From assembly GCA_013349615.1 (NCBI GenBank), contig DUZJ01000006.1, positions 1 through 64,000 of the forward strand: a stretch of DNA of 64,000 nt. The letters are read 5' to 3'. Below the pieces are notes generated by a model that was given only the letters and a program-made list of their open reading frames with translations, was not told the origin of the DNA and searched no databases. This stretch comes from Planctomycetota bacterium (GTDB taxonomy: Bacteria > Planctomycetota > Phycisphaerae > Sedimentisphaerales > Anaerobacaceae). Position numbers and translations under genes: made by a program. Of this stretch, positions 1-64,000 are shown in pieces (the first letter of the stretch is position 1; each line of letters begins with the position of its first letter).

Positions 1-1
1 A

Positions 2-97
2 GAGGGCTTCATAAATGCCTGCAAGCCTTATGGCATTAAGAACGTCGCCAGGACCGGAACAATCGCAATGCCCCGAGCGGCAAAAACAGAGCCATAG
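2..97 (+). CDS. ilvN: Acetolactate synthase small subunit, C-terminal fragment (cut by window edge)
   Basis: Frame 2 reads EGFINACKPYGIKNVARTGTIAMPRAAKTEP then TAG; resembles IlvN/IlvH C-termini (PYGI..x.RTG.IAM.R); ilvC lies downstream. Confidence 0.7.
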   Translation, partial: EGFINACKPYGIKNVARTGTIAMPRAAKTEP

Positions 98-580
98 CTC
101 ATACTGTGTCGGTTTTTGCACAATACGCACCAATATCTCCAGCAGAAGTAAATTTCTTGCCTAACGGGGGACTTTTAACCCGGATTTGCCGCAGATGAAG
201 CGTGATTTGCCATAAATGAAACGCCAGTTGTAGCATATTATTGATACCTGTGTTGTTAATGGAATCTGCCCGGATGGTCAATTTCAGGGTTTTTGGGGTC
301 GTTTAGGGGGTCGTTTAGCCGTCGCCGGCACGGCGACGAATATAGTTTGTTCCATTAGAAAAACAGTTATCATTAAGCGTGATATGTCGCAGATGAAGCA
401 GATTTTGCTTGTTTTAAGGCTCTTGATGTGTTATTATGAGACGAGCACGATGTAGCGGTGCCCTTTTTAGTGCGCCGCGATTGGAAAGGAGATAATGCTT
501 ATGAGATGACATATTGGTTTTTTCAGGATTGGTGCAATTCGTATTAAGAACAGAAACTATAATTTGAAAGGAACAAGAAA

Positions 581-1942
581 ATGAAAAAACAGTATTTGAC
601 AATTTGTATGGCTGGGTTAGTGTTGATCTCAACAGCATTTGCTGAACCTGTTGGTTTTGATAATTTACAAATAGCCTCCATTACTTATGGTACGGTTGCA
701 GATGAGGGGAACCCTCGATTAATGGCCGCTTATAACAACAAGATTTACTTCATTGTTTCAAATGATGGGAGTGCTACTCCATCAAAAGTGCGTTGCTATA
801 CCCCCTCGGATGGATGGTCGAATTCCGTAAATCATTCGATTATTGAAGAAACAACTGGAAAATTTGTAACGTTACGACAGATAAATAACTTACTTTACTT
901 CTCAGACAATCTTGGCAATGTGTACTCTTACAATGGAACTTCACTTACGGAGATGTCCGGGACACCTTTTACGGTGAGTGATTATGTTTCATCAATTGGG
1001 GAGTTCGATGGATTGATGTATTTTGGCACTTCTACAAGCAATATCTTTCGGTATGATGGATCCACTTATGAACGAGTTTATGAAGTTACCGAGGATAGGT
1101 CATCTATAATAGATATGGTTGCCTGGCAGAAAGATGGGTATCTTTATGTATCTGTCGGACCTCGCAAAGGTATATGTTGTCCGGCTACTGGTTATGTTAT
1201 AAGGTCAAACAGCGGAAATGCTGATTTTTGGGAAACAGTTCTTAGTGGAAATTATTATAGCATGCTTTTCATCCCAACTGCGGATTACCTTTATACTGCT
1301 GTTATGGATACGGCGTATTCACACAGCAGCACTGTTCGAAAAAGTAGCAACGGAACAGATTACCCAATTATCTATGGACCTGATGGTCAGTATAAGAGGG
1401 CTTGGGGATCACTTTATCACGAAGGATTAGCTTATTTTTTTGCAGATGATCGTATTAGTGGGCTTGGAGAAATAATTGTTGACGATAATGGATCTGTGAG
1501 TCGTACGATATATCAAAATTGGCAGATAACACAAGCTGTAGAATTAAATGGCGAAGTTTATGCTTTGGCGACAGATTCTAGTAATGCTCTTTCTCCTGCA
1601 AATGTGTATTTGATAACTACCGCCCCCGAATCCGCCACACTTTTGGTGCTAATTGATATTGAACCTGACACTCTCAACAAGAAAAGCCATGGCAAGTGGA
1701 TAACTGTATACATTACATTGCCCGATGGTTTTGATGTCGGAACAATCGACACTTCGAGCATTGCAATCACGTCGCTAATTGGTGAAACCTGTGATCCACA
1801 GTATACACAAGAAGCAGACCTCAGCTTTACGCCTCAAGTTGGTGATAGAGACGAGGATGGCATTTTGGACCTTACAGTGAAATTTGATCGTCAGGTGCTG
1901 CTGGCTAATCTATGCTTAGATGATGTTAGCATAACGATATAA
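581..1942 (+). CDS. Secreted beta-propeller-like hypothetical protein with C-terminal domain shared with the 48948-53141 protein; possibly truncated by TAA at 1940-1942
   Basis: Signal peptide MKKQYLTICMAGLVLISTAFA; repeated YFGTS/YNG propeller-like motifs; frame stays open after the stop to 2011 (GELTTGELFSGSDSIRIIDRGK). Confidence 0.75.
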   Translation: MKKQYLTICMAGLVLISTAFAEPVGFDNLQIASITYGTVADEGNPRLMAAYNNKIYFIVSNDGSATPSKVRCYTPSDGWSNSVNHSIIEETTGKFVTLRQINNLLYFSDNLGNVYSYNGTSLTEMSGTPFTVSDYVSSIGEFDGLMYFGTSTSNIFRYDGSTYERVYEVTEDRSSIIDMVAWQKDGYLYVSVGPRKGICCPATGYVIRSNSGNADFWETVLSGNYYSMLFIPTADYLYTAVMDTAYSHSSTVRKSSNGTDYPIIYGPDGQYKRAWGSLYHEGLAYFFADDRISGLGEIIVDDNGSVSRTIYQNWQITQAVELNGEVYALATDSSNALSPANVYLITTAPESATLLVLIDIEPDTLNKKSHGKWITVYITLPDGFDVGTIDTSSIAITSLIGETCDPQYTQEADLSFTPQVGDRDEDGILDLTVKFDRQVLLANLCLDDVSITI

Positions 1943-2842
1943 GGTGAATTGACAACAGGTGAGCTTTTCAGTGGAAGTGACAGCATACGAATAATTGACC
2001 GAGGAAAGTAAAACCAACGCCGTGTTTCTACAGACTGTAACGGAGCCGTGAGGACACTGATAATACTCACGGCTCTACTTTGTTGGTGGTCTGGCTTTAC
2101 AAAGGAAACACAGGGCAAAATAGCTTTGAGTGTTGGGTTTTTAAGTTTTGAGTGAAAAAAGCGAATTGTCGCCATTGCTGTCACAAGGTGACAATGTGTC
2201 GCAGCAATGCCAACGCGTTTATTAGCGTGAGGAGGTTTTATTTGCGCTCTTTTTTTATGCTCTTTCCCCGTTGAATCGGGGTTCGGATTCTATCCAGAGT
2301 TTCTCAAACTCAGAATGAGCGTAGATCCCGCACCAATTTTGTTTTTTAAATTTGGTGCGTGGACAATCTCCGAAATCCCTGTTCCATAAGCACTTGTCCG
2401 CCTCAGGCGGATCCCTCTTCCCCTGATGTCCGGCAACCTGATACTCTGATATCCTGATATCCACTTCCTGTTTCCCTGTTGCGCTGAAAGTCCGGCCCCT
2501 GAAAGTCCGGCCCCGGGACGGATTGGACGGAATAAACTTTTTTCTCTCAGCATCTAATAAAAGTCCAATATTTTTAATTATTTACTTTACATCTAACATT
2601 TCCTATCGTATAATATTTATCAAACTAATATGTTGAAATAGGCTAAAATGGTCAATAATCATTTATCAATATCGAAGATCCGGCCTTCCTTGGACGGACT
2701 GAATAGTAAATTAGGAAAACTTATAATAGCCACAGAAGCCGTAACCCCCCAAACCGCCTATTCAGCCCACACAGCCAAAAGGTTCTTGTGGTTCGCTCTA
2801 TCACTCTGTTCCTTTGTGCCTTTGTGCCTTAGTGGCATCTTT

Positions 2843-3080
2843 ACAACTGTAGAGGAGTCTCTACAAATCAGCCTTTTTATGCAAAACAAAGCCAATTTCC
2901 AAAAAGGCAAAATGAACGTAAGCCGAGTATCAACAAAGGATTGCGAAGATGAGACACTTGGTCAACGCGGGAAAAACAAACCCAATTCAAACCCAATACA
3001 AACCCAATCAAACCCAATTAAAGCCAATAAAATGCCAAAACAAAGCCAATACAAACCCAAACAAAGCCAATTTCAAAGGC
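2843..3080 (+). repeat. Copy 1 of a ~235 bp dispersed repeat ending in an AAACCCAATTC/AAAGCCAAT word-repeat tract
   Basis: Near-identical to 45924-46156: acaactgtagag...ctacaaatc...ttttatgcaaaacaaa(g/c)ccaatttccaaaaag..., then aaacccaattcaaacccaatacaaaccc. Confidence 0.85.
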
Positions 3081-3237
3081 AAAAAAAATGCTGCTCTCCA
3101 CCTTTATGCTGTGGGATATCTAAGGAAAAAATGATATTCTGTAACCTTATTAATAGGAAATATCAGTTTAATATAATTGCTGGGAAAATATCGAATAATA
3201 AAACAATTTGAAAAAACTGGATGAAAAGGGAAATATT

Positions 3238-4242
3238 ATGGCAGCAAAAATTTATTACGAAAAGGACGCCCCGATAGATGCGTTAAAGGGTAAAAAAGTA
3301 GCGGTTATCGGCTACGGCAGCCAGGGACACGCGCACAGCTTGAACCTGCGCGACAGCGGCATACAAGTGGCGGTGGCCGAGCTGCAAGGCACGGACAACT
3401 TCAAACTGGCGACCGAACACGGCTTCACGCCGTGCGATATAAAGCTGGCTTGTGACGGTGCGACGCTGATTATCGTAACCATCCCGGACGAAATGCAGGC
3501 AAAAATATACGCCGAGCAAATCGCCCCAAACCTGGTCGCCGGTCAGACACTCGGTTTTTGCCACGGCTTCAATATTCACTTTAAGTATATTGAGCCGCCT
3601 AAGGACGTGAATGTCGTGATGATTGCCCCGAAGGGGCCGGGGCACCTGGTTCGCAGTGAGTTTGAAAAAGGCGGCGGCGTGGCAAACCTGGTAGCCATCC
3701 AGCAGGATGCGACCGGCGACGCCAAACAAATTGCCCTCGCCTGGGCAAATGGAATCGGCGGAGCCCGGGCAGGCGTTATTGAAACCACATACAAAGAAGA
3801 GACCGAGACGGACCTTTTCGGCGAGCAGTGCGTCCTCTGCGGCGGCCTGACGGCACTTATCAAAGCCGGCTTTGAAACGCTGGTGGAAGCCGGATACCAG
3901 CCTGAGATAGCTTATTTCGAATGTATGCACGAAGTCAAGCTCATAGTTGACCTTATGTACCAGGGCGGGTTGAGCTATATGAGATACAGCATATCGAATA
4001 CCGCTGAGTACGGCGACCTGACCCGCGGGCCAAGGATTATCACAGAGCAAACAAAAGCCGAAATGAAGAAGATACTATCGGAGGTTACATCCGGCGAATT
4101 CGCCAAAGAATGGGTCAACGAATACCAATCCGGATTAAAGAACTTCAAGGAACTGTACGATAAAGACTATAACTGCCAGCTGGAAACAATTGGCAAAAAA
4201 CTGCGTAAAATGATGAAGTGGATAGACTCAAAGGAAATCTGA
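3238..4242 (+). CDS. ilvC: Ketol-acid reductoisomerase
   Basis: [49 protein letters not shown]; probable start at [12 protein letters not shown], not the ORF-track start. Confidence 0.97.
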
Positions 4243-4272
4243 CGGTTTGAGCGACTGCAATGGAGAACTCAA

Positions 4273-5031
4273 ATGCAAAACCAAAACTTAAAGCATAGAA
4301 TTCTCAATTTCGGATTGTGCCTGTTAGTTTTTGCCCTGTGCGGCTGTGCCGCTGTGGATTATGTTAAGCCCGAAGGGCCTCCATCTGATAATCAGCTCGC
4401 CCAGAGCTACTACAGGACAAGGCTTAACGTCAAAACCTCCGCCGATGTGCTGGCTATAATTCACATACCCCGGTATGAGCTGCTCAGTCAGAGCAAGAGC
4501 GTCGTCGCTTCCTCAGGACAGAAGAAAAAGGGCCATAAGATTTGGTTAAAAATGGTCGCCTTCAACGAAAATGACCCTACAGCAAAACGAAAGTACTTTT
4601 TTATTGTAGATGAAAAACCGAAAAGTTTCTGGGTTCAGCCCAAGCGCAGACTCAGATTTGACAGCAAAATGGCTTTGGAAGCGGAGGTCTTTGATGAGCC
4701 TTACGCAAACGAGAGTGCAAGGCGAATCGCAATACTAAGACAGGTTTTAACAAACGTCCGCAAAGATATAAGTGAGGTCGAAAAACAAGATAAAACAGTT
4801 AATGTCTGCGGGATGCTTATCAGCCAGACGCTGGAGACGATTTTGGTTAAACTGGACGCCTCGTCTGAGCTGGCATCAAGGCTAAACTCCCCAAAAGGTC
4901 TTGACTTCGACCATATCACCCTCGGGGCCGGCATCATTTGGATGAACATCGTCGCCGACATCGTAAATGTAAGAATCAGGGTGAACTCGTTTGTACGTAC
5001 CCTCGACGACCCATTCGCCATAGAGGATTAA
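4273..5031 (+). CDS. Putative lipoprotein of unknown function
   Basis: Hydrophobic N-terminus with lipobox-like FALCGCAA; long ORF. Confidence 0.6.
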   Translation: MQNQNLKHRILNFGLCLLVFALCGCAAVDYVKPEGPPSDNQLAQSYYRTRLNVKTSADVLAIIHIPRYELLSQSKSVVASSGQKKKGHKIWLKMVAFNENDPTAKRKYFFIVDEKPKSFWVQPKRRLRFDSKMALEAEVFDEPYANESARRIAILRQVLTNVRKDISEVEKQDKTVNVCGMLISQTLETILVKLDASSELASRLNSPKGLDFDHITLGAGIIWMNIVADIVNVRIRVNSFVRTLDDPFAIED

Positions 5032-5132
5032 CGCTCAAAAAATAAGAGTGGGTCTATAAGCCGAGTTCTGTACGCCGTCACAACTGACGGGCGGCGGCCA
5101 TTTATCTTGACCAACTGTTACCAGTTGGCTCC

Positions 5133-5238
5133 CCCGCACCTACTTTGAGATTCCAACGCAAATCCCCGCTTTTGTGCTTCGAACAACAATCAAGTTTCAT
5201 CTGTCGGGTCAACGTTAGCATCTCAAAGTAGGTGCGGG
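5133..5238. repeat. Hairpin insert C1 within rnpB (18 bp perfect arms)
   Basis: CCCGCACCTACTTTGAGA at 5133-5150 pairs with TCTCAAAGTAGGTGCGGG at 5221-5238. Confidence 0.9.
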
Positions 5239-5479
5239 AAGCGACCTACCTGCTGTTAATACCCGGGCCGAGTACCAGCTGCTTGGTCTTGCAGGCGGTG
5301 GGGTTTACCCTGCCGACACCGTCACCGGTGCCGCGGTGCGCTCTTACCGCACCATTTCACCTTTGCCTGTGTCCCGACGAATCGAGGCCATCGGCTGTGT
5401 CGTTTCTGTGGCACTTTCCCGCGAGTTGCCTCGGGTGGCCGTTAACCACCACCGTGCCCTGTCCTGCTCGGACTTTCCT

Positions 5480-5584
5480 CCCCGCACCTATTTGGTTCAT
5501 TGTCTGCAACCACAATTGCTGCGATATCTCTCACCTTTTTCCTCAGACACTCTTGGTTCGACATTAAGCCAAATAGGTGCGGGG
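5480..5584. repeat. Hairpin insert C2 at the P3 position of rnpB (16 bp perfect arms)
   Basis: CCCCGCACCTATTTGG at 5480-5495 pairs with CCAAATAGGTGCGGGG at 5569-5584; arm shares CCCGCACCTAyTT with C1. Confidence 0.9.
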
Positions 5585-5654
5585 CGACCGCCCGACCCAC
5601 TCTTTTAATTGACTATTGACTACGTATTATTATAGCAAAAGTTTGTTGTATTAT

Positions 5655-7264
5655 CTACTTTTGAATTTCGATATGTTTCTTGAAGTGCTCATCATCGGTA
5701 TTTGGGAAATCGCTTCTGAAGTGCACCCCTCGACTTTCCTGGCGATTCTCAGCCGCCTGGGCCATCAGCAGTGATACCGTCAACATATTCTGACATTCCC
5801 AGCCCTGTTGCGAATCAAAGATTTTGTCCATTACATAACGCTGCCAGAACGTGATAATCTCCTGTGCCTCGCTGAGCGGCTGTGCCGTTCGGGTGATGCC
5901 GACATTTCGCCACATAACAGCTCGCAGCGAGTTTCCAACGTCAGCGGTGTCCAGGCGACTGCGGTCTGAATGCGGGATTTGATATTTTATTAGTGGGTGC
6001 TTGATATGGGCCACACTTGCTTTTGTCTGCGGGCAGACGGATTGTCCCGCTGTTTTGCCGAATACCAGGCCCTCGAGCAGCGAGTTGCTGCCGAGTCGAT
6101 TTGCCCCGTGCAGACCGGTCGATGCTATCTCTCCACAGGCATAAAGATTTTCGATGCTCGTCCTGGCTGAGGTATCTGTTTTAACGCCGCCAATCATATA
6201 GTGAGCGCTCGGTCGCACGGGAATCAGGTCCCGGCTGACGTCTATGTCGAAACTCTCACACAACTCGAAAATATGCGGGAATCTTTTTGCAAAATGCTCT
6301 TTATCAAAGTGCCGAACATCCAGAAAAACATGCGTTGAGTTCGTCTTGAGCATATGGGCCAGGATGGCTCGGCTGACAATGTCACGCGGTGCAAGCTCCG
6401 CGGATTCGTGGTAGTCCTTCATAAAGCGCCGGCCTTCGTTGTCCAGCAGCACTGCGCCTTCACCGCGGAGTGTTTCGGTAATTAAGGCCTCGAGGCCCCT
6501 GCGATGTAAAGCGTAGTCGGGTGGAACTGCATAAACTCCATATCCTGCAATATGGCACCGGCCCGGTAAGCCATAGCAATGCCATCGCCGGTCGCAACTT
6601 CCGGGTTGGTCGTCTCGCGATAGAGCTGCCCTGCCCCCCCGGTTGCAAGGATTGTGTTTGCAGCCCAGATTATCTGGTCGGCGCCATGTGGACGGTGCTT
6701 ATCATAGCCGATTATCCCGACGCACTCATTGCCGTCGTTTGTCAGCAAATCGATGCTGTAGAAGTTCTCTATTATCCTTATATTCGAATTCTGCCTCACC
6801 TTTCTTATGAGCGCCTCTGCAATTATCCTCCCTGTTTCATCGCCGTGGGCGTGAGCGATACGAGGGAGTGAGTGGCCCCCTTCAAGCGTCGTGGCAATAC
6901 GGCCGTCGATTAAATCAAACTCAGTACCCCAGCTCAATAATTGCTCGATAAGCTCCGGCCCCTGGCGAACGACAAAGCTCACCACACCTTCGTCACTCAT
7001 GCCGCATCCGGTGTTAATTGTATCGGCTATGTGTAACTCAAATGTGTCTGCTTTATCAAGCACTGAAGCGATTCCCCCCTGGGCCTTCCAGGTATTGCTG
7101 TTCTCCAGAGTATCTTTGCAGACGATGATGACGTTGCACCGCTCGGCCGCCTCGATAGCAGCACGAAGACCTGCGATACCTGCTCCGATTACCAGGCAGT
7201 CGGCAAAGAGCTGGTGCGTTGAAATAGAGTCGATATTTACAAGATAACGCCTAAATTCCGGCAT
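5655..7264 (-). pseudogene. nadB: L-aspartate oxidase, split by a one-base frameshift near 6485-6492
   Basis: ORF 7264-6482 (GAGIAGLRAAIEAAERCNVIIVCKD...MEFMQFHPTTLYIAGASRP*) continues in another frame as ALITETLRGEGAVLLDNEGRRFMKDYHESAELAPRDIVSRAI. Confidence 0.9.
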
Positions 7265-7526
7265 AAAACTGCCTCTAAAACAGCGAAAAATGCAAAACTT
7301 TAAAAATGGCCGTTTTTAGTTTTTCACTCTACATTTTACGCTTTTATGATACCTGAAAATGCGGTTTTTGGAAAGGGGCACAAAAAAATTAAAAAAATAT
7401 GATTTCTCCGCTTGACAAATTGCCAATAATACCTTACACTGTATAGTATATTAAACTTTTCAGTATAAAGTATAGCATAGTAACGGGCCGGGAATGCCCC
7501 ATTGGGTTTTGTTAGGGAGATGAAAC

Positions 7527-7901
7527 ATGACGCGACTTAGTAAGCAGACGCTTGACGGCAACGTTGAGACGCTGATTTTAGCTGTTCTCAAGGCTGGGCC
7601 AAGCTATGGCTACGCCATCGTCAAAGAGTTGAACGAGCGGGCGGAGGGAATCCTGCAGCTCGGTGAGGGGACTATTTATCCGGTGCTATATCGGCTGGAA
7701 GAGAAGAAATTGATAGCTGCAAGGTGGCGTTTGGCCGAAAATGGCAGGCAGCGAAAATATTATCGTCTAATCTCCAAAGGCCACAAAGCCCTTGCCGCCA
7801 ACCGCCGGCAGTGGCAGATGCTCTCGGCCGCGATGGGCAAAGTCCTGGGTTCTGCAGAGAACCTTCTACCCAAACCTCAGGTAAAAGGAGCGACAATATG
7901 A
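7527..7901 (+). CDS. PadR family transcriptional regulator
   Basis: ILAVLKAGPSYGYAIVKELNERAEGILQLGEGTIYPVLYRLEEKKLI. Confidence 0.92.
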   Translation: MTRLSKQTLDGNVETLILAVLKAGPSYGYAIVKELNERAEGILQLGEGTIYPVLYRLEEKKLIAARWRLAENGRQRKYYRLISKGHKALAANRRQWQMLSAAMGKVLGSAENLLPKPQVKGATI

Positions 7902-8608
7902 GCCGGGCACTGCAAAAATATCTTGACCATGTTATGCTCTACGCCAATCGAAAGGAACAAGACGCGGCAAAAATCCGAGTTGAGCTTGAAGACCATTTGC
8001 GCCAAAAGATGGCCGACCTCCAGGCCCGGGGCCTGCCGGGCGAAGACGCCGTGTTTCAAGCAATTGAAGACCACGGCACCGCGCGGACCGTCGGCTATGG
8101 TCTAAGGAAGGGCTTTGCGCTGCTGGATGTCCGTACCCAGGGCACCGCTCGCGGATTTATCGCAATAGGACCAAGAGCGGTCGGAATAATTGCGTTCGGC
8201 AACGTTGCGGTGGGACTGTTCGCCTTCGGCAATTTCGCCTTCGGCGCTCTTGCCTTCGGATTTTTTGCCATAGCCGGCTTACTTTCATTAGGAGGTATTT
8301 CACTGGCTCCGCTCGGTGCCGCCGTGGGTTTGACGGCAGTGGGGAGGGGCGCCTACGGGATGATAGCATGCGGAGGACTAGCCGTTGGATTGAAGGTCCC
8401 CTGGGCCATTGACGGTGTAAGTTTCCTTAGCGGTGAAAACGGACTACAGTTCCTGCAGCACTTTCGAACCCGTGAAGGTACCGTTGCGCTCATTGCTTTA
8501 ACCTCGTGGCTCTTCCTTATATTTCCTATCATGAATGGGGTTATGTGCAGTATCAAAGAGAATGAGTATAAGAGAATCAAAAAAATTGATCCGAAACTGA
8601 TTGAATAA
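7898..8608 (+). CDS. Membrane protein, partner of the PadR regulator
   Basis: Start overlaps the padR stop (ATATGA); N-terminal HLRQKM.DLQARGLPGEDAVFQAIEDHG permease-prefix-like region, then Gly/Ala/Phe-rich TM repeats. Confidence 0.75.
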   Translation: MSRALQKYLDHVMLYANRKEQDAAKIRVELEDHLRQKMADLQARGLPGEDAVFQAIEDHGTARTVGYGLRKGFALLDVRTQGTARGFIAIGPRAVGIIAFGNVAVGLFAFGNFAFGALAFGFFAIAGLLSLGGISLAPLGAAVGLTAVGRGAYGMIACGGLAVGLKVPWAIDGVSFLSGENGLQFLQHFRTREGTVALIALTSWLFLIFPIMNGVMCSIKENEYKRIKKIDPKLIE

Positions 8609-8649
8609 AACACCGGTGAACCAGAACCGCAGATGGCCAAATAAAAAAG

Positions 8650-9390
8650 TCAGTTCTGCGCTAATTTCGTCCAGTCACAATCGAGCAGGGAGGGTATAAT
8701 CACTTCTCCCAGACTTCGTGCCTCGATATCTGCGGTCTCATCGAAAGGCACAATGCAAAGGACATTTACACCGCCGCATTGGGCTATCACCTGCCCGGCG
8801 GTTTCCTCGGCAACTGTTGCCTCGGTAGCATTGTAACCGTTGATGACTACGCCGGCGATTTTCAACTCTGCCGCACGGATGCAGTCAATCGTCATTAGTG
8901 TATGGTTTATCGTTCCCGCATTCAGGCGGGCGATTACCACCACAGGCAGACCGAATTCCACTGCCAAATCCAGCAGGTCAAATTCAGCCGTTAAAGGCAT
9001 CCGCACACCGCCTATGCCTTCGACGATAACTATGTCGGTACTTTCGCATATATCTTTGTAGGCAGACGCGATGCTGTCGAAACCTATCGGACGCCCTTCC
9101 TGAGCAGCACCTGCAATAGGCGCTGCCGGGGTAACGTAGCCGACAGGCGTAATTGTGGAAAGGGAGAAGTTGCTGTTTGCACAGGCAGCCAGGAAATCAG
9201 TGTCGCAGCTAACCATGCCTTCCCAGTCCCGGCGACATCCGGTCGCAATGGGTTTGAATACACCGACTTTTTGACCACTTCCGGTTAAGATTTTAGCAAT
9301 GGCGCCGGCTATGAGTGTTTTGCCCACACCAATATCAGTGCCGGCCATAAAAAGGCCGTTCTTTTTGGGTAAGTTCAAGTCAATCGGCAT
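8650..9390 (-). CDS. bioD: Dethiobiotin synthetase
   Basis: GLFMAGTDIGVGKTLIAGAIAKIL, VIVEGIGGVRMPL. Confidence 0.95.
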   Translation of the reverse strand: MPIDLNLPKKNGLFMAGTDIGVGKTLIAGAIAKILTGSGQKVGVFKPIATGCRRDWEGMVSCDTDFLAACANSNFSLSTITPVGYVTPAAPIAGAAQEGRPIGFDSIASAYKDICESTDIVIVEGIGGVRMPLTAEFDLLDLAVEFGLPVVVIARLNAGTINHTLMTIDCIRAAELKIAGVVINGYNATEATVAEETAGQVIAQCGGVNVLCIVPFDETADIEARSLGEVIIPSLLDCDWTKLAQN

Positions 9391-9582
9391 TTAGAGTTTT
9401 CTCAACAAAATCGCCTGATAACAGGCTCCCATACCAACAGTATTATAGCAGTTATAGCCGATTTGTCTACTATGGAGCAATAAACAGGCAGACTGTTGCA
9501 AAGAGGGTCCAAAACCGATAGATTGGCGAAGTTGTGAGATTGAGCTAATAATGAGGAAACTTAAATAAAGAAAGAATAGAGT

Positions 9583-10323
9583 ATGTTGGAACTGGATCCG
9601 GTTGGCTGGGTTGTAGTTGTATTATGTGCAACGATGGTGGGAGTTACAAAGACCGGCATTCCGGGTTTTGGAATCCTGGCAGTTCCTTTGATGGCTTCTG
9701 TCCTGCCCGCTCGAAGTTCGGTGGGAGTGCTGCTCGGTATTTTGATTTTGGCGGACTTGTTCGCCGCGGCCTACCATCGGCACAACGCTAAGTGGCGTCA
9801 TGTGCTCGGCCTGCTCCCGGCTGCTCTCGCGGGCATTGCAGCAGGCTACTTCGGCTTGAAGGCGGTCGACGATGAGCTGCTTAAACCGATTATTGGTGGC
9901 ATTGTTCTTGTTATGTTGGGCATCAATTACTGGCGCACAAGGATTAAAGGCAAAGATGCGCCGATTCCAAGCCAATGGTGGTTTGCGGTTGTGTTCGGAT
10001 TTTTAGCCGGGGTCACCACGATGATGGCAAATGCCGCCGGGCCGATAATGATTATGTATCTGTTGGCTATGCAGTTGCCCAAAGTCGAATTTGTAGGGAC
10101 CAGGGCGTGGTTCTTCTTCGTTGTCAACTGGCTCAAGGTACCTTTCAGCGCGAATCTGAATTTGATGACTTTGGAGTCTGTGAAACTTGATTTAATGATG
10201 CTGCCGTTTATTGCGGCCGGCGCCGTGATAGGGATATTTTTTCTCAAAAGAATCCCACAAAAAGCATTTACAACCATTGTACAGTTTTTAGCCGCTGCCG
10301 CCGCTATCAAACTTTTGTTCTAA
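9583..10323 (+). CDS. TauE/SafE-family membrane transporter
   Basis: GVTKTGIPGFGILAVPLMA, GFLAGVTTMMANAAGPIMIMYLLAM; multiple TM segments. Confidence 0.85.
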   Translation: MLELDPVGWVVVVLCATMVGVTKTGIPGFGILAVPLMASVLPARSSVGVLLGILILADLFAAAYHRHNAKWRHVLGLLPAALAGIAAGYFGLKAVDDELLKPIIGGIVLVMLGINYWRTRIKGKDAPIPSQWWFAVVFGFLAGVTTMMANAAGPIMIMYLLAMQLPKVEFVGTRAWFFFVVNWLKVPFSANLNLMTLESVKLDLMMLPFIAAGAVIGIFFLKRIPQKAFTTIVQFLAAAAAIKLLF

Positions 10324-10383
10324 ATGCAGGCCTTCTTAGAAAGCAAAATTAGTTTGCAAAAAAGCGATTAAAAAGCGATTATT

Positions 10384-11091
10384 ATGACTATGTGCGGCCA
10401 GGGAAACACAGACAGATTTGCCAAAGCTCACCAGCGGATGCTCACGCGAGACCTGATGGGCCGTGATATCACCGATCCCGAAGTGCTAAGAGTGATGGGC
10501 GAGGTTCGGCGCCAGGAATTTGTGCCGCAGGCATACGAGTCACAGGCTTACGCCGACAGCCCGCTGCCTATCGGGATGGGCCAAACCATTTCTCAGCCGT
10601 ATATCGTTGCCTTGATGACTCAGGAGCTGCATCTCAATCAAGATTGCGATGTCCTGGAGATTGGCACGGGCAGTGGATATCAGACTGCCGTCTTGAGCAA
10701 GCTGGTAAAAAAAGTCTATACGATAGAAAGATTTGGCCAGTTGTCGGAATCTGCTCAGGCGGCCTTAGGCAGATTGGGTATTGATAATGTTGAATTCTGT
10801 ATTGGCGATGGCAGTTGCGGCTGGCCCCGACAAAAGTGGGACGACAAGTTAGAGCGTATGGTCGAATGGCAGCCGCAATTTGACAGGATTATGATAACCG
10901 CCGCCGTGCCGAAGATACCGCAGCCCCTGTTGGAACAACTCAAAGAAGACGGCTTGATTATCGCACCGGTCGGCGGCACAGGAGTCCAGGAGCTTATCGC
11001 TGCCGAAAAAAAAGCGGCACACATCACTAAAAGATTCATCTGTGACGTCCGGTTTGTTAAACTACTCGGCGAATACGGCTTCGAGGAATAG
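10384..11091 (+). CDS. pcm: Protein-L-isoaspartate O-methyltransferase
   Basis: GQTISQPYIVALMTQEL, DVLEIGTGSGYQTAVLS, YTIER. Confidence 0.93.
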   Translation: MTMCGQGNTDRFAKAHQRMLTRDLMGRDITDPEVLRVMGEVRRQEFVPQAYESQAYADSPLPIGMGQTISQPYIVALMTQELHLNQDCDVLEIGTGSGYQTAVLSKLVKKVYTIERFGQLSESAQAALGRLGIDNVEFCIGDGSCGWPRQKWDDKLERMVEWQPQFDRIMITAAVPKIPQPLLEQLKEDGLIIAPVGGTGVQELIAAEKKAAHITKRFICDVRFVKLLGEYGFEE

Positions 11092-11094
11092 CAC

Positions 11095-11170
11095 AATGTC
11101 ACCCCTGCGCAAGCAGGAGTCCAGACAAACGATAAAGGAATGGATTCCCGCTTCCGCGGGAATGACATAA
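11095..11170. repeat. Dispersed REP-like element (translates to the common PRKRESI-type peptide)
   Basis: gtcacccctgcgcaagcaggagtc...ggaatggattcccgcttccgcgggaatgac; core also inside family B copies. Confidence 0.75.
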
Positions 11171-11248
11171 AGAAGCGGGCATATCGTAAGAATTACCCCA
11201 CGATATTTTGTTATTCTAAACTAACTGAAATATGTTATCTTATGTCCT

Positions 11249-13360
11249 ATGGCTGGACATACAGTAACCCCGGACGTCAGCGAAGAATCACAAAACAGGT
11301 TCGATTTATCGATGCCGGTACAGTATCTTAAAGGTGTCGGGCCGGCCAGGGCCAGGGCCTTTGCGCAGTTGGGGGTACATACAGTCGCGGATTTGCTGGA
11401 GTATTATCCACGAGACTGGAACTTTGAGCCTGAGCTGGTAAAGATAAATCAAATGCAGCCTGACCGGACTGCCGCTGTCATCGGCCTTGTCGAATCAACA
11501 GACTACCAGAGCGCACGCCGACAGCCGATATTTGAAGCTATAATCAGCGATGATACGGGAGTGTGCAGGATTATATGGTTTCACGGCGGGTTCCTTCGCG
11601 ACCAGTTAAGGCCCGGCCAGGTAATAATGGCATCAGGCAAAGTCGCTTTATATAAGCACCAACTGCAAATGACTAATCCGAAATTTTTGGTAATCAATGA
11701 AAAAAGCTCAAAGACTGCCGAGTATTTCAGCGGCGGCGTTTATCCCGCTTCCAGCCAACTCTCCAGCATGCAAATCAAAAAGATAATCGGAAGTGTGCGT
11801 GAAGCAGCCAATAAGCTTGTGCCGGAATTTTATGACAAAAACTTTCTCTAGAAAGCGAATCTCATCGGCAGAAAAAATGCTTTTGCCTGGATACATTTGC
11901 CGCCCGACGAGGAAAAACTGGCCCAGGCAAAACGCAGATTAAAGTATGACGAATTGTTCTTGATGCAGGTGGGGCTGGCGCTTCGGCGGGTAACGAGACG
12001 GCACTTCTCGGCGGCGGTGCCGATGAATTGCAATGACGAAATCGACAGCCGAATCAGAAAGCGCTTTCCTTTCCTGCTCACCGAAGACCAGAACAATGCG
12101 ATAGCCGAAATCGTCGCGGATATGGCAAAACCTGAGCCGATGAACCGGCTCCTGCAGGGTGACGTCGGGTCCGGCAAAACGGTGGTGGCGCTCTATGCGG
12201 CCTTGCTGGCGGTTGCCAACAGGACGCAGGTGGCCATTATGGCGCCTACGGAGATTCTGGCGGCCCAGCATTTTTTGAGTATCGAAAGATATTTGAAGAA
12301 CAGCAAAGTAAGAAGGATTTTAATAACAGGAGGATTGACCGGCAAAAAAAGAGAGAAGCTCCTCGACCAAATAAAGCAAGGCCGGATGGACATTGTCGTC
12401 GGCACGGTGGCACTGCTGCAGAAAGATATAGAATTTCAAAAGCTCGGCCTGGTCGTGATTGATGAGCAGCATAAATTTGGAGTTGCACAGAGGGCACAGT
12501 TGCGAAAGCAGACTACCCCGCATTGTTTTGTTATGACGGCCACGCCTATCCCACGGACGCTGGCGATGACCGCTTTCGGAGATTTGGATGTTTCTATTAT
12601 CAGGCATTCGCCGCCGGGCAGAGGTGCTGTTATTACGCGCCGGGTCGGCCGCCACAACCGACAAAAGGCATACCGGTTTATCCGCGAGCGTCTAAAGGCA
12701 AAGAAGCAGGCGTATTTTGTTTATCCACGCATAACCGCACTCGAGGACAGAACCGATATAAAGGCTGCAACTGACGAATGTAAACACCTGGCGGAAATTT
12801 ACCCGGAATTTACCGTTGAGCTTCTGCACGGCCAGATGCCCTCTGCAAAAAAGCACCAGATTATGACTGATTTTAGAAAAGGCAAAATTGATGTGCTGGT
12901 TTCAACCGTCGTGATAGAGGTCGGCGTCGATGTGCCGAACGCAACGATAATGGTCATAGAAGGAGCGGATAGATTCGGGCTGGCACAGTTGCACCAGTTA
13001 AGGGGACGCATCGGAAGGGGAGAAGCCAAATCCTATTGTCTTTTGTTTGCCGAGACCGACAGCCAAGCAGCAAAAAGCAGAATTGAAATGATGACCAGAA
13101 GCAGCGATGGTTTCCAGATTGCCGAGCATGATTTGCGGCTGCGTGGGCCGGGAGAACTCTTTAGCACACGACAGCACGGCCTGCCGGACTTGAAAATCGC
13201 AAATATCGTGGATGATTACCAGCTTCTGGTTATGGCAAGAAAAAACGCATTCGAGCTGGTCCGCTCCGACCCGACACTGACGGGGCCAGAACACAAGAAT
13301 ATTCGCCGGGCATTGTTGGCCAAGTTCGGCGATTCGCTCGGATTAGCGGATATCGCTTAA
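11249..13360 (+). pseudogene. recG: ATP-dependent DNA helicase RecG with one in-frame TAG (11849-11851)
   Basis: ORFs 11249-11851 and 11897-13360 share a frame (offset 648 nt); intervening KANLIGRKNAFAWIH fits RecG; DVGSGKTVVALYAAL, DEQHKFGV, MTATPIPRTLA, QLRGRIGRG. Confidence 0.95.
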
Positions 13361-13429
13361 AAATAGCGGACAGAGACTTCCAACTGACAATTGACAATTA
13401 TTTCTATCCGCTATACGCTATGCGCTAAT

Positions 13430-15256
13430 ATGCAGATACATTACAAAAACAATCGGCTGGAGAAGGTCCTAATCGCAGTCAACGCCCTGGCCGCGGCGGC
13501 GGTCACGGCGTCCTTTGTTGCGCTGTTCGGCTTCGACAAACCCTGGCTGCAGGTAGAAATCTTATATGCCGCGCAGGCCGCTTTGCTGTGTATATTCATA
13601 GTTGAGAAAATAATTCGGCTCTGTAATGCTGTCTCCATGGCCGAATTATGGAGGGGAAACTGGTTTGAAATTCCGCTTTTGCTTGCGCTGGCCACTGCTG
13701 TACTCGGAGCCGGAAGATGGTTTTACAAAGGAGACCCCGAGACAGTTCGCCATTTCGCAGTAGGTATTTATCTTGTTCTGCAGGTAGTCACCAAGCTTTG
13801 CAGGACCAGCGTAAATCTGGCAGCGTCCGGAAGGAGTCCAACGCGAACTCTGATTGCAAGTTTCTTGGTCCTGATAATTTGCGGGGCGGGATTGCTCGTG
13901 CTGCCGATGGCCTCAACCGGTGAAAGAGCAAGCTTTGTTGACGCCTTGTTCACGGCGACCAGTGCCACCTGCGTTACCGGTCTTATCGTAAGAGACACAG
14001 GCAGGGACTTTAGCCTGATGGGGCAGTTGATAATTCTAACGCTGATTCAGCTCGGAGGACTGGGGATAGTGGTCTTTGGCGCGGTATTTGCCCTGCTGTT
14101 AGGACAAGCATTAAGCTTACGCGAATCAGTGGCAATGCAGGACCTGCTAAGCACCCGAACGCTTAGTCGAATAGGCAATATGATAGCTTTCATCTTTATG
14201 GGGACGATACTCATTGAAGCTATCGGCTCAGTTGCTATCTTCGGGATGTGGGACGATGTACCAGGCTGGACCGGAAATATACATAAGCAGTGGTACTACA
14301 GTATATTTCATTCGATTAGCGCCTTTTGTAATGCCGGCTTCAGCTTGTTCGACGACAGTTTCATCAGGTACGCCCAAAAGAGATGCTGGCCGGTATACGG
14401 CGTGATTTGCCCACTGATAATCCTTGGTGGACTCGGCTTTAGTGTGCTTTACGACCTGGCCAACAACGCAGCCGACAGGGTAAATCGATTCTTCAAAAGA
14501 CGTTTCCATACGCGCTACCGGCTTTCAATGGAAGCGCCGAAAAGGATGCGGCTGCAAACCAAAATCGTTCTTAGCGTAAGCGCCTGCCTGATTGTTCTGG
14601 GAACGCTGGCTGTCCTTTTGTTTGAACGCTACGCAGCCCCCGCGGACGCTGCTATGACGGGGACTTCCGCAGCGACAGAGCTTGCCCCTGCCAAAGCAGG
14701 GCTTCTCGGGGCACTGTTTCAGTCGATTACAGCCAGGACCGCCGGGTTTAATACTATCGATATCTCGGCACTATCGGCTTCGAGCAGACTTATTTTGATT
14801 CTACTTATGTTCGTCGGGGGCTCACCAGGCTCGACCGCAGGAGGAATCAAGACCGTAACACTGGCGGTGATAATAATTACCGTTTTTGCAGCCCTGCGAA
14901 AGCGAGAGGAAGTCGAGATGTTTAAGCGTTCGATTCGCGTAGTTGTTGTCGGCAGGGCAATTACTATTACGCTGCTTTTCGCTGCGGTCTTGTTCGCCGC
15001 CTCTTTAGCGCTGAGTATCACCGAAAACGCAAACGGCTTTACTATGTCGGATATTATGTTTGAGGCCGGTTCTGCTCTGGGCACTGTCGGCTTGACAACG
15101 GGCATAACGCCTTCCTTGACAACCGCGGGCAAATTGATTATTATTGCCGTTATGCTTATCGGCAGACTTGGCCCACTGACACTATTGGCGGCACTGACGT
15201 TTAACTTGAAACCGGCTCAATACAATTATCCGGATGAAGCGATAATTGTCGGCTGA
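13430..15256 (+). CDS. trkH: TrkH-type potassium uptake protein
   Basis: FTATSATCVTGLIVRDTG, SAFCNAGFSLF, GGSPGSTAGGIKTVT, GSALGTVGLTTGITP. Confidence 0.92.
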   Translation: MQIHYKNNRLEKVLIAVNALAAAAVTASFVALFGFDKPWLQVEILYAAQAALLCIFIVEKIIRLCNAVSMAELWRGNWFEIPLLLALATAVLGAGRWFYKGDPETVRHFAVGIYLVLQVVTKLCRTSVNLAASGRSPTRTLIASFLVLIICGAGLLVLPMASTGERASFVDALFTATSATCVTGLIVRDTGRDFSLMGQLIILTLIQLGGLGIVVFGAVFALLLGQALSLRESVAMQDLLSTRTLSRIGNMIAFIFMGTILIEAIGSVAIFGMWDDVPGWTGNIHKQWYYSIFHSISAFCNAGFSLFDDSFIRYAQKRCWPVYGVICPLIILGGLGFSVLYDLANNAADRVNRFFKRRFHTRYRLSMEAPKRMRLQTKIVLSVSACLIVLGTLAVLLFERYAAPADAAMTGTSAATELAPAKAGLLGALFQSITARTAGFNTIDISALSASSRLILILLMFVGGSPGSTAGGIKTVTLAVIIITVFAALRKREEVEMFKRSIRVVVVGRAITITLLFAAVLFAASLALSITENANGFTMSDIMFEAGSALGTVGLTTGITPSLTTAGKLIIIAVMLIGRLGPLTLLAALTFNLKPAQYNYPDEAIIVG

Positions 15257-15293
15257 TTCGTGGCTACGGTCACGAAATTTAGGAGCTAATAAT

Positions 15294-15974
15294 ATGAAAC
15301 GGTTTGCTGTAATAGGATTGGGGCGGTTCGGGAAGAAACTGGCCATCGCGCTGGCAATGAGCGGTGCGGAGGTCATCGCAATCGACAAAAACAGAGAAGA
15401 TATAGAGATGATTCGAGACCAGGTCAGTCTTGCCGTTCGGCTCGACAGCACCGACGAAGAAGCGCTCAAGGCACAGGGCGTCGATAAAGCTGATGTCGCT
15501 ATTGTAGGCATAGGGCAGGAGGGCTTTGAATCGGCTATTCTGACGGTGGTGAACCTGCGGCAAATGGGCGTAAAGAAGATTCTCGCAAGAGCGCAAGACC
15601 TGGTCGCAGGCGAGGTCTTCTCCAAGGTGGGTGCTACCGATGTAGTTTACCCTGAAATCGAGTCGGCCCAAAAATGGGCCTATAAACCCATCGCACCGCA
15701 AATCGGCGAAAAAATGGATTTTGCTCCGGGCTACAGCCTGGCGAGAGTAAAAGCGCCGGCAAGTTTCGATGGCAGGACGGTTATGGATTTGCAGCTAAGG
15801 CAGAAGTATAAAGTCAATCTTGTCGCAATCAAGAGGGATGAGCACAGCAAGAAAAAGAAGGCCAATGGCGCCGGTATTATCAATGTCCCTATGCCGACTA
15901 CGGTGGTCTATGAGAATGATATCCTGATGGTCGCCGGCTCCGACGCAGACCTCGCAAAGCTGCCGCAGGAATAA
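15294..15974 (+). CDS. trkA: TrkA-type potassium channel regulatory subunit (TrkA-N/TrkA-C)
   Basis: MKRFAVIGLGRFGKKLAIALAMSGAEVIAIDKN; adjacent to trkH. Confidence 0.93.
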   Translation: MKRFAVIGLGRFGKKLAIALAMSGAEVIAIDKNREDIEMIRDQVSLAVRLDSTDEEALKAQGVDKADVAIVGIGQEGFESAILTVVNLRQMGVKKILARAQDLVAGEVFSKVGATDVVYPEIESAQKWAYKPIAPQIGEKMDFAPGYSLARVKAPASFDGRTVMDLQLRQKYKVNLVAIKRDEHSKKKKANGAGIINVPMPTTVVYENDILMVAGSDADLAKLPQE

Positions 15975-16125
15975 AGCATTGGGCAAGGACAAGGGAAAAC
16001 GCCGGGATTAGAGAGAATCCGAGATGTTTCGCCGGTGGAGGAAGGCAAAAAATAATTTTTCAAGATTCCCGGATTTTGCTTGAATTTTTATCGCAAATAT
16101 GCGATATTATATGTGGCGGACAAGG

Positions 16126-16497
16126 ATGCCAAAAACAAAGGTCATTATATACCAAAATGAAGATGGTTCGGTTCCGCTTATCGAATGGTTTAAGAAACAG
16201 CCTCAAAAAGCTCAGGACAAATGTACTGCAATGATTGAGTTGCTCGCTGCTGGTGGGCACGAGCTTAGGCGTCCATATGCTGATTATATTGACAAGGGGA
16301 TTTATGAGCTTCGGCCAACAGTTAAGCGCATACATTACAGAATATTATACTGCTTTATAGGCAAAAACATTGTGCTTCTTACTCATGGGTTAGTTAAAAC
16401 CGATAAAATCCCCAGGGGTGAGATAAAAAAGGCAATTGAGTATAGAGATAAATTCATTCAAGACCCATCACTGCATAGCTGCGAAATGAAAGATTGA
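16126..16497 (+). CDS. RelE/HigB-like (Gp49 family) toxin
   Basis: WFKKQPQKAQDKCTAMIELLAAGG...LRRPYADYIDKGIYELRPTVKRIHYRILYCFIGKNIVLLTHGLVK. Confidence 0.88.
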   Translation: MPKTKVIIYQNEDGSVPLIEWFKKQPQKAQDKCTAMIELLAAGGHELRRPYADYIDKGIYELRPTVKRIHYRILYCFIGKNIVLLTHGLVKTDKIPRGEIKKAIEYRDKFIQDPSLHSCEMKD

Positions 16498-16829
16498 TTA
16501 TGAAGAAAAAAAGTAAAACAACAACTGATGCTGTAAAAATACTGCACAAAACCTTTATTAAAGATGACCCCAAACGGCTCGCTTCTCTACAAGAAGAACG
16601 GGAGAAATTAAAGATCGCAGGCCAGATTTATCAGCTTCGGACACAGGCCGGCTTGAGTCAGGCGCAATTGGCCAAACTCATCGGAACCACACAATCTGTT
16701 ATCAGCCGACTCGAGGACGCAGATTATAATGGTCATAGTTTAAACATGCTTCGGCGTATCGCCGGCGCACTACACTATAAGGTTGAAGTTCGTCTTGTTC
16801 CTGAAAACGCAGCCTCTGCCCGTGGATAG
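16494..16829 (+). CDS. HigA-like XRE-family antitoxin
   Basis: YQLRTQAGLSQAQLAKLIGTTQSVISRLEDADYNGHSLNMLRRIAGAL; overlaps toxin stop. Confidence 0.88.
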   Translation: MIMKKKSKTTTDAVKILHKTFIKDDPKRLASLQEEREKLKIAGQIYQLRTQAGLSQAQLAKLIGTTQSVISRLEDADYNGHSLNMLRRIAGALHYKVEVRLVPENAASARG

Positions 16830-16844
16830 ACAAGTTGAGCGTAC

Positions 16845-16889
16845 CGCCGGCTCCGACGCAGACCTCGCAAAACTACCTCAGGAATAAGA
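16845..16889 (+). repeat. Duplicated trkA 3' end downstream of the TA module
   Basis: 27 bp identical CGCCGGCTCCGACGCAGACCTCGCAAA at 15932-15958 and 16845-16871, followed in both by a (c)tgcc/tacctCAGGAATAA-like end. Confidence 0.9.
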
Positions 16890-17086
16890 CAAATGAGAGT
16901 AAACAATAAACAACTTGAATAGAACCACTAAATCCGGTAGAATTCAATAAGAGCGGGGAGGCAATTGAAATAGCTCGCAGCATTTATGAATTTATACTGA
17001 AATCGCTGCCGGACCTGGAAAATCTACCTCAGGAATAAACGGAGTGTACTGGACTCCCTATTTCGCTGCAGCAGCAGAAAAATCTC

Positions 17087-18064
17087 TCAGAGCTTTCGAT
17101 ATTTTCGCAGCATATCGAGCAAATTTTGCATATCTTCGGGCAGCGGGGCCTCGAATTTCACTCTTCTTTCAGTCGTTGGGTGTTCGAATTCGAGCGTCGA
17201 GGCGTGGAGGGCACAGCGGTTTATAATCGGTTCTTCAACACCAGCTTCCGTATCTTTTAGTTGCCAAGGATAAACGAGCCTGCCGCCATACATATCGTCG
17301 GCAACGATCGGATGCTTTATATACGAAAGGTGAACACGTATTTGATGCGTCCGGCCTGTTTTGGGCGTCAGCTTCAACAGAGAAAAACCCCGAAAACTCT
17401 CAACAACCTCATAAAATGTTATTGCTTCCTTGCCGCTCTCAGGCCTGATTGCGTACTTTTCCCTTATCCTTGGGTGCGTACCCAGCCGTGCACTTATACG
17501 GTCGGCCGTCAGCTCAGGCGTGCCGTGCACAATGGCAAGATAGGTCTTTTTCACCTGGCGGCGCTCAAATTGTTTCGCAATCTTCCACTGGGCGGCGTCG
17601 TTTCTGGCAGTAACCATAACGCCGGTCGTGTTTTTGTCGAGCCGATGCACGATACCAGGCCGGAATTCTCCAAGACCCCTCGACAGCTTGTCGGAATAAA
17701 AAGCAAGGGCGTTTACCAGAGTACCGTGGGTATTGCTGCGGGCAGGGTGAACGACCATATCAGCCTGCTTGTTGATGATAATCACATCATCATCTTCGTA
17801 AATGATATTCAGTGGGATGTCTTCGGGTTCAATCTCTTTGCTCGGAAGATGAGGCAGTGTCAAATCGATTTCGTCGCCTGGACTCAGCTTAAAGCTGGGC
17901 TTGACTATTTTGCCGTTGACCTTGACGTTGCCGGCTGCGATTTGCTTCTGCATCGTAACCCGGCTGAAGTTACTGAACCGCCCGTGAAGATATTTATCGA
18001 CCCGGCGTTCTTTTATCGAGCTTCCAACCTGAAGTATCAGGGGACCAATTCCCGCATCTTGCAT
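17087..18064 (-). CDS. rluD: 23S rRNA pseudouridine synthase, RluD type
   Basis: VHRLDKNTTGVMVTARND, PKTGRTHQIRVHLSYIKHPIVADDMYGG, S4-like N-terminus. Confidence 0.93.
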   Translation of the reverse strand: MQDAGIGPLILQVGSSIKERRVDKYLHGRFSNFSRVTMQKQIAAGNVKVNGKIVKPSFKLSPGDEIDLTLPHLPSKEIEPEDIPLNIIYEDDDVIIINKQADMVVHPARSNTHGTLVNALAFYSDKLSRGLGEFRPGIVHRLDKNTTGVMVTARNDAAQWKIAKQFERRQVKKTYLAIVHGTPELTADRISARLGTHPRIREKYAIRPESGKEAITFYEVVESFRGFSLLKLTPKTGRTHQIRVHLSYIKHPIVADDMYGGRLVYPWQLKDTEAGVEEPIINRCALHASTLEFEHPTTERRVKFEAPLPEDMQNLLDMLRKYRKL

Positions 18065-18075
18065 CTCACTTTTCT

Positions 18076-18215
18076 TTCACCACCGAGTTTGCAGAGTTTT
18101 TTAATATTGTCATTCCTGCGCAACGTTGTCGTCCCCGCGAACGCAGGGACACGAATTCATCTTCTTTTCCTTTTGTTCTATTCTTTCTCTGCGTTCTCAG
18201 CGTTCTCTGCGGTTA
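18076..18215 (-). repeat. Family B inverted-repeat element, copy B2 (intergenic)
   Basis: Ends ttcaccaccgagtttgcagag / ctctgcggttag; inner gcaggaatgacaatattaaaaaactctgc matches B1 in the helicase (54947-55049). Confidence 0.75.
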
Positions 18216-18232
18216 GTCTTTGTATTTCTCAA

Positions 18233-19219
18233 TTATTTGCCGGGCACATTGATATCGGAGAGCCCAATTGGCGCCTCGAGCCATTGATTGACATCCACGG
18301 CCGCGCGCGCAGAGTTTGGCGCCTTGGGTCCAATATTGATATCAGAAACTACCGGGGCACCGTTCGGTGTTTGGGTCCGCTGATTGGCATCGAGAACCCT
18401 AAAAACAAAATTTGGTTCCGGCTTCACATTGTAATCGAGAACCCGAGGGACACGATTCGGCGCCGGCGGCCATAGATTGACGTCGACAGGTCCCAACTGG
18501 CTCGGTGGTTCGAGAAAGTCAGGAAGTAGTTGTCTTGGTCTTGGCGATGCCTTAAAAACCACCTTTTGCTGGTAATCGGCCATAGTTTCGAGACGATGTT
18601 TTGCCTGGGCAAAGGCTGTGGTAGCTTCAAAGTCAGGATTTGCCACAAGCTCTTTGTATATTTGCCGTGCACCATCAAAGTTACCGAGCTCTTCTTCGCA
18701 AAGTCCCAGGCCGAACCTTGCAGCCGCCCTCAACGACCGATTCAGCGTGGCCCTTCCAAGCACTTGGCTATATGCACTCTTGGCCTGGTTTATCGCCGTT
18801 CGCACCTCTGCCTCGCTCACAGCCTCCTGGCGGTAATGCAATCCCGCACGCAGGGCTTCTGCCCGCTTAATTAACGCCAGAGCAGCCATCTGGTCGTCTT
18901 TGGCACCATCGGCGGCGGCACGGAGAGCACCGGCCGTCTCGATGAGAACATACGAAGCATCGACTCCCCGGGCCTGGGCCATAAGGATTTGCATCTTGTT
19001 TTGCGGCAGTCTCGAGAGAAGACTTGTAAAGTTGAGCTGTCTTTGAACCGATTCCACGTTTTTGTTGTACCAGTACCACAGGCCTGAGCCTGCGACCAGG
19101 ACTGCAACTACTGAAACGTAGATAATCATTCTATAATTTCCCCGGGACCACTGCGGCAAATTTGCAATCCACTCGGCCAACTCATTAGTTTTTAGTTCGT
19201 GTCGATGCTCAGACTTCAT
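18233..19219 (-). CDS. TPR/YfgM-like membrane protein with Pro/Asn-rich C-terminal degenerate repeats
   Basis: One N-terminal TM (MIIYVSVVAVLVAGSGLWYWY), TPR-like FGLGLCEEELGNFDGARQIYKEL, C-terminal DVN..PPAPNRVPRVLDYNVKPEPNFVFRVLDAN repeats. Confidence 0.7.
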   Translation of the reverse strand: MKSEHRHELKTNELAEWIANLPQWSRGNYRMIIYVSVVAVLVAGSGLWYWYNKNVESVQRQLNFTSLLSRLPQNKMQILMAQARGVDASYVLIETAGALRAAADGAKDDQMAALALIKRAEALRAGLHYRQEAVSEAEVRTAINQAKSAYSQVLGRATLNRSLRAAARFGLGLCEEELGNFDGARQIYKELVANPDFEATTAFAQAKHRLETMADYQQKVVFKASPRPRQLLPDFLEPPSQLGPVDVNLWPPAPNRVPRVLDYNVKPEPNFVFRVLDANQRTQTPNGAPVVSDINIGPKAPNSARAAVDVNQWLEAPIGLSDINVPGK

Positions 19220-19396
19220 CTCTCGACTCCTTTCAGTCGCTCAGGATGATCCTGAGCGAAATCGAACCGGTCATTTTCCCTGCGTCTCTTTCTTAAAATA
19301 GTTTACTGCCTGTAATATTCAATCATAGACTTAAAAAGGCATTGTAACAAAATTTCTTTTATCTTGCAACAAGCCCCTCTGCCGATTAAAATTTTA

Positions 19397-19442
19397 TCTC
19401 GTTAGAAATCCAGATAACTCCGGCGTCCTGCTTCTAACGCGG
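19397..19442. repeat. Family A palindromic element, short divergent copy A1 (intergenic)
   Basis: tctcGTTAGAAATccagataactccggcgtcctgcTTCTAACgcgg. Confidence 0.65.
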
Positions 19443-19472
19443 CAGAGCCAATAATTAACCGAAAGGGAATAG

Positions 19473-21326
19473 ATGTTCAAAATTCTCAGGAAACCAAAAA
19501 CACGTGCTTTTTTGCTGTGCGGGCTGTTTTTAGCTCTCCTCAACACTCATTTCTTGAGCCTGGATTCTCGCGCGAGCATCGAGAATCGAGAGTCGAGGGT
19601 CGAGCACTGGGACCCTACCAAATATATTGGCATTGATGAAATTCGGCCCGGTATGGAGGCGTATTGCCTTACCTGCTATAGCGGCACTAAGATTGAAAAG
19701 TTTAGTCTGGATGTTCTAAGCGTAGCTCGTAATGCGATGCCGGGCAGGGATTGGATTCTGGTCCAGGGAACGGATGAGCGTTTTATCCACACAGGCCCGG
19801 TGGCTGGCTGCAGCGGTTCGCCGGTCTATATCGATGGCCGCTTAGCCGGCGCATTAGCTTACGCGTTTTTTTACAGTAAGGACCCACTATACGGTGTTAC
19901 GCCAATCGAGGAGATGCTCAGGGTGGGAGAAGTTAGCCGGCCGCAGCACGCGCAGTCCGGGTACGTGCTTGATTTTTCCAGGCCGATTGATTTTGCCCGG
20001 ATTGACAAGCAAATTACGACTCCACAATCTTCAAGGCGGCGCAGCCTTACCGGTGCCGCGGCTTTGCCCTGTCCGTTGGTTACCTCAGGTTTGCCGGCTC
20101 AGGTCGCTGAACAGTTAAATGCTTTAGTCGAACCTTTCGGACTTGTCGTCGTTTCCGGCGTCGGGGGTGGCGCGTCTGTCAACAAAAAACTGGATGTTCA
20201 GTTGGCCCCGGGGAGCTGCCTGGTCGTACCTTTGGTGACCGGTGATATATCAATGGAAATTGTCGGGACTGTAACCGATGTCGTTGGTGACAAGGTCTAT
20301 GGCTTCGGGCACAGTTATCTCGGTTACGGGCAGGTAAATTTGCCTATGGCCACCGGACAAGTCCACACCGTGGTATCAAGCATGTATCGCTCTCTCAAGC
20401 TCGGCAGCGCGGTCAAAATAGTCGGTGCTCTGACAAGGGATGAGTCGCCGGCGGTCTTCGGACGAATCGGTGCAAAGCCGCACATGTTCCCCCTGACGAT
20501 AACGATAGACGACTACAGAGACAGTAACAAGAGGCTTTACAACTGCCGGGTTGCGCATAATCGGATGCTTACTCCAATGTTAATTCGCTCGACTGTGGCT
20601 GGAGCAGGTCTCTGTCTTGGCGATTTGCCGCACGACCATATGATTGAGTATAAGGTGGCTATCGGCATAGAGAACGCCGAAACGATTACCTTTGAAAATG
20701 TCTCCACAAACATAGGCCTGACCGAGATGCTAATGGAAACTGTTAGCCCGGTCACGATGCTTATGAACAATCCGTATAAAGAAGTCGATATAAAATCGGT
20801 CGATTTTGATGTTCGCATTGTGCCGAAAAGCATCGTTTCGCATATATGGTCAATCGATTTGTCCGATTCAAAAGTCAAGGCAGGCCGGAATATCGACCTC
20901 GGAATAGTTGTAGAATCCGTTCGGACGGGAAAGAAAAAGTACCAGTGCACCTTCGAAATACCTAAGAGCCTGCCGCCTGGAAGATATGATTTGACTATCT
21001 GCGGCGGCTACGGTTATGAGCTGTTTCTCAGGAAAAATACGCCGTACAAATTTGTGGCCCAGAATTTGCCGGGCTTACTGGAGGCCTTGAAGTATCTTCT
21101 TACTATCGAAAGAGACAAGTTGTATTGTATTTTGGCCTTACCGCCAGGTGGTGTCACCATAGAAAAGGCTGAGCTTCCTGATTTACCGGACACAAAGGCG
21201 CTCATCCTGCAAAGTGCAAAAAGAACGCTTAGGACCCAGCTATATCCACACTGGCTCGAAAAAAGAATAGAGTCCGGCACAGTTATTATCGACAAGAAGA
21301 CTATGCGTATAACGGTAGAAAAATAA
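19473..21326 (+). CDS. SpoIVB-type peptidase S55 domain protein
   Basis: YIGIDEIRPGMEAYCLTCYSG, TGPVAGCSGSPVYIDGRLAGALAYAF. Confidence 0.85.
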   Translation: MFKILRKPKTRAFLLCGLFLALLNTHFLSLDSRASIENRESRVEHWDPTKYIGIDEIRPGMEAYCLTCYSGTKIEKFSLDVLSVARNAMPGRDWILVQGTDERFIHTGPVAGCSGSPVYIDGRLAGALAYAFFYSKDPLYGVTPIEEMLRVGEVSRPQHAQSGYVLDFSRPIDFARIDKQITTPQSSRRRSLTGAAALPCPLVTSGLPAQVAEQLNALVEPFGLVVVSGVGGGASVNKKLDVQLAPGSCLVVPLVTGDISMEIVGTVTDVVGDKVYGFGHSYLGYGQVNLPMATGQVHTVVSSMYRSLKLGSAVKIVGALTRDESPAVFGRIGAKPHMFPLTITIDDYRDSNKRLYNCRVAHNRMLTPMLIRSTVAGAGLCLGDLPHDHMIEYKVAIGIENAETITFENVSTNIGLTEMLMETVSPVTMLMNNPYKEVDIKSVDFDVRIVPKSIVSHIWSIDLSDSKVKAGRNIDLGIVVESVRTGKKKYQCTFEIPKSLPPGRYDLTICGGYGYELFLRKNTPYKFVAQNLPGLLEALKYLLTIERDKLYCILALPPGGVTIEKAELPDLPDTKALILQSAKRTLRTQLYPHWLEKRIESGTVIIDKKTMRITVEK

Positions 21327-21394
21327 GGCGTGATGCGCGAAGCATAAAACGCAATAACAGATACGAGGTATAATATTGTATTCGGGGAAATGTT

Positions 21395-23641
21395 ATGAGA
21401 GAAAAATTGCACCGCAATTGCAAATTCACACTTGCAGTAGTAACTTTAGTCTGTCTGGTTATAAGTTCAGCTTCTCTGGCGGTCAGCAGTAAGATTACAC
21501 GTCACGCAAGCAGCTCAGATATGTTGAAGGGCAAGACCGAAAATATTGTGGTTGGCGCACGAGGAACTATTCAGCTCGGCAGCGCCTGGGAGGCGCTCGT
21601 TGAAAAGTTTGAAGATGTTTGGTCGGTAAACAGCATCGTCGTAAGCGGCGGTACGGTCTATGTCGGCACAAGCCCTAACGGCGGTATCTACAAATACAGT
21701 CTCGGCAAACTGAAAAAGATTTATCCGCCGCCGTCAGAGGAAAAACCGGCCGTCAAACAGGCAAAAGAGACAAACGAGCCTGGTGATGCCAATACTGTCG
21801 AGGCCGAAGAGCACCTCTCCAACGAACATATATTCGCGATGGCAACCGATATGTCCGGCAGGCTTTTGGCAGGTATTAGCGGCGACAAATGCAGGCTCTG
21901 CCGGTTCAAAGCCGACAAATGCCAGGTCATTTTTGAGTTGAATGAGGAAAAATATATCTTCGCCATAGCTATCGATGCCGGCGGAAATATATATCTGGGG
22001 ACCGGGCCGCAAGGCAAGGTTTACAGGCTTGACCCGTTGGGCAAAAAATCTCGGCTTATTTATGATAGTCTCGACAAGAACATACTTTCACTGGCAATCG
22101 GGCAAGACGGCTTTGTCTACGCAGGAAGTGACAGCAGGGGACTGGTATATAAGATAAATCCGCGCACAAAAACGGCAGCGGTCTTATATGACAGCGACCA
22201 GCCGGAGATTACAGCATTATTATTCACAAAAGATGGCGATTTGCATGCAGCCGCGACATCCGCAAAGATTGTCCAGGCCCAGACCAAATTTGCCGCACAA
22301 TTACCTTCAGCCGGTCGGCCTGAAGCGAAATCGCCAAAACCGCCAGGTGCCGCAGAGGGCGGACTGAAGCTCAAGATTGCAAATATAAAAAAAGGAGCCG
22401 GTGATAAAACCGTAAAAAGACCGGTACCGACACGCAAGCCACCCAAGCCGGGCCAGGCCAGTTACATATACAAGATAACTAAGGACGGTTTCGTAACCGA
22501 TATATTCAGCGAGGCGGCCGTTTTCTTCTGCCTGGCGGAACAAGACAAAAAACTGCTTATCGGTACCGGAAACAGTGCTCAGCTTTTTACCGTCGACCCG
22601 GCCTCGGAGCAGCAGGCAATTATCTATGAGGACAAACAGGCGTCACAAATAACAGCGGCAGCCGTCTGGCGCGACATTGTGTATCTCGGTACGGCGAATC
22701 CTCCAAAGTTGATAAAGTTAGGCTCCGGCTTCGCTTCCGAAGGAACTTACACTTCCGACCTTATCGACGCCGGTCAGCCAGCCAAGTGGGGCAAGCTGCA
22801 AATCGAAGCCGATATTCCAAAAGGCTGCAGCGTTCAGGTCGCTTCCCGCAGTGGAAACGTTAAAGATGTCAACGACCCGACTTTTTCGCCCTGGACAGAG
22901 CTGGTGAAAATGACGCAGCCCGTCCAGTTGCGATGCCCGCTCGGCAGGTTCTGTCAATATAAACTTGTGCTGCAAAGCGAAGATGGCCTGCAAAGCCCGC
23001 TTATAAGGGAAATTGCTGTTGCCGGAAGTGTGCCGAATTTGGCGCCGAAAGTCGAATCGGTCGCCGTTAGCCGAATTGCAGCAGCCGGCAAAAAGGGAAT
23101 GTTCAAAATAAGCTGCAAGGCCAAAGACGATAATGGTGACAAGCTGATTTACAAAATAGATTTTAGAAAAATCGGAAGAACAAACTGGATTGAGCTCAAA
23201 GACGAGCTCGAAGCGGTAAGTTTTGAATGGGACGGAAGAACTGTAGAAGACGGCCGGTACGAGGTCAGGGTAACCACAAGCGATGAGAGAAGCAATACCA
23301 CTACAACCAAGCTGACGGGCAGTAGAATAAGCGAGCCGGTTGTAGTCGATAACACAGCCCCGGTTATTGAAAGGCACTCTATCGACAAAGACGCCAAAAC
23401 CATAACGCTGAAGCTGCATATATCGGATGAATTCAGCGCAATCGACCGGCTTCAATACACCGTTGACAGCAACGCCAAATGGATAGCTACTATGCCCAAC
23501 GACCTGGTCTATGATACTACGGATGAAGATTTTACGATTGTGATTGAAGAACTGGAGACCGGCGAGCACATAATCGCAGTCAGAATCAGTGATAGCGTCG
23601 GCAATACAATGTACAAAACTTTCGAGGTCAATGTCTCGTGA
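21395..23641 (+). CDS. Secreted beta-propeller protein with Ig/FN3-like C-terminus
   Basis: Signal peptide; repeated YVGTSPNGGIYK / YLGTGPQGKVYRLD / YAGSDSRGLVYKI blades. Confidence 0.75.
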   Translation: MREKLHRNCKFTLAVVTLVCLVISSASLAVSSKITRHASSSDMLKGKTENIVVGARGTIQLGSAWEALVEKFEDVWSVNSIVVSGGTVYVGTSPNGGIYKYSLGKLKKIYPPPSEEKPAVKQAKETNEPGDANTVEAEEHLSNEHIFAMATDMSGRLLAGISGDKCRLCRFKADKCQVIFELNEEKYIFAIAIDAGGNIYLGTGPQGKVYRLDPLGKKSRLIYDSLDKNILSLAIGQDGFVYAGSDSRGLVYKINPRTKTAAVLYDSDQPEITALLFTKDGDLHAAATSAKIVQAQTKFAAQLPSAGRPEAKSPKPPGAAEGGLKLKIANIKKGAGDKTVKRPVPTRKPPKPGQASYIYKITKDGFVTDIFSEAAVFFCLAEQDKKLLIGTGNSAQLFTVDPASEQQAIIYEDKQASQITAAAVWRDIVYLGTANPPKLIKLGSGFASEGTYTSDLIDAGQPAKWGKLQIEADIPKGCSVQVASRSGNVKDVNDPTFSPWTELVKMTQPVQLRCPLGRFCQYKLVLQSEDGLQSPLIREIAVAGSVPNLAPKVESVAVSRIAAAGKKGMFKISCKAKDDNGDKLIYKIDFRKIGRTNWIELKDELEAVSFEWDGRTVEDGRYEVRVTTSDERSNTTTTKLTGSRISEPVVVDNTAPVIERHSIDKDAKTITLKLHISDEFSAIDRLQYTVDSNAKWIATMPNDLVYDTTDEDFTIVIEELETGEHIIAVRISDSVGNTMYKTFEVNVS

Positions 23642-23644
23642 GTC

Positions 23645-24565
23645 GTGGTTCGTGACTTCCGCATTGGGCGGATTCGGACACGGGTCACGGGGCACGAAAT
23701 TGTGCGATTTATCAAATTTGAAAAAATCGTTGACACCGTTGAATCGCTTTGCATAGCAGCCGCTCACGAGCTGGGCGATGATGTTTTAGCTGCTCTCCGG
23801 CAGGCGGCACAAAAAGAATCCAACCCCGCCGCGGCTAACATATTAAATCAGCTTATCGAAAATGCACGCATAGCAGCAGCCGAATCAATACCGCTCTGCC
23901 AGGATACCGGCCTCGCGGTAGTCTTTGTCGAGCAGGGTGCTGATGTGGCTGTTAAGCCCACTTCAGACCAGACGAAGGCAACGCTGTTCGACGCAATCAA
24001 CGCCGGAGTTGCCGCTGGCTACGAAAAAGGATACCTGCGGAAAAGCGTCGTCGCCGACCCTTTGAATACACGCAAAAACACCAGGTCAAATACACCTGCT
24101 ATAATTCATCTCACGATTCTACCCGGCAAGACCTTAAAGCTGACCGTTATGACCAAAGGCGGAGGCTGCGAGAACAAGAGCCGGTTCAAAATGTTCAGGC
24201 CCACGGCGGAAAGAAACCAAATAATTGATTGGGTGGTCGATGTCACCAAAGACGCCGGGGCTGATGCCTGTCCGCCGTTTGTCGTGGGTGTAGGGATTGG
24301 GGGCGATTTCGAACTAAGCTGCCTGCTCAGTAAAAAGGCCCTCTGCCGAAATCTAACTACAAGAAACAACGATGAGTTCTACGCAAAGCTCGAGGCGGAC
24401 TTGCTCTCGGCGGTCAATGCGCTCGGCCTCGGCCCGCAGGGACTTGGCGGTGACACTACAGCTTTAGCGTGCCTGGTCGAAACCGCTCCGTGCCACATTG
24501 CATCACTGCCCGTGGCGGTAAACATCGAATGCCACAGCCACCGCCACAAGTCAGCGGTCATTTAG
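23645..24565 (+). CDS. Fumarate hydratase alpha subunit (class I, N-terminal half); true start probably downstream of ORF start
   Basis: PLCQDTGLAVVFVEQGADV, TILPGKTLKLTVMTKGGGCENKSRFKMF, VGVGIGGDFE. Confidence 0.92.
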   Translation: MVRDFRIGRIRTRVTGHEIVRFIKFEKIVDTVESLCIAAAHELGDDVLAALRQAAQKESNPAAANILNQLIENARIAAAESIPLCQDTGLAVVFVEQGADVAVKPTSDQTKATLFDAINAGVAAGYEKGYLRKSVVADPLNTRKNTRSNTPAIIHLTILPGKTLKLTVMTKGGGCENKSRFKMFRPTAERNQIIDWVVDVTKDAGADACPPFVVGVGIGGDFELSCLLSKKALCRNLTTRNNDEFYAKLEADLLSAVNALGLGPQGLGGDTTALACLVETAPCHIASLPVAVNIECHSHRHKSAVI

Positions 24566-26867
24566 CCGGCTGCTCAACCACGTCGGCCAGACCCACGTCG
24601 ATATATTGCCCGCCGCCCGTTTGATGACAATGAACGGCCAGGCAATTACGCCCGGCTTTCAATGCCTTGCGTGCCGCCGCATTAATAGGAACCTGGACAT
24701 AACTGCCGGTAAAGCCGCTAACCTCCGCCGCCGGCACACCGTTGATATAGACCTCGGCGTCCTCGTCGTGATGAATGTTCAGATGCAGTTGGCCGAACTT
24801 TTTGTCCTTTAACTCAAAGCTGCGCTGTAACCAGATGTCCGATGATTTCCACTCGGTCCGCACAACCGAACCGGGCGTGCCTTTGGTACCGAAACCACCC
24901 TGGCCTTTCTTCCAGGAAGATTCGTCAAATCCGGGTTTCTCCCACCCGTCTTTGGGTTTGCTGGTTGTGTAACTCCACTCGATACCACGCCTCTCCGATG
25001 TTGGCACAACCGTCTTGATTATCGGCGGCGGCAGGTAGAGCTTGCGTGCGGCTTCAGCCATCTTCTTGGCGTCCGCCTTTATCATCGCCCGGTCATACGT
25101 CATATACCCGTTGACCTCAACCTCCACATCCGTCGTCTGGGTGTACACCGCGGCCGACAGCCCACTGCCGATTAGAGGACGAAGCCTGCCTAACAAAGCT
25201 ACGTATGCATCCGTCAGTTGCTCCCTGGTTTCATAACTGCGATAGCCCCAGTTCTTCTCTGCCTGCCACGTATGACCTTTCACCGGCAGGCCCAGCCCGC
25301 CGAACTCGCCCAGTACCGCAACTCGCTTCTCCTCGTTGGGCGGTGCCGCCGGACCGGGATAGCTGTGAATATCGTGCACGTCGCCGGATTCTTTGTTAGC
25401 CCAGCCGCTGGCCTCGTTCACCAAACGCGTCGGGTCCCACTCTTTAACCAACTCCGAATATCTCGGCGTGTCGTGCTGTCCCCACCCCTCGTTAAACGGC
25501 ACCCACATAATAATGCACGGATGGTTGTAGAAATTTTCAACGAGCCGTTTCAGTTCCAGCTCGAACTGCTCACGCGCCTCATCCCCTTTATTATTGCCGC
25601 TGGCCATGTCCTGCCACACCATTAAGCCCAGCTTATCGCACCAGTAGTACAGCCGCTGCGGCTCTATCTTGACGTGTTTCCGCAGCATATTACAGCCGAT
25701 TTTCTTCAATACCTCGATGTCGTAGCGAAGGGCCTCATCCGTCGGCGCAGTATACAATCCATCAGGCCACCACCCCTGGTCCAGCGGCCCATACTGAAAC
25801 AAAGACTTGTTGTTCAAAAACAGTCGATTTATTCCGCTTTCATCCTTACCCAGCGAGATCTTTCGAAGACCACAATAACTGCGTACCTCGTCAACTTTCC
25901 TGCCGCCGAGCGAGGTCCGGTCCTTTTTCTCGTGCAGGGCGATTCTGAGGTCATATAAGTAAGGCGAATCGGGTGACCACAAGCGAGGCTTCCGGCTGCC
26001 GGGCAAAGAAAGGAAAAACCTTTTTCCGGGATAGTCCCATCGGCCGGAAACGCCTCTGTAACCATCCTTATCAGGAGGCAGCATTACCTCGCCGTGTACG
26101 ACATATTTCTTTGGCTGGCCGGCAACATCAACCGTTAGCCAAAAGCGATTCTCGTCCACGTCCGGCTCGATCTTAATTGAGCGGATGTGAGACTGGGGTA
26201 CCGGCTCGAGCCACACTGTCTGCCATATTCCGGTCACGGCGGTGTACATAATACCGCCCGGCTTTTTCACCTGCTTGCCGCGGGGCTGGCTCCCGTCATT
26301 CGTCGGGTCCCACACCGAAAGAACAATCTCCTGCGAACCCGACTTTTTCAGCATATCGGTAATATCAAACGTAAACGCATCGTATCCGCCCTTATGATTG
26401 CCGAGCTCTTTGCCGTTGACCCACACCGTTGTGTCCCAGTCCACCGCACCAAAATGAAGCAGCACCCGCTTCTCCTTCCACTTGCGCGAAATCTTAAATG
26501 TGCGCCGATACCAAAGACGCTTCTCCTTACCCACTGGCTTCATCACGCCCGACAGGGCCGATTCGCAGGGAAAAGGAACCAGGATTTCACCATCGAACTT
26601 CTCCGGCTGCTCCGCATCCCTGGCGGTAATGGCATAATCCCATAAGCCGTTCAGGTTCACCCAATCCTCTCGGACCATCTGCGGACGCGGATACTCAGGA
26701 TGGGCATTGCTCGGCGAAACATCCTTTGACCAACGTGTCATCAGCGGCCCATCAGCCGGTTTCCACTTCGCCCACACGGATGAGCTGATGCACAAAACCG
26801 TGCATATCACGACCAAATAATGAATTTTATTTATCATACAATCTCTTTCGCTTCGCTTTGATTCCAT
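24558..26867 (-). CDS. Glycoside hydrolase family 2-like protein
   Basis: NLNGLWDYAI, PFPCESALSGV, NMLRKHVKIEPQRLYYWCDKLGLMVWQDMASGN, VPFNEGWGQHDT. Confidence 0.9.
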   Translation of the reverse strand: MESKRSERDCMINKIHYLVVICTVLCISSSVWAKWKPADGPLMTRWSKDVSPSNAHPEYPRPQMVREDWVNLNGLWDYAITARDAEQPEKFDGEILVPFPCESALSGVMKPVGKEKRLWYRRTFKISRKWKEKRVLLHFGAVDWDTTVWVNGKELGNHKGGYDAFTFDITDMLKKSGSQEIVLSVWDPTNDGSQPRGKQVKKPGGIMYTAVTGIWQTVWLEPVPQSHIRSIKIEPDVDENRFWLTVDVAGQPKKYVVHGEVMLPPDKDGYRGVSGRWDYPGKRFFLSLPGSRKPRLWSPDSPYLYDLRIALHEKKDRTSLGGRKVDEVRSYCGLRKISLGKDESGINRLFLNNKSLFQYGPLDQGWWPDGLYTAPTDEALRYDIEVLKKIGCNMLRKHVKIEPQRLYYWCDKLGLMVWQDMASGNNKGDEAREQFELELKRLVENFYNHPCIIMWVPFNEGWGQHDTPRYSELVKEWDPTRLVNEASGWANKESGDVHDIHSYPGPAAPPNEEKRVAVLGEFGGLGLPVKGHTWQAEKNWGYRSYETREQLTDAYVALLGRLRPLIGSGLSAAVYTQTTDVEVEVNGYMTYDRAMIKADAKKMAEAARKLYLPPPIIKTVVPTSERRGIEWSYTTSKPKDGWEKPGFDESSWKKGQGGFGTKGTPGSVVRTEWKSSDIWLQRSFELKDKKFGQLHLNIHHDEDAEVYINGVPAAEVSGFTGSYVQVPINAAARKALKAGRNCLAVHCHQTGGGQYIDVGLADVVEQPAK

Positions 26868-26885
26868 CTTTCTATCTCCTCAAAT

Positions 26886-27929
26886 CTATTGGCTTGCCTT
26901 TGTTGCTTTTCTAACGAGAGGAAGTACTTTTTTATCTATTTCCGATTCGTCTTCCCCGACTTTCACTTTGAATAAGGACCACCGCTCGACATACTCAACC
27001 TTTCCCCCGTCTGCCGGTATTTTTACCAACGGCCCGAGCGTCTCGAATTCCAACATCTCGTCATCGGTGAAGGTCTCCGTATTGCAGCCCATATCAGGAT
27101 ACGTTGCGCCGGGAATGTAAGGGTAGCGCTTAAGAAAAAGCTCGCCTTTGAGATAATAAGCTCCCCACCCGACTTTATTGAGCAGACCGGCCTTTTGTTT
27201 CTTGGAAACCTTGGGATTTTGTTTGAGCTGTATATACTTTGTACCCCAGAGCCATCGCGCATCTTTCATATCGGTGTACCGCCAGAGCACTAAAGGACGC
27301 GCCGGAAGCAAAAACTCAGGATGAGGACCAAAAGGTTCCTGCGGCAGAATAAGCCTGCCCCCCTGCGCCATAACACTCATCGCCCACGCCGCCGCCTCGA
27401 TGTCCCACAGGTTCTTGTTTACCAGCCGGTGAAGCACTTTCACATGGTTGTCCTTTGGGTCAAGCGTAATCTCAATTTCTTTTACTATACCTGTCTCGGG
27501 CTCGACGTCCTGCGTAAGTTTCAAAGTCTTTCCGTCCCACTTATGTTTAATGGGCGTGTTATCGAGAGAGTACGTCCTCACAATATGTTCCGGGGCGTGC
27601 CACAACCGGTGTCCACCGTAGCTTCGCCATTCTTTGCCGCCGGTTTTGCCTATCTGGTCTTTGAATTCTTTGAGCAAATTTTGTCCGCCGACAAATCCAA
27701 ACCGCATAATGCGAGGCCCCACATCCGTAGTCGCAATAAGTTCTATCTGCCCATTGCTCAGTTTAATGCAATTGGGCCATCCGGCATAAGAGACTTTCTC
27801 CATTTTCAGCTTCCTTTCCGGCCGAGCTGCCCGCCCGCCAAATACTTCCGCTCCTGTCATAAGAACCAGCGCCAAACCAACCATTAAGGCCGCCCTGTTA
27901 ATGTGATACACTTTTGCTGGAACTCTCAT
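26886..27929 (-). CDS. DUF4380-like secreted hypothetical protein
   Basis: LSNGQIELIATTDVGPRIMRFGFVGGQNLLKEF; N-terminal hydrophobic segment. Confidence 0.7.
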   Translation of the reverse strand: MRVPAKVYHINRAALMVGLALVLMTGAEVFGGRAARPERKLKMEKVSYAGWPNCIKLSNGQIELIATTDVGPRIMRFGFVGGQNLLKEFKDQIGKTGGKEWRSYGGHRLWHAPEHIVRTYSLDNTPIKHKWDGKTLKLTQDVEPETGIVKEIEITLDPKDNHVKVLHRLVNKNLWDIEAAAWAMSVMAQGGRLILPQEPFGPHPEFLLPARPLVLWRYTDMKDARWLWGTKYIQLKQNPKVSKKQKAGLLNKVGWGAYYLKGELFLKRYPYIPGATYPDMGCNTETFTDDEMLEFETLGPLVKIPADGGKVEYVERWSLFKVKVGEDESEIDKKVLPLVRKATKASQ

Positions 27930-28148
27930 TTTTTGTCCTCCATCTAAATTTGTCCTTTTCCCACTAACAATTCAATTTCTTTTACGAACTGGCGTTTCCC
28001 AAATACGACATGTCCTCCATCCCTGGGGACAACTACCTAAATAGATGTTTTGACAAATTATGCCAGAGAACCGCGGCCGCGCCAAGTCAAAAATTTCAGC
28101 ATTGTCTGGAAACTCATTTCGCGAACTACTGCAAGGGGACTCCAAACG

Positions 28149-29042
28149 CTATTTATCGCGTTTGGTGGCCTCATAGCACAAGTTTGCAATAGCGATATAA
28201 TCCTCCGGCCGAATTTGTTCGGGGCGTCGTGTCGGCTCAATGGAGCATTGCTCGAAGACCTCAATCCAGTTGCTAATTTCCCCAAGCACACCACCGGCAA
28301 ACTTCGAGCAGGCCTTCAGCATCTTTCGGCGATGCCCCATAAAAAGATTTACGACCTCGCCAAAAACTTCCATACTTTTAATCCGGCTTACCTTCTCCGG
28401 TTTGCGAACGAAGCTCACCATCGCCGACTCAACCTGAGGCTGTGGCCAAAAAACCGTCGGCTTCAAAATCCTTTCCGTCTTCACTTCACCGGTCGCGCTC
28501 AGAAAAATGCTCAGGATGCCATAATCTCCGCTGCCAGGCTTTGCGCTCATTCGCTCAGCCACCTGCTTCTGGATAGTAACATACATCTCGTCCGCAACCG
28601 TCGGCCCTGTAACCAGATTCAGCATTACGGGACAAGCTGCATTGTAAGGAAGATTTGCCACCAAAAGCAGCCGCCCGGCGTGTTTTTTACGGACCGCCTC
28701 GATTGCTTTTGTAACGGTGCCGCTGACAGTATGTTTGCTCTCAAGTATGTCGGTGTTAATAACTTCGACATTCTCTTTATTTGCGAGCTGTTCCTTTGCG
28801 ATTTTAGCAAGTGCTGCGTCAAGCTCGACAGCCAGACAACAGCCGGCCTGTTCAGACAGGCCCTCGGTCAAAGAGCCTGTCCCGCAGCCGACCTCGAGCA
28901 CAACATCATCGCCGCCAATATTCGCACAATCTATCAGCAGCCGCATCAGATTCAGGTCGATGAGGAAATGCTGACCGAAATGCTTGTTTGGGAGAACGCC
29001 CGCTGATGCGAGCAACTGCTGGATTTGATGCTTCGTCTGCAT
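28149..29042 (-). CDS. rsmA: 16S rRNA dimethyladenosine transferase
   Basis: NKHFGQHFLIDLNLM, VVLEVGCGTGSLTEGL, LLVANLPYNAACPVMLNL. Confidence 0.95.
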   Translation of the reverse strand: MQTKHQIQQLLASAGVLPNKHFGQHFLIDLNLMRLLIDCANIGGDDVVLEVGCGTGSLTEGLSEQAGCCLAVELDAALAKIAKEQLANKENVEVINTDILESKHTVSGTVTKAIEAVRKKHAGRLLLVANLPYNAACPVMLNLVTGPTVADEMYVTIQKQVAERMSAKPGSGDYGILSIFLSATGEVKTERILKPTVFWPQPQVESAMVSFVRKPEKVSRIKSMEVFGEVVNLFMGHRRKMLKACSKFAGGVLGEISNWIEVFEQCSIEPTRRPEQIRPEDYIAIANLCYEATKRDK

Positions 29043-29088
29043 CTGATTGCGGATAGCGTTTAGCCTATAGTTAATTCAACTCTGAAAA

Positions 29089-30144
29089 CTACCTGTTTGC
29101 CGCGTGGGCAAGTTGGTAAGCCTTTTTTCTTACAGACATTTGTATCGCAGTCGTTATGGCTGATTTCATACCGGCTGGGTTCGCAAGGTTTCGGCCTACG
29201 ATATCGAAAGCCGTTCCGTGAGCAGGCGATGTCCTGATTATCGGTATGCCGATAGTAACATTAACAGCCTTCTCGAAATCGAGCAGCTTCACCGGTATCA
29301 TACCCTGGTCGTGATACATCGCAGCGACGCCGTCGAATTCACCCTGCACAGCCCGCAAAAATAGCGTATCAGCCGGAAAAGGCCCGAAGCAGTTTATGCC
29401 CTGCTCCTGCGCCAATAGAATCGCCGGCGATATTATACGCTGTTCTTCATCACCGAATTGCCCGTTCTCGCCCGCGTGTGGATTCAGTGCCGCAACGCCA
29501 ATCTTGGGATTCTCTATACCCCAGGTCTCTTTCAACGCGTCATTTAATAAATCTATCGGCTCGAAAACACAGCCGATAGTAAACTTGTGCCGCACTTCAA
29601 ACAGCGCCTCGTGAATTGTCGCAAGGGCCACTTTCAACGGGCCGGCGACAAACATCATCACCTTTCGCTTCGATTTACACCGTTCGGCGAGCATCTCAGT
29701 ATGGCCCGGCCAGCGTGCGCCGGCAAACTTCCAGCTGGTTTTACTAATCGGTGCTGTTACTACGGCGTCTATAATACCGGCACGAGCGGCGTCAACGGCG
29801 TCGAGACAAAACCTTATAGACGCCTCCCCGGCAACCTTACTCGGACCTCTAATCCACGGCGGAACAGAATACTCATCGTAATCAGCCACAACCACTTTAT
29901 GAGGGTAATCCCTGCTGATTTTTTCGTGCTGATGCCGGCCCCAGAAAGGCTCAATCTCAACTTTATCAGCCGCGTAACAGAGCTGTTCGTTCATTCCGAA
30001 AACGATAAACTTCGCAGCCCGGCGTATGTCCGGGTCAGCCAGGGCCTTGACAACGACCTCCGGCCCGATGCCAGCGGCGTCACCCATCGTTACGCCTATC
30101 ACCATCTGTTCGGATATCGAATTATTGCCGCTGCTCTTGTTCAT
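29089..30144 (-). CDS. pdxA: 4-hydroxythreonine-4-phosphate dehydrogenase
   Basis: GVTMGDAAGIGPEVVVKAL, GHTEMLAERC, ALNPHAGENGQFG, MYHDQGMIPVKLL. Confidence 0.96.
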   Translation of the reverse strand: MNKSSGNNSISEQMVIGVTMGDAAGIGPEVVVKALADPDIRRAAKFIVFGMNEQLCYAADKVEIEPFWGRHQHEKISRDYPHKVVVADYDEYSVPPWIRGPSKVAGEASIRFCLDAVDAARAGIIDAVVTAPISKTSWKFAGARWPGHTEMLAERCKSKRKVMMFVAGPLKVALATIHEALFEVRHKFTIGCVFEPIDLLNDALKETWGIENPKIGVAALNPHAGENGQFGDEEQRIISPAILLAQEQGINCFGPFPADTLFLRAVQGEFDGVAAMYHDQGMIPVKLLDFEKAVNVTIGIPIIRTSPAHGTAFDIVGRNLANPAGMKSAITTAIQMSVRKKAYQLAHAANR

Positions 30145-30195
30145 ATTTGCGGTTCGCTATTATCGTATCTCGTCGTTCGAGTCACGAGTCAGGTC

Positions 30196-30837
30196 TTAAA
30201 AACCCAACTGTTTTAATTTCTCCACCGTTAGCGTTTGCTTTGGTGGCAAAATATTTTCAAGCTGCCTTTGTATTGTCTTTACGATTATATCGGTTTCTAT
30301 ATTCACAACGTCGCCGGTCTTTGCTTCTCTCAGCGTTGTGTTCTTTAGAGTCTCAGGTATTATGGCCACCCTGAAGCTGTTTCCATCCATACTCGCTATC
30401 GTCAGAGAAATTCCGTCAACGGCGACCGAGCCTTTCACTACCATCCCATCGAGCAATTCCGTCTCGGCCTCAAATCTTACATCGGCAAATTGCCCGACTC
30501 TTTCAATTGCTTTTATTGTTGCCACGCCGTCAACGTGACCCTGGACAATGTGGCCGCCAAACCGTTCGCCGACTCTCATAGCTAACTCGACATTGACCTT
30601 CGAGCCGACGTTCAATCCACCCACATTCGATTTTGCAAGTGTTTCGCCGCTCACGTCGAAGGTCGCAAAATTGCCGTTGAGCTTGGCAACAGTCAGGCAG
30701 GTGCCGTTTACAGCTATACTATCGCCGATTAAGCTCCCGCCGGCCAGCTTCCCCAAATCTATCGTCAGCTCCACCGAATCTGCACTTCGACGGACCGACC
30801 TTACCACACAAACCTGTTCTACAAGCCCTGTAAACAT
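30196..30837 (-). CDS. ribE: Riboflavin synthase alpha chain
   Basis: MFTGLVEQ, GDSIAVNGTCLTV, GGHIVQGHVDGV, KGSVAVDGISLT. Confidence 0.96.
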   Translation of the reverse strand: MFTGLVEQVCVVRSVRRSADSVELTIDLGKLAGGSLIGDSIAVNGTCLTVAKLNGNFATFDVSGETLAKSNVGGLNVGSKVNVELAMRVGERFGGHIVQGHVDGVATIKAIERVGQFADVRFEAETELLDGMVVKGSVAVDGISLTIASMDGNSFRVAIIPETLKNTTLREAKTGDVVNIETDIIVKTIQRQLENILPPKQTLTVEKLKQLGF

Positions 30838-30957
30838 GAATTTGCCCTTTACTATTGACTATTCATTATTTATAATTGATTTTAGCATTCAGTTTCCTTT
30901 TTCAATAGTAAATAGTCAATAAGTAAATAGTCAATTTACAAAGGATGGTGTTTAACT

Positions 30958-31473
30958 ATGAATACCTTCTGGCTAAAAATTGCAGGAATTGTAATTGTAG
31001 TTCTGGTCGCGATTATCGTGATAAATGTTGTCTCGAATTCGGAACCGGAACCCAGACCCCCCCAAAAAACCTTTCGGGACCAAATTGAGGAAGATGATAG
31101 GAGGTTACGGGCCGACCCGCAGTTTAAGCAGCCGCCTCAGACAACCACACCCGTGCAGCCGGGAAACCAGACGCGGACGGTCGGGCCGCCAAAAACGGGC
31201 GAGCCGACGAAGCCAAAATTCAGACAGCTTTCAGAGATAGAAAATATCGACGCAGAGCAGCTTTTCAACAACGCCATACAGTTTCGCAAAATAGGCAGGC
31301 TGCCGGGGCCAAGGTACAGGGTTATGGTCGACGCCTGCCGCCAGATAATACAGAGGTATCCCGGCAGTGAGTGGGCCTGGAAAGCCAAGAGAATGCTCGG
31401 TGACATACCCGAACATTACCGCTCAAGATACCATATTACAAAAGAAGAAATCGACCTCGGTGACTTTAAATAA
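30958..31473 (+). CDS. Single-TM hypothetical protein
   Basis: N-terminal TM and Pro/Gln-rich linker; TPR-like CRQIIQRYPGSEWAWKAKRML. Confidence 0.6.
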   Translation: MNTFWLKIAGIVIVVLVAIIVINVVSNSEPEPRPPQKTFRDQIEEDDRRLRADPQFKQPPQTTTPVQPGNQTRTVGPPKTGEPTKPKFRQLSEIENIDAEQLFNNAIQFRKIGRLPGPRYRVMVDACRQIIQRYPGSEWAWKAKRMLGDIPEHYRSRYHITKEEIDLGDFK

Positions 31474-31509
31474 TAGAGAACGAAAAAACGTTCGTGACGG
31501 AATATATAG

Positions 31510-32409
31510 ATGCGCCAGTCCGTATCAGTTGCTAACATACCTGTAATTGCGATAACCGCTGACTGCCTGCCCGAAGCGTGGGAGAAAGCGGTCCTGGCCG
31601 TATGGGATAAGGGACTCGAGCTCAAAACCCAGTACGATAAGCCCGAAGACCCGCCGAGCAAGGACGCAACCGTTATCGTTACCATCACCGACCCATTCGG
31701 AGAGCCGAGGATTCACAAGAACTTTCCCGGCGGGCCGACAGAGCTTGAGTCGTATCGACTGGAGGTCGTCAGTGGCATTCACGACCATTGGATTGACCCT
31801 GCTGCCGGCAAATGGACCTATACATATCACGAAAGGCTGTTTGCGTAGTGCCCCGTCGAGGATATACGAGGCGCCGACTCGCCCAAGCCGTTCAGGAAGG
31901 TTGACCAGATTCAGTATATTGTTGACCGCTTGTCGCAGGCCGGCCACAGCCGCAGGGCACAGGCCGTAACCTGGATGCCCACCGCCGACCCACAGACAGA
32001 TGACCCCCCCTGCCTTCAGAGGATATGGTGCCGCCTGGTACCGGACGATACCGGCCGGCCTTCACTCAATATGAATACACACTGGCGAAGCAGAGACCTC
32101 TACAAGGCCTGGTTTATGAACGTCTACGCCCTCACAGAAATCCAGAGGATTATTGCCGAGCGAATTGCCCGGAAAATAAATCAGCCGGTCAAAGTCGGAA
32201 GATACGTCGATATAAGCGATTCGCTGCACATCTATGGCAGCTACTTTGGCGAGGTCGTCGGCGAAGTGGAAAAAATGCGCCAAAGCACATTTGCAGAGCG
32301 CGCCTGGGAGAGCACTCACCCGGCCTTTGAGATGATGACCGCCGAGGCCAGGGAAAAATTGGCAAAAGACCCCGACTGTTTTGCAAAACCTGCAAAGGAC
32401 GAAGCGTGA
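31510..32409 (+). pseudogene. Thymidylate synthase-like protein with one in-frame TAG (31846-31848)
   Basis: ORFs 31510-31848 and 31930-32409 share a frame (offset 420 nt) with no other stop; YTYHERLFA*CPVEDIRG; LNMNTHWRSRDLYKAWFMNVYAL resembles the ThyA active region. Confidence 0.8.
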
Positions 32410-32431
32410 AGTCAGATATGAGGTACGAAAT

Positions 32432-33289
32432 ATGACTTTAATTGTTAATGGCGAAAAAATCGAAGATTCGGCAATACAGCAGGAACTTGAACGATTAAGG
32501 CCCCATTATGAGCAGGCTTTCAAAGACCAGGACCCGGAGCAGCAAAAATCACAGCTTCTTGATTGGTCAAAAGAGAATGTCATTGAAATGGTCTTAATCA
32601 AACAGGAAGCAAAAAACAATGGCGACCCGATACCGGAAAACATAGTTGAATCTGCTTTGGCCAAAATGAAAGAGCAATACGCCGACCAGGAGCAGTTTTA
32701 CAAGGATTTTGATGCCGAGGATGATGGCAAAATAAAAGAAGCCATCGAGACGCAGATGAGGGTCGAGCGGAAGCTCGAAGATGTCTACAAAGATATACCT
32801 GAACCATCGCAGGAAGCTGTCCTGCAATACTACGAGGAAAACAAAGAGCAATTAAAATCGCCTGGGCAAGTCAGAGTGGCACACATAGTAAAATATGTGA
32901 ATTGGCAAACGAATGAGGCGGCAGCGCTTGAAGCAATAACAAAAGCGGATGATGAATTGAGAAAGGGTGCGGCTTTTGAGGTGGTGGTTGATAAACATAC
33001 TGACTGTGCCGACAGTGGAGGCGACTTAGGCTATGTAACAAGAGAGCAAATGGTAGAAGAATTTGAGGATGTCGTATTTAATTTGGGCGCCGGAGAAGTA
33101 AGTGATATTTTTCGCACCCGCTTTGGATTTCACATCGCCAAAGTCTATGACAGGAAGCCGGCTGCCCTGCCCGGACTCGAAGAAGTACAAGACCAGATAG
33201 CAAACGCACTTAAAGAGCAGGCCAAATCAAAAGCCCTTGATGCTTTTATTGATAAGTTAAAAAGCAAAGCCAAAATCGAAGAAAAATAA
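32432..33289 (+). CDS. Parvulin-type peptidyl-prolyl isomerase (PpiC/SurA-like)
   Basis: VRVAHIVKYVNW..., SGGDLGYVTREQMVEEFEDVVFNLGAGEVSDIFRTRFGFHIAKVYD. Confidence 0.9.
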   Translation: MTLIVNGEKIEDSAIQQELERLRPHYEQAFKDQDPEQQKSQLLDWSKENVIEMVLIKQEAKNNGDPIPENIVESALAKMKEQYADQEQFYKDFDAEDDGKIKEAIETQMRVERKLEDVYKDIPEPSQEAVLQYYEENKEQLKSPGQVRVAHIVKYVNWQTNEAAALEAITKADDELRKGAAFEVVVDKHTDCADSGGDLGYVTREQMVEEFEDVVFNLGAGEVSDIFRTRFGFHIAKVYDRKPAALPGLEEVQDQIANALKEQAKSKALDAFIDKLKSKAKIEEK

Positions 33290-33387
33290 CCCGAAAAACC
33301 AAAACTCGAAGTTCGTTATCCAAACATGTAATTTATCGAGCATCAGTTTTATCGGTCTTACAAAAACCAAAAAACAGCTCTCTTAAT

Positions 33388-33416
33388 TTGCCCCCTCGCG
33401 ATTCCTATAGTATACT
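33388..33416 (+). promoter_or_regulatory. Putative sigma70-type promoter for the small RNA
   Basis: TTGCCC (33388-33393), 17 nt spacer, TATACT (33411-33416). Confidence 0.6.
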
Positions 33417-33421
33417 TTAAT

Positions 33422-33586
33422 TGAGGTTGGGCAAAACACAAAGCTATTGATTAAGGCCGTTAGCCCAATCTAATAATCCTGTCAACGGCAATAGCCGGGC
33501 AGGAGTGAAAATAGAATTCTTCGGGGGGGGTATGTGAGTTTCTTTCCGAGTTAGGCCCCCGCGTCCTGGCGCGGGGGCCTTTTTTT
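33422..33586 (+). ncRNA. Candidate structured small RNA
   Basis: No ORF; helix GGTTGGGC(33425-33432)/GCCCAATC(33463-33470); CCTG..CGGCaataGCCG..CAGG hairpin (33478-33503); ends at an intrinsic terminator. Confidence 0.6.
33554..33586 (+). terminator. Intrinsic terminator
   Basis: GGCCCCCGCgtcctggcGCGGGGGCCTTTTTTT. Confidence 0.9.
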
Positions 33587-33845
33587 ACAAAAATTCACCC
33601 CCCAAAAGAGCCGTAAGTTTTTCCCTGCTTTTTTCGTTACTGCTTATCCAGCCACTAATTAAGCGCTGTCAACATAAATTCTAACGCCACCTGATTCGTC
33701 TCATTACCAGCTTGCCGTAAAATTTCCTTTGACATACTATATGTTGCTTTTAGAATATGCAAAATTACGATATATGGTGTTGTCTTGATGAAATGAAAGT
33801 AGTTTTTGGCGTCCCCATAAATCGGGATAGAGGTGGGCCTGGCTT

Positions 33846-34343
33846 GTGAGATGTCCCTTTTGCAAGGAAGACCGCGATAGGGTTGTTGATTCGCGTTCAA
33901 GCGATGCCGGAAGAATAATCAGACGCCGGCGACAGTGCTTGATATGCAAAAAACGTTTTACCACCTATGAGAAAATAGGTGAAAGCTTTAAGCTTTACGT
34001 CGTGAAAAAAGACAACTCCCGAATCCCTTATGACAGGGATAAAGTTGTTGCAGGTTTGCAGAAAGCATGTTATAAGAGGCCCGTCTCTGCTGCCCAGGTT
34101 CAACAAATAGCAGATAAGGTAGAAGAGAGTATATTTCAGAAATTTGATAAGGAGGTCTCATCGGCTTTTATCGGCGAAAGTGTAATGAAACATCTTGGCG
34201 CCGTTGACAACGTCGCATATATTCGTTTTGCAAGTGTCTATCGTAACTTCAGTGATGCAGGCGAGCTGATTGAGGAAGTAAGTCATGTTATTGCTAAAAC
34301 CGAGCCCCTTGAGCAGCTAACGCTTTTTAATTATAAGAAATAG
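33846..34343 (+). CDS. nrdR: Transcriptional repressor NrdR
   Basis: MRCPFCKEDRDRVVDSRSSDAGRIIRRRRQCLICKKRFTTYEKI plus ATP-cone. Confidence 0.96.
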   Translation: MRCPFCKEDRDRVVDSRSSDAGRIIRRRRQCLICKKRFTTYEKIGESFKLYVVKKDNSRIPYDRDKVVAGLQKACYKRPVSAAQVQQIADKVEESIFQKFDKEVSSAFIGESVMKHLGAVDNVAYIRFASVYRNFSDAGELIEEVSHVIAKTEPLEQLTLFNYKK

Positions 34344-34423
34344 ACAGTATTTGTTGCATTGTAACAATGGATGGCTTGAGAGAATATTAAATTTTATCAC
34401 GGATGAACCGGGAGGGTATATAA

Positions 34424-34999
34424 ATGCAGCTTAAAGTCATAAAGGCAGACGGCGGGGTCGAAGAATACCTCCACACAAAAGTCATAGGAACTATCAGTAA
34501 CGCTCTTAGCAGGACGGGTCAGCCGGATATGGCCGTCGCAGAAGAGCTGGCAGAGGTGGTTACATATTTTCTTTATCACGAAAAAAACCGGCGCAGTGTA
34601 ACCAGCAGTGAGATCTTTTCCATAATTAAGGCGGTTCTAACAGCCACGAAATATGAGGAAGCCGCAGTGGCGCTGAGCGAACATCATCTCGAGCGTAAGC
34701 TTAAGCGCTCCAGAATTGAGGTTGTTTCCATTAACGTTGAGGAACTGGCGGACGCTGAGCTGCTCTGCAAAACCGAGCACGCCCACAGCAGGTCTCGGTG
34801 GGACAAGTCCAGAATAGTCAGAGACCTGGTAGCAAAGCATGGCGTCTCACAACAAACGGCAAGGATGGTTGCCTTGATGGTTGAGGAAAAAATATTTAAT
34901 ATGGGCCTTACGCTGGTTCCGGCCAGTTTGATAAAGCAGCTTGTTCTGGGCGATGCCGCTGCCGTCCTGCGGGCCCAACGACAGTTGCAAACTGTATAA
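34424..34999 (+). CDS. ATP-cone domain protein
   Basis: QLKVIKADGGVEEYLHTKVIGTISNALSRTGQ; adjacent to nrdR. Confidence 0.75.
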   Translation: MQLKVIKADGGVEEYLHTKVIGTISNALSRTGQPDMAVAEELAEVVTYFLYHEKNRRSVTSSEIFSIIKAVLTATKYEEAAVALSEHHLERKLKRSRIEVVSINVEELADAELLCKTEHAHSRSRWDKSRIVRDLVAKHGVSQQTARMVALMVEEKIFNMGLTLVPASLIKQLVLGDAAAVLRAQRQLQTV

Positions 35000-35999
35000 G
35001 AATTCTTGTCGATATTATTCAGCCCGCCGGAGGAAAAAAATAGCTCTCAATAGGCGGCTGGTTCCCGCATTGTCTTATTTTATTAATTATATAGCCCATT
35101 TTAATAAAACGCAAGTGCTTTTAATATAAGCACTTACGGCAACCTTTATTACTAATTTTAAATATTTTCTATACTTTTTATCAACTTTTAGTAAAAAAAC
35201 ACGCACGTCTCACCGACCCGCCAGCACCCACCGAGAGTACTTCCGGGATCCGCTATTCTCTATAATACGCAATTTGCTGGACATTTCAGCAAGCAAATTA
35301 TTAATTTTACTTTTCTTTTGCTTCTCTGTTAATATATCGGGCAGTTTATTTAGAAGCAGGTCGTTAATTTCTCTCCTACTTGCGGAACCGTTCTTGTCGA
35401 TGAAATCAATAATCATATCCCTATAGTATTTTTTATCAAATCCTCTGTACTTAATATATCTTGCCTTCTCCTCTATGGCAGCCGCAATGCGAGAAGACAC
35501 AAATAGATTGGGATATCTTCCTTCAACAAGTTTTGTTGACTTCAATAATTTGTGCTCATCTCTGGAGAGTTGAAAACCTTTTTGAACTTTATCCAGGAGC
35601 ATTACGATATCTAAATCCATAATTGGATTTTTAATCAACAGCCTGGTATAATTTTCATTAAGTACCTTTCCAAAAATCTTAACTTTTACTTTGTTCGGAT
35701 CACCTAAATCGTAATCAGGCAAAGGAAAAAAGCGTTGTTTCTGTATGGTAAACATCTTTTTGATACCACTGCCAATAACGTCAATCATTCCCAGATTAAG
35801 CATCGCGTTCGCTAAGAAATTATTCCTTTGTTTTTGAGGGAAATTCTGCTGAATGACTTTCTCCACACTGCCCGGGATAAAGCTTCCGGCATTGACAAAA
35901 TTTAATTCATCTGGCTTTTCCTCCACCACTACCCGTTCTTTTAATTCAATAGTATAGGAATTTGTAATAATCGCGAAAATAGGCAGTATGCGCAAATTG

Positions 36000-36060
36000 T
36001 CATTTCGAGCGGAGTCGAGAAATCTGTTTAAATAGACCCCTCGACTGCGCTCGGGGTGAC
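36000..36060. repeat. Dispersed inverted repeat (gtcatttcgagcggagtcgagaaatct / cctcgactgcgctcggggtgac)
   Basis: Imperfect inverted repeat directly beside the family A copy A2. Confidence 0.75.
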
Positions 36061-36066
36061 GGCGAG

Positions 36067-36126
36067 CCCCGTTAGAAATTCCAGAAATGGGGGATTATCA
36101 TAGAGAACGGAAGATTTCTAACGGGG
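36067..36126. repeat. Family A palindromic element, copy A2 (inside disrupted gene)
   Basis: CCCCGTTAGAAATTccagaaatgggggattatcatagagaacggaaGATTTCTAACGGGG. Confidence 0.9.
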
Positions 36127-36542
36127 CGAGCGGTTGCCTTAATGAAGTTCCGCCGAAGGCGGTTAATTAAACTCATAAATTTTAAAATCTATTCTGGGAT
36201 TCAACGATCTGGCAAGCCAATTTTCTAATTCTTCATTTCCAATCTTATAGTGCTTGGGTTTGAACTTTGTCCCCACCACTTTATGTGTTTCATTCTCAAT
36301 TCCATACACAAGGTAAGCATTTTTCTTTTCATATAAGCAGGCCGAGTTGGACAATGCTGATATGTGTTGGCCTATTTTCCCCCGGTTTATGTAATTGACT
36401 TTGAACTCAACCCACTCAGTTTCTTTTCGCAAAGCTCTTAATTCATCCAGGGTCTTTTTTAAGTTCCTTGCATTCATCTTATAAGCCATTTTGTTTTACA
36501 CGTTAATTCTGGGTTTAATTCTACTCGTTACTGTCTTGAAAA

Positions 36543-37466
36543 TCAATTAGGAACGATATTATTCAAGAGAGTCTTTGCTCGGCTGAAGGTTTTTTCGGCT
36601 GGTTCTCCCGGCTCAATATCAAGCCACTTCACGAATTTGAACGTTTTGAACCAGGTACGTTGGTTCTTGGCTAACCGCCGGGTGTTCTTCTTTATAAGCT
36701 CGATTGCGTCCTCCAAAGTCACCAGGCCTGAGAGGTGGTCTATTATCTCAGCGTAGCCGATTGCACATCGTGCCTGTTTGCTTAAGGCTTTTTCTTCAGC
36801 TAACAGAGACTTGACCTCATTAACAAGACCGGCGGCGAGCATCTTTTTGACACGGGCGTTGATCCTCTTGTTCTCTTCAGTTCTTTCTCTACGCAGCCCT
36901 ACTATCGTCCAGTTCTGCAAAGGTTCTTCCGCGCTGAACTGCTTCTGCAGACTCGAGATGGGCTTGCCGCTGATTTTATAAACCTCCAGGGCCCGGATTA
37001 TACGTTTAGTGTCGTTGGGGCTGATACGCTCAGCGGCTGCGGGGTCGATTTTTGCTAATTCGCGGTAAAGTTCGGCGCCTTCGGCTTCTGCTCGTGCTCG
37101 CAATTCCGCGCGTATTTGCTCATCAGTTCCAGGTCCTTCAAAGAGACCATACAACAGGGCCTTTATATACAGGGCGGTCCCCCCAACCGCAATGATTGGT
37201 CTTTTTCGGCCCTTTATCTGCCCCATAGCTTCATTCGCCAGTTCCAGAAACGCGCCCACGCTGAACGATTCACTCGGCTCAACTACGTCAATTAAATGAT
37301 AGGCAAGCTTTTCGCGGGCTTCTTGGGGCGGCTTGCACGTGCCGATATCCATCCGCCTGTACACCTTCATCGAGTCGATGCTGATTATTTCAGCACCAAG
37401 ACTTTCACCCAGCCGAAAGGCCAATTGCCCCTTGCCTGATGCCGTAACGCCGAGAATTAAAACCAT
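36543..37466 (-). CDS. miaA: tRNA dimethylallyltransferase
   Basis: MVLILGVTASGKGQLAFRLGESLGAEIISIDSMKVYRRMDIGTCKP; upstream codons of the ORF are repeat-derived. Confidence 0.95.
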   Translation of the reverse strand: MVLILGVTASGKGQLAFRLGESLGAEIISIDSMKVYRRMDIGTCKPPQEAREKLAYHLIDVVEPSESFSVGAFLELANEAMGQIKGRKRPIIAVGGTALYIKALLYGLFEGPGTDEQIRAELRARAEAEGAELYRELAKIDPAAAERISPNDTKRIIRALEVYKISGKPISSLQKQFSAEEPLQNWTIVGLRRERTEENKRINARVKKMLAAGLVNEVKSLLAEEKALSKQARCAIGYAEIIDHLSGLVTLEDAIELIKKNTRRLAKNQRTWFKTFKFVKWLDIEPGEPAEKTFSRAKTLLNNIVPN

Positions 37467-37563
37467 TTTCAATTTTCTATTTACTATTTTCCATTTTCTA
37501 TTTAGTATCGAGTAAGATGTCTTTTCCAATTATCAATCGTAAATAGTCAATAGTAAATAGTCA

Positions 37564-38451
37564 ATGAACTTCAATACTCTATTACGCAAGAAGGCGGAGT
37601 TCGTCAATCATACTCTGCAGCAGCTCCTGGCAAGGCACACTGAGATTAACAGCGATTTAAAGGAAGCGATCAACTACACCCTTGATGCTCCGGGCAAACG
37701 GGTGCGTTCGGCCTTGCTTCTATGGTGCTGCGAACTTGTCAGCGGCAAAATAAACCATAACGCTGAAATTGCCGCCGCTGCCATCGAGATGGTACATACG
37801 TATTCGCTTGTTCACGATGATTTGCCGGCGATGGACGATGATGACCTTCGGCGGGGATTACCAACCTGCCACAAGGCCTTTGATGAGGCAACGGCTATTT
37901 TGACCGGCGATGCCCTTTTGACCCTTGCCTTCGAGATTTTGGGCAAAGAAATTGATGAACCGGCTATTGCCGTAAAATTGGTTAGTCAACTGGCAGAGGC
38001 CGCGGGGCCGGCCGGTATGATTGCAGGACAAATGGCCGACCTCAAAGCTCCTCTAAAAAAGACACAGGCAACCGAACAGGACCTGCGAGCTATCCACACA
38101 AACAAGACGGCTAAGTTGTTCAGATGCGCTGCTGTAATGGGAGCTATTTGTGGCCGCGCAAAAAAAAATCAGCTTGAGTCCTTGTCCGAATACGGCCTGA
38201 AGATTGGGTTGGGCTTCCAGATAGCCGATGATATCCTCGATGTGTGTGCTTCGAGCGAGCATTTGGGTAAGACGGCCGGCAAAGACGCCAAGGCAGACAA
38301 GTGTACATACCCCGCGGTGGTGGGAATTGAAAAGTCAAAGCAGTTGGCAAAAAAACTCACCGACGAGGCGGCAGCGATCCTGGAACCGTTTGGCCAAAAA
38401 GCCGACACCCTCCGAAAGCTCGCCATCGCACTGCTGCAAAGAACAAGATAA
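37564..38451 (+). CDS. ispA: Polyprenyl synthetase (farnesyl/geranylgeranyl diphosphate synthase)
   Basis: GKRVRSALLLWC, LVHDDLPAMDDDDLRRGLPTCH, GLGFQIADDILD; two genes before dxs. Confidence 0.92.
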   Translation: MNFNTLLRKKAEFVNHTLQQLLARHTEINSDLKEAINYTLDAPGKRVRSALLLWCCELVSGKINHNAEIAAAAIEMVHTYSLVHDDLPAMDDDDLRRGLPTCHKAFDEATAILTGDALLTLAFEILGKEIDEPAIAVKLVSQLAEAAGPAGMIAGQMADLKAPLKKTQATEQDLRAIHTNKTAKLFRCAAVMGAICGRAKKNQLESLSEYGLKIGLGFQIADDILDVCASSEHLGKTAGKDAKADKCTYPAVVGIEKSKQLAKKLTDEAAAILEPFGQKADTLRKLAIALLQRTR

Positions 38452-38545
38452 GAACATACTTACAAATCAAATACAGGTCGTTATGCCTGCTAAGATGTTA
38501 GGTTGATTGTCAGGCGGTTTGTCCTAATAAGGGATTTATCCGGTA

Positions 38546-39259
38546 TCATCTTTTTTTAAGCGTTACACCAACTCCGCTTCGGACAATCGTTTCCAGATTA
38601 GGATTTGTTGTTATCGCCTCCATATATTTTGGATCAGCCATCCTGGGGTTAATGTTGTGCGCAATGACAAGGCCTCCGGGGCGGACCAAGGGTAAAAGTT
38701 TATTGAGATAATCAATGTAGCCTTCTTTATCTGCATCGAGAAAGAGTAAATCGATTTTTTCTTTTAGTTTCTTGACCTCGTCGTGAGCATCCCCTTCGAC
38801 AAGCGTAATGATATCGGCCATACCCGCTCGTTTGAAATTTGCACGAGCGGTAGCGGCTCGCTGGGCATCGATTTCAAATGTCGTCAGCTTGCCGCCGGTT
38901 TTTTGAAGAGCCATGCCGAACCAGATGGCGGAATAGCCGGTAGATGTTCCAATCTCAACGACATTTTGTGCATTCATCGACTCCGTCGTAATGCGTAAGA
39001 ATCGCCCGTCTTGTGGCGGTACGTTTCTAAATCTTTGGGTTTTGAGTATATTGGCAAGAATGCCAAGAATTTTTTTCTCATTATCGTTTTTTGGAACGGG
39101 AGGCTTCTCAAGTTCTGAATCACTCTGCCCACTTCCCCTCCCCCTAAATGAACGCTGAGCAAGAGCGTTTGAAAACAAGACTGCTGAGATTCCAATGATA
39201 ACAGTGCTTACTACGATAGTGGTGCGTCTGGCGTTTTTCATCTTGAGTTCCTCCTTCAT
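38546..39259 (-). CDS. SAM-dependent O-methyltransferase (family 3 type), secreted
   Basis: NVVEIGTSTGYSAIWFGMAL, IDLLFLDADKEGYIDYLNKLLPLVRPGGLVIAHN; N-terminal signal-like segment. Confidence 0.85.
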   Translation of the reverse strand: MKEELKMKNARRTTIVVSTVIIGISAVLFSNALAQRSFRGRGSGQSDSELEKPPVPKNDNEKKILGILANILKTQRFRNVPPQDGRFLRITTESMNAQNVVEIGTSTGYSAIWFGMALQKTGGKLTTFEIDAQRAATARANFKRAGMADIITLVEGDAHDEVKKLKEKIDLLFLDADKEGYIDYLNKLLPLVRPGGLVIAHNINPRMADPKYMEAITTNPNLETIVRSGVGVTLKKR

Positions 39260-40079
39260 TTTACATGTAGTTTCAGTTATTGCTCATTTCGTTTCATTAA
39301 GCAAACATTTCCAGCGTTCAACCAGGGCCATGAAATGAATAAACTCGACATTACCCTTTTTAGCATCGTTACGCCTTTTGATGGTCATAGGCTATCAAAT
39401 CCATCTTAAAATCGCAAGTATTTTTAGTCATTTCCGGCCGTAGTTTTACTCTTGATATGGCAGAAATTTACTGAAGACAGTACTGCCGGCCACTGATGGT
39501 CTTTCTTGAATTATGCTTTGTGCTTTTCACCCTCTCCTGTTTCTTTTGTTTCCATTGGTGAGAATGTTCCAGCAGGGCCGCCGGCCGTGAATAAAACCGC
39601 AAACCGTGTGACCAAAGCACCTAATCTCCACCTTTTTCATAGCCAAACAGTGTATGCCAAAGTGCATTAAAAAACAATATTTTGCCAGGTTAAAATCCGT
39701 CTTAAACCTTACTATCCAGTCTAATTTTTCTTTGTTCCTTTTTCGCAATAAATAATCATTTATCACTTTTCTCTAATCATTTATTTCTCTCTTTAGAGAA
39801 ATTCAGGCAGGCAAATTCGTCGAAAAGCTCAATTTCGTTCAAATCTCATCCGCGCGGTTAGACTTTTTACTCCCTTATAATTGGCTGAATATGCGTCTTT
39901 GTGTCGAAAAAAGGCTATTTTACCACTGGCTTTTTTGGGATAAGTTGTTATGATAAAAGCAGTAAAAAATTTTTAGAAATTCGGATTTTTACTCTTCAAC
40001 TATGTGCGCCTTTGGTTGAAATTTCTCGTATAAAAAAGCTAAAAGTTCCGATAATGGCAAAATTATTGGAGCAAATAAA

Positions 40080-40113
40080 CCCCGTTAGAAACTTGATTGA
40101 AAAGGCCCGTTAA
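40080..40113. repeat. Possible left-half or decayed family A copy A3 just upstream of dxs
   Basis: CCCCGTTAGAAacttgattgaaaaggcccgtta; right arm not convincingly present. Confidence 0.4.
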
Positions 40114-40118
40114 ATATA

Positions 40119-42200
40119 ATGGAAACCTCACACGAAAAATGGGAGTTACTAAACGGGGTAGACAGTCCCGACGACGTCAAGAAGCTTCCGGTGCGCCAGC
40201 TAAACACCCTGGCCGACGAAATACGCCGCTTCATTCTCAACTCGGTCGCGCAGACCGGCGGACACCTGGCCAGCAATCTCGGTGTGGTGGAATTGACCTT
40301 GGCGCTGCACTATGTCTTCGATTTCAAAAAAGATAAACTGCTCTGGGACGTCGGCCATCAATGCTATACGCACAAAATCATTACCGGCAGGAAAAACAAG
40401 TTCAAGCTCCTCCGCAAGGCTGGCGGGATAAGCGGCTTTCCAAACCCGGCTGAAAGCGACTACGACCAGTTCGTCGTCGGCCATGCAGGGACCGCCGTAG
40501 CAACCGCAATCGGGATGGCAATAGGGCAAACGCAGCAAAAGAAAAATAATAAAATCGTGGCGCTGGTCGGCGACGCCAGTATCGTTAACGGCGCTTCTTT
40601 CGAGGCGCTCAATAATCTCGGACTGGTCAAGAGGCAATTACTAATCGTCCTCAACGACAACTCGATGGCAATAGACCCGACGCAAGGGGCAGTAGCAAAA
40701 TATTTCTCCAAAGTGCGGCTGAGCCAGACATACGACGATTTGCGAAAGACCACTCATAACATCCTCGAGCACTTGCCGGTCATCGGCAAGAGTGTTGATG
40801 AGGCCGTTGAAAGGATTAAAAAGGGTATTCGAATGGTCCTGCCGGCCAGCCAGATGTTTGAAAGCCTGAACATCCCATACTTTGGTCCCGTTGACGGACA
40901 CGATATCGGCTCACTTATACAGTTGTTCAACGCGCTTGCCGAATTAGAGCACCCGGCAATTCTGCACGTTTACACAAAGAAAGGACAAGGTTTTCATCCG
41001 GCCGGTTCCCAGCCCAGCCCCGTTAGAAGCCCCGGCCTTACTAAAGCAGAGCCTATCTATCCTGCTTCTAAAGGGGCCAGCAGATTTCACTCGACCGGCC
41101 CATTCAAGATAAACAACAATAAAATCGGAGACAGAGTTAAGGTTGAGGCGGTCCAGGATACAAGCCCCGTTAGAAATTCTATAAGGGGGGACATCATACA
41201 GAAAGGGAAGATTTCTAACGGGGCAAGCAGACAAAGCTTCACCAGCGTATTCGGCGAGCATCTGGCCGATTTAGCGGAAAAGGATGACAAAATTGTTTCT
41301 ATAACTTCGGCCATGCGCGATGGCACGGGGCTGATGGAATTTCGCAAGAGATTCGGTGACAGATTCTATGACGTGGGTATTGCCGAAAGTGCGGCTGTGG
41401 ATATTGCGGCCGGGCTGGCCAAGAGCGGCTTAAAGCCGGTCGTCTGTATCTACTCGACCTTTTTACAGCGAAGCTTTGACCAGATATTCCAGGAAGTGGC
41501 CCTGCAGAATCTGCCGGTTGTCTTTTGTGTCGACAGGGCCGGCGTTGTCGGCTCGGACGGGCCAACTCACCACGGTTTAATGGATATCGGCTTTTTACGA
41601 ATGATGCCCAATATGGTACTGACGGCGCCTGCGGATGAGGTTGAGATGAAACTGGCTTTGGAATTCGCATTGAGCGTAGATAAGCCGGTCGTTATTATAT
41701 ATCCGAAAGACTTCGTTCCGAGCCGGAAGTCTGTCCGGGCCGCCTCCGCCAGGCCGTTCAAATTAGGTAAAAGCGTGGTTGCCAAAAAGTCAAAAGATTC
41801 AGCGCTCGCGATTGTCAGCTACGGCAGTATCTTGACAGAATCGCTGGAAGCGGCCGAGCTGCTGGCTAAAGAGGGCATTGCGGTTGATGTGATAAATGCC
41901 CGTTTTGCCGCTCCCATTGATGAAAAAATCATCCAGTTATTAGAGAGGGGCAAAGGTATAATAACGGTAGAAGACCACACGACCGCCTGCGGGTTCGGCT
42001 CAGCCGTGCTCGAAATGGCCGCAGCAAAAACAGCGGTCAGCAAACAGCGGAAAGCGGACAGTAAAAAACTAAACGCTATACGCATGCTCGGGGCACCGAG
42101 GAAGTTCATAAAACACGACACCCGCCCGACGCAGCTTTCCCAGGCCGGTATAAATGCCGTTAAAATAGCTCAGACAGCAAAAGAAATGTTACACGCTTGA
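40119..42200 (+). CDS. dxs: 1-deoxy-D-xylulose-5-phosphate synthase with two in-frame palindromic-element inserts
   Basis: GGHLASNLGVVELTLALHYVF, DVGHQCYTHKIITGR, GDASIVNGASFEALNN, DGPTHHGLMDIGFLRMMPN. Confidence 0.97.
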   Translation: METSHEKWELLNGVDSPDDVKKLPVRQLNTLADEIRRFILNSVAQTGGHLASNLGVVELTLALHYVFDFKKDKLLWDVGHQCYTHKIITGRKNKFKLLRKAGGISGFPNPAESDYDQFVVGHAGTAVATAIGMAIGQTQQKKNNKIVALVGDASIVNGASFEALNNLGLVKRQLLIVLNDNSMAIDPTQGAVAKYFSKVRLSQTYDDLRKTTHNILEHLPVIGKSVDEAVERIKKGIRMVLPASQMFESLNIPYFGPVDGHDIGSLIQLFNALAELEHPAILHVYTKKGQGFHPAGSQPSPVRSPGLTKAEPIYPASKGASRFHSTGPFKINNNKIGDRVKVEAVQDTSPVRNSIRGDIIQKGKISNGASRQSFTSVFGEHLADLAEKDDKIVSITSAMRDGTGLMEFRKRFGDRFYDVGIAESAAVDIAAGLAKSGLKPVVCIYSTFLQRSFDQIFQEVALQNLPVVFCVDRAGVVGSDGPTHHGLMDIGFLRMMPNMVLTAPADEVEMKLALEFALSVDKPVVIIYPKDFVPSRKSVRAASARPFKLGKSVVAKKSKDSALAIVSYGSILTESLEAAELLAKEGIAVDVINARFAAPIDEKIIQLLERGKGIITVEDHTTACGFGSAVLEMAAAKTAVSKQRKADSKKLNAIRMLGAPRKFIKHDTRPTQLSQAGINAVKIAQTAKEMLHA
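41018..41076 (+). repeat. Family A element, copy A4, in frame inside dxs
   Basis: CCCCGTTAGAAGccccggccttactaaagcagagcctatctatcctGCTTCTAAaGGGG; encodes SPVRSPGLTKAEPIYPASKGAS. Confidence 0.85.
41165..41223 (+). repeat. Family A element, copy A5, in frame inside dxs
   Basis: CCCCGTTAGAAATTctataaggggggacatcatacagaaagggaaGATTTCTAACGGGG; encodes SPVRNSIRGDIIQKGKISNGAS. Confidence 0.95.
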
Positions 42201-42402
42201 TTCGGATTATTCGTTAGCCGGTAGAATTTGGTATTTAGCCGGAGGAGGCTTTCAGCAGTACCTTTTAGCAGAGGGCCGCTTGTTCAATAAAAATACAACA
42301 ATTTTCTGAAAAAAACCTGTCCCGAGCGCAGGCAAGGGATCTCAAACACAATAGTAAATAGTAAATACAAAACCTCACGTCAAATAATGAAAAAAACAAA
42401 CA

Positions 42403-42909
42403 TCAAGTCGCCCAATTCTTGATGTGGAGATTATCACCGGCAACTTCACGAATCCGACTCAGTTTGTCATTCGTAACTAACGTCAAATTACGTGTTATCG
42501 CTTGAGCTGCAATCCATAGGTCATTCTCTTGTATTCCAAGTTCCAGTGAAGTGATAGGATCAACAAGCTGTTCAGGACGCAAGTTTCTCTTTCTCTTATC
42601 CTTTGGTGCGTATTTGTCAAACAATAGAGACCTAAGTTCGCCATATGTGTTGGCTGTGTGCATGTCAATATCGAAAGTCTTTGGCCCCTTAGCTCTGATG
42701 AACTGAAAGTACTCTGCTTGAATCAACTCTCTTGTAGTGGCAACCTTCTGCCCAAAGGCGACTTCGCCCCATGTAATAATAGATATACCCAGTTTAAGAT
42801 CAGGTGTCAACTTCTTCAGTTGTTTTCTAATGTTAGAACTCTCTTTCGGATACCTCTCGGCGCCAAACCAGTATGACCAGATACAGGTGTCAAGTAGGAA
42901 AGCGTGCAT
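42403..42909 (-). CDS. PIN-domain protein (VapC-like nuclease)
   Basis: MHAFLLDTCIWSYWFG...ISIITWGEVAFGQ...ENDLWIAAQAITRNLTLVTND. Confidence 0.88.
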   Translation of the reverse strand: MHAFLLDTCIWSYWFGAERYPKESSNIRKQLKKLTPDLKLGISIITWGEVAFGQKVATTRELIQAEYFQFIRAKGPKTFDIDMHTANTYGELRSLLFDKYAPKDKRKRNLRPEQLVDPITSLELGIQENDLWIAAQAITRNLTLVTNDKLSRIREVAGDNLHIKNWAT

Positions 42910-42910
42910 G

Positions 42911-45490
42911 TCAATCTTCTTTGAATGCCTCTTCGGCAACTTTAAGAGCGTTAATGATTTCCGGCGACCTTACTCCTTCTACCCATTTGCTTACGAAAGA
43001 TACCGTTGACCTCTGATATTCCTCAGAAAGATACTCGTGTAACGGAATGAACGAGTCAAAGTCTTCAGGAAAGTATCGTGTAAACTTGAAGTCCACTCCG
43101 TTTCTCTCCCACCCATCAAACAAATCCAATACTTGTCGTTCTAATTTTGGAGGCAAGTCATACAAACGCATAACTTCTGCGTCGATGGCTAACATCTTTC
43201 TCTTAGCTTCTTTGGTGTCTAAGTCCGTCTGAAAAACTTTACTCGCCGAGGAAAATAACTCAAAGTATTTTTTTACTAAACGGCTCACCCTGTTCAGAGC
43301 CTCCTTTCCTACATCTGGTATTGGTAATGCCCTAATCATTCCCGTAAGAACGGTTCGCTTTGTCCCATGGCAGTAAGCATACGCATTTGCCAATGGAGAA
43401 TTCAGTATTGCCCACAAAACCTCGAGCGACCACACCTCAGTTTGTGGACGAACTACTAAGAAACTGCTTGTGACAGGATGACCTTCATAATCTATTAACG
43501 CCTTCAATCGCCATGGTCCCCGACTTACTGGTGCGTAATTAAGCAAAACTTGTGATATCCGTTTGTCAGTTCCCCTCCTCCGACTACGTATCGCTTCCGA
43601 CCGAATGTTTAAGTACCAAACTTTTGGTTGTTCGGTTATTTTAAGATCGTTATGAAATTTCAAAAATCCCCTACTTCCCCCTGTAAACTTTGTCTTACTA
43701 AATGTGGTAACACCTTCTGGTAAATCCTTACCCTTGAAGTCAAATCCCTTCCCTATATCCGCTATTTCTTCTAAGGGTACAAGTTTTATGCAATATTCCC
43801 AAACAGGTCTAAGTTCAGGAGTACGCAAATCATAATCATCTGAATCTAAAAAACGAGCTTGTGGTATCATTTCTTTTGGTGCACTGTAACGATCTCTAAA
43901 CTCATCCAGAGTTTTTTCCCTGACCCTCACATATCTTGTTTTGTTTGTAATTCTCCTAGAAGTTTTCTTTCGTCCCAAGACAACGGCGCATTCATGATCA
44001 GCGGAGGGAAAAACATTATCAGGCAAAACATATACTTCATATATTTCAAAACCCTTAATCAAAATTTTCCGTAATGAAATGCTATTTACACTGTTTAGAA
44101 AGCCACGAGGAAGGATCACACCAAGTACTGAGTTAGTAGGCATATAAGGTAATGTTCGAGCCAGCACTTCTGAAGCTTTGTTGCCGTACTGCAAACTGAT
44201 ACCCTTTTCAGAATAACCGGATTTTTCTTCTGGAGTAAAATTTTGGAATGGTGGATTACATAATAAAATCGTTGAATTACTTGCTAACTTAGTAAGAACT
44301 TCGCCTTCGTACACATCCGCTGACTTCAACTGCCAACCATTCGGATTTGGAACATCGGCCAAAGTCAATGACAGTTTTGCAATCTCTCTGGCAAAAGAAT
44401 CAATCTCTACACCAAACAAATGATTTTTGAGGTAATCATGGCGTTTCTGGGAATTGTGTTCTTGAATCATCTCTCGAAGCAGTCGGGCAGCAGAAACGAG
44501 AAACGGTGCATGGCCACAAGTCGGTTCCAGCACCATGCGATCATATTCTGGGATCTCCTCAATCCAGGACGAAAGCTGCCACACTATATAATCCACCAAA
44601 TATGATGGCGTAGCGTGAATACCCAATGCTTTTCTTATATCTCTCGTAATTAGAGTGTTTTCGTAAACATACGCAAGAGATTCAATAGTCAAATGCCTTA
44701 AGCTGCCCAATTTCTTGAGCAGCTTTGCAGCTGCTTTCAGGCCTTCTTCTTGTTTTTGTGTTACTTTTTCTTCTGCCTGTTCCGCATTATAATGGTTATG
44801 GACTTTTCGTAGCGTCCCAGATACATCGTCCAAATTTATGTCAGAGAACCCTGAAACTTTTTTGTCTGTTAAGATTTTTGCAGCCAATAACCGAAAAACT
44901 GACTGAAACAACCATCGCCCTAAATCCTCATCTATATTTGGCTTTCCAAGTTCGTTATGAAGGGCATCGCACATTCTTCTTAATAGCTTCGACAGGTGGT
45001 TGCCCATTTCATGTTCAAAAAGCGGCATCAGTCCAACATCTACAAAGTCCAGTTGATACTGAGGATCCAAGCGACCGAGAGTCTTTGCACGATAGATGCT
45101 TTCTGGAGCAAATTTTTTGCGATGCTCATGGAAAAAAATGGCAACTTTATCAGCCGAAACTTTATCTTCAAGCGTAGGCCTTTGAGCTGTGAAACTCCAC
45201 CATTGAAGTTCTTCTCGGGAACATGCAAAAAGAACAGGAGCTCCGAGACCACGATAGCTTGTAACCAATCCTTCTATGGATTGCCCACCCAACAAATCTG
45301 TATCTACGCCTGCTACACATGCGCTCCTAGCGTCGTAGGTTTGGTGTGCAAACCCAGCCAGAGGAACCTGATGTGGGCCAGAAGTGTCTACGTAAGCATA
45401 GTTCTCTTGTAAAAGAGGTTCACGATAACCGCACTTAGCCAGGTATGGACGGAGTTCTCGAGTTGTAATAAGTCTTTCACCGATAACTGC
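42911..45490 (-). CDS. N6-adenine DNA methyltransferase (Eco57I/type I-like); N-terminus probably extends beyond ORF-track start 45295
   Basis: MVLEPTCGHAPFLVSAARLL, LFGVEIDSFAREIAKLSLTLAD, ILLCNPPFQNF; same frame open to 45490. Confidence 0.88.
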   Translation of the reverse strand, partial: AVIGERLITTRELRPYLAKCGYREPLLQENYAYVDTSGPHQVPLAGFAHQTYDARSACVAGVDTDLLGGQSIEGLVTSYRGLGAPVLFACSREELQWWSFTAQRPTLEDKVSADKVAIFFHEHRKKFAPESIYRAKTLGRLDPQYQLDFVDVGLMPLFEHEMGNHLSKLLRRMCDALHNELGKPNIDEDLGRWLFQSVFRLLAAKILTDKKVSGFSDINLDDVSGTLRKVHNHYNAEQAEEKVTQKQEEGLKAAAKLLKKLGSLRHLTIESLAYVYENTLITRDIRKALGIHATPSYLVDYIVWQLSSWIEEIPEYDRMVLEPTCGHAPFLVSAARLLREMIQEHNSQKRHDYLKNHLFGVEIDSFAREIAKLSLTLADVPNPNGWQLKSADVYEGEVLTKLASNSTILLCNPPFQNFTPEEKSGYSEKGISLQYGNKASEVLARTLPYMPTNSVLGVILPRGFLNSVNSISLRKILIKGFEIYEVYVLPDNVFPSADHECAVVLGRKKTSRRITNKTRYVRVREKTLDEFRDRYSAPKEMIPQARFLDSDDYDLRTPELRPVWEYCIKLVPLEEIADIGKGFDFKGKDLPEGVTTFSKTKFTGGSRGFLKFHNDLKITEQPKVWYLNIRSEAIRSRRRGTDKRISQVLLNYAPVSRGPWRLKALIDYEGHPVTSSFLVVRPQTEVWSLEVLWAILNSPLANAYAYCHGTKRTVLTGMIRALPIPDVGKEALNRVSRLVKKYFELFSSASKVFQTDLDTKEAKRKMLAIDAEVMRLYDLPPKLERQVLDLFDGWERNGVDFKFTRYFPEDFDSFIPLHEYLSEEYQRSTVSFVSKWVEGVRSPEIINALKVAEEAFKED

Positions 45491-45923
45491 TCATCTCCTT
45501 TAAAACCCTACTGTTATATACTGAAAAAACCAACCATACATTCTAATTATCGTTAACGGTGGCTTTCCCACATTAATTTTCGCACACTGCTAACTATCCA
45601 AATACAATACCCAAAATTGTAATTCCAGTCAAATATTTAGTAGACAGTCGATTTAGCGTGCAGCGGGAATTAAAATGAAATTTTAATAAAATTGTTCGAT
45701 TTTCATTGAACATTCAGAAGCAGTTTGGTATAATATAAATCGCCATAGAAATGGCAGGTATTTAGCGGAGAACCGCAAGTCTTCGTATCAGCAGATACAC
45801 GCCAAAAAAGTTCAAAGTCAAAGGAAACTACGAACTATGAACAATGAACTACTCACAAGCATCGAGAATCAAACTTTAGCTCACTTTAGGCACTTTAGCC
45901 CACTTTTTACTAATTTCCCCTCT

Positions 45924-46156
45924 ACAACTGTAGAGAGCGCACTACAAATCGCTCATTTTATGCAAAACAAACCCAATTTCCAAAAAGCCCAAATGAACGT
46001 AAATATGGTATTAACAGGGGATTATGAAAAAAAGACACTTGGTGAACGTGGGAAAAACAAACCCAATTCAAAGCCAATACAAACCCAATCAAACCCAATT
46101 AAAGCCAATAAAATGCCAAAACAAACCCAATACAAACCCAATTCAAACCCAATTTT
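45924..46156 (+). repeat. Copy 2 of the ~235 bp repeat with AAACCCAATTC word-repeat tract
   Basis: Near-identical to 2843-3080; fused in frame upstream of nadK. Confidence 0.85.
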
Positions 46157-46229
46157 AGTTGATTGTTGTAACGGCTTTGTCGATAATTTATTGGAAAAGA
46201 CTGAGAATTTAATTGTTTTAGGCGATAAG

Positions 46230-47105
46230 ATGGCAACAAGCGGCTTACCTAAATTAGTGGTCTTCAGCGACCCGAAAAAGGGACACGTCGCTGAGATAAT
46301 TACGGAATTTCTCAATTTTGTAAAGAGCAGGGCCGAGGTCATTGTAAGCTGCGGTATAGAGGAATGCACGGTCGATATTTTGAAAGAGGCAGACTTCGCG
46401 GTCGTCTTCGGCGGCGATGGCAGTATTACCTCGGCTGCAAGACAACTTAGCCAGGTGAATGTGCCGGTCATAGGCGTAAACCTCGGCAAGCTCGGCTACC
46501 TGGCCGAATTCAACGTCTCTGAGCTTAAAGAATTTTTTCCTTCCTTAACGGCAGGAAAAGCCCACACAGACAAACGCATGATGTTGGGTTGTGGTATTTT
46601 CAGCAATGGCGAGGAGAAATTCCGCTCAGCAGCCATCAATGATGTTGTTGTCACGGCCGGGCCGCCTTTTAAGATGATTGAGCTGAAGATGTCGGTGGAT
46701 GGCCAGCCGCTTGCCGTTTGTATAAGCGACGGCCTTATAATTTCCACGCCGACGGGGTCCACCGCGTATAATCTCTCGGCGGGTGGGCCTATACTTTCGC
46801 CAAAGATGGAGGCAATGGTGATTACACCAATGTGTCCCCATTCGCTTAGCTTCCGGCCAATCGTTATCAATGCCGACAGTAAAGTGGAGGTGTTTGGGGT
46901 CCGTGTTAATGAAGGCACAACGGTTTCGATGGATGGGCAGGTTTCCTGCAAACTGTCGATTGATGACGTGGTGAGAATCGAAAGGCATAAAGGCGATTTC
47001 CTGGTGGTCAATAATCCGCTTCGGACGCAGTGGGACACTTTAGCTACTAAACTAAGCTGGGCTGAAAAGCCGAAGTATAAGAGGAACGGGAAGCCGACTA
47101 ACTAA
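46230..47105 (+). CDS. nadK: NAD kinase
   Basis: VVFGGDGSITSAARQL, GVNLGKLGYLAEF, ISTPTGSTAYNLSAGGPIL. Confidence 0.94.
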   Translation: MATSGLPKLVVFSDPKKGHVAEIITEFLNFVKSRAEVIVSCGIEECTVDILKEADFAVVFGGDGSITSAARQLSQVNVPVIGVNLGKLGYLAEFNVSELKEFFPSLTAGKAHTDKRMMLGCGIFSNGEEKFRSAAINDVVVTAGPPFKMIELKMSVDGQPLAVCISDGLIISTPTGSTAYNLSAGGPILSPKMEAMVITPMCPHSLSFRPIVINADSKVEVFGVRVNEGTTVSMDGQVSCKLSIDDVVRIERHKGDFLVVNNPLRTQWDTLATKLSWAEKPKYKRNGKPTN

Positions 47106-47108
47106 AAT

Positions 47109-48854
47109 ATGCTCAATTGCGAACATGCCCGCGAGAACGGGGTATTTAATATTATGAAAAACCGCCTTTTTATTATGTTGGCAGCGGCGTTTTTTGCCAC
47201 ATTATCGGAAACAGCCCGGCCTCTGACTCCGTCAGGGATTGCGAATCCGGCGATTAGGCGTCCGGTTGGCCCTGCGACGGTTCCGCAGAGCAGTATCCGC
47301 AGCGGCCTGTTTCCCAGTCGTAACCCGGTTGATACGACCGGTAATCTGATGATTACGGGCAACGTTGCCGACGGCAGGCACTTTCAAGGTACAGTGCCGT
47401 ATGATGCGGTTTCAGCTTTTGCAGGCACAACGAATTCAACGACGCTTGATTCTTTTTTGAGGCGTTCGGCCGGCACAGGAGCTTTAGGCGCGCAGCCGGG
47501 CAGATATACCCCGTATTATTCCCCATCAGGAACAGTAACCACAATGAGACCGGGCCTGCGTAGTGTTATCAGGCCGCCAACTGCAACGATAGAGGGCAAA
47601 GCTGCGGAAGGATTTGCTGTGCCGACCGGGGCCCGAGAACAGCGTTTGGCAAGCCCGGAGATGGGTATTCCAAGTATCAAATACAGGCCGATGAGGCTTA
47701 GTCCGCAGCAGCTCGAAAGACTGATTTCAGACGGGGTCCTTACTCACGCAGAAGCCAAAAAACTGGGGGATGAACAAAACGTGGGCCAAACGGAACGTTT
47801 GCAGCGAGATATACAACAGTTGCAACACAGAGCGCCTACGCTTCGGCAAAGCCTGATTGTCCGGGATGAATCTTTGCGGCCATTTAGTAAGCCTGAGCGG
47901 ACTGGTGATATATTACAACCGCCTAAGCTTCAAAAGCTGGAAGAGGAGCCCGGCAAAGACAAACAGCGGGCCCTTGTCCGGGATAAAGTATTTGCGCCCG
48001 CCAAAGGCGGGCTGACAGAGCTGCGTACGCAGGGGCAGCTCGATGTTTATGAGCGGATGAAGCAGCAGCTCGAGAACATTCAAAAAACGCGTGAGCAATT
48101 GCGCACGCCGGAAAAGAGACAAGAGGGAGCCGGCAGTGAAGATAAAGGCGTGGATGTGAAGTTATCAGATTTGACGCGCCAAAGGCAGGCACTTTCGACA
48201 GGTGAAGAAATAGAAGCGTTTGAGGCCGAGCTCGAAAGACAGGCAATAGGCGACAAACAACAAGATGAACTTACCGAGCTTGAGTTAGCCGCCAGAGCGA
48301 AAAGCATTATGGGCGCACACAAGACCTTTGCTTCCTACTCGAATGACAAGTTCAATCAGCATATACGGGCTGCGGAGCAATATCTAAAGGAGGGCAAGTA
48401 CTACCGGGCTGCGGGCACTTATACTCTTGCGTCGATTTACAAGCCGGACGACCCCCTTGCCTACGCGGGCAAGAGCCATGCGTTATTCGCGGCCGGCGGA
48501 TATATGAGCAGCTCGCTATTTCTTTCCAGGGCTTTAGAGATTTTCCCCGAGTACGCACGGTTCAAGATAAACCTTGTGGCCATGGTAGGTGACAGGGACA
48601 AGCTGGAAAGCAGAATAGCTGATATTAAACAATGGCTGGAAAGGACCGGCGCTGCTGAACTGCAGTTTCTGTTAGGCTACGTTTATTACCAGATGGGCAG
48701 GGCCGGTGAAGCCAAAAAAGCGATAGACGCCGCTTATGAGAAGCTGCCTGACTCGCCGGCCGTAATTGCGCTTAAGAAAGCCATTGACAGCGCAATAACA
48801 GAAAACAGAGGACAGAAAACAGAGGACAGAAAACAGAGCACACAAAACAGATAA
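47109..48854 (+). CDS. TPR-containing secreted protein; C-terminal tail made of microrepeat
   Basis: TPR-like AAEQYLKEGKYYRAAGTYTLASIYKPDDPLAYAGKSHALFAAG; tail ITENRGQKTEDRKQSTQNR. Confidence 0.7.
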   Translation: MLNCEHARENGVFNIMKNRLFIMLAAAFFATLSETARPLTPSGIANPAIRRPVGPATVPQSSIRSGLFPSRNPVDTTGNLMITGNVADGRHFQGTVPYDAVSAFAGTTNSTTLDSFLRRSAGTGALGAQPGRYTPYYSPSGTVTTMRPGLRSVIRPPTATIEGKAAEGFAVPTGAREQRLASPEMGIPSIKYRPMRLSPQQLERLISDGVLTHAEAKKLGDEQNVGQTERLQRDIQQLQHRAPTLRQSLIVRDESLRPFSKPERTGDILQPPKLQKLEEEPGKDKQRALVRDKVFAPAKGGLTELRTQGQLDVYERMKQQLENIQKTREQLRTPEKRQEGAGSEDKGVDVKLSDLTRQRQALSTGEEIEAFEAELERQAIGDKQQDELTELELAARAKSIMGAHKTFASYSNDKFNQHIRAAEQYLKEGKYYRAAGTYTLASIYKPDDPLAYAGKSHALFAAGGYMSSSLFLSRALEIFPEYARFKINLVAMVGDRDKLESRIADIKQWLERTGAAELQFLLGYVYYQMGRAGEAKKAIDAAYEKLPDSPAVIALKKAIDSAITENRGQKTEDRKQSTQNR

Positions 48855-48947
48855 CAGAGGCCTTTTTTTCTGACTTCTGACTTCTCCGTAAGTCCACTTG
48901 GGGACGCCTTACGGCGGAGTCCCAAGGACTAACATCTGTCCTGCAAG

Positions 48948-51900
48948 TTAGTTTTTACCGGCCTTATCTATTACCTTAATCGTATCCGTGGCTTCAAATT
49001 GTGTTCCGTCGGTGAATCGGCCGGTGATTTTTAGGTTGATATCGCCTACCTCAAGTATAGCCTGAACCTTTTCGCGGCTGAACTTTGCGGTTGCAAGCTG
49101 CGCCTGCTCATCGACTGAGAACTGCTCAGGTTGAATTTCGTTTCCAAGGAAAACACTGTTTGGGTCAATATCGGCAATATTGTAGTCTTCGGGCAGCCAG
49201 ATATAGCAGGTAATCGATTTGCCTTTGCTTGCCAGATTTATAGTACGAGGGACAATCCTAACCTCGGCCGGTAGCGGCGCCTCGTAAGCACCCATATCGA
49301 TTCGCGCACCCATTACGCGCGGGTTGCCGTCGAGGTCTGTCTCGTTTGGTTCAGGTATGTAATTCGGGTCGCCAGCGTCTATGCACGGTGAAGTGGGGAG
49401 CAGATGATAATCGCCATCAATCCAGGTGCCGTTTGCATCCCAATAACCCTGTGCCATAAAGCACGGGTCGGCGTCGATATTTCCTTGGCCGGGGTGGCCA
49501 CCCTGGATATCGCTGAAGTTCACATTGGCGTAACCGGGTATTTGTGTGGCTGAGTTGCCCCAGAGGATGCAGCTCGTTAGATTTACGGTGCTATCTCTTG
49601 CGCAGTTAAGTGTTCCGCCATTTCCCGGAGCAGCATTTGCAGTTAACAGACAGTTAGTCAGGGTCGGACTACTGTGGTAGTCGATGTACATTCCGCTGCC
49701 ATCTTCACCGGCCATGTTTGCGATGAATGTGCAGCCGGTGAAGGTCGGACTGCCTGCGATGCTGTACATTACGCCGCCGCGTCTTGCAGCGGAGTTGTTG
49801 GTAAATGTGCAGTGGATTATGTTTGGCTCGGTGTCCCAACTGAACATTGCGCCTCCGTATTTAGCGGCGGAGTTTTCCTTTAGAATGCAATTTGTTATCG
49901 TAGGATTGGCTCCGTGACGACAATAGATTCCGGCACCCCATATCGACCATGCGTTCGTGATAGTAAAGCCGTCAATTCGTGTTTCTTTTCCTTCGTTGGT
50001 GTGGAAGTAGAAGGCCCGGCCGAAGTTTTGACAATCTATGATGCATTTTTTCGGGCCGGCTTCGCTGCGAAGAGTAATTGCCTTGCCGCGAAGATTCAGG
50101 TCTTTATTGCCGAGGCCTCTATAGACACCGTCGCTTACAAGGACAATATCACCATCAATCGCAGCATCAATGGCATGTTGAATTGTGCCAAAGTCCTGCG
50201 GCACGCGCAGCGGGCCGGTTACTTTTAGCTCAACCGTTACGGTGCGAAGGCGGTTTGGCGCCTGCGTGTCCGAGATAATCAGGGCGCACGTATTTACTCC
50301 GTGAGTAATGCCCGAAGGGTCTACAGTAATGATTATGTCGTCGAGCTCCCCTGAAGCGAGTGTGCCCGCTGAGGGCGAAATGGTGAGCCAAGGGCAGTCT
50401 TCGGCCAGCTCGTAAGTTAGCTCTACACCGCCTGCGTTGCCGACAGTAAGGGTCTTTTGATGTAAGTTTGGGTCGCCCTGGCGGAGGTTGAATGTAATGT
50501 TGGCCGGGGCGACTACTATGGTGGCGGCAGCAGGGTTGTATTCATAAGCTCCCATGTCGACAACGGCAATCACACGAGGATTACCACCTAAATCCGTAGG
50601 CGGCAGGCCACCAGGAGGGGAATTCGTTCCGGCGTCGATACACGGAGAGTCAGGGGAGAGATACGGCTGTGTGTCCAGGAGAAATTTTGGATTCGCACCA
50701 GTATTTCCTGTGCCCGGCCCCTCCGGGTTCCAGCCCTGGATGCAACTGTAGTTTATGACAACGTCCAGAACGGACATTAGTATGGCGTCGTTGTGGTTTC
50801 CCCAGATAATGCAGTTTGTGAAAGGCCCGGGACATCGACTGACGGTCACGTCACCGGTGTTGTAAATAAGCGTAGAGTTTGTTATTGGGCCTGTGCATTG
50901 GTATATTCCGCTGCCCGGGTAGGAAGGAGAGCTGTTACCTGTGATGACACAATTGTTTATTTGTGCGTCACAGCAGTATAGTCCGCCGCCATACCCATTG
51001 GTGGTGGAATTATCGGCTATGGTACAATTTATGATCTTGCTGTTCTGGGCAGCACGGGCAATTGCGCCTCCGTATCGAGCTATGTTGTTGCTGATTGTAC
51101 AGTTGGCAATTAAAGGATTACTGGCTGCCGCCGGGGATTTGGAGCATCCGATTCCGCCACCTTCGGAGTGAGCAGCATTGTTGCCGGTGATTGTGCAGTT
51201 GATAATTATCGGGTCGCACCGCACACAGTAGATTCCGCCGCCGTTCCAGTCGGCGGTGCAGTCGGCAATGATACATTTGGTGATTGTTGGGCTGCTATAA
51301 CGACAGTAGATACCACCGCCGTCATAACCGGCCTTGGAGTTTGCGTAGCCGTTGATGATAGTCAAGCCGGCCAAAACGCAGTTTGGACCTTCGCCGCTCT
51401 GTACCTTGAATCCTCGGTGTGCGACGGTTTTGGTGCCCTGGCAATTAATCACAGTTGCCCGGACTACAGCGGGGTCGTCAGGGTTGACACTTCGAATTGT
51501 AATGGCCTTTCCGCGTGGGTCTATGTCTCGGTTTCCGTCTCCGATATATGTTCCCGGTGCGATAACGACGGTATCGCCGTCTATGGCCGCATCGACTGCA
51601 GCCTGAATAGTCTCATATTCCTGCGGGACGCGCAGGGTGTAGGGCGTGCGAAAAGGCACAAAGACTAACGCCTGGGCCTGGAGGCCGGCATAGTCGGCTT
51701 GCACAGTGACGTGTTGAGGTCCGTCGATATCGTAAGTTTGGAGCAGGCCGGAGGCATCAATAATAACGAGATTCTGCGGCCAGGCCGTCCAGAGGGCCGA
51801 GTGCGTTACATCCCTTGTCCCGCCCTGCTCATAGTGAGCGACCGCCTTGTATCTGCCGGTGCAGTTCTCCCTGACCTTCGGGGGGCCGATTATTTCAAGA

Positions 51901-53141
51901 CCAACCGGTGCGCGAACCTGAACCGTCACCTGCGCCTGGAAGCCGGCATAGTCGGCGTGTATTGTAATATCTCCAGACAAGGTGACACCGTCAGTGTTCA
52001 AGAGTCCCCCGGCATCAATGCCGCCAAAACCCGGTGGTTCAAGAGACCATACAGACATCGTAGTCACGTCAATGTTTGAACCATCGTCATAAGATGCTAC
52101 GGCCAAATATTGTTCCAAAGAGTTTTCGTGGACTTCGTCCGGGCCGATCAGATCGATTCCGAGAAATGTTCCGTGTTCGTAAGTAAACTCATCGACTCCT
52201 ATGTCAACGCATTCACCCATCAACCGCGGCTCACCTTCCCAATCCGTCATATTGACATTTGGCAAATAGTCCGGGTCGCCGGCGTCGATGCATGGTGAGC
52301 CTGGCAGCAAATGGTAATCACCGCGGGTAGGGTCAGCGAACATTGGATCGGCAGAGATGTTGCCCTGTGTACCTGTTAAGTCGAAAGGCGTGCTTTGAGA
52401 GATGTAATTAGTTGTGTTGTCCCACACATCGTTGTAAGTAATTAGTTTCTTTCGCTCCTCGTCCCTTGAGTTATAAACGAAATAGATTCCTTTTACAAAA
52501 TTTGTGATGATGTTTCCGGTAATAGTTGCTACGGACTGCATTCTATAATAGATACCCGTTCCCGAGCCCGGGTCGCGGGCGATAATGACGTTGTTCCTGA
52601 TTATTGCGCTTACACCGCCGGCAGAATATATATGATCCAGGAACACACCGCTGTTAGAATTGAGCACGTTGTTTTCGATGAGCGGAGTCGAGGGGGGATG
52701 TTCATGACCTTTAACATACGCTTCTATCGCGAAATTCGACGCTATGATTCTGCAGTACCTTATTGTGGGAGAGTATCCGTCAAAGTATACGCCTGTATCG
52801 CCGCGTATAGTGAAGCCTAATAAGCTTCCATTCGAGGCGGTGACAACGATGCCATCGGCCGATATAACTGTGGCGGCGACGACACTGGGATAATGCGGAT
52901 GTGTGCCGGTTACGGTAATGGCCTTGCCTCTGAAGTTGATGTTTTCGTGGTAGGTGCCCGGAGAGACAATTATGACGTCGCCGTGGTTGGCGTGGTCGAT
53001 TGCGGCCTGAATGTTACTGAAGTCAGCAGTTCCATCGTCATCGACGTATATGATTTTTGCGTGAGCGGTGCCAGCAAAGGCCAATACTATCATTAATAGC
53101 GAAATTGTCAGTGCGGTTTTAAGAAATGTTCTTCCATCCAT
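48948..53141 (-). CDS. Large secreted right-handed beta-helix (DUF1565/parallel beta-helix repeat) protein
   Basis: Signal peptide MDGRTFLKTALTISLLMIVLAFAGTAHA after AGGAGGT RBS; three IYVDDDGTADFSNIQAAIDHANHGDVIIVSPGTYHENINFRGKAITV-type modules. Confidence 0.88.
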   Translation of the reverse strand: MDGRTFLKTALTISLLMIVLAFAGTAHAKIIYVDDDGTADFSNIQAAIDHANHGDVIIVSPGTYHENINFRGKAITVTGTHPHYPSVVAATVISADGIVVTASNGSLLGFTIRGDTGVYFDGYSPTIRYCRIIASNFAIEAYVKGHEHPPSTPLIENNVLNSNSGVFLDHIYSAGGVSAIIRNNVIIARDPGSGTGIYYRMQSVATITGNIITNFVKGIYFVYNSRDEERKKLITYNDVWDNTTNYISQSTPFDLTGTQGNISADPMFADPTRGDYHLLPGSPCIDAGDPDYLPNVNMTDWEGEPRLMGECVDIGVDEFTYEHGTFLGIDLIGPDEVHENSLEQYLAVASYDDGSNIDVTTMSVWSLEPPGFGGIDAGGLLNTDGVTLSGDITIHADYAGFQAQVTVQVRAPVGLEIIGPPKVRENCTGRYKAVAHYEQGGTRDVTHSALWTAWPQNLVIIDASGLLQTYDIDGPQHVTVQADYAGLQAQALVFVPFRTPYTLRVPQEYETIQAAVDAAIDGDTVVIAPGTYIGDGNRDIDPRGKAITIRSVNPDDPAVVRATVINCQGTKTVAHRGFKVQSGEGPNCVLAGLTIINGYANSKAGYDGGGIYCRYSSPTITKCIIADCTADWNGGGIYCVRCDPIIINCTITGNNAAHSEGGGIGCSKSPAAASNPLIANCTISNNIARYGGAIARAAQNSKIINCTIADNSTTNGYGGGLYCCDAQINNCVITGNSSPSYPGSGIYQCTGPITNSTLIYNTGDVTVSRCPGPFTNCIIWGNHNDAILMSVLDVVINYSCIQGWNPEGPGTGNTGANPKFLLDTQPYLSPDSPCIDAGTNSPPGGLPPTDLGGNPRVIAVVDMGAYEYNPAAATIVVAPANITFNLRQGDPNLHQKTLTVGNAGGVELTYELAEDCPWLTISPSAGTLASGELDDIIITVDPSGITHGVNTCALIISDTQAPNRLRTVTVELKVTGPLRVPQDFGTIQHAIDAAIDGDIVLVSDGVYRGLGNKDLNLRGKAITLRSEAGPKKCIIDCQNFGRAFYFHTNEGKETRIDGFTITNAWSIWGAGIYCRHGANPTITNCILKENSAAKYGGAMFSWDTEPNIIHCTFTNNSAARRGGVMYSIAGSPTFTGCTFIANMAGEDGSGMYIDYHSSPTLTNCLLTANAAPGNGGTLNCARDSTVNLTSCILWGNSATQIPGYANVNFSDIQGGHPGQGNIDADPCFMAQGYWDANGTWIDGDYHLLPTSPCIDAGDPNYIPEPNETDLDGNPRVMGARIDMGAYEAPLPAEVRIVPRTINLASKGKSITCYIWLPEDYNIADIDPNSVFLGNEIQPEQFSVDEQAQLATAKFSREKVQAILEVGDINLKITGRFTDGTQFEATDTIKVIDKAGKN

Positions 53142-53801
53142 TTCTGGACCTCCTTTCGCCCCCTTTGGGGGGCTAAAACCGTTTTTTTTCGGCGCATGAA
53201 AGGCCGGCAAGAAGCTGAAAGTATCGCTTCGCCAACTATATGTTCGATACTAAGCAATATAACTAATTAAAACAGGGGAGTCAAGGAAATTCTTATAGGA
53301 CTTAAGGAGATGTGCTAAAAAAGAAAGACGGTGGGCTGAAGCCCACCCTGCAATCTACAATCTTCGGCACGCTAAAGGCGTGACTTCCGTCGGAATGACA
53401 GTACATATAGAATGTTACACTCGCTTAGATAAACAACCTGCGGTAAAACCGCAGGCTAAATAACGCCGCAATAAACCCCTCGACCTTACTCAGGACAAGT
53501 TGTTGGGCTAAATATCCGCTCGATATTCAATGCTTGCTATGAGTGATGAATAATGGATAATATTTATTGCAATGATAAAGGCAAATGCCGGTTTGGATAT
53601 TGAAGAAGTTTTTGCGACGGGCGGGGTCATTTCGCAATCGTTCGGCGGGTTCGAGGAGCGGGCCGAACAAGTGCAGATGGCGCGTGCGGTGCAGAAGGCG
53701 TTTGTAGAAGGTCGGCATCTGGCTGTCGAGGCGGGGACGGGGGTCGGCAAGAGCTTCGCATACCTTATCCCGGCCATAGAACTGGTTTATCGAAAAGCGG
53801 G

Positions 53802-53860
53802 CCCTATTAGAAATTCTGCAAAGTCCGAGAGAATACAAAAAAGGAAGAACTCTAACGGAG
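53802..53860 (+). repeat. Family A element, copy A6, in frame inside the helicase
   Basis: CCCTATTAGAAATTctgcaaagtccgagagaatacaaaaaaggaAGAACTCTAACGGAG; encodes GPIRNSAKSERIQKRKNSNGAG. Confidence 0.85.
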
Positions 53861-54946
53861 CAGGCAAGGTGCTAATCAGTACCTTTACCATCACGCTGCA
53901 GGAGCAGTTGACAGGCAAGGACATTCCATTTCTGCAAGGCTGTCTTCGGCGCGGATTTACAGCGGTGCTTGCAAAGGGTAGAGGGAATTATCTTTGTAAA
54001 CGCCGGCTTGAATTTGCGCTGCGAAGGCAGGGCCGATTGTTCGATGAGTCCGGCTCGCAATTAGCGGTGATAAACGACTGGGCCAGACAAACCGATGACG
54101 GCTCGCTGAGCAATCTTACGTTCGTGCCGAAGAACCAGGTCTGGGACGCGGTCAAGAGCGAACACGGTAACTGCCGCGGCAGAAAATGCCGGCATTTTCG
54201 CGAATGCTTCTACTGGCGAGCGAGGCGGCGACTGGAAACCGCGGATATTATTGTGGCAAATCATGCACTAATGTTTAGCGATCTCGTTCTAAAAGAGCAG
54301 GGGGCATCGGTCCTGCCAGACTACCGATACGTGATAATCGATGAGGCACAGAATATCGAGCACGTGGCCGAAGACCATTTCGGAATAGATATTAGCAATT
54401 ACAGAGTAAGATTTCTGCTCGACGGGCTTTATAATCCGCGAACGCACAAAGGGCTTCTGGCTTACATGGCTTCGCACGGCAAAACAGAGGCGGCGATGAA
54501 AATTGTCGGGCGAATCGAGAAAGAGGCGAGGGCGTTCTTTAAGGCGGTCCGGGAATGGTTCGAAGAGAACAAGGGGCAGACCAACGGCAGATGTTATGCG
54601 AATTTCGTTGACGACAGAATCGGAGGCAACCTGAAGGAGCTGCGGCTGGAATTAGCCAAGCTGGCCAAGGGAGCCGAAGACACTGATGAGAAATTTGAGA
54701 TTATGCGGTTCGTCGACCGCTGTGCTGCGCTTGCGCAGGATTTAGACCGCTTCCTGGCGCAGAAGCAGGCAGATTATGTTTACTGGGTCGAGGTTGGCGG
54801 TGGCGGAGGGAGTCGCCCGCGGCGGGTAGTTTTGAAAAGTGCGGCGGTGAACGTCGGGGCGGATGTGAAAAGGTGCCTGTTCGATAAATATGAATCGGTG
54901 ATAATGACGAGCGCAACTTTGAGCAGCGGGACGGTGGGAGAAAAGA

Positions 54947-55049
54947 TTAACCACCGAGAACGCAGAGGGCACAGAGAAAATAAGAGAGAAATGGATTCCT
55001 ACTTTCGCAGGAATGACAATGTTAAAAAACTCCGCGAACTCGGCGGTAA
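54947..55049 (+). repeat. Family B inverted-repeat element, copy B1, in frame inside the helicase
   Basis: TTAACCACCGAGAACGCAGAG...CTCCGCGAACTCGGCGGTAA; encodes INHRERRGHRENKREMDSYFRRNDNVKKLRELGG. Confidence 0.85.
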
Positions 55050-55753
55050 CACCAGTGGTTTTGATTTTTTTGCCGGCCGAATCGGGCTGGAAGACTACGA
55101 AGCTCTCGGCCTCGGGTCGCCTTTCGATTACGAAAAGCAGGTTACGATTTATATCGAAAAGGACCTGCCGAATCCTAACGAACCGTCTTTTATTAAAGCC
55201 GCAGCCGAGAAGGTAAAAAAATACATACTGCAAACAAAGGGGCGGGCGTTTGTGCTTTTCACCAGCTACAAGATGCTCGGCGAGCTCTGCGAGGAGCTCG
55301 ATGACTGGCTGGCGGAAAATGATATCGAACTGCTTCAGCAGGGAGCGGGTGTCGACAGGACGGTGCTTTTGAGGCACTTCAAGGCTGAGGGTAACAGTGT
55401 CCTATTCGGGACGGACAGCTTCTGGCAGGGCGTTGATGTGCCGGGGGCAGCGCTTAGCAATGTTATCATTGTTCGTCTGCCGTTTGCTGTTCCTGATAAG
55501 CCGCTGCTTGCCGGCAGATTAGAGCAGATACGAGAGCAGGGGGGCAATCCTTTCAATGATTATCAACTGCCTTCGGCGATTATCTAGTTCAAGCAGGGCT
55601 TCGGGCGACTAATCCGCAGCAAGACCGATACCGGCATCGTGGTTATCTTGGACTCGCGCGTGGTCAACAAATCCTACGGTGCGAAGTTCTTAGCCGCGAT
55701 ACCGAAATGCAAAACGAAGATAGTGGCCGGTGACTCGTGAGGCGAGCCGCGGA

Positions 55754-57214
55754 TTAGCTGGAGATGCTGCTCTCAAGGTGGGCAAGTACTGTCCTGGCTT
55801 TCGAGACTTTGTTTCCGGCCGGGCCGTTCCAGTACAACTCTGCATCCCTCTTCAAAAGGTCTTCGATTCTTTTGCAGGCCAAAAGTACGGTGGCGTGATT
55901 TTTATTGCCCATAAACCTGCCTACCTCCGATGAGGACATCTTTGTGTGCTGTCTTGTCAGATACATACTAAAATGCCGGGCGAGTGCCACAGTCCTGTCT
56001 TTCTTGGAGGAGTGTATCTTTGCCGGTGTTATGCCGAAATACGTGGCGACGGCTGATTCGATGTCGGATATGTGCACAATCGGGTCGCATCTTTCCAGGT
56101 GCTCGGCCAGAACCGCCTGGGCCATAGGCAGGTTGATTTTCTCGTTTTGCAGTGCAGAGAAGGCAATTAATTTCAGCAGAGCCCCTTCCAATTCCCGCAC
56201 GTTTGTGCGGAGATTTTCGGCGATGTATTTTATTACATTTTCGGAGATGGTTTTTTCGATTTTCAATCTGGCGTTGCCGGTCGTTAATTGTCTTGCGTAC
56301 TGTCTGCATATTTGACATCGCGTGTTGAAATCCGGGTTCTCAATCTTTACGACCATTCCTGAGACGAAGCGGTTGACCAGCTTATCCGAGAGCTGTCCTA
56401 TCATCTTGGGATGTGCGTCGGAAGCGAGGACGACCTGCTTGCCGGCCAGATTGATTGTATTGAAAGTATGCAGGAATTCCTCCTGCGTTGAAGGCTTGCT
56501 GGCCAAGAAGTGGATATCGTCGATTGCTAACAATTCCGTTTGCCGCATTCGTCGCCTAAAAGCCTCCAGCTTTTTTGTCTTCAAGGCCAGCACGAACTGA
56601 TTGGCAAAATCTTCCGCTGAGAGGTACAGCCAATTAGTTTGGGGCCGACTTAAACACACGGCATTGCAAATCCCTTGCAGCAGATGTGTTTTTCCGACCC
56701 CGTATCCTCCGTGAATAAACAGCGGATTGAAAGGGCAATGCTTTTCTTCTACGACGGCTTTTCCGGCGTTGTATGCCAGTTGATTGGACGCGCCGACAAC
56801 GAATGTGTCCAAATTGAAGTGAAGCTTCTTCGTTGAAGGCGACAGTATTGTCGTTCTGTGGCCGGGCAGTCGATTCCGGGCCTTTGCCACGAGTTGCGCC
56901 TGTGAGTCGAGCTGGGGTCGCCGGAGGCTCCCGGAAAGCTCCGGGTCGATTGTAAATGTAATCTTTGCCCCTGTCCCGGTAGCCTCGCGAACCGCCTGTC
57001 CGATTTCCCTTGAGAAATGATTTTCAATCCAGCTCGCAATAAAGAGGTTTGGCACACCAACTTTTAGATATCCGCCTGTAAGTGTCATTTTGGTTGAGTT
57101 CTTAAACCAGATTCTAAACTTTTGTGGTCCGACCTTCGCGGCAAGAGCTTCGTTAATAGCGTTTATCTGTGTTCCGGCGGACCGGGCCTGCTCATCCGTG
57201 ATTGTGCCCTGCAT
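55754..57214 (-). CDS. dnaA: Chromosomal replication initiator DnaA
   Basis: FNPLFIHGGYGVGKTHLLQGICNAV, LLAIDDIHFLASKPSTQEEFLHTFN, C-terminal MGNKNHATVLLACKRIE. Confidence 0.96.
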   Translation of the reverse strand: MQGTITDEQARSAGTQINAINEALAAKVGPQKFRIWFKNSTKMTLTGGYLKVGVPNLFIASWIENHFSREIGQAVREATGTGAKITFTIDPELSGSLRRPQLDSQAQLVAKARNRLPGHRTTILSPSTKKLHFNLDTFVVGASNQLAYNAGKAVVEEKHCPFNPLFIHGGYGVGKTHLLQGICNAVCLSRPQTNWLYLSAEDFANQFVLALKTKKLEAFRRRMRQTELLAIDDIHFLASKPSTQEEFLHTFNTINLAGKQVVLASDAHPKMIGQLSDKLVNRFVSGMVVKIENPDFNTRCQICRQYARQLTTGNARLKIEKTISENVIKYIAENLRTNVRELEGALLKLIAFSALQNEKINLPMAQAVLAEHLERCDPIVHISDIESAVATYFGITPAKIHSSKKDRTVALARHFSMYLTRQHTKMSSSEVGRFMGNKNHATVLLACKRIEDLLKRDAELYWNGPAGNKVSKARTVLAHLESSISS

Positions 57215-57354
57215 TGATACTCTCCTCTGCCAATCGATAGTTCCAAGTTTTTCGTGTTCAATTTTGATTCCCTGCCGGTAACAAGCAGGAGTAAAATTCA
57301 CAAGTCAAATAAACGTTATTATTGGTCAGCGACAAGACAAATCAACGGCATTTT

Positions 57355-57480
57355 AGAAAAATTCTTTTCCACTTGATAGAGGTTCCTGTCAGCATTGACT
57401 TTGCGCACGAAAAAAATTTATTTTTAACAGGTTTTGCACAACGTAAGTTTGTTTTGTGGAAAAGCTGTGGATTGTATTTG
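57355..57480. promoter_or_regulatory. Possible DnaA-box cluster/oriC-like region upstream of dnaA
   Basis: TTTTCCACT, TTTGCACAA, TTTTCCACA and CAATCCACA (last two on minus strand) in AT-rich DNA; no perfect TTATCCACA seen. Confidence 0.3.
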
Positions 57481-57546
57481 TTATTGACTGTTTGGTGCCG
57501 GCAACTTAGTATTGTTTAGTCATCAATTTTTTAATGGAGAATACAA

Positions 57547-58923
57547 ATGAATCGACGTGATTTTTTGAAAGCCATTGGTCTGGGCGCGGCATCGCTGACG
57601 CTTGACGGTTGCCTGAGTGCTTCAACGCCGTTTACGGGCGGTAGGGACAAGACCAAGCCGAACATCGTGATAGCACTGTGCGACGACTTAGGCTACGGGG
57701 ACCTTAGCTGCTACGGCCACCCACACATCAAGACACCGAACATGGACAAATTAGCTGCCGAGGGGATGAAGCTGACGGACTGCTACGCGGCCGCTCCGGT
57801 CTGCTCACCCGCGCGGGCGGGAATGCTGACCGGCCGCACGCCCTACCGCAGCGGGATTTATGACTGGATACCCGGCAATAATCCCATGCACCTCAAACAA
57901 GAAGAAATTACAGTTGCGACGCTGTTGAAAGAGGCCGGTTATGGTACCTGCCACGTGGGCAAGTGGCACTGCAACGGCAAGTTTAACTCGGCCGAGCAGC
58001 CGCAACCTGACGACCACGGTTTTGAGTACTGGTTCTCCACGCAGAATAACGCCGGGCCTACGCATCACAATCCAGTCAATTTTGTCCGCAACGGCCAGCC
58101 GGTGGGTAAACTGAAAGGATATTCCTCTTCGCTGATAGTTCAGGAAGCAATCGACTGGCTGAATATTAAATGGGACCGCTCAAAGCCATTCTGCTTGCTC
58201 GTGTGGTTTCATGCACCGCACGAGCCGATTGCCACGGGGCCGGAATTTATGGAGATGTATGAGGGCAAAAAAGAGGCCATATATTACGGCAATGTATCGC
58301 AGATGGACCACGAGTTCGGTAGGTTGATGAAGACGCTGGACAGGATGGAGCTGCGCGATGAGACTTTTGTGATGTTCACCAGCGATAATGGTCCTGAGAC
58401 GTTGGACCGTTATCGCGGTGCGCACCGGTCGTTTGGTTCTCCGGGGCCGCTGCGTGGTATGAAGCTGCACATATATGAAGGCGGGATTCGCGTGCCGGGC
58501 ATCATCCGCTGGCCGGGTAATACGAAAGCCGGGACCATCTGCGACGAGCCGGTCAACGGTACGGACATTTTAGCCACGCTGTGCGCAATGGCGGGAGTCG
58601 GCGTGCCGAGTGATAGGCCAATCGACGGTGCCAGTATTCTGCCGATTTTTGAGGGCAAAAAAATAAGGCGGAAAGTGCCTTTGTACTGGCGATATGACCG
58701 GGCGTTGAGCAGGCCGTTGACCGTGGCGATGAGAGAGGGTGACTGGAAGATTATCGCCGACAATAAAATGACGAAATTTGAGCTGTATAACCTTCGCAAA
58801 GATATGACGGAGGAGCACGACCTCGCCACAAGTGAACCGAGGCGTTTGGAGGCGATGAAGAAAAAGCTGGCCAAGTTACATGCTGAAATCGAGTCCGAAG
58901 GGCCGAGATGGGGACGGGAATGA
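57547..58923 (+). CDS. Sulfatase (arylsulfatase A-like), Tat-type signal
   Basis: NRRDFLKAIGLGAASL; NIVIALCDDLGYGDLSCYGHPHIKTPNMDKLA; PVCSPARAGMLTGR sulfatase signature. Confidence 0.95.
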   Translation: MNRRDFLKAIGLGAASLTLDGCLSASTPFTGGRDKTKPNIVIALCDDLGYGDLSCYGHPHIKTPNMDKLAAEGMKLTDCYAAAPVCSPARAGMLTGRTPYRSGIYDWIPGNNPMHLKQEEITVATLLKEAGYGTCHVGKWHCNGKFNSAEQPQPDDHGFEYWFSTQNNAGPTHHNPVNFVRNGQPVGKLKGYSSSLIVQEAIDWLNIKWDRSKPFCLLVWFHAPHEPIATGPEFMEMYEGKKEAIYYGNVSQMDHEFGRLMKTLDRMELRDETFVMFTSDNGPETLDRYRGAHRSFGSPGPLRGMKLHIYEGGIRVPGIIRWPGNTKAGTICDEPVNGTDILATLCAMAGVGVPSDRPIDGASILPIFEGKKIRRKVPLYWRYDRALSRPLTVAMREGDWKIIADNKMTKFELYNLRKDMTEEHDLATSEPRRLEAMKKKLAKLHAEIESEGPRWGRE

Positions 58924-59029
58924 GACAGGCCGGCAGCAAGCCATCCCCAAAAACATTCGACTTAGCTTAAGGCTGCCACCCGTTGGAAGAAGGCTGCAAG
59001 ATGTACGCAGCTTGGCCGAAAAACAGTTA

Positions 59030-60313
59030 TCAACTCTGCCTTAGCCAGCGGAGGATTTCGAGGGGGCCGGGGCGTTTTCCGTACATTAGAATGCCTGTTC
59101 GAAATATTTTTGCAGCGGTCCATATCACAACCAGCACGGCTATAGCCAACACGACCACCGTTGCGAAAATCTCAAACAATGATACATCCGAGCCGGCGGC
59201 CAACCGCAATATCATCACCATGGGTGTTACGGGCGGTACGAACGACAATGCCCTTGCGAGGGTGCCATCGGGACTTTGAACAAGCTTGAACCAACCTATC
59301 ATCGGAATTACGAATATTAACATAACGGGCATCATTAGGCTCTGGGTTTCCTTGATGGTGTTACAGACCGAGCCGATGCCGGTCAGGATGGCGCTGAATA
59401 AAAGATAGCCAAGAATGTAATATATCACAAAATACACCATCAACTGCGGAGTGATACCAACGTTTAGGCCCTGCCAACTGGCGGCTGCATAGGCGGCAGC
59501 GGACCAAAGGGTCATTACGGTCAGGCCGATACCGGCCAAGCCGAGGATTTTGCCGGCCATCAGTTGAAAGGGGCTTACGGCTGAGAGCAGGACCTCGATA
59601 ATCCTTGAATTTTTCTCTTCAATTATGCTGCTGAGCATGTGCTGGCCCGTTCCGACCATTCCCATAAATATCAGGTACATAAAGAAGAAGGGAACCATCA
59701 TGCCGGCTATTCTCTGGCCCTGGCTTTGGACCTGCTCCCTGCCTTCGGCGGCCCCTATTTCGAGGCGTTCAAGAGGGACGTTTCGAAGCCTGGCGAGCAG
59801 TTTTTTGTCGATTTTTTCTATTTCGTACCGCCGATTCTCAACGGCCTTCCTGAAAAAATTCTCGATGGTCCAGAAGGCATCAACATTGGCGGGCTTTGGC
59901 TTATAGGTATAAAAACGTATCTTGCCCGGGCCTTCGAGAATGTCTTCGTCCAGGACAACATAGGCATTGAACTGACCATTGCGGAGCTTCGTTTTGCCTT
60001 TTGCTTCAGTTGAATTCGCATCCTGCTGAACGTCGAGGCGTTGAAGGAGAAATTGACTATTGGGATTTCTTTTATTGTAGTCATCGAAAGAGGTTTTGAT
60101 GTCTTCTGCCAGTGTTTTTGAGAGGTCAGTAACCCCTACCACGATATCGGGGCGCGGGCCGGCTTTGCCGCCCGAAATTGCTTTAGTGAAGAAGATTATC
60201 ACGCCGATTATGACGGGGGTCATTAACAGGCCAATAATAAACGTCTTGGTCTTGGCTGTTTCAATATATTCGCGCTGCGCGACCTTAAGAATCCTGTGCA
60301 TCGCTTGCTCCAA
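59030..60313 (-). CDS. ABC-2 type permease (NatB-like)
   Basis: RILKVAQREYIETAKTKTFIIGLLMTPV; SSIIEEKNSRIIEVLLSAVSPFQLMAGKILGL. Confidence 0.9.
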   Translation of the reverse strand: MEQAMHRILKVAQREYIETAKTKTFIIGLLMTPVIIGVIIFFTKAISGGKAGPRPDIVVGVTDLSKTLAEDIKTSFDDYNKRNPNSQFLLQRLDVQQDANSTEAKGKTKLRNGQFNAYVVLDEDILEGPGKIRFYTYKPKPANVDAFWTIENFFRKAVENRRYEIEKIDKKLLARLRNVPLERLEIGAAEGREQVQSQGQRIAGMMVPFFFMYLIFMGMVGTGQHMLSSIIEEKNSRIIEVLLSAVSPFQLMAGKILGLAGIGLTVMTLWSAAAYAAASWQGLNVGITPQLMVYFVIYYILGYLLFSAILTGIGSVCNTIKETQSLMMPVMLIFVIPMIGWFKLVQSPDGTLARALSFVPPVTPMVMILRLAAGSDVSLFEIFATVVVLAIAVLVVIWTAAKIFRTGILMYGKRPGPLEILRWLRQS

Positions 60314-61193
60314 CTAAGTTGACAAAGATTTCGTGCAGTGAGGGCACCTTTACCTCAAAGGCCCGCACCCGTGCGCGCTGCATAAGGGCTTGTAGAAACT
60401 GCTGGGTATCTGCATCGGTGAGGGTGACATCCAAACGCTTTCCCTCGGATTTTACCGCCCTTACCATAGGCAGTCTTTCAACGAAGCCAGCGTCCCCATC
60501 AAGCTCGACGCTGACCGTATGGGCGCTTTGCCGGGAACGAATCTCGTCGAGTCTGCCATCCAATATGGACTTGCCCTTGTTTATAAGAAGGATGAAGTCG
60601 CAAAGCTTCTCGGCCTCGTGCATTACATGGGTGGAAAAGATTACGGTTTTACCTTCATTTCGCATCTCAAGAATGATGTTTTTGAGCAGGTCCTGGTTCA
60701 ATGGGTCGAGGCCGGAAAAAGGCTCATCAAGAATCACAAGCTCAGGATTATTGATGACAGTTACCGCAAACTGGAGCTTCTGGTGCATTCCGCGTGAGAG
60801 CTCCTCAACTCTCTTATCGGCCCAGCCTGCCAAATCGACTTGCTCGAGCCAGTAGGGTACGCGATGAGCAAGCTCTTTTGTGTCGAGGCCCTTTATCGCG
60901 CCAAAATATGCCAGTACCTTGCGAACCGTCATCTTGCGATACAGTCCCCGCTCCTCGGGCATATATCCTATCCGGTTTTTGACTCTCTCAATTTGACCAT
61001 CCTGAAATATCTCGATTCGCCCACTGTCCGGGCGGATGATATTCATAATCATACGAATAGTGGTTGTCTTGCCGGCGCCGTTAGGGCCGAGGAAGCCATA
61101 GACACTGCCGGCGGGAACCTGAACACTCAGGTTATCCACAGCATGGACCTGGCCGAAGGATTTACAGACATTTTCAAGTGTTGCAGCGTTCAT
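60285..61193 (-). CDS. ABC transporter ATP-binding protein (NatA-like)
   Basis: GFLGPNGAGKTTTIRMIMNII, ELSRGMHQKLQFAVTVINNPELVILDEPFSGLDP. Confidence 0.95.
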   Translation of the reverse strand: MNAATLENVCKSFGQVHAVDNLSVQVPAGSVYGFLGPNGAGKTTTIRMIMNIIRPDSGRIEIFQDGQIERVKNRIGYMPEERGLYRKMTVRKVLAYFGAIKGLDTKELAHRVPYWLEQVDLAGWADKRVEELSRGMHQKLQFAVTVINNPELVILDEPFSGLDPLNQDLLKNIILEMRNEGKTVIFSTHVMHEAEKLCDFILLINKGKSILDGRLDEIRSRQSAHTVSVELDGDAGFVERLPMVRAVKSEGKRLDVTLTDADTQQFLQALMQRARVRAFEVKVPSLHEIFVNLVGASDAQDS

Positions 61194-61254
61194 ATCAGAT
61201 ACGGTTAATATTGACTCTGGCAGTTCATTGTAATAACAGAAATAGCTTAAGCAA

Positions 61255-62661
61255 CTATTTTCTCGCTATGATTGCGACGTAGCCGCCGTCGTGATCGATA
61301 CCGTTCACTGACGGCAGGGTGAGTAATTCGGATTCGAGTTCGAAGCAGGGATTTTTGAGCAAAAAATCTTTAATGAGTCGGCTGTTTTCGGCCTTTTGAA
61401 TGCTGCATGTGCTGTAACAGATTTTGCCATTCGGCCTTATCATTTTAGCGGCGGCAGTAAGCAGGTTACCTTGTGTTTGCGACAGTTGCTTTATTGCTTC
61501 GGTGTTTATTCTATAGCGGATTTCGATGCGCTTTGCCAAAACGCCGGTATTCGAGCACGGCACGTCGAGCAGAACACAATCGAATTTAGAATTTGGAATT
61601 TGGCCGTATGGAACGATATTGACACAGGTTATGCCGAGGCGGATTATATTTTCCTCTACCGATTTCAGGCGCTCCGCGTCGATATCAGTTGCGATAATTT
61701 TTGCCGAATCTTCAGTTAGTTCGGCCAATTGGGTAGTCTTTGTGCCCGGAGCGGCGCAAAGGTCAAGGATTGTCCATTCCGGCTGGGGCTCCAAGAGCCA
61801 GGCCGGCAGTGAAGCTGTTATGTCCTGAATGGTGAATAAGCCTTCTGTGAAGCCGGGTAATTCCGTTATAGCTCGCGGACTTCCAATTTTTATCATTGAG
61901 GCATCGACATTGTTGCTTATCCGGATTTCTGCTTCCGCAGGAATGACATCGGGTATTATTTCAAAATCGATGTCTGCCTGACTGAATTTTTTGGCTAACT
62001 GCTGTGTTGTTATTGTTAGCGTGTTTGGCCTGATGTAGATACTGGGCCTGCGATTGCCTGCAAAGCAGATTTGGCGCACCTGTTCCAGACTAAATTCGTT
62101 AAGCCAGTCGGTTATGAGCCATTTCGGTAGTGAAAAGGCGGTGCTTAGATAATCTGTCGGCGAAGCTTCCGGGGCCGGGAGAATGTCTGTATCGAACTGG
62201 CAGCCGGTTGCAGTTGATTGCGGAATTGCTTTTTTAGGATTGGCTTGCGATAGCGGAATTCGACGGTTTTGTATGTGTCTTGTGATTTGTAGCAGGACCG
62301 CATTTACAAAGCCGGTTTGCTTTTTTGCTGCGAGAGCTTTGGCCACACTGACCGCTTCGTTTACGATTGAATACTCCGGGGTTTGGGGGCTATAGATAAG
62401 CTCGAAAGAAGCGACACGTATGATATTGAGCAACCTTGGTTGTATCCTTTCAACGGGACAATCAGCAAATTGGGTTATGACATCATCGATGACAATGCGG
62501 TTTCTTATCGTTCCGAAGACGAGGTCGGTGGCCCGCTGTTTCTCGTTAGTTTGTTGAAGCATTTTGCTTAAGATTGGAGCGGCATAGTTATGTTTGGGGT
62601 CGAATTGGTTTAAGACAGCCGTTGCAATTTGGCGTGCGGTTTTTGAGCCTTGGCTGGTCAT
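61255..62661 (-). CDS. rsmB: 16S rRNA (cytosine-967-C5)-methyltransferase
   Basis: NusB-like N-terminus; ILDLCAAPGTKTTQLAEL; DCVLLDVPCSNTGVLAKR; ICYSTCSIQKAEN. Confidence 0.93.
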   Translation of the reverse strand: MTSQGSKTARQIATAVLNQFDPKHNYAAPILSKMLQQTNEKQRATDLVFGTIRNRIVIDDVITQFADCPVERIQPRLLNIIRVASFELIYSPQTPEYSIVNEAVSVAKALAAKKQTGFVNAVLLQITRHIQNRRIPLSQANPKKAIPQSTATGCQFDTDILPAPEASPTDYLSTAFSLPKWLITDWLNEFSLEQVRQICFAGNRRPSIYIRPNTLTITTQQLAKKFSQADIDFEIIPDVIPAEAEIRISNNVDASMIKIGSPRAITELPGFTEGLFTIQDITASLPAWLLEPQPEWTILDLCAAPGTKTTQLAELTEDSAKIIATDIDAERLKSVEENIIRLGITCVNIVPYGQIPNSKFDCVLLDVPCSNTGVLAKRIEIRYRINTEAIKQLSQTQGNLLTAAAKMIRPNGKICYSTCSIQKAENSRLIKDFLLKNPCFELESELLTLPSVNGIDHDGGYVAIIARK

Positions 62662-62662
62662 A

Positions 62663-63616
62663 TTATGTTTCTATTTTCATAAACAAGTCGCCGGGCTGAG
62701 TATGTTGGCCATTAACGAAATCCTTGAATTGCATAAGATGAGAGCCGGTCGGCTTTATTTTTGTAATCTTTAAGGCGCGTTGGCCGCAGATTACATTCAG
62801 GCTTTCATCGAGCGTTCCCGACGGCAGGTGAGCCGGGTTTGAAGTTTCGACAACTTCGGCCATCGCTATTGTTACCCGCAGAGACTTTTCGGTTTTTTTC
62901 GAGAGATACATTGCCGAAGCTCCGGGCCAGGGCCAAAAGCCCCGCATCTTTCTCTGCAGCAACTCAGCCGGCTCGTTAAAGTCCAGAAAGCCGTCGGATT
63001 TTTTCAGCTTCGGCGCCAGGGTGGCCCTGGAATGCTCCTGGCCGGTATAGACCGCGGTGCCGTCGGCGATGTCGTCTATTGTTTTTAACAGCAGCGGTGC
63101 GGCGATTTGCGCCAATCTGTCGTGAAGCCGGCCTGCTGTTTCGTCTGCTCCAATATCCGTTTTCGATTGCGCCAGGATGTTACCGGCGTCCATAATTTCG
63201 GCCAGCGCGATTATACTTATGCCGGTTTGTTTCTCGCCGTTGATTATTGCCCAGTTTATGGGTGCAGCCCCACGGTATTTCGGCAGCAGCGAGGCGTGGA
63301 CATTTATAGAACCTTTGGGCGGCAGCTTTATTAGCTCATTCCCGATTTTCTGGCCGAACGCAATTACCACAATCAAATCCGGCTGATAATCTGCTATCTT
63401 TTCGATAGTCGGCGGAGAGTTTACGTCGTCGATTTCGATAAAAGGTATCGAACTTGAATCCGCCCAGTGTGCTACGGGTGTGGGAGTAGGTTTTCTACCT
63501 CTGCCGGCGGGGTGGGGCGGCTGGGTCAATATAAATTGGAGCCTATGGCTGGAGCAGGCCAAAGCGTTAAGACATTCAAGGCCGAATTCTCCGCTGCCGA
63601 GATAGATTATCTTCAT
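62663..63616 (-). CDS. fmt: Methionyl-tRNA formyltransferase
   Basis: MKIIYLGSGEFGLECLNAL, GSINVHASLLPKYRGAAPINWAIINGEKQTGISI. Confidence 0.96.
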   Translation of the reverse strand: MKIIYLGSGEFGLECLNALACSSHRLQFILTQPPHPAGRGRKPTPTPVAHWADSSSIPFIEIDDVNSPPTIEKIADYQPDLIVVIAFGQKIGNELIKLPPKGSINVHASLLPKYRGAAPINWAIINGEKQTGISIIALAEIMDAGNILAQSKTDIGADETAGRLHDRLAQIAAPLLLKTIDDIADGTAVYTGQEHSRATLAPKLKKSDGFLDFNEPAELLQRKMRGFWPWPGASAMYLSKKTEKSLRVTIAMAEVVETSNPAHLPSGTLDESLNVICGQRALKITKIKPTGSHLMQFKDFVNGQHTQPGDLFMKIET

Positions 63617-63677
63617 AATACCCGATGCTCGATACTCGATGCTTGATTCTCAAGTATCGGGTACCGGCTTTCAAGAT

Positions 63678-64000
63678 TCACATTCTACGCTTCTGTTCGT
63701 GTTGTTCTCTAAGCCTTTTTAGCTGCCTTCGGTGTACGATTCCCGCGGTCTGGCCCATACGGTTGACGATGGTTAAGCCGTTGATGTGGTCATTTTCGTG
63801 CTGTAGGGCCCTCGCCAAAAGTCCTTCGCCATCTTCGGTAAATTCATTGCCATCGAGGTCAGTGGCGGTAACTTTGCACTTTTTGTATCTTCGAATTTTC
63901 GTGAAAACGTTCGGGACGGAGAGGCACCCCTCATCCATCGAATCAAGCTCACCGGTGGGCGTAACAGTGGGGTTTACATAAACTTTGACGGCTTCCCTGG
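63678..64000 (-). CDS. def: Peptide deformylase (N-terminus cut by window edge)
   Basis: EGCLSVPNVFTKIRR and LARALQHENDHINGLTIVNRM (HExxH-type site present as HENDH). Confidence 0.9.
   Translation of the reverse strand, partial: REAVKVYVNPTVTPTGELDSMDEGCLSVPNVFTKIRRYKKCKVTATDLDGNEFTEDGEGLLARALQHENDHINGLTIVNRMGQTAGIVHRRQLKRLREQHEQKRRM

Follow-up and report, generated by a model that had tools for sequence, protein, structure and literature searches.

Two hairpins in the RNase P RNA gene

The window analysed here (the whole stretch of 64,000 nucleotides) carries a full-length class A RNase P RNA gene, rnpB, on the minus strand at positions 5603-5041 (Rfam RF00010, 256.3 bits, model positions 1-367). 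Its score lies above the gathering cut-off and the RNaseP_bact_a core is intact, as judged from the covariance model and a same-genus alignment. It is the single rnpB match in the whole assembly (3.77 Mb in 157 contigs, 80% complete). An earlier note on this DNA had listed the expanded RNase P RNA under 5133-5584; this interval runs from one insert to the other, but the gene itself is larger.

Two palindromic elements lie in the gene, both on the minus strand. The first constitutes helix P3 (5480-5584, 105 nucleotides), its arms, 5480-5495 and 5569-5584, forming a perfect stem of 16 bp. The second stands between P15 and P18 (5133-5238, 106 nucleotides), with arms 5133-5151 and 5220-5238 and a perfect stem of 19 bp. 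Both hairpins are real and, according to the Rfam class A match, sit at the helices to which the earlier note had assigned them; the stems are perfect as described, but their lengths had been given as 18 and 16 bp, respectively. Next to the inserts, conserved parts of the ribozyme are intact. Immediately 3' of the P3 insert comes GAGGAAAGTCCG, belonging to the 5' side of the P4 core (5469-5480, minus strand; sequence and alignments), and the P15/P18 insert is closely preceded on its 5' side by the conserved 3' strand of P15, GGTAGGTC (5243-5250, minus strand; sequence and alignment).

The arm sequence CCCGCACCTAYTT is common to both inserts, and its matches without mismatch in the window are these four arms only. 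The two stems are also the two longest perfect inverted repeats in the window (arms of at least 13 and spacer of at most 120 nucleotides), and the inserts have fold z-scores of -7.5 and -8.8, with none of 200 shuffles equally stable. The loops, as had been noticed before, differ: they are unrelated, with an inner identity no higher than in shuffled controls.

A dispersed palindrome family

The arms are not confined to rnpB. Allowing at most one mismatch, a genome search for the arm pattern, which the earlier note had put forward as a check, returned 35 + 32 matches, against 6 + 6 for a reversed-pattern control. About 27 complete palindromes with the ends CCCGCACC...GGTGCGGG are present in this MAG, and the reversed pattern gave none. 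Copies of this family are 45 to 106 nucleotides long, and many of them are intergenic or lie in non-RNA sequence. Their outer 8-9 bp are highly conserved and the interior is variable, the same ends enclosing several interior classes (TAYTTTGAGA, AATTG, AAAA); on contig C123, one element is nested inside another.

The closest relative of the P15/P18 insert is a copy on another contig (C154:2907-3012), from which it differs at only 5 of 106 positions over its whole length (95% identity); other pairs of copies have loop identities of 82-94%. The loop of the P3 insert matches nothing above the level of shuffles. The suggestion that one insert was copied into the other therefore finds no support in this genome.

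A single imperfect CCCGCACCAATTT hairpin at 2325-2365 of the window seems to belong to the AATT class, as a short copy with the family's ends. On contig C23 (L084-L086), at least seven elements occur within 45 kb; the cause of this cluster is unknown, and the contig carries a flagellar gene (FlgI-like, by eye). We considered a 387-residue ORF lying between two elements on C23 as a carrier transposase and rejected it, since by eye it reads like FlgI.

Absence of the inserts in the same genus

In three genomes of the same genus (G015-G017), rnpB contains neither insert, and its core otherwise aligns. P3 is there a short stem of different sequence, and the short native P15/P18 hairpin reads CCCGGTATATCGGG in two of them (G015, G017) and CCCGGATATCGGG in the third (G016). 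The rnpB studied here has lost its native P3, and in place of the 6-nucleotide native loop at P15/P18 it has the interior of the element, a CCCG/CGGG foot being common to both. On the evidence of this sequence comparison, the inserts are recent in this gene.

This absence, together with the complete palindromes elsewhere in the genome, supports the proposal that a palindromic element had entered rnpB twice. It is also the opposite of the outcome named beforehand as refuting that proposal, namely arms conserved by position with no other copies: three same-genus genes have no inserts, and copies abound. Simple insertion, however, does not describe the event, as the elements are present but native hairpins or loops were replaced by them. 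Nearly all of the genomes used in these comparisons are draft MAGs or species representatives, and no RNA data accompany them.

Elements in other RNA genes of the family

A copy on contig C116 lies inside 23S rRNA, 98 nucleotides from its 3' end; about 25 relatives have a short hairpin at H98, which is replaced here by the element. In rnpB of other members of the bacterial family, elements occur at P3 in G057, at both P15/P18 and P19 in G063 and at P19 in G030, while G022 has a P19 element with a GG interior. Decayed remnants are found in rnpB of G044, G069, G070 and others.

Six of the 82 family-wide copies, from four genera, are located in rnpB, against 0.011 expected by length. If copies are confined to intergenic DNA, assumed to represent 12% of the genome, the expectation becomes 0.09 and a 65-fold excess remains; under the same assumption and with this genome left out, three genomes have rnpB hits against 0.07 expected (P ~5e-5). 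Part of the enrichment could reflect retention, since losing an element imprecisely from an essential RNA is lethal.

Two further observations concern P3 in these genomes. About 1 kb from its main rnpB, G069 has another RNase P RNA match, which is weaker (62 bits; contig C241, L072) and has a P3 hairpin of its own. In several genera (G061, G062 and the second gene of G069; loci L036, L072 and L077), P3 consists of a different hairpin, CCCCCGCTGCTTCGCTTTTGCGAAGCAAAACGGCGGGGG; a similar one occupies the L094 slot in G017 (L174), and this type is possibly another mobile palindrome.

Occurrence in other phyla

A search of 84,980 species genomes for P3 helices ending in GGTGCGGGG before AGGAAAGTCCG yielded 58 records. 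Because 9 outer bp on one side are fixed by the search itself, only the interior of the elements and their other copies can serve as evidence. About 20 of the 58 records have a long palindromic P3, and these belong to Planctomycetota, Omnitrophota, Cloacimonadales, Spirochaetes, Nitrospirae, Muproteobacteria, Kiritimatiellae and Patescibacteria. The full palindrome pattern is present in 13 of 22 long-P3 genomes, in up to 24 copies, and the Cloacimonadales arm CCCCGCACCTACTTTGA is identical to copies in this genome. A phylum-wide pattern search was not used for enrichment, because GC-rich planctomycete genomes match about as often as the control, by chance. A shared mobile palindrome had been proposed as the source of the unusual helix expansions of planctomycetes; the palindrome itself is supported, but the phenomenon extends to other phyla.

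Several rnpB genes hold elements at P3 plus P9, P12 or P19, with two to four per gene (helix names in other phyla were assigned from neighbouring conserved sequence). P3 and often P9, P12 or P19 are occupied in this way in Omnitrophota, Cloacimonadota, Spirochaetes and other Planctomycetota. The P3 and P19 copies of G110 are 96% identical and the P3 and P12 copies of G104 95% identical, whereas the same helix is less alike between related genomes (90% and 78%). Copying inside rnpB has thus happened.

Of the four copies of G110, none lies outside an RNA gene: rnpB holds three, and the fourth is in 23S rRNA, at a site that we take to be helix H25 on the basis of the E. coli sequence. In the spirochaete G097, an element replaces the variable arm of tRNA-Ser, and ARAGORN does not call this element-bearing tRNA. 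Structured RNA is not the sole harbour, though, as no Rfam family was found at the other loci scanned in the Omnitrophota genome G101. In another Omnitrophota genome, G091, a ZTP riboswitch with its apparent terminator hairpin is immediately followed downstream by an element (L337, 611-772).

How the elements may move

Inverted repeats are present at the ends of the elements, and no target-site duplication is visible at testable sites, in a comparison between species rather than strains. What these sites do have in common is missing native sequence: the 6-nucleotide P15/P18 loop, the H98 hairpin, 9 nucleotides at a coding gene and 37 nucleotides beside the C154 copy. The coding site (L100) is the one clear in-frame case, with 66 nucleotides in and 9 out (net +57) and a 650-codon frame that stays open. 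At two intergenic slots, sister species hold different palindromes between the same flanks. At one of them (L088), the body found in this genome is 89% identical to its own L091 copy and that of G017 is 96% identical to its own C108 copy, whereas the two bodies agree with each other only at chance level.

The dispersal of the palindromes, the near-identity with the unlinked C154 copy, the absence from the same genus, the replacement of hairpins and the independent occurrence in rnpB of other genera and phyla all argue for a mobile element. The two hairpins in rnpB are probably copies of a non-autonomous palindromic element with ends CCCCGCACC...GGTGCGGGG, which lodges preferentially in existing hairpins, above all in the helices of structured RNAs; the exchange step is inferred. 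This targeting is not absolute, given the many intergenic and non-RNA copies.

The simplest reading of the slot data, again an inference, is an exchange of hairpin bodies via single-stranded intermediates. Hairpins sharing a C/G-rich foot (CCCGC/GCGGG) would have the element copied between them, perhaps when single-stranded hairpins undergo template switching or gene conversion in the course of replication or repair. As the foot would be kept and only the body swapped, no target-site duplication would arise. The RNA would tolerate the change in that the insert only lengthens a peripheral helix, from which RNase III might or might not remove it. No enzyme or intermediate has been identified, and this mechanism is inferred from the pattern only. 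In a broader and more tentative form, which we would not yet favour over its negation, mobile hairpins of several phyla swap bodies through a common C/G-rich foot, RNase P RNA being a favoured harbour, and could be one of the main sources of helix expansion in this RNA and, to a smaller degree, in the variable regions of rRNA and tRNA.

A transposase acting on the conserved ends also remains possible. The elements would then be ordinary MITEs, with the CCCCGCACC ends as terminal inverted repeats for an unidentified transposase, and copies in RNA genes would have landed at random, been tolerated and become impossible to lose. We regard this as unlikely, though by no means excluded. Conserved outer ends around a variable interior of several sequence classes are what it would lead one to expect, as is the nested element on C123, and the genome does contain genes for single-strand Y1 transposases. 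However, none of these Y1_Tnp genes is flanked by element copies, the rnpB enrichment exceeds what tolerance alone would predict, and orthologous slots are refilled with local bodies. The lack of target-site duplications in the between-species comparison and the loss of native hairpins or loops at the sites also speak against it, even if later local deletions next to an insertion on the 8-9 bp inverted ends could mimic replacement.

Could the arms instead have been kept for a function, such as protein binding, pairing between P3 and P15/P18, or RNase III processing? Cross-pairing between the arms of one insert and those of the other would be possible (inverted pairs I3 and I4), and several rnpB genes have at least two inserts with the same arm. 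Yet the same arms are found at protein-coding and intergenic loci, and the inserts are missing from close relatives and have decayed to remnants in others, which leaves this possibility with very little support. That these are ordinary rnpB helix expansions, with arms alike only through favoured GC-rich stems, is scarcely credible: helices P3, P12 and P19 do vary in length and many bacteria have short GC-rich P3 stems with similar feet, but this reading is refuted by the identical arms, the whole-element near-identity with the intergenic C154 copy, the other genomic copies and the absence from three same-genus species.

Relation to known elements

The closest precedent for palindromic elements in RNA helices is offered by the Rickettsia palindromic elements (RPEs). 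As described in a review (PMC2229807), these dispersed palindromes have inverted ends and a length of about 105-146 bp, occur in-frame in proteins and have been reported, in Rickettsia, from RNase P (M1) RNA and from tmRNA (the same review, citing Ogata 2002). The present elements are likewise dispersed, multi-copy palindromes of around 100 nucleotides that occupy structured RNAs (rnpB, 23S rRNA, tRNA-Ser) and, in one place, an open reading frame; this likeness is one of form, without sequence comparison. They differ in occurring in other phyla, in their CCCCGCACC ends and in reaching two to four copies per rnpB (P3, P9, P12, P15/P18, P19). In addition, native hairpins are here replaced and swapped between species, and the 23S helices H25 and H98 and the variable arm of tRNA-Ser are affected as well.

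A second parallel is found in 23S intervening sequences (IVSs), extra stem-loops in variable helices such as 25 and 45 (PMC2801512, PMC4990558). The H98 copy of this genome and the H25 copy of G110 are extra 23S stem-loops too, except that here a single element family is common to 23S rRNA, rnpB, tRNA and intergenic sites. By analogy, then, the present elements work like both RPEs and 23S IVSs, without any claim of sequence kinship to RPEs. While RPEs in rnpB and tmRNA are a known precedent, the ends, the cross-phylum range, the occupancy of several helices and the swapping of hairpins appear to be new. This is provisional: our literature search found no account of CCCCGCACC palindromes or of multi-helix occupancy in rnpB, and nothing relevant on rnpB with MITEs or on insertions in planctomycete RNase P, but most subscription journals were outside its scope.

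With these elements, lineage-specific helix expansions in an essential ribozyme acquire a concrete source, and an expanded helix can be the trace of selfish DNA; annotators and structural biologists should not take such helices as conserved architecture. The same RNA, bearing from none to four inserts at defined helices, offers natural experiments, and hairpin-to-hairpin copying is a testable mechanism for very short, gene-less selfish DNA.

REP and BIME elements, which are mobilised by RAYT (Y1) transposases, are dispersed, mostly extragenic palindromes. REPs measure 20-40 bp, and most carry a GTAG or CGTC tag at one end (PMC3733652). The present elements are longer, have neither tag in their flanks and occur in essential RNA genes. 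A RAYT/REP origin was rejected, the Y1_Tnp genes found not being associated with the element.

Two palindromes of other sequence were also noted. One family, with arms GCCCCGTTAGAAAT and perfect 14 bp stems, has two copies of about 62 nucleotides in the window (36066-36127 and 41164-41224). The other, GTAGGGGCGGTTCGCGAACCGCCCCTAC, is REP-like and occurs repeatedly in this genome, including in the flanks of the copies L089, L084 and L097; it is possibly the target of the Y1 transposases.

Follow-up and report, generated by a model that had tools for sequence, protein, structure and literature searches.

Short inverted-repeat elements inserted in frame in the dxs gene of a planctomycete and in protein genes of other bacterial phyla

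Element copies in and around dxs

The window, that is, the entire stretch of 64,000 nucleotides analysed here, contains dxs, an essential gene of isoprenoid synthesis, which hosts three copies of a short palindromic element (Table 1). The gene product gives Pfam matches to DXP_synthase_N, Transket_pyr and Transketolase_C and also matches solved DXS structures (2O1S and others), with the match to 2O1S being interrupted over query residues 304-369, a segment that includes both internal copies. The two copies, A and B, had been noticed as in-frame elements in the initial annotation and are both found where it placed them. They share the inverted ends CCCCGTTAGAA…TTCTAACGGGG, with 14-bp arms of 93% and 100% complementarity, respectively, and each is bounded by a perfect 4-bp direct repeat which differs between the copies, being CCAG in copy A and CAAG in copy B, while the interiors of the two are unrelated. 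With a length of 59 bp and a 4-bp duplication, each insertion amounts to 63 bp and therefore to exactly 21 amino acids; the added peptides were correctly recognised at first, and their estimated size of about 21-22 residues is corrected by the empty sites of relatives.

Table 1. Features of the dxs locus and further element copies in the window.
Feature	Position	Strand	Description
Remnant of the ancestral dxs start	40054..40113	+	Now a short leader frame, MAKLLEQINPVRNLIEKAR followed by a stop; identified by comparison with relatives
Element copy N	40080..40157	+	78 bp, old and diverged; encodes METSHEKWELLNG; contains ATG 40119
dxs	40119..42200	+	1-deoxy-D-xylulose-5-phosphate synthase, 693 aa; ORF; hosts three element copies
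Target duplication, copy A, left	41014..41017	+	CCAG
Element copy A	41018..41076	+	59 bp; in-frame reading S-PVRSPGLTKAEPIYPASKGA-S
Target duplication, copy A, right	41077..41080	+	CCAG
Target duplication, copy B, left	41161..41164	+	CAAG
Element copy B	41165..41223	+	59 bp; in-frame reading S-PVRNSIRGDIIQKGKISNGA-S
Target duplication, copy B, right	41224..41227	+	CAAG
Element copy, intergenic	36067..36126	+	60 bp; CGAG/CGAG duplication; not frame-compatible
Diverged element copy	53802..53860	+	59 bp; read in frame within the gene of a dinG-like helicase (GPIRNSAKSERIQKRKNSNGAG); flanks CGGG/CAGG

The inter-domain linker was proposed as the location of both inserts, which does not quite hold for copy A, as it lies not in mid-linker but a few residues ahead of the FH motif; copy B is located ahead of domain II. 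The histidine of the FH motif just past copy A, presumably an active-site residue as in known DXS proteins, is retained. The earlier suggestion that the enzyme is plausibly functional is supported by the intact flanking motifs, by the Pfam domains on both sides of the inserts and by the lack of any second dxs among the genes listed for the approximately 80% complete genome, and the two peptides are inferred to form tolerated extra loops. As a separate observation, nearly all of the aligned relatives carry GDASIVNG in Dxs at the place where the cofactor motif of the E. coli DXS (2O1S) is GDGAITAG.

A third copy, N, is found at the start of the gene, where only a possible half copy had been noted previously; it is instead a full, diverged copy that supplies the start codon, and its right arm ACTAAACGGGG codes for a part of the Dxs N-terminus. 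In relatives without copy N, Dxs begins with M(A/T/G).LLEQI-DSP (M..LLEQI-DSPDD), and the frame of the ancestral ATG at 40054 enters the element and ends at 40113. Since an in-frame TGA stop codon (40098-40100) is also located inside copy N, the present dxs frame can start only at ATG 40119. Its insertion point appears to have been codon 8-9 of the original dxs, where copy N closed the old frame, and the start codon in current use lies inside the element. It is flanked by TAAA and TAGA in the window, and the clearest duplication is seen in its counterpart in the relative G060, which reads TAGA/CCCC…GGGG/TAGA.

In the window as a whole, the CCCCGTTAGAA arm with at most one mismatch occurs 8 times against 1.04 expected, an approximately eight-fold excess that no shuffled sequence reached. 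At 19397-19442, upstream of a gene at 19473, there may be a decayed palindrome of 46 bp whose ends are similar but which has no matching duplication.

Occupied and empty sites in related genomes

Dxs was aligned with that of 29 relatives from the same family. In G015 and G016, two members of the same genus with 85-86% identical Dxs, both internal inserts are exactly absent and the linkers are 21 residues shorter at each place, the empty sites reading CAACCAAG/CAGATTTC and similar in the DNA. The initial annotation had proposed such an alignment with palindrome-free relatives, in which linkers of the same length and unrelated sequence would have spoken against insertion; this outcome was not met.

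The three copies differ in their distribution. Copy B is present in none of the 29 aligned Dxs proteins and was seen only in the window's genome. The site of copy A is empty in G015, G016 and G058, and in G060, which belongs to another genus together with G058, a related element of 80 bp (28 aa) is located exactly at the copy A site; no further full-length copy of this 80-bp subfamily was found in 89 genomes. The possibility that copy A arrived with a dxs segment transferred from G060 was considered and rejected, as the flanks in the window are closer to the window's own genus than to G060. Copy A is probably one old shared insertion followed by later losses, with independent gain not excluded. 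The copy N insertion is found also in G015, G058, G060 and four genomes of genus g39 and is absent in G016 and G069. To explain this pattern, at least five changes are needed on the Dxs tree, in which the genera group as they should; exact removal by way of the two 4-bp repeats is inferred as a plausible route of loss.

That one gene holds two similar peptides at a spacing of about 150 bp could in principle reflect a local duplication of one dxs segment or random linker growth. Such an origin can hardly be upheld, however, given the separate and different target duplications of copies A and B, their unrelated interiors, the exact empty sites within the genus, the same-site homologue in another genus that exists for copy A and not for copy B, and the dozens of equivalent copies in unrelated genes described below. 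Of the two routes initially suggested, repeated insertion is thus borne out by the copies' own target duplications and unrelated interiors, and local copying is not.

Target duplications, reading frame and host genes

In the 3.77-Mb genome, a search with the perfect-end pattern yielded 27 copies, and the reversed control yielded none. The genome contains 127 exact single arms, and a census of the surroundings of 100 of these found 75 copies, compared with 0 for either control arm. The copies are about 35-102 bp long, usually 59-65 bp, with clusters at 59, 62, 65 and 35 bp, and have terminal inverted repeats of 11-14 bp. Perfect 4-bp duplications flank 39 of the 75 copies and duplications matching at three of four positions a further 17; the perfect ones conform to YNNR in all but one case (38/39). 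Perfect copies are present in 23 of the 89 genomes of the family. Shared insertions were mostly unusable for asking whether interiors diverge faster than ends, as the copies had been found via their ends.

The same ends occur, among the matches listed, in public genomes of Patescibacteria, Omnitrophota, Planctomycetota, Nitrospirota, Deltaproteobacteria, Elusimicrobia, Riflebacteria, WOR-3, Aerophobetes and one Clostridia MAG. Again among the matches listed, 83 of 124 cross-phylum copies have perfect duplications, all 83 of them of the YNNR type. Errors in MAG binning could account for single cases and not for the whole pattern. Two viral contigs from IMG/VR (L200 and L201) also carry the element, which points to a possible route between hosts.

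Approximately half of the census copies are located inside long reading frames. Palindromes that are short and present in many copies are also typical of REP sequences spread by a REP-associated tyrosine transposase, but here 4-bp YNNR duplications are regularly present and long frames hold half of the copies, so that on these features alone a REP-type origin is very improbable; REPs are typically extragenic, and to our knowledge no target duplications are known for them.

The insertions in genes follow a frame rule. The length of element plus duplication is divisible by three in 38 of 38 copies within a spanning open frame of 200 aa or more, versus 11 of 29 copies with only frames below 120 aa or none (p=4e-9). 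Because a frame had to span the copy, the absence of stop codons is in part a product of the selection, but the divisibility by three is not. In the cross-phylum set, among the matches listed, the rule holds for 37 of 38 copies in long frames versus 24 of 60 otherwise (p=1e-9). The palindromic ends leave two of the three phases readable on both strands, as (N)PVRN…ISNG and TPLE…FLTG, with a stop in the third. The PVRN…ISNG phase is used most, in 28 versus 10 cases in the window's genome and 32 versus 6 in the cross-phylum set.

Divisibility by three also bears on whether the peptides are made at all. Copy B has a strong hairpin potential (DNA fold z=-6.2) and sites near conserved motifs are tolerated, which would be compatible with removal of the element from the RNA or its bypass by the ribosome, so that the peptides never appear. 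That would, however, leave no reason for a multiple-of-three length, seen in 75 of 76 cases over both sets, or for open frames; moreover, the region 35900-41500 has no Rfam match and 59 nt is far below the size of any self-splicing intron. Bypass or removal is accordingly rated as highly unlikely, and an IStron or self-splicing intron was rejected on the same grounds of length and missing Rfam match in that region, and a known RNA element on the latter. Translation of the element peptides is presumed, as an insert that is spliced out or skipped would not have to keep the frame; this is an inference, as no expression or proteomic data exist.

The host genes are diverse. A Pfam domain is recognised across the insert in QueA (domain 54-420, insert 331-352), in RibD (domain 153-385, insert 213-234) and in a GFO/IDH/MocA protein. 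In Mfd the element copy lies at the UvrB-interaction domain, in PrmC between the N-terminal and methyltransferase domains, in RimO ahead of the TRAM domain and in a MetX-MetW fusion near the start. The metX-metW fusion carries a same-site insertion in two planctomycete genomes (L212, C17:3014-3075, and L162) with flanks 54-68% identical, so that the two genomes either share one old insertion or were hit more than once at this site.

Type IV prepilin leaders form a recurrent target, with four examples in the window's genome and another four elsewhere, in other phyla or genomes, such as GFTPLEV…LLLTG/FTMVELMAV and similar. Matches to N_methyl or T2SSG were obtained for 7 of the 8 prepilins, some of the N_methyl ones being under the Pfam cut-off. 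The target TTTA lies within the codons for F-T, and L-T-G is provided by the right end of the element, so that the G/FT peptidase cleavage site is rebuilt. The right end together with the duplicated TTTA would restore …LTG/FTLVE, and the mature pilin should stay unchanged. In a Riflebacteria prepilin leader (L111, 1654-2238), two successive element-like stretches are found ahead of the cleavage site.

Selection of the inserts for a new protein function, rather than their tolerance as hitch-hikers, might be inferred from copy N, which is common to three genera and provides the dxs start, and from several other insertions common to relatives. Such domestication nevertheless appears improbable, as members of one genus differ in their inserts (copy N is missing from G016 and G069, and copy A from G058), the host genes are unrelated and the interiors vary freely, all of which indicates that the inserts are dispensable.

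Identity of the element and relation to known systems

The sequences themselves show that the copies are dispersed, have inverted ends and target duplications, correspond to exact empty sites and follow the frame rule within genes, and the inserts very probably represent a non-autonomous transposable element of the MITE type. Several features of such elements are present, namely a short length, many copies (75) and the lack of an own transposase gene, terminal inverted repeats, a target duplication of fixed length (4 bp) and empty sites in relatives for dxs copies A, B and N. Against this reading stand the missing autonomous partner, of which none was found in the draft MAGs, and interiors that are more variable than expected after a recent burst of a single master copy. 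The element, whose inverted ends CCCCGTTAGAA measure 11 bp and whose YNNR target is duplicated over 4 bp, is presumably moved by an end-recognising transposase encoded elsewhere. Insertions with a total length that is a multiple of three are inferred to be read through, adding 13-35 amino acids, and frame-breaking insertions within genes would be purged.

The closest parallel appears to be the Rickettsia palindromic elements (RPE), reportedly the work of Ogata et al. in 2000 and 2002. RPEs are short palindromic repeats found in frame in unrelated conserved genes, with a preferred phase and tolerance at the protein level (PMC2229807, PMC10969869), and their target duplication is entered as '?' (PMC2229807 Table 1). 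The likeness of RPEs and their Wolbachia equivalents to the present elements lies in the in-frame insertion into unrelated protein genes (38/38 here). However, RPEs are 105-150 bp long and Rickettsiales-specific, whereas the present family measures about 35-102 bp, with modes at 59 and 62 bp, and is spread over many phyla; the ends are also different, and the 4-bp YNNR duplications are clear. By length, host, ends and duplications, and without a sequence comparison to an RPE library, the dxs element family appears separate from RPE, though it works likewise. ERIC, Correia and other bacterial MITEs are similarly non-autonomous with inverted ends, target duplication and some in-frame gene fusions (PMC2229807), but usually have TA ends and are mostly intergenic, unlike the present family with its CCCC/GGGG ends and 4-bp YNNR target. 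In the literature searched, the end sequence was not found in this context and no such elements were reported for these phyla.

The IS1380, IS5 and IS701 groups share the 4-bp duplication, but no transposase gene with the present ends was found. Ends of IS1380 begin with CC, and its duplication is 4-5 bp. As a parent IS1380 was rejected, because the two full copies (G017 and G065) lack these ends and the window's own genome, which has no match to IS1380, DDE_Tnp_1 or DDE_5, contains none. IS4/IS5-type and IS701-type transposases were likewise rejected, having few matches in element-rich genomes and none with these ends. Among the fetched loci, no gene-bearing end pair had a recognisable transposase, including the distant end pairs in L111, L158 and L168, and no transposase ORF was seen with the near repeats in L203 and L205 or in a 1.8-kb stretch of C53 with a 36-bp version of the palindrome at both ends. 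The genomes in question are MAGs of draft quality, and IS copies are often missing from such assemblies.

Palindromes within protein genes were so far presented as peculiar to Rickettsia and Wolbachia, and how they spread was unclear. Here, an apparently separate family with plain marks of transposition is present in conserved genes such as dxs, ribD, queA, mfd and metX of a planctomycete lineage, which points to an unidentified widespread transposase. On balance the copies seem to represent an undescribed multi-phylum family of transposable elements that survives mainly in protein genes through ends readable in two phases, frame keeping, rebuilding of prepilin sites and donation of start codons, and that routinely adds peptides, although this wider reading is held with appreciably less assurance than the MITE-type identity. 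The addition of peptides to working enzymes by mobile DNA thereby becomes testable in many genomes, and annotators should be warned of spurious inserts and shifted start codons.

A second repeat family, encoding MQNKPNF…NKPNSNPIQTQSNPIKANKMPKQ, is present in the window at 2648-3211 and 45837-46300 and also in L203, L205, L209 and L214. Fusions place this family upstream of conserved genes, an NAD kinase-like one at 45837 and PrmC in L214, and in L203 and L205 it is found close to a 36-bp version of the palindrome.
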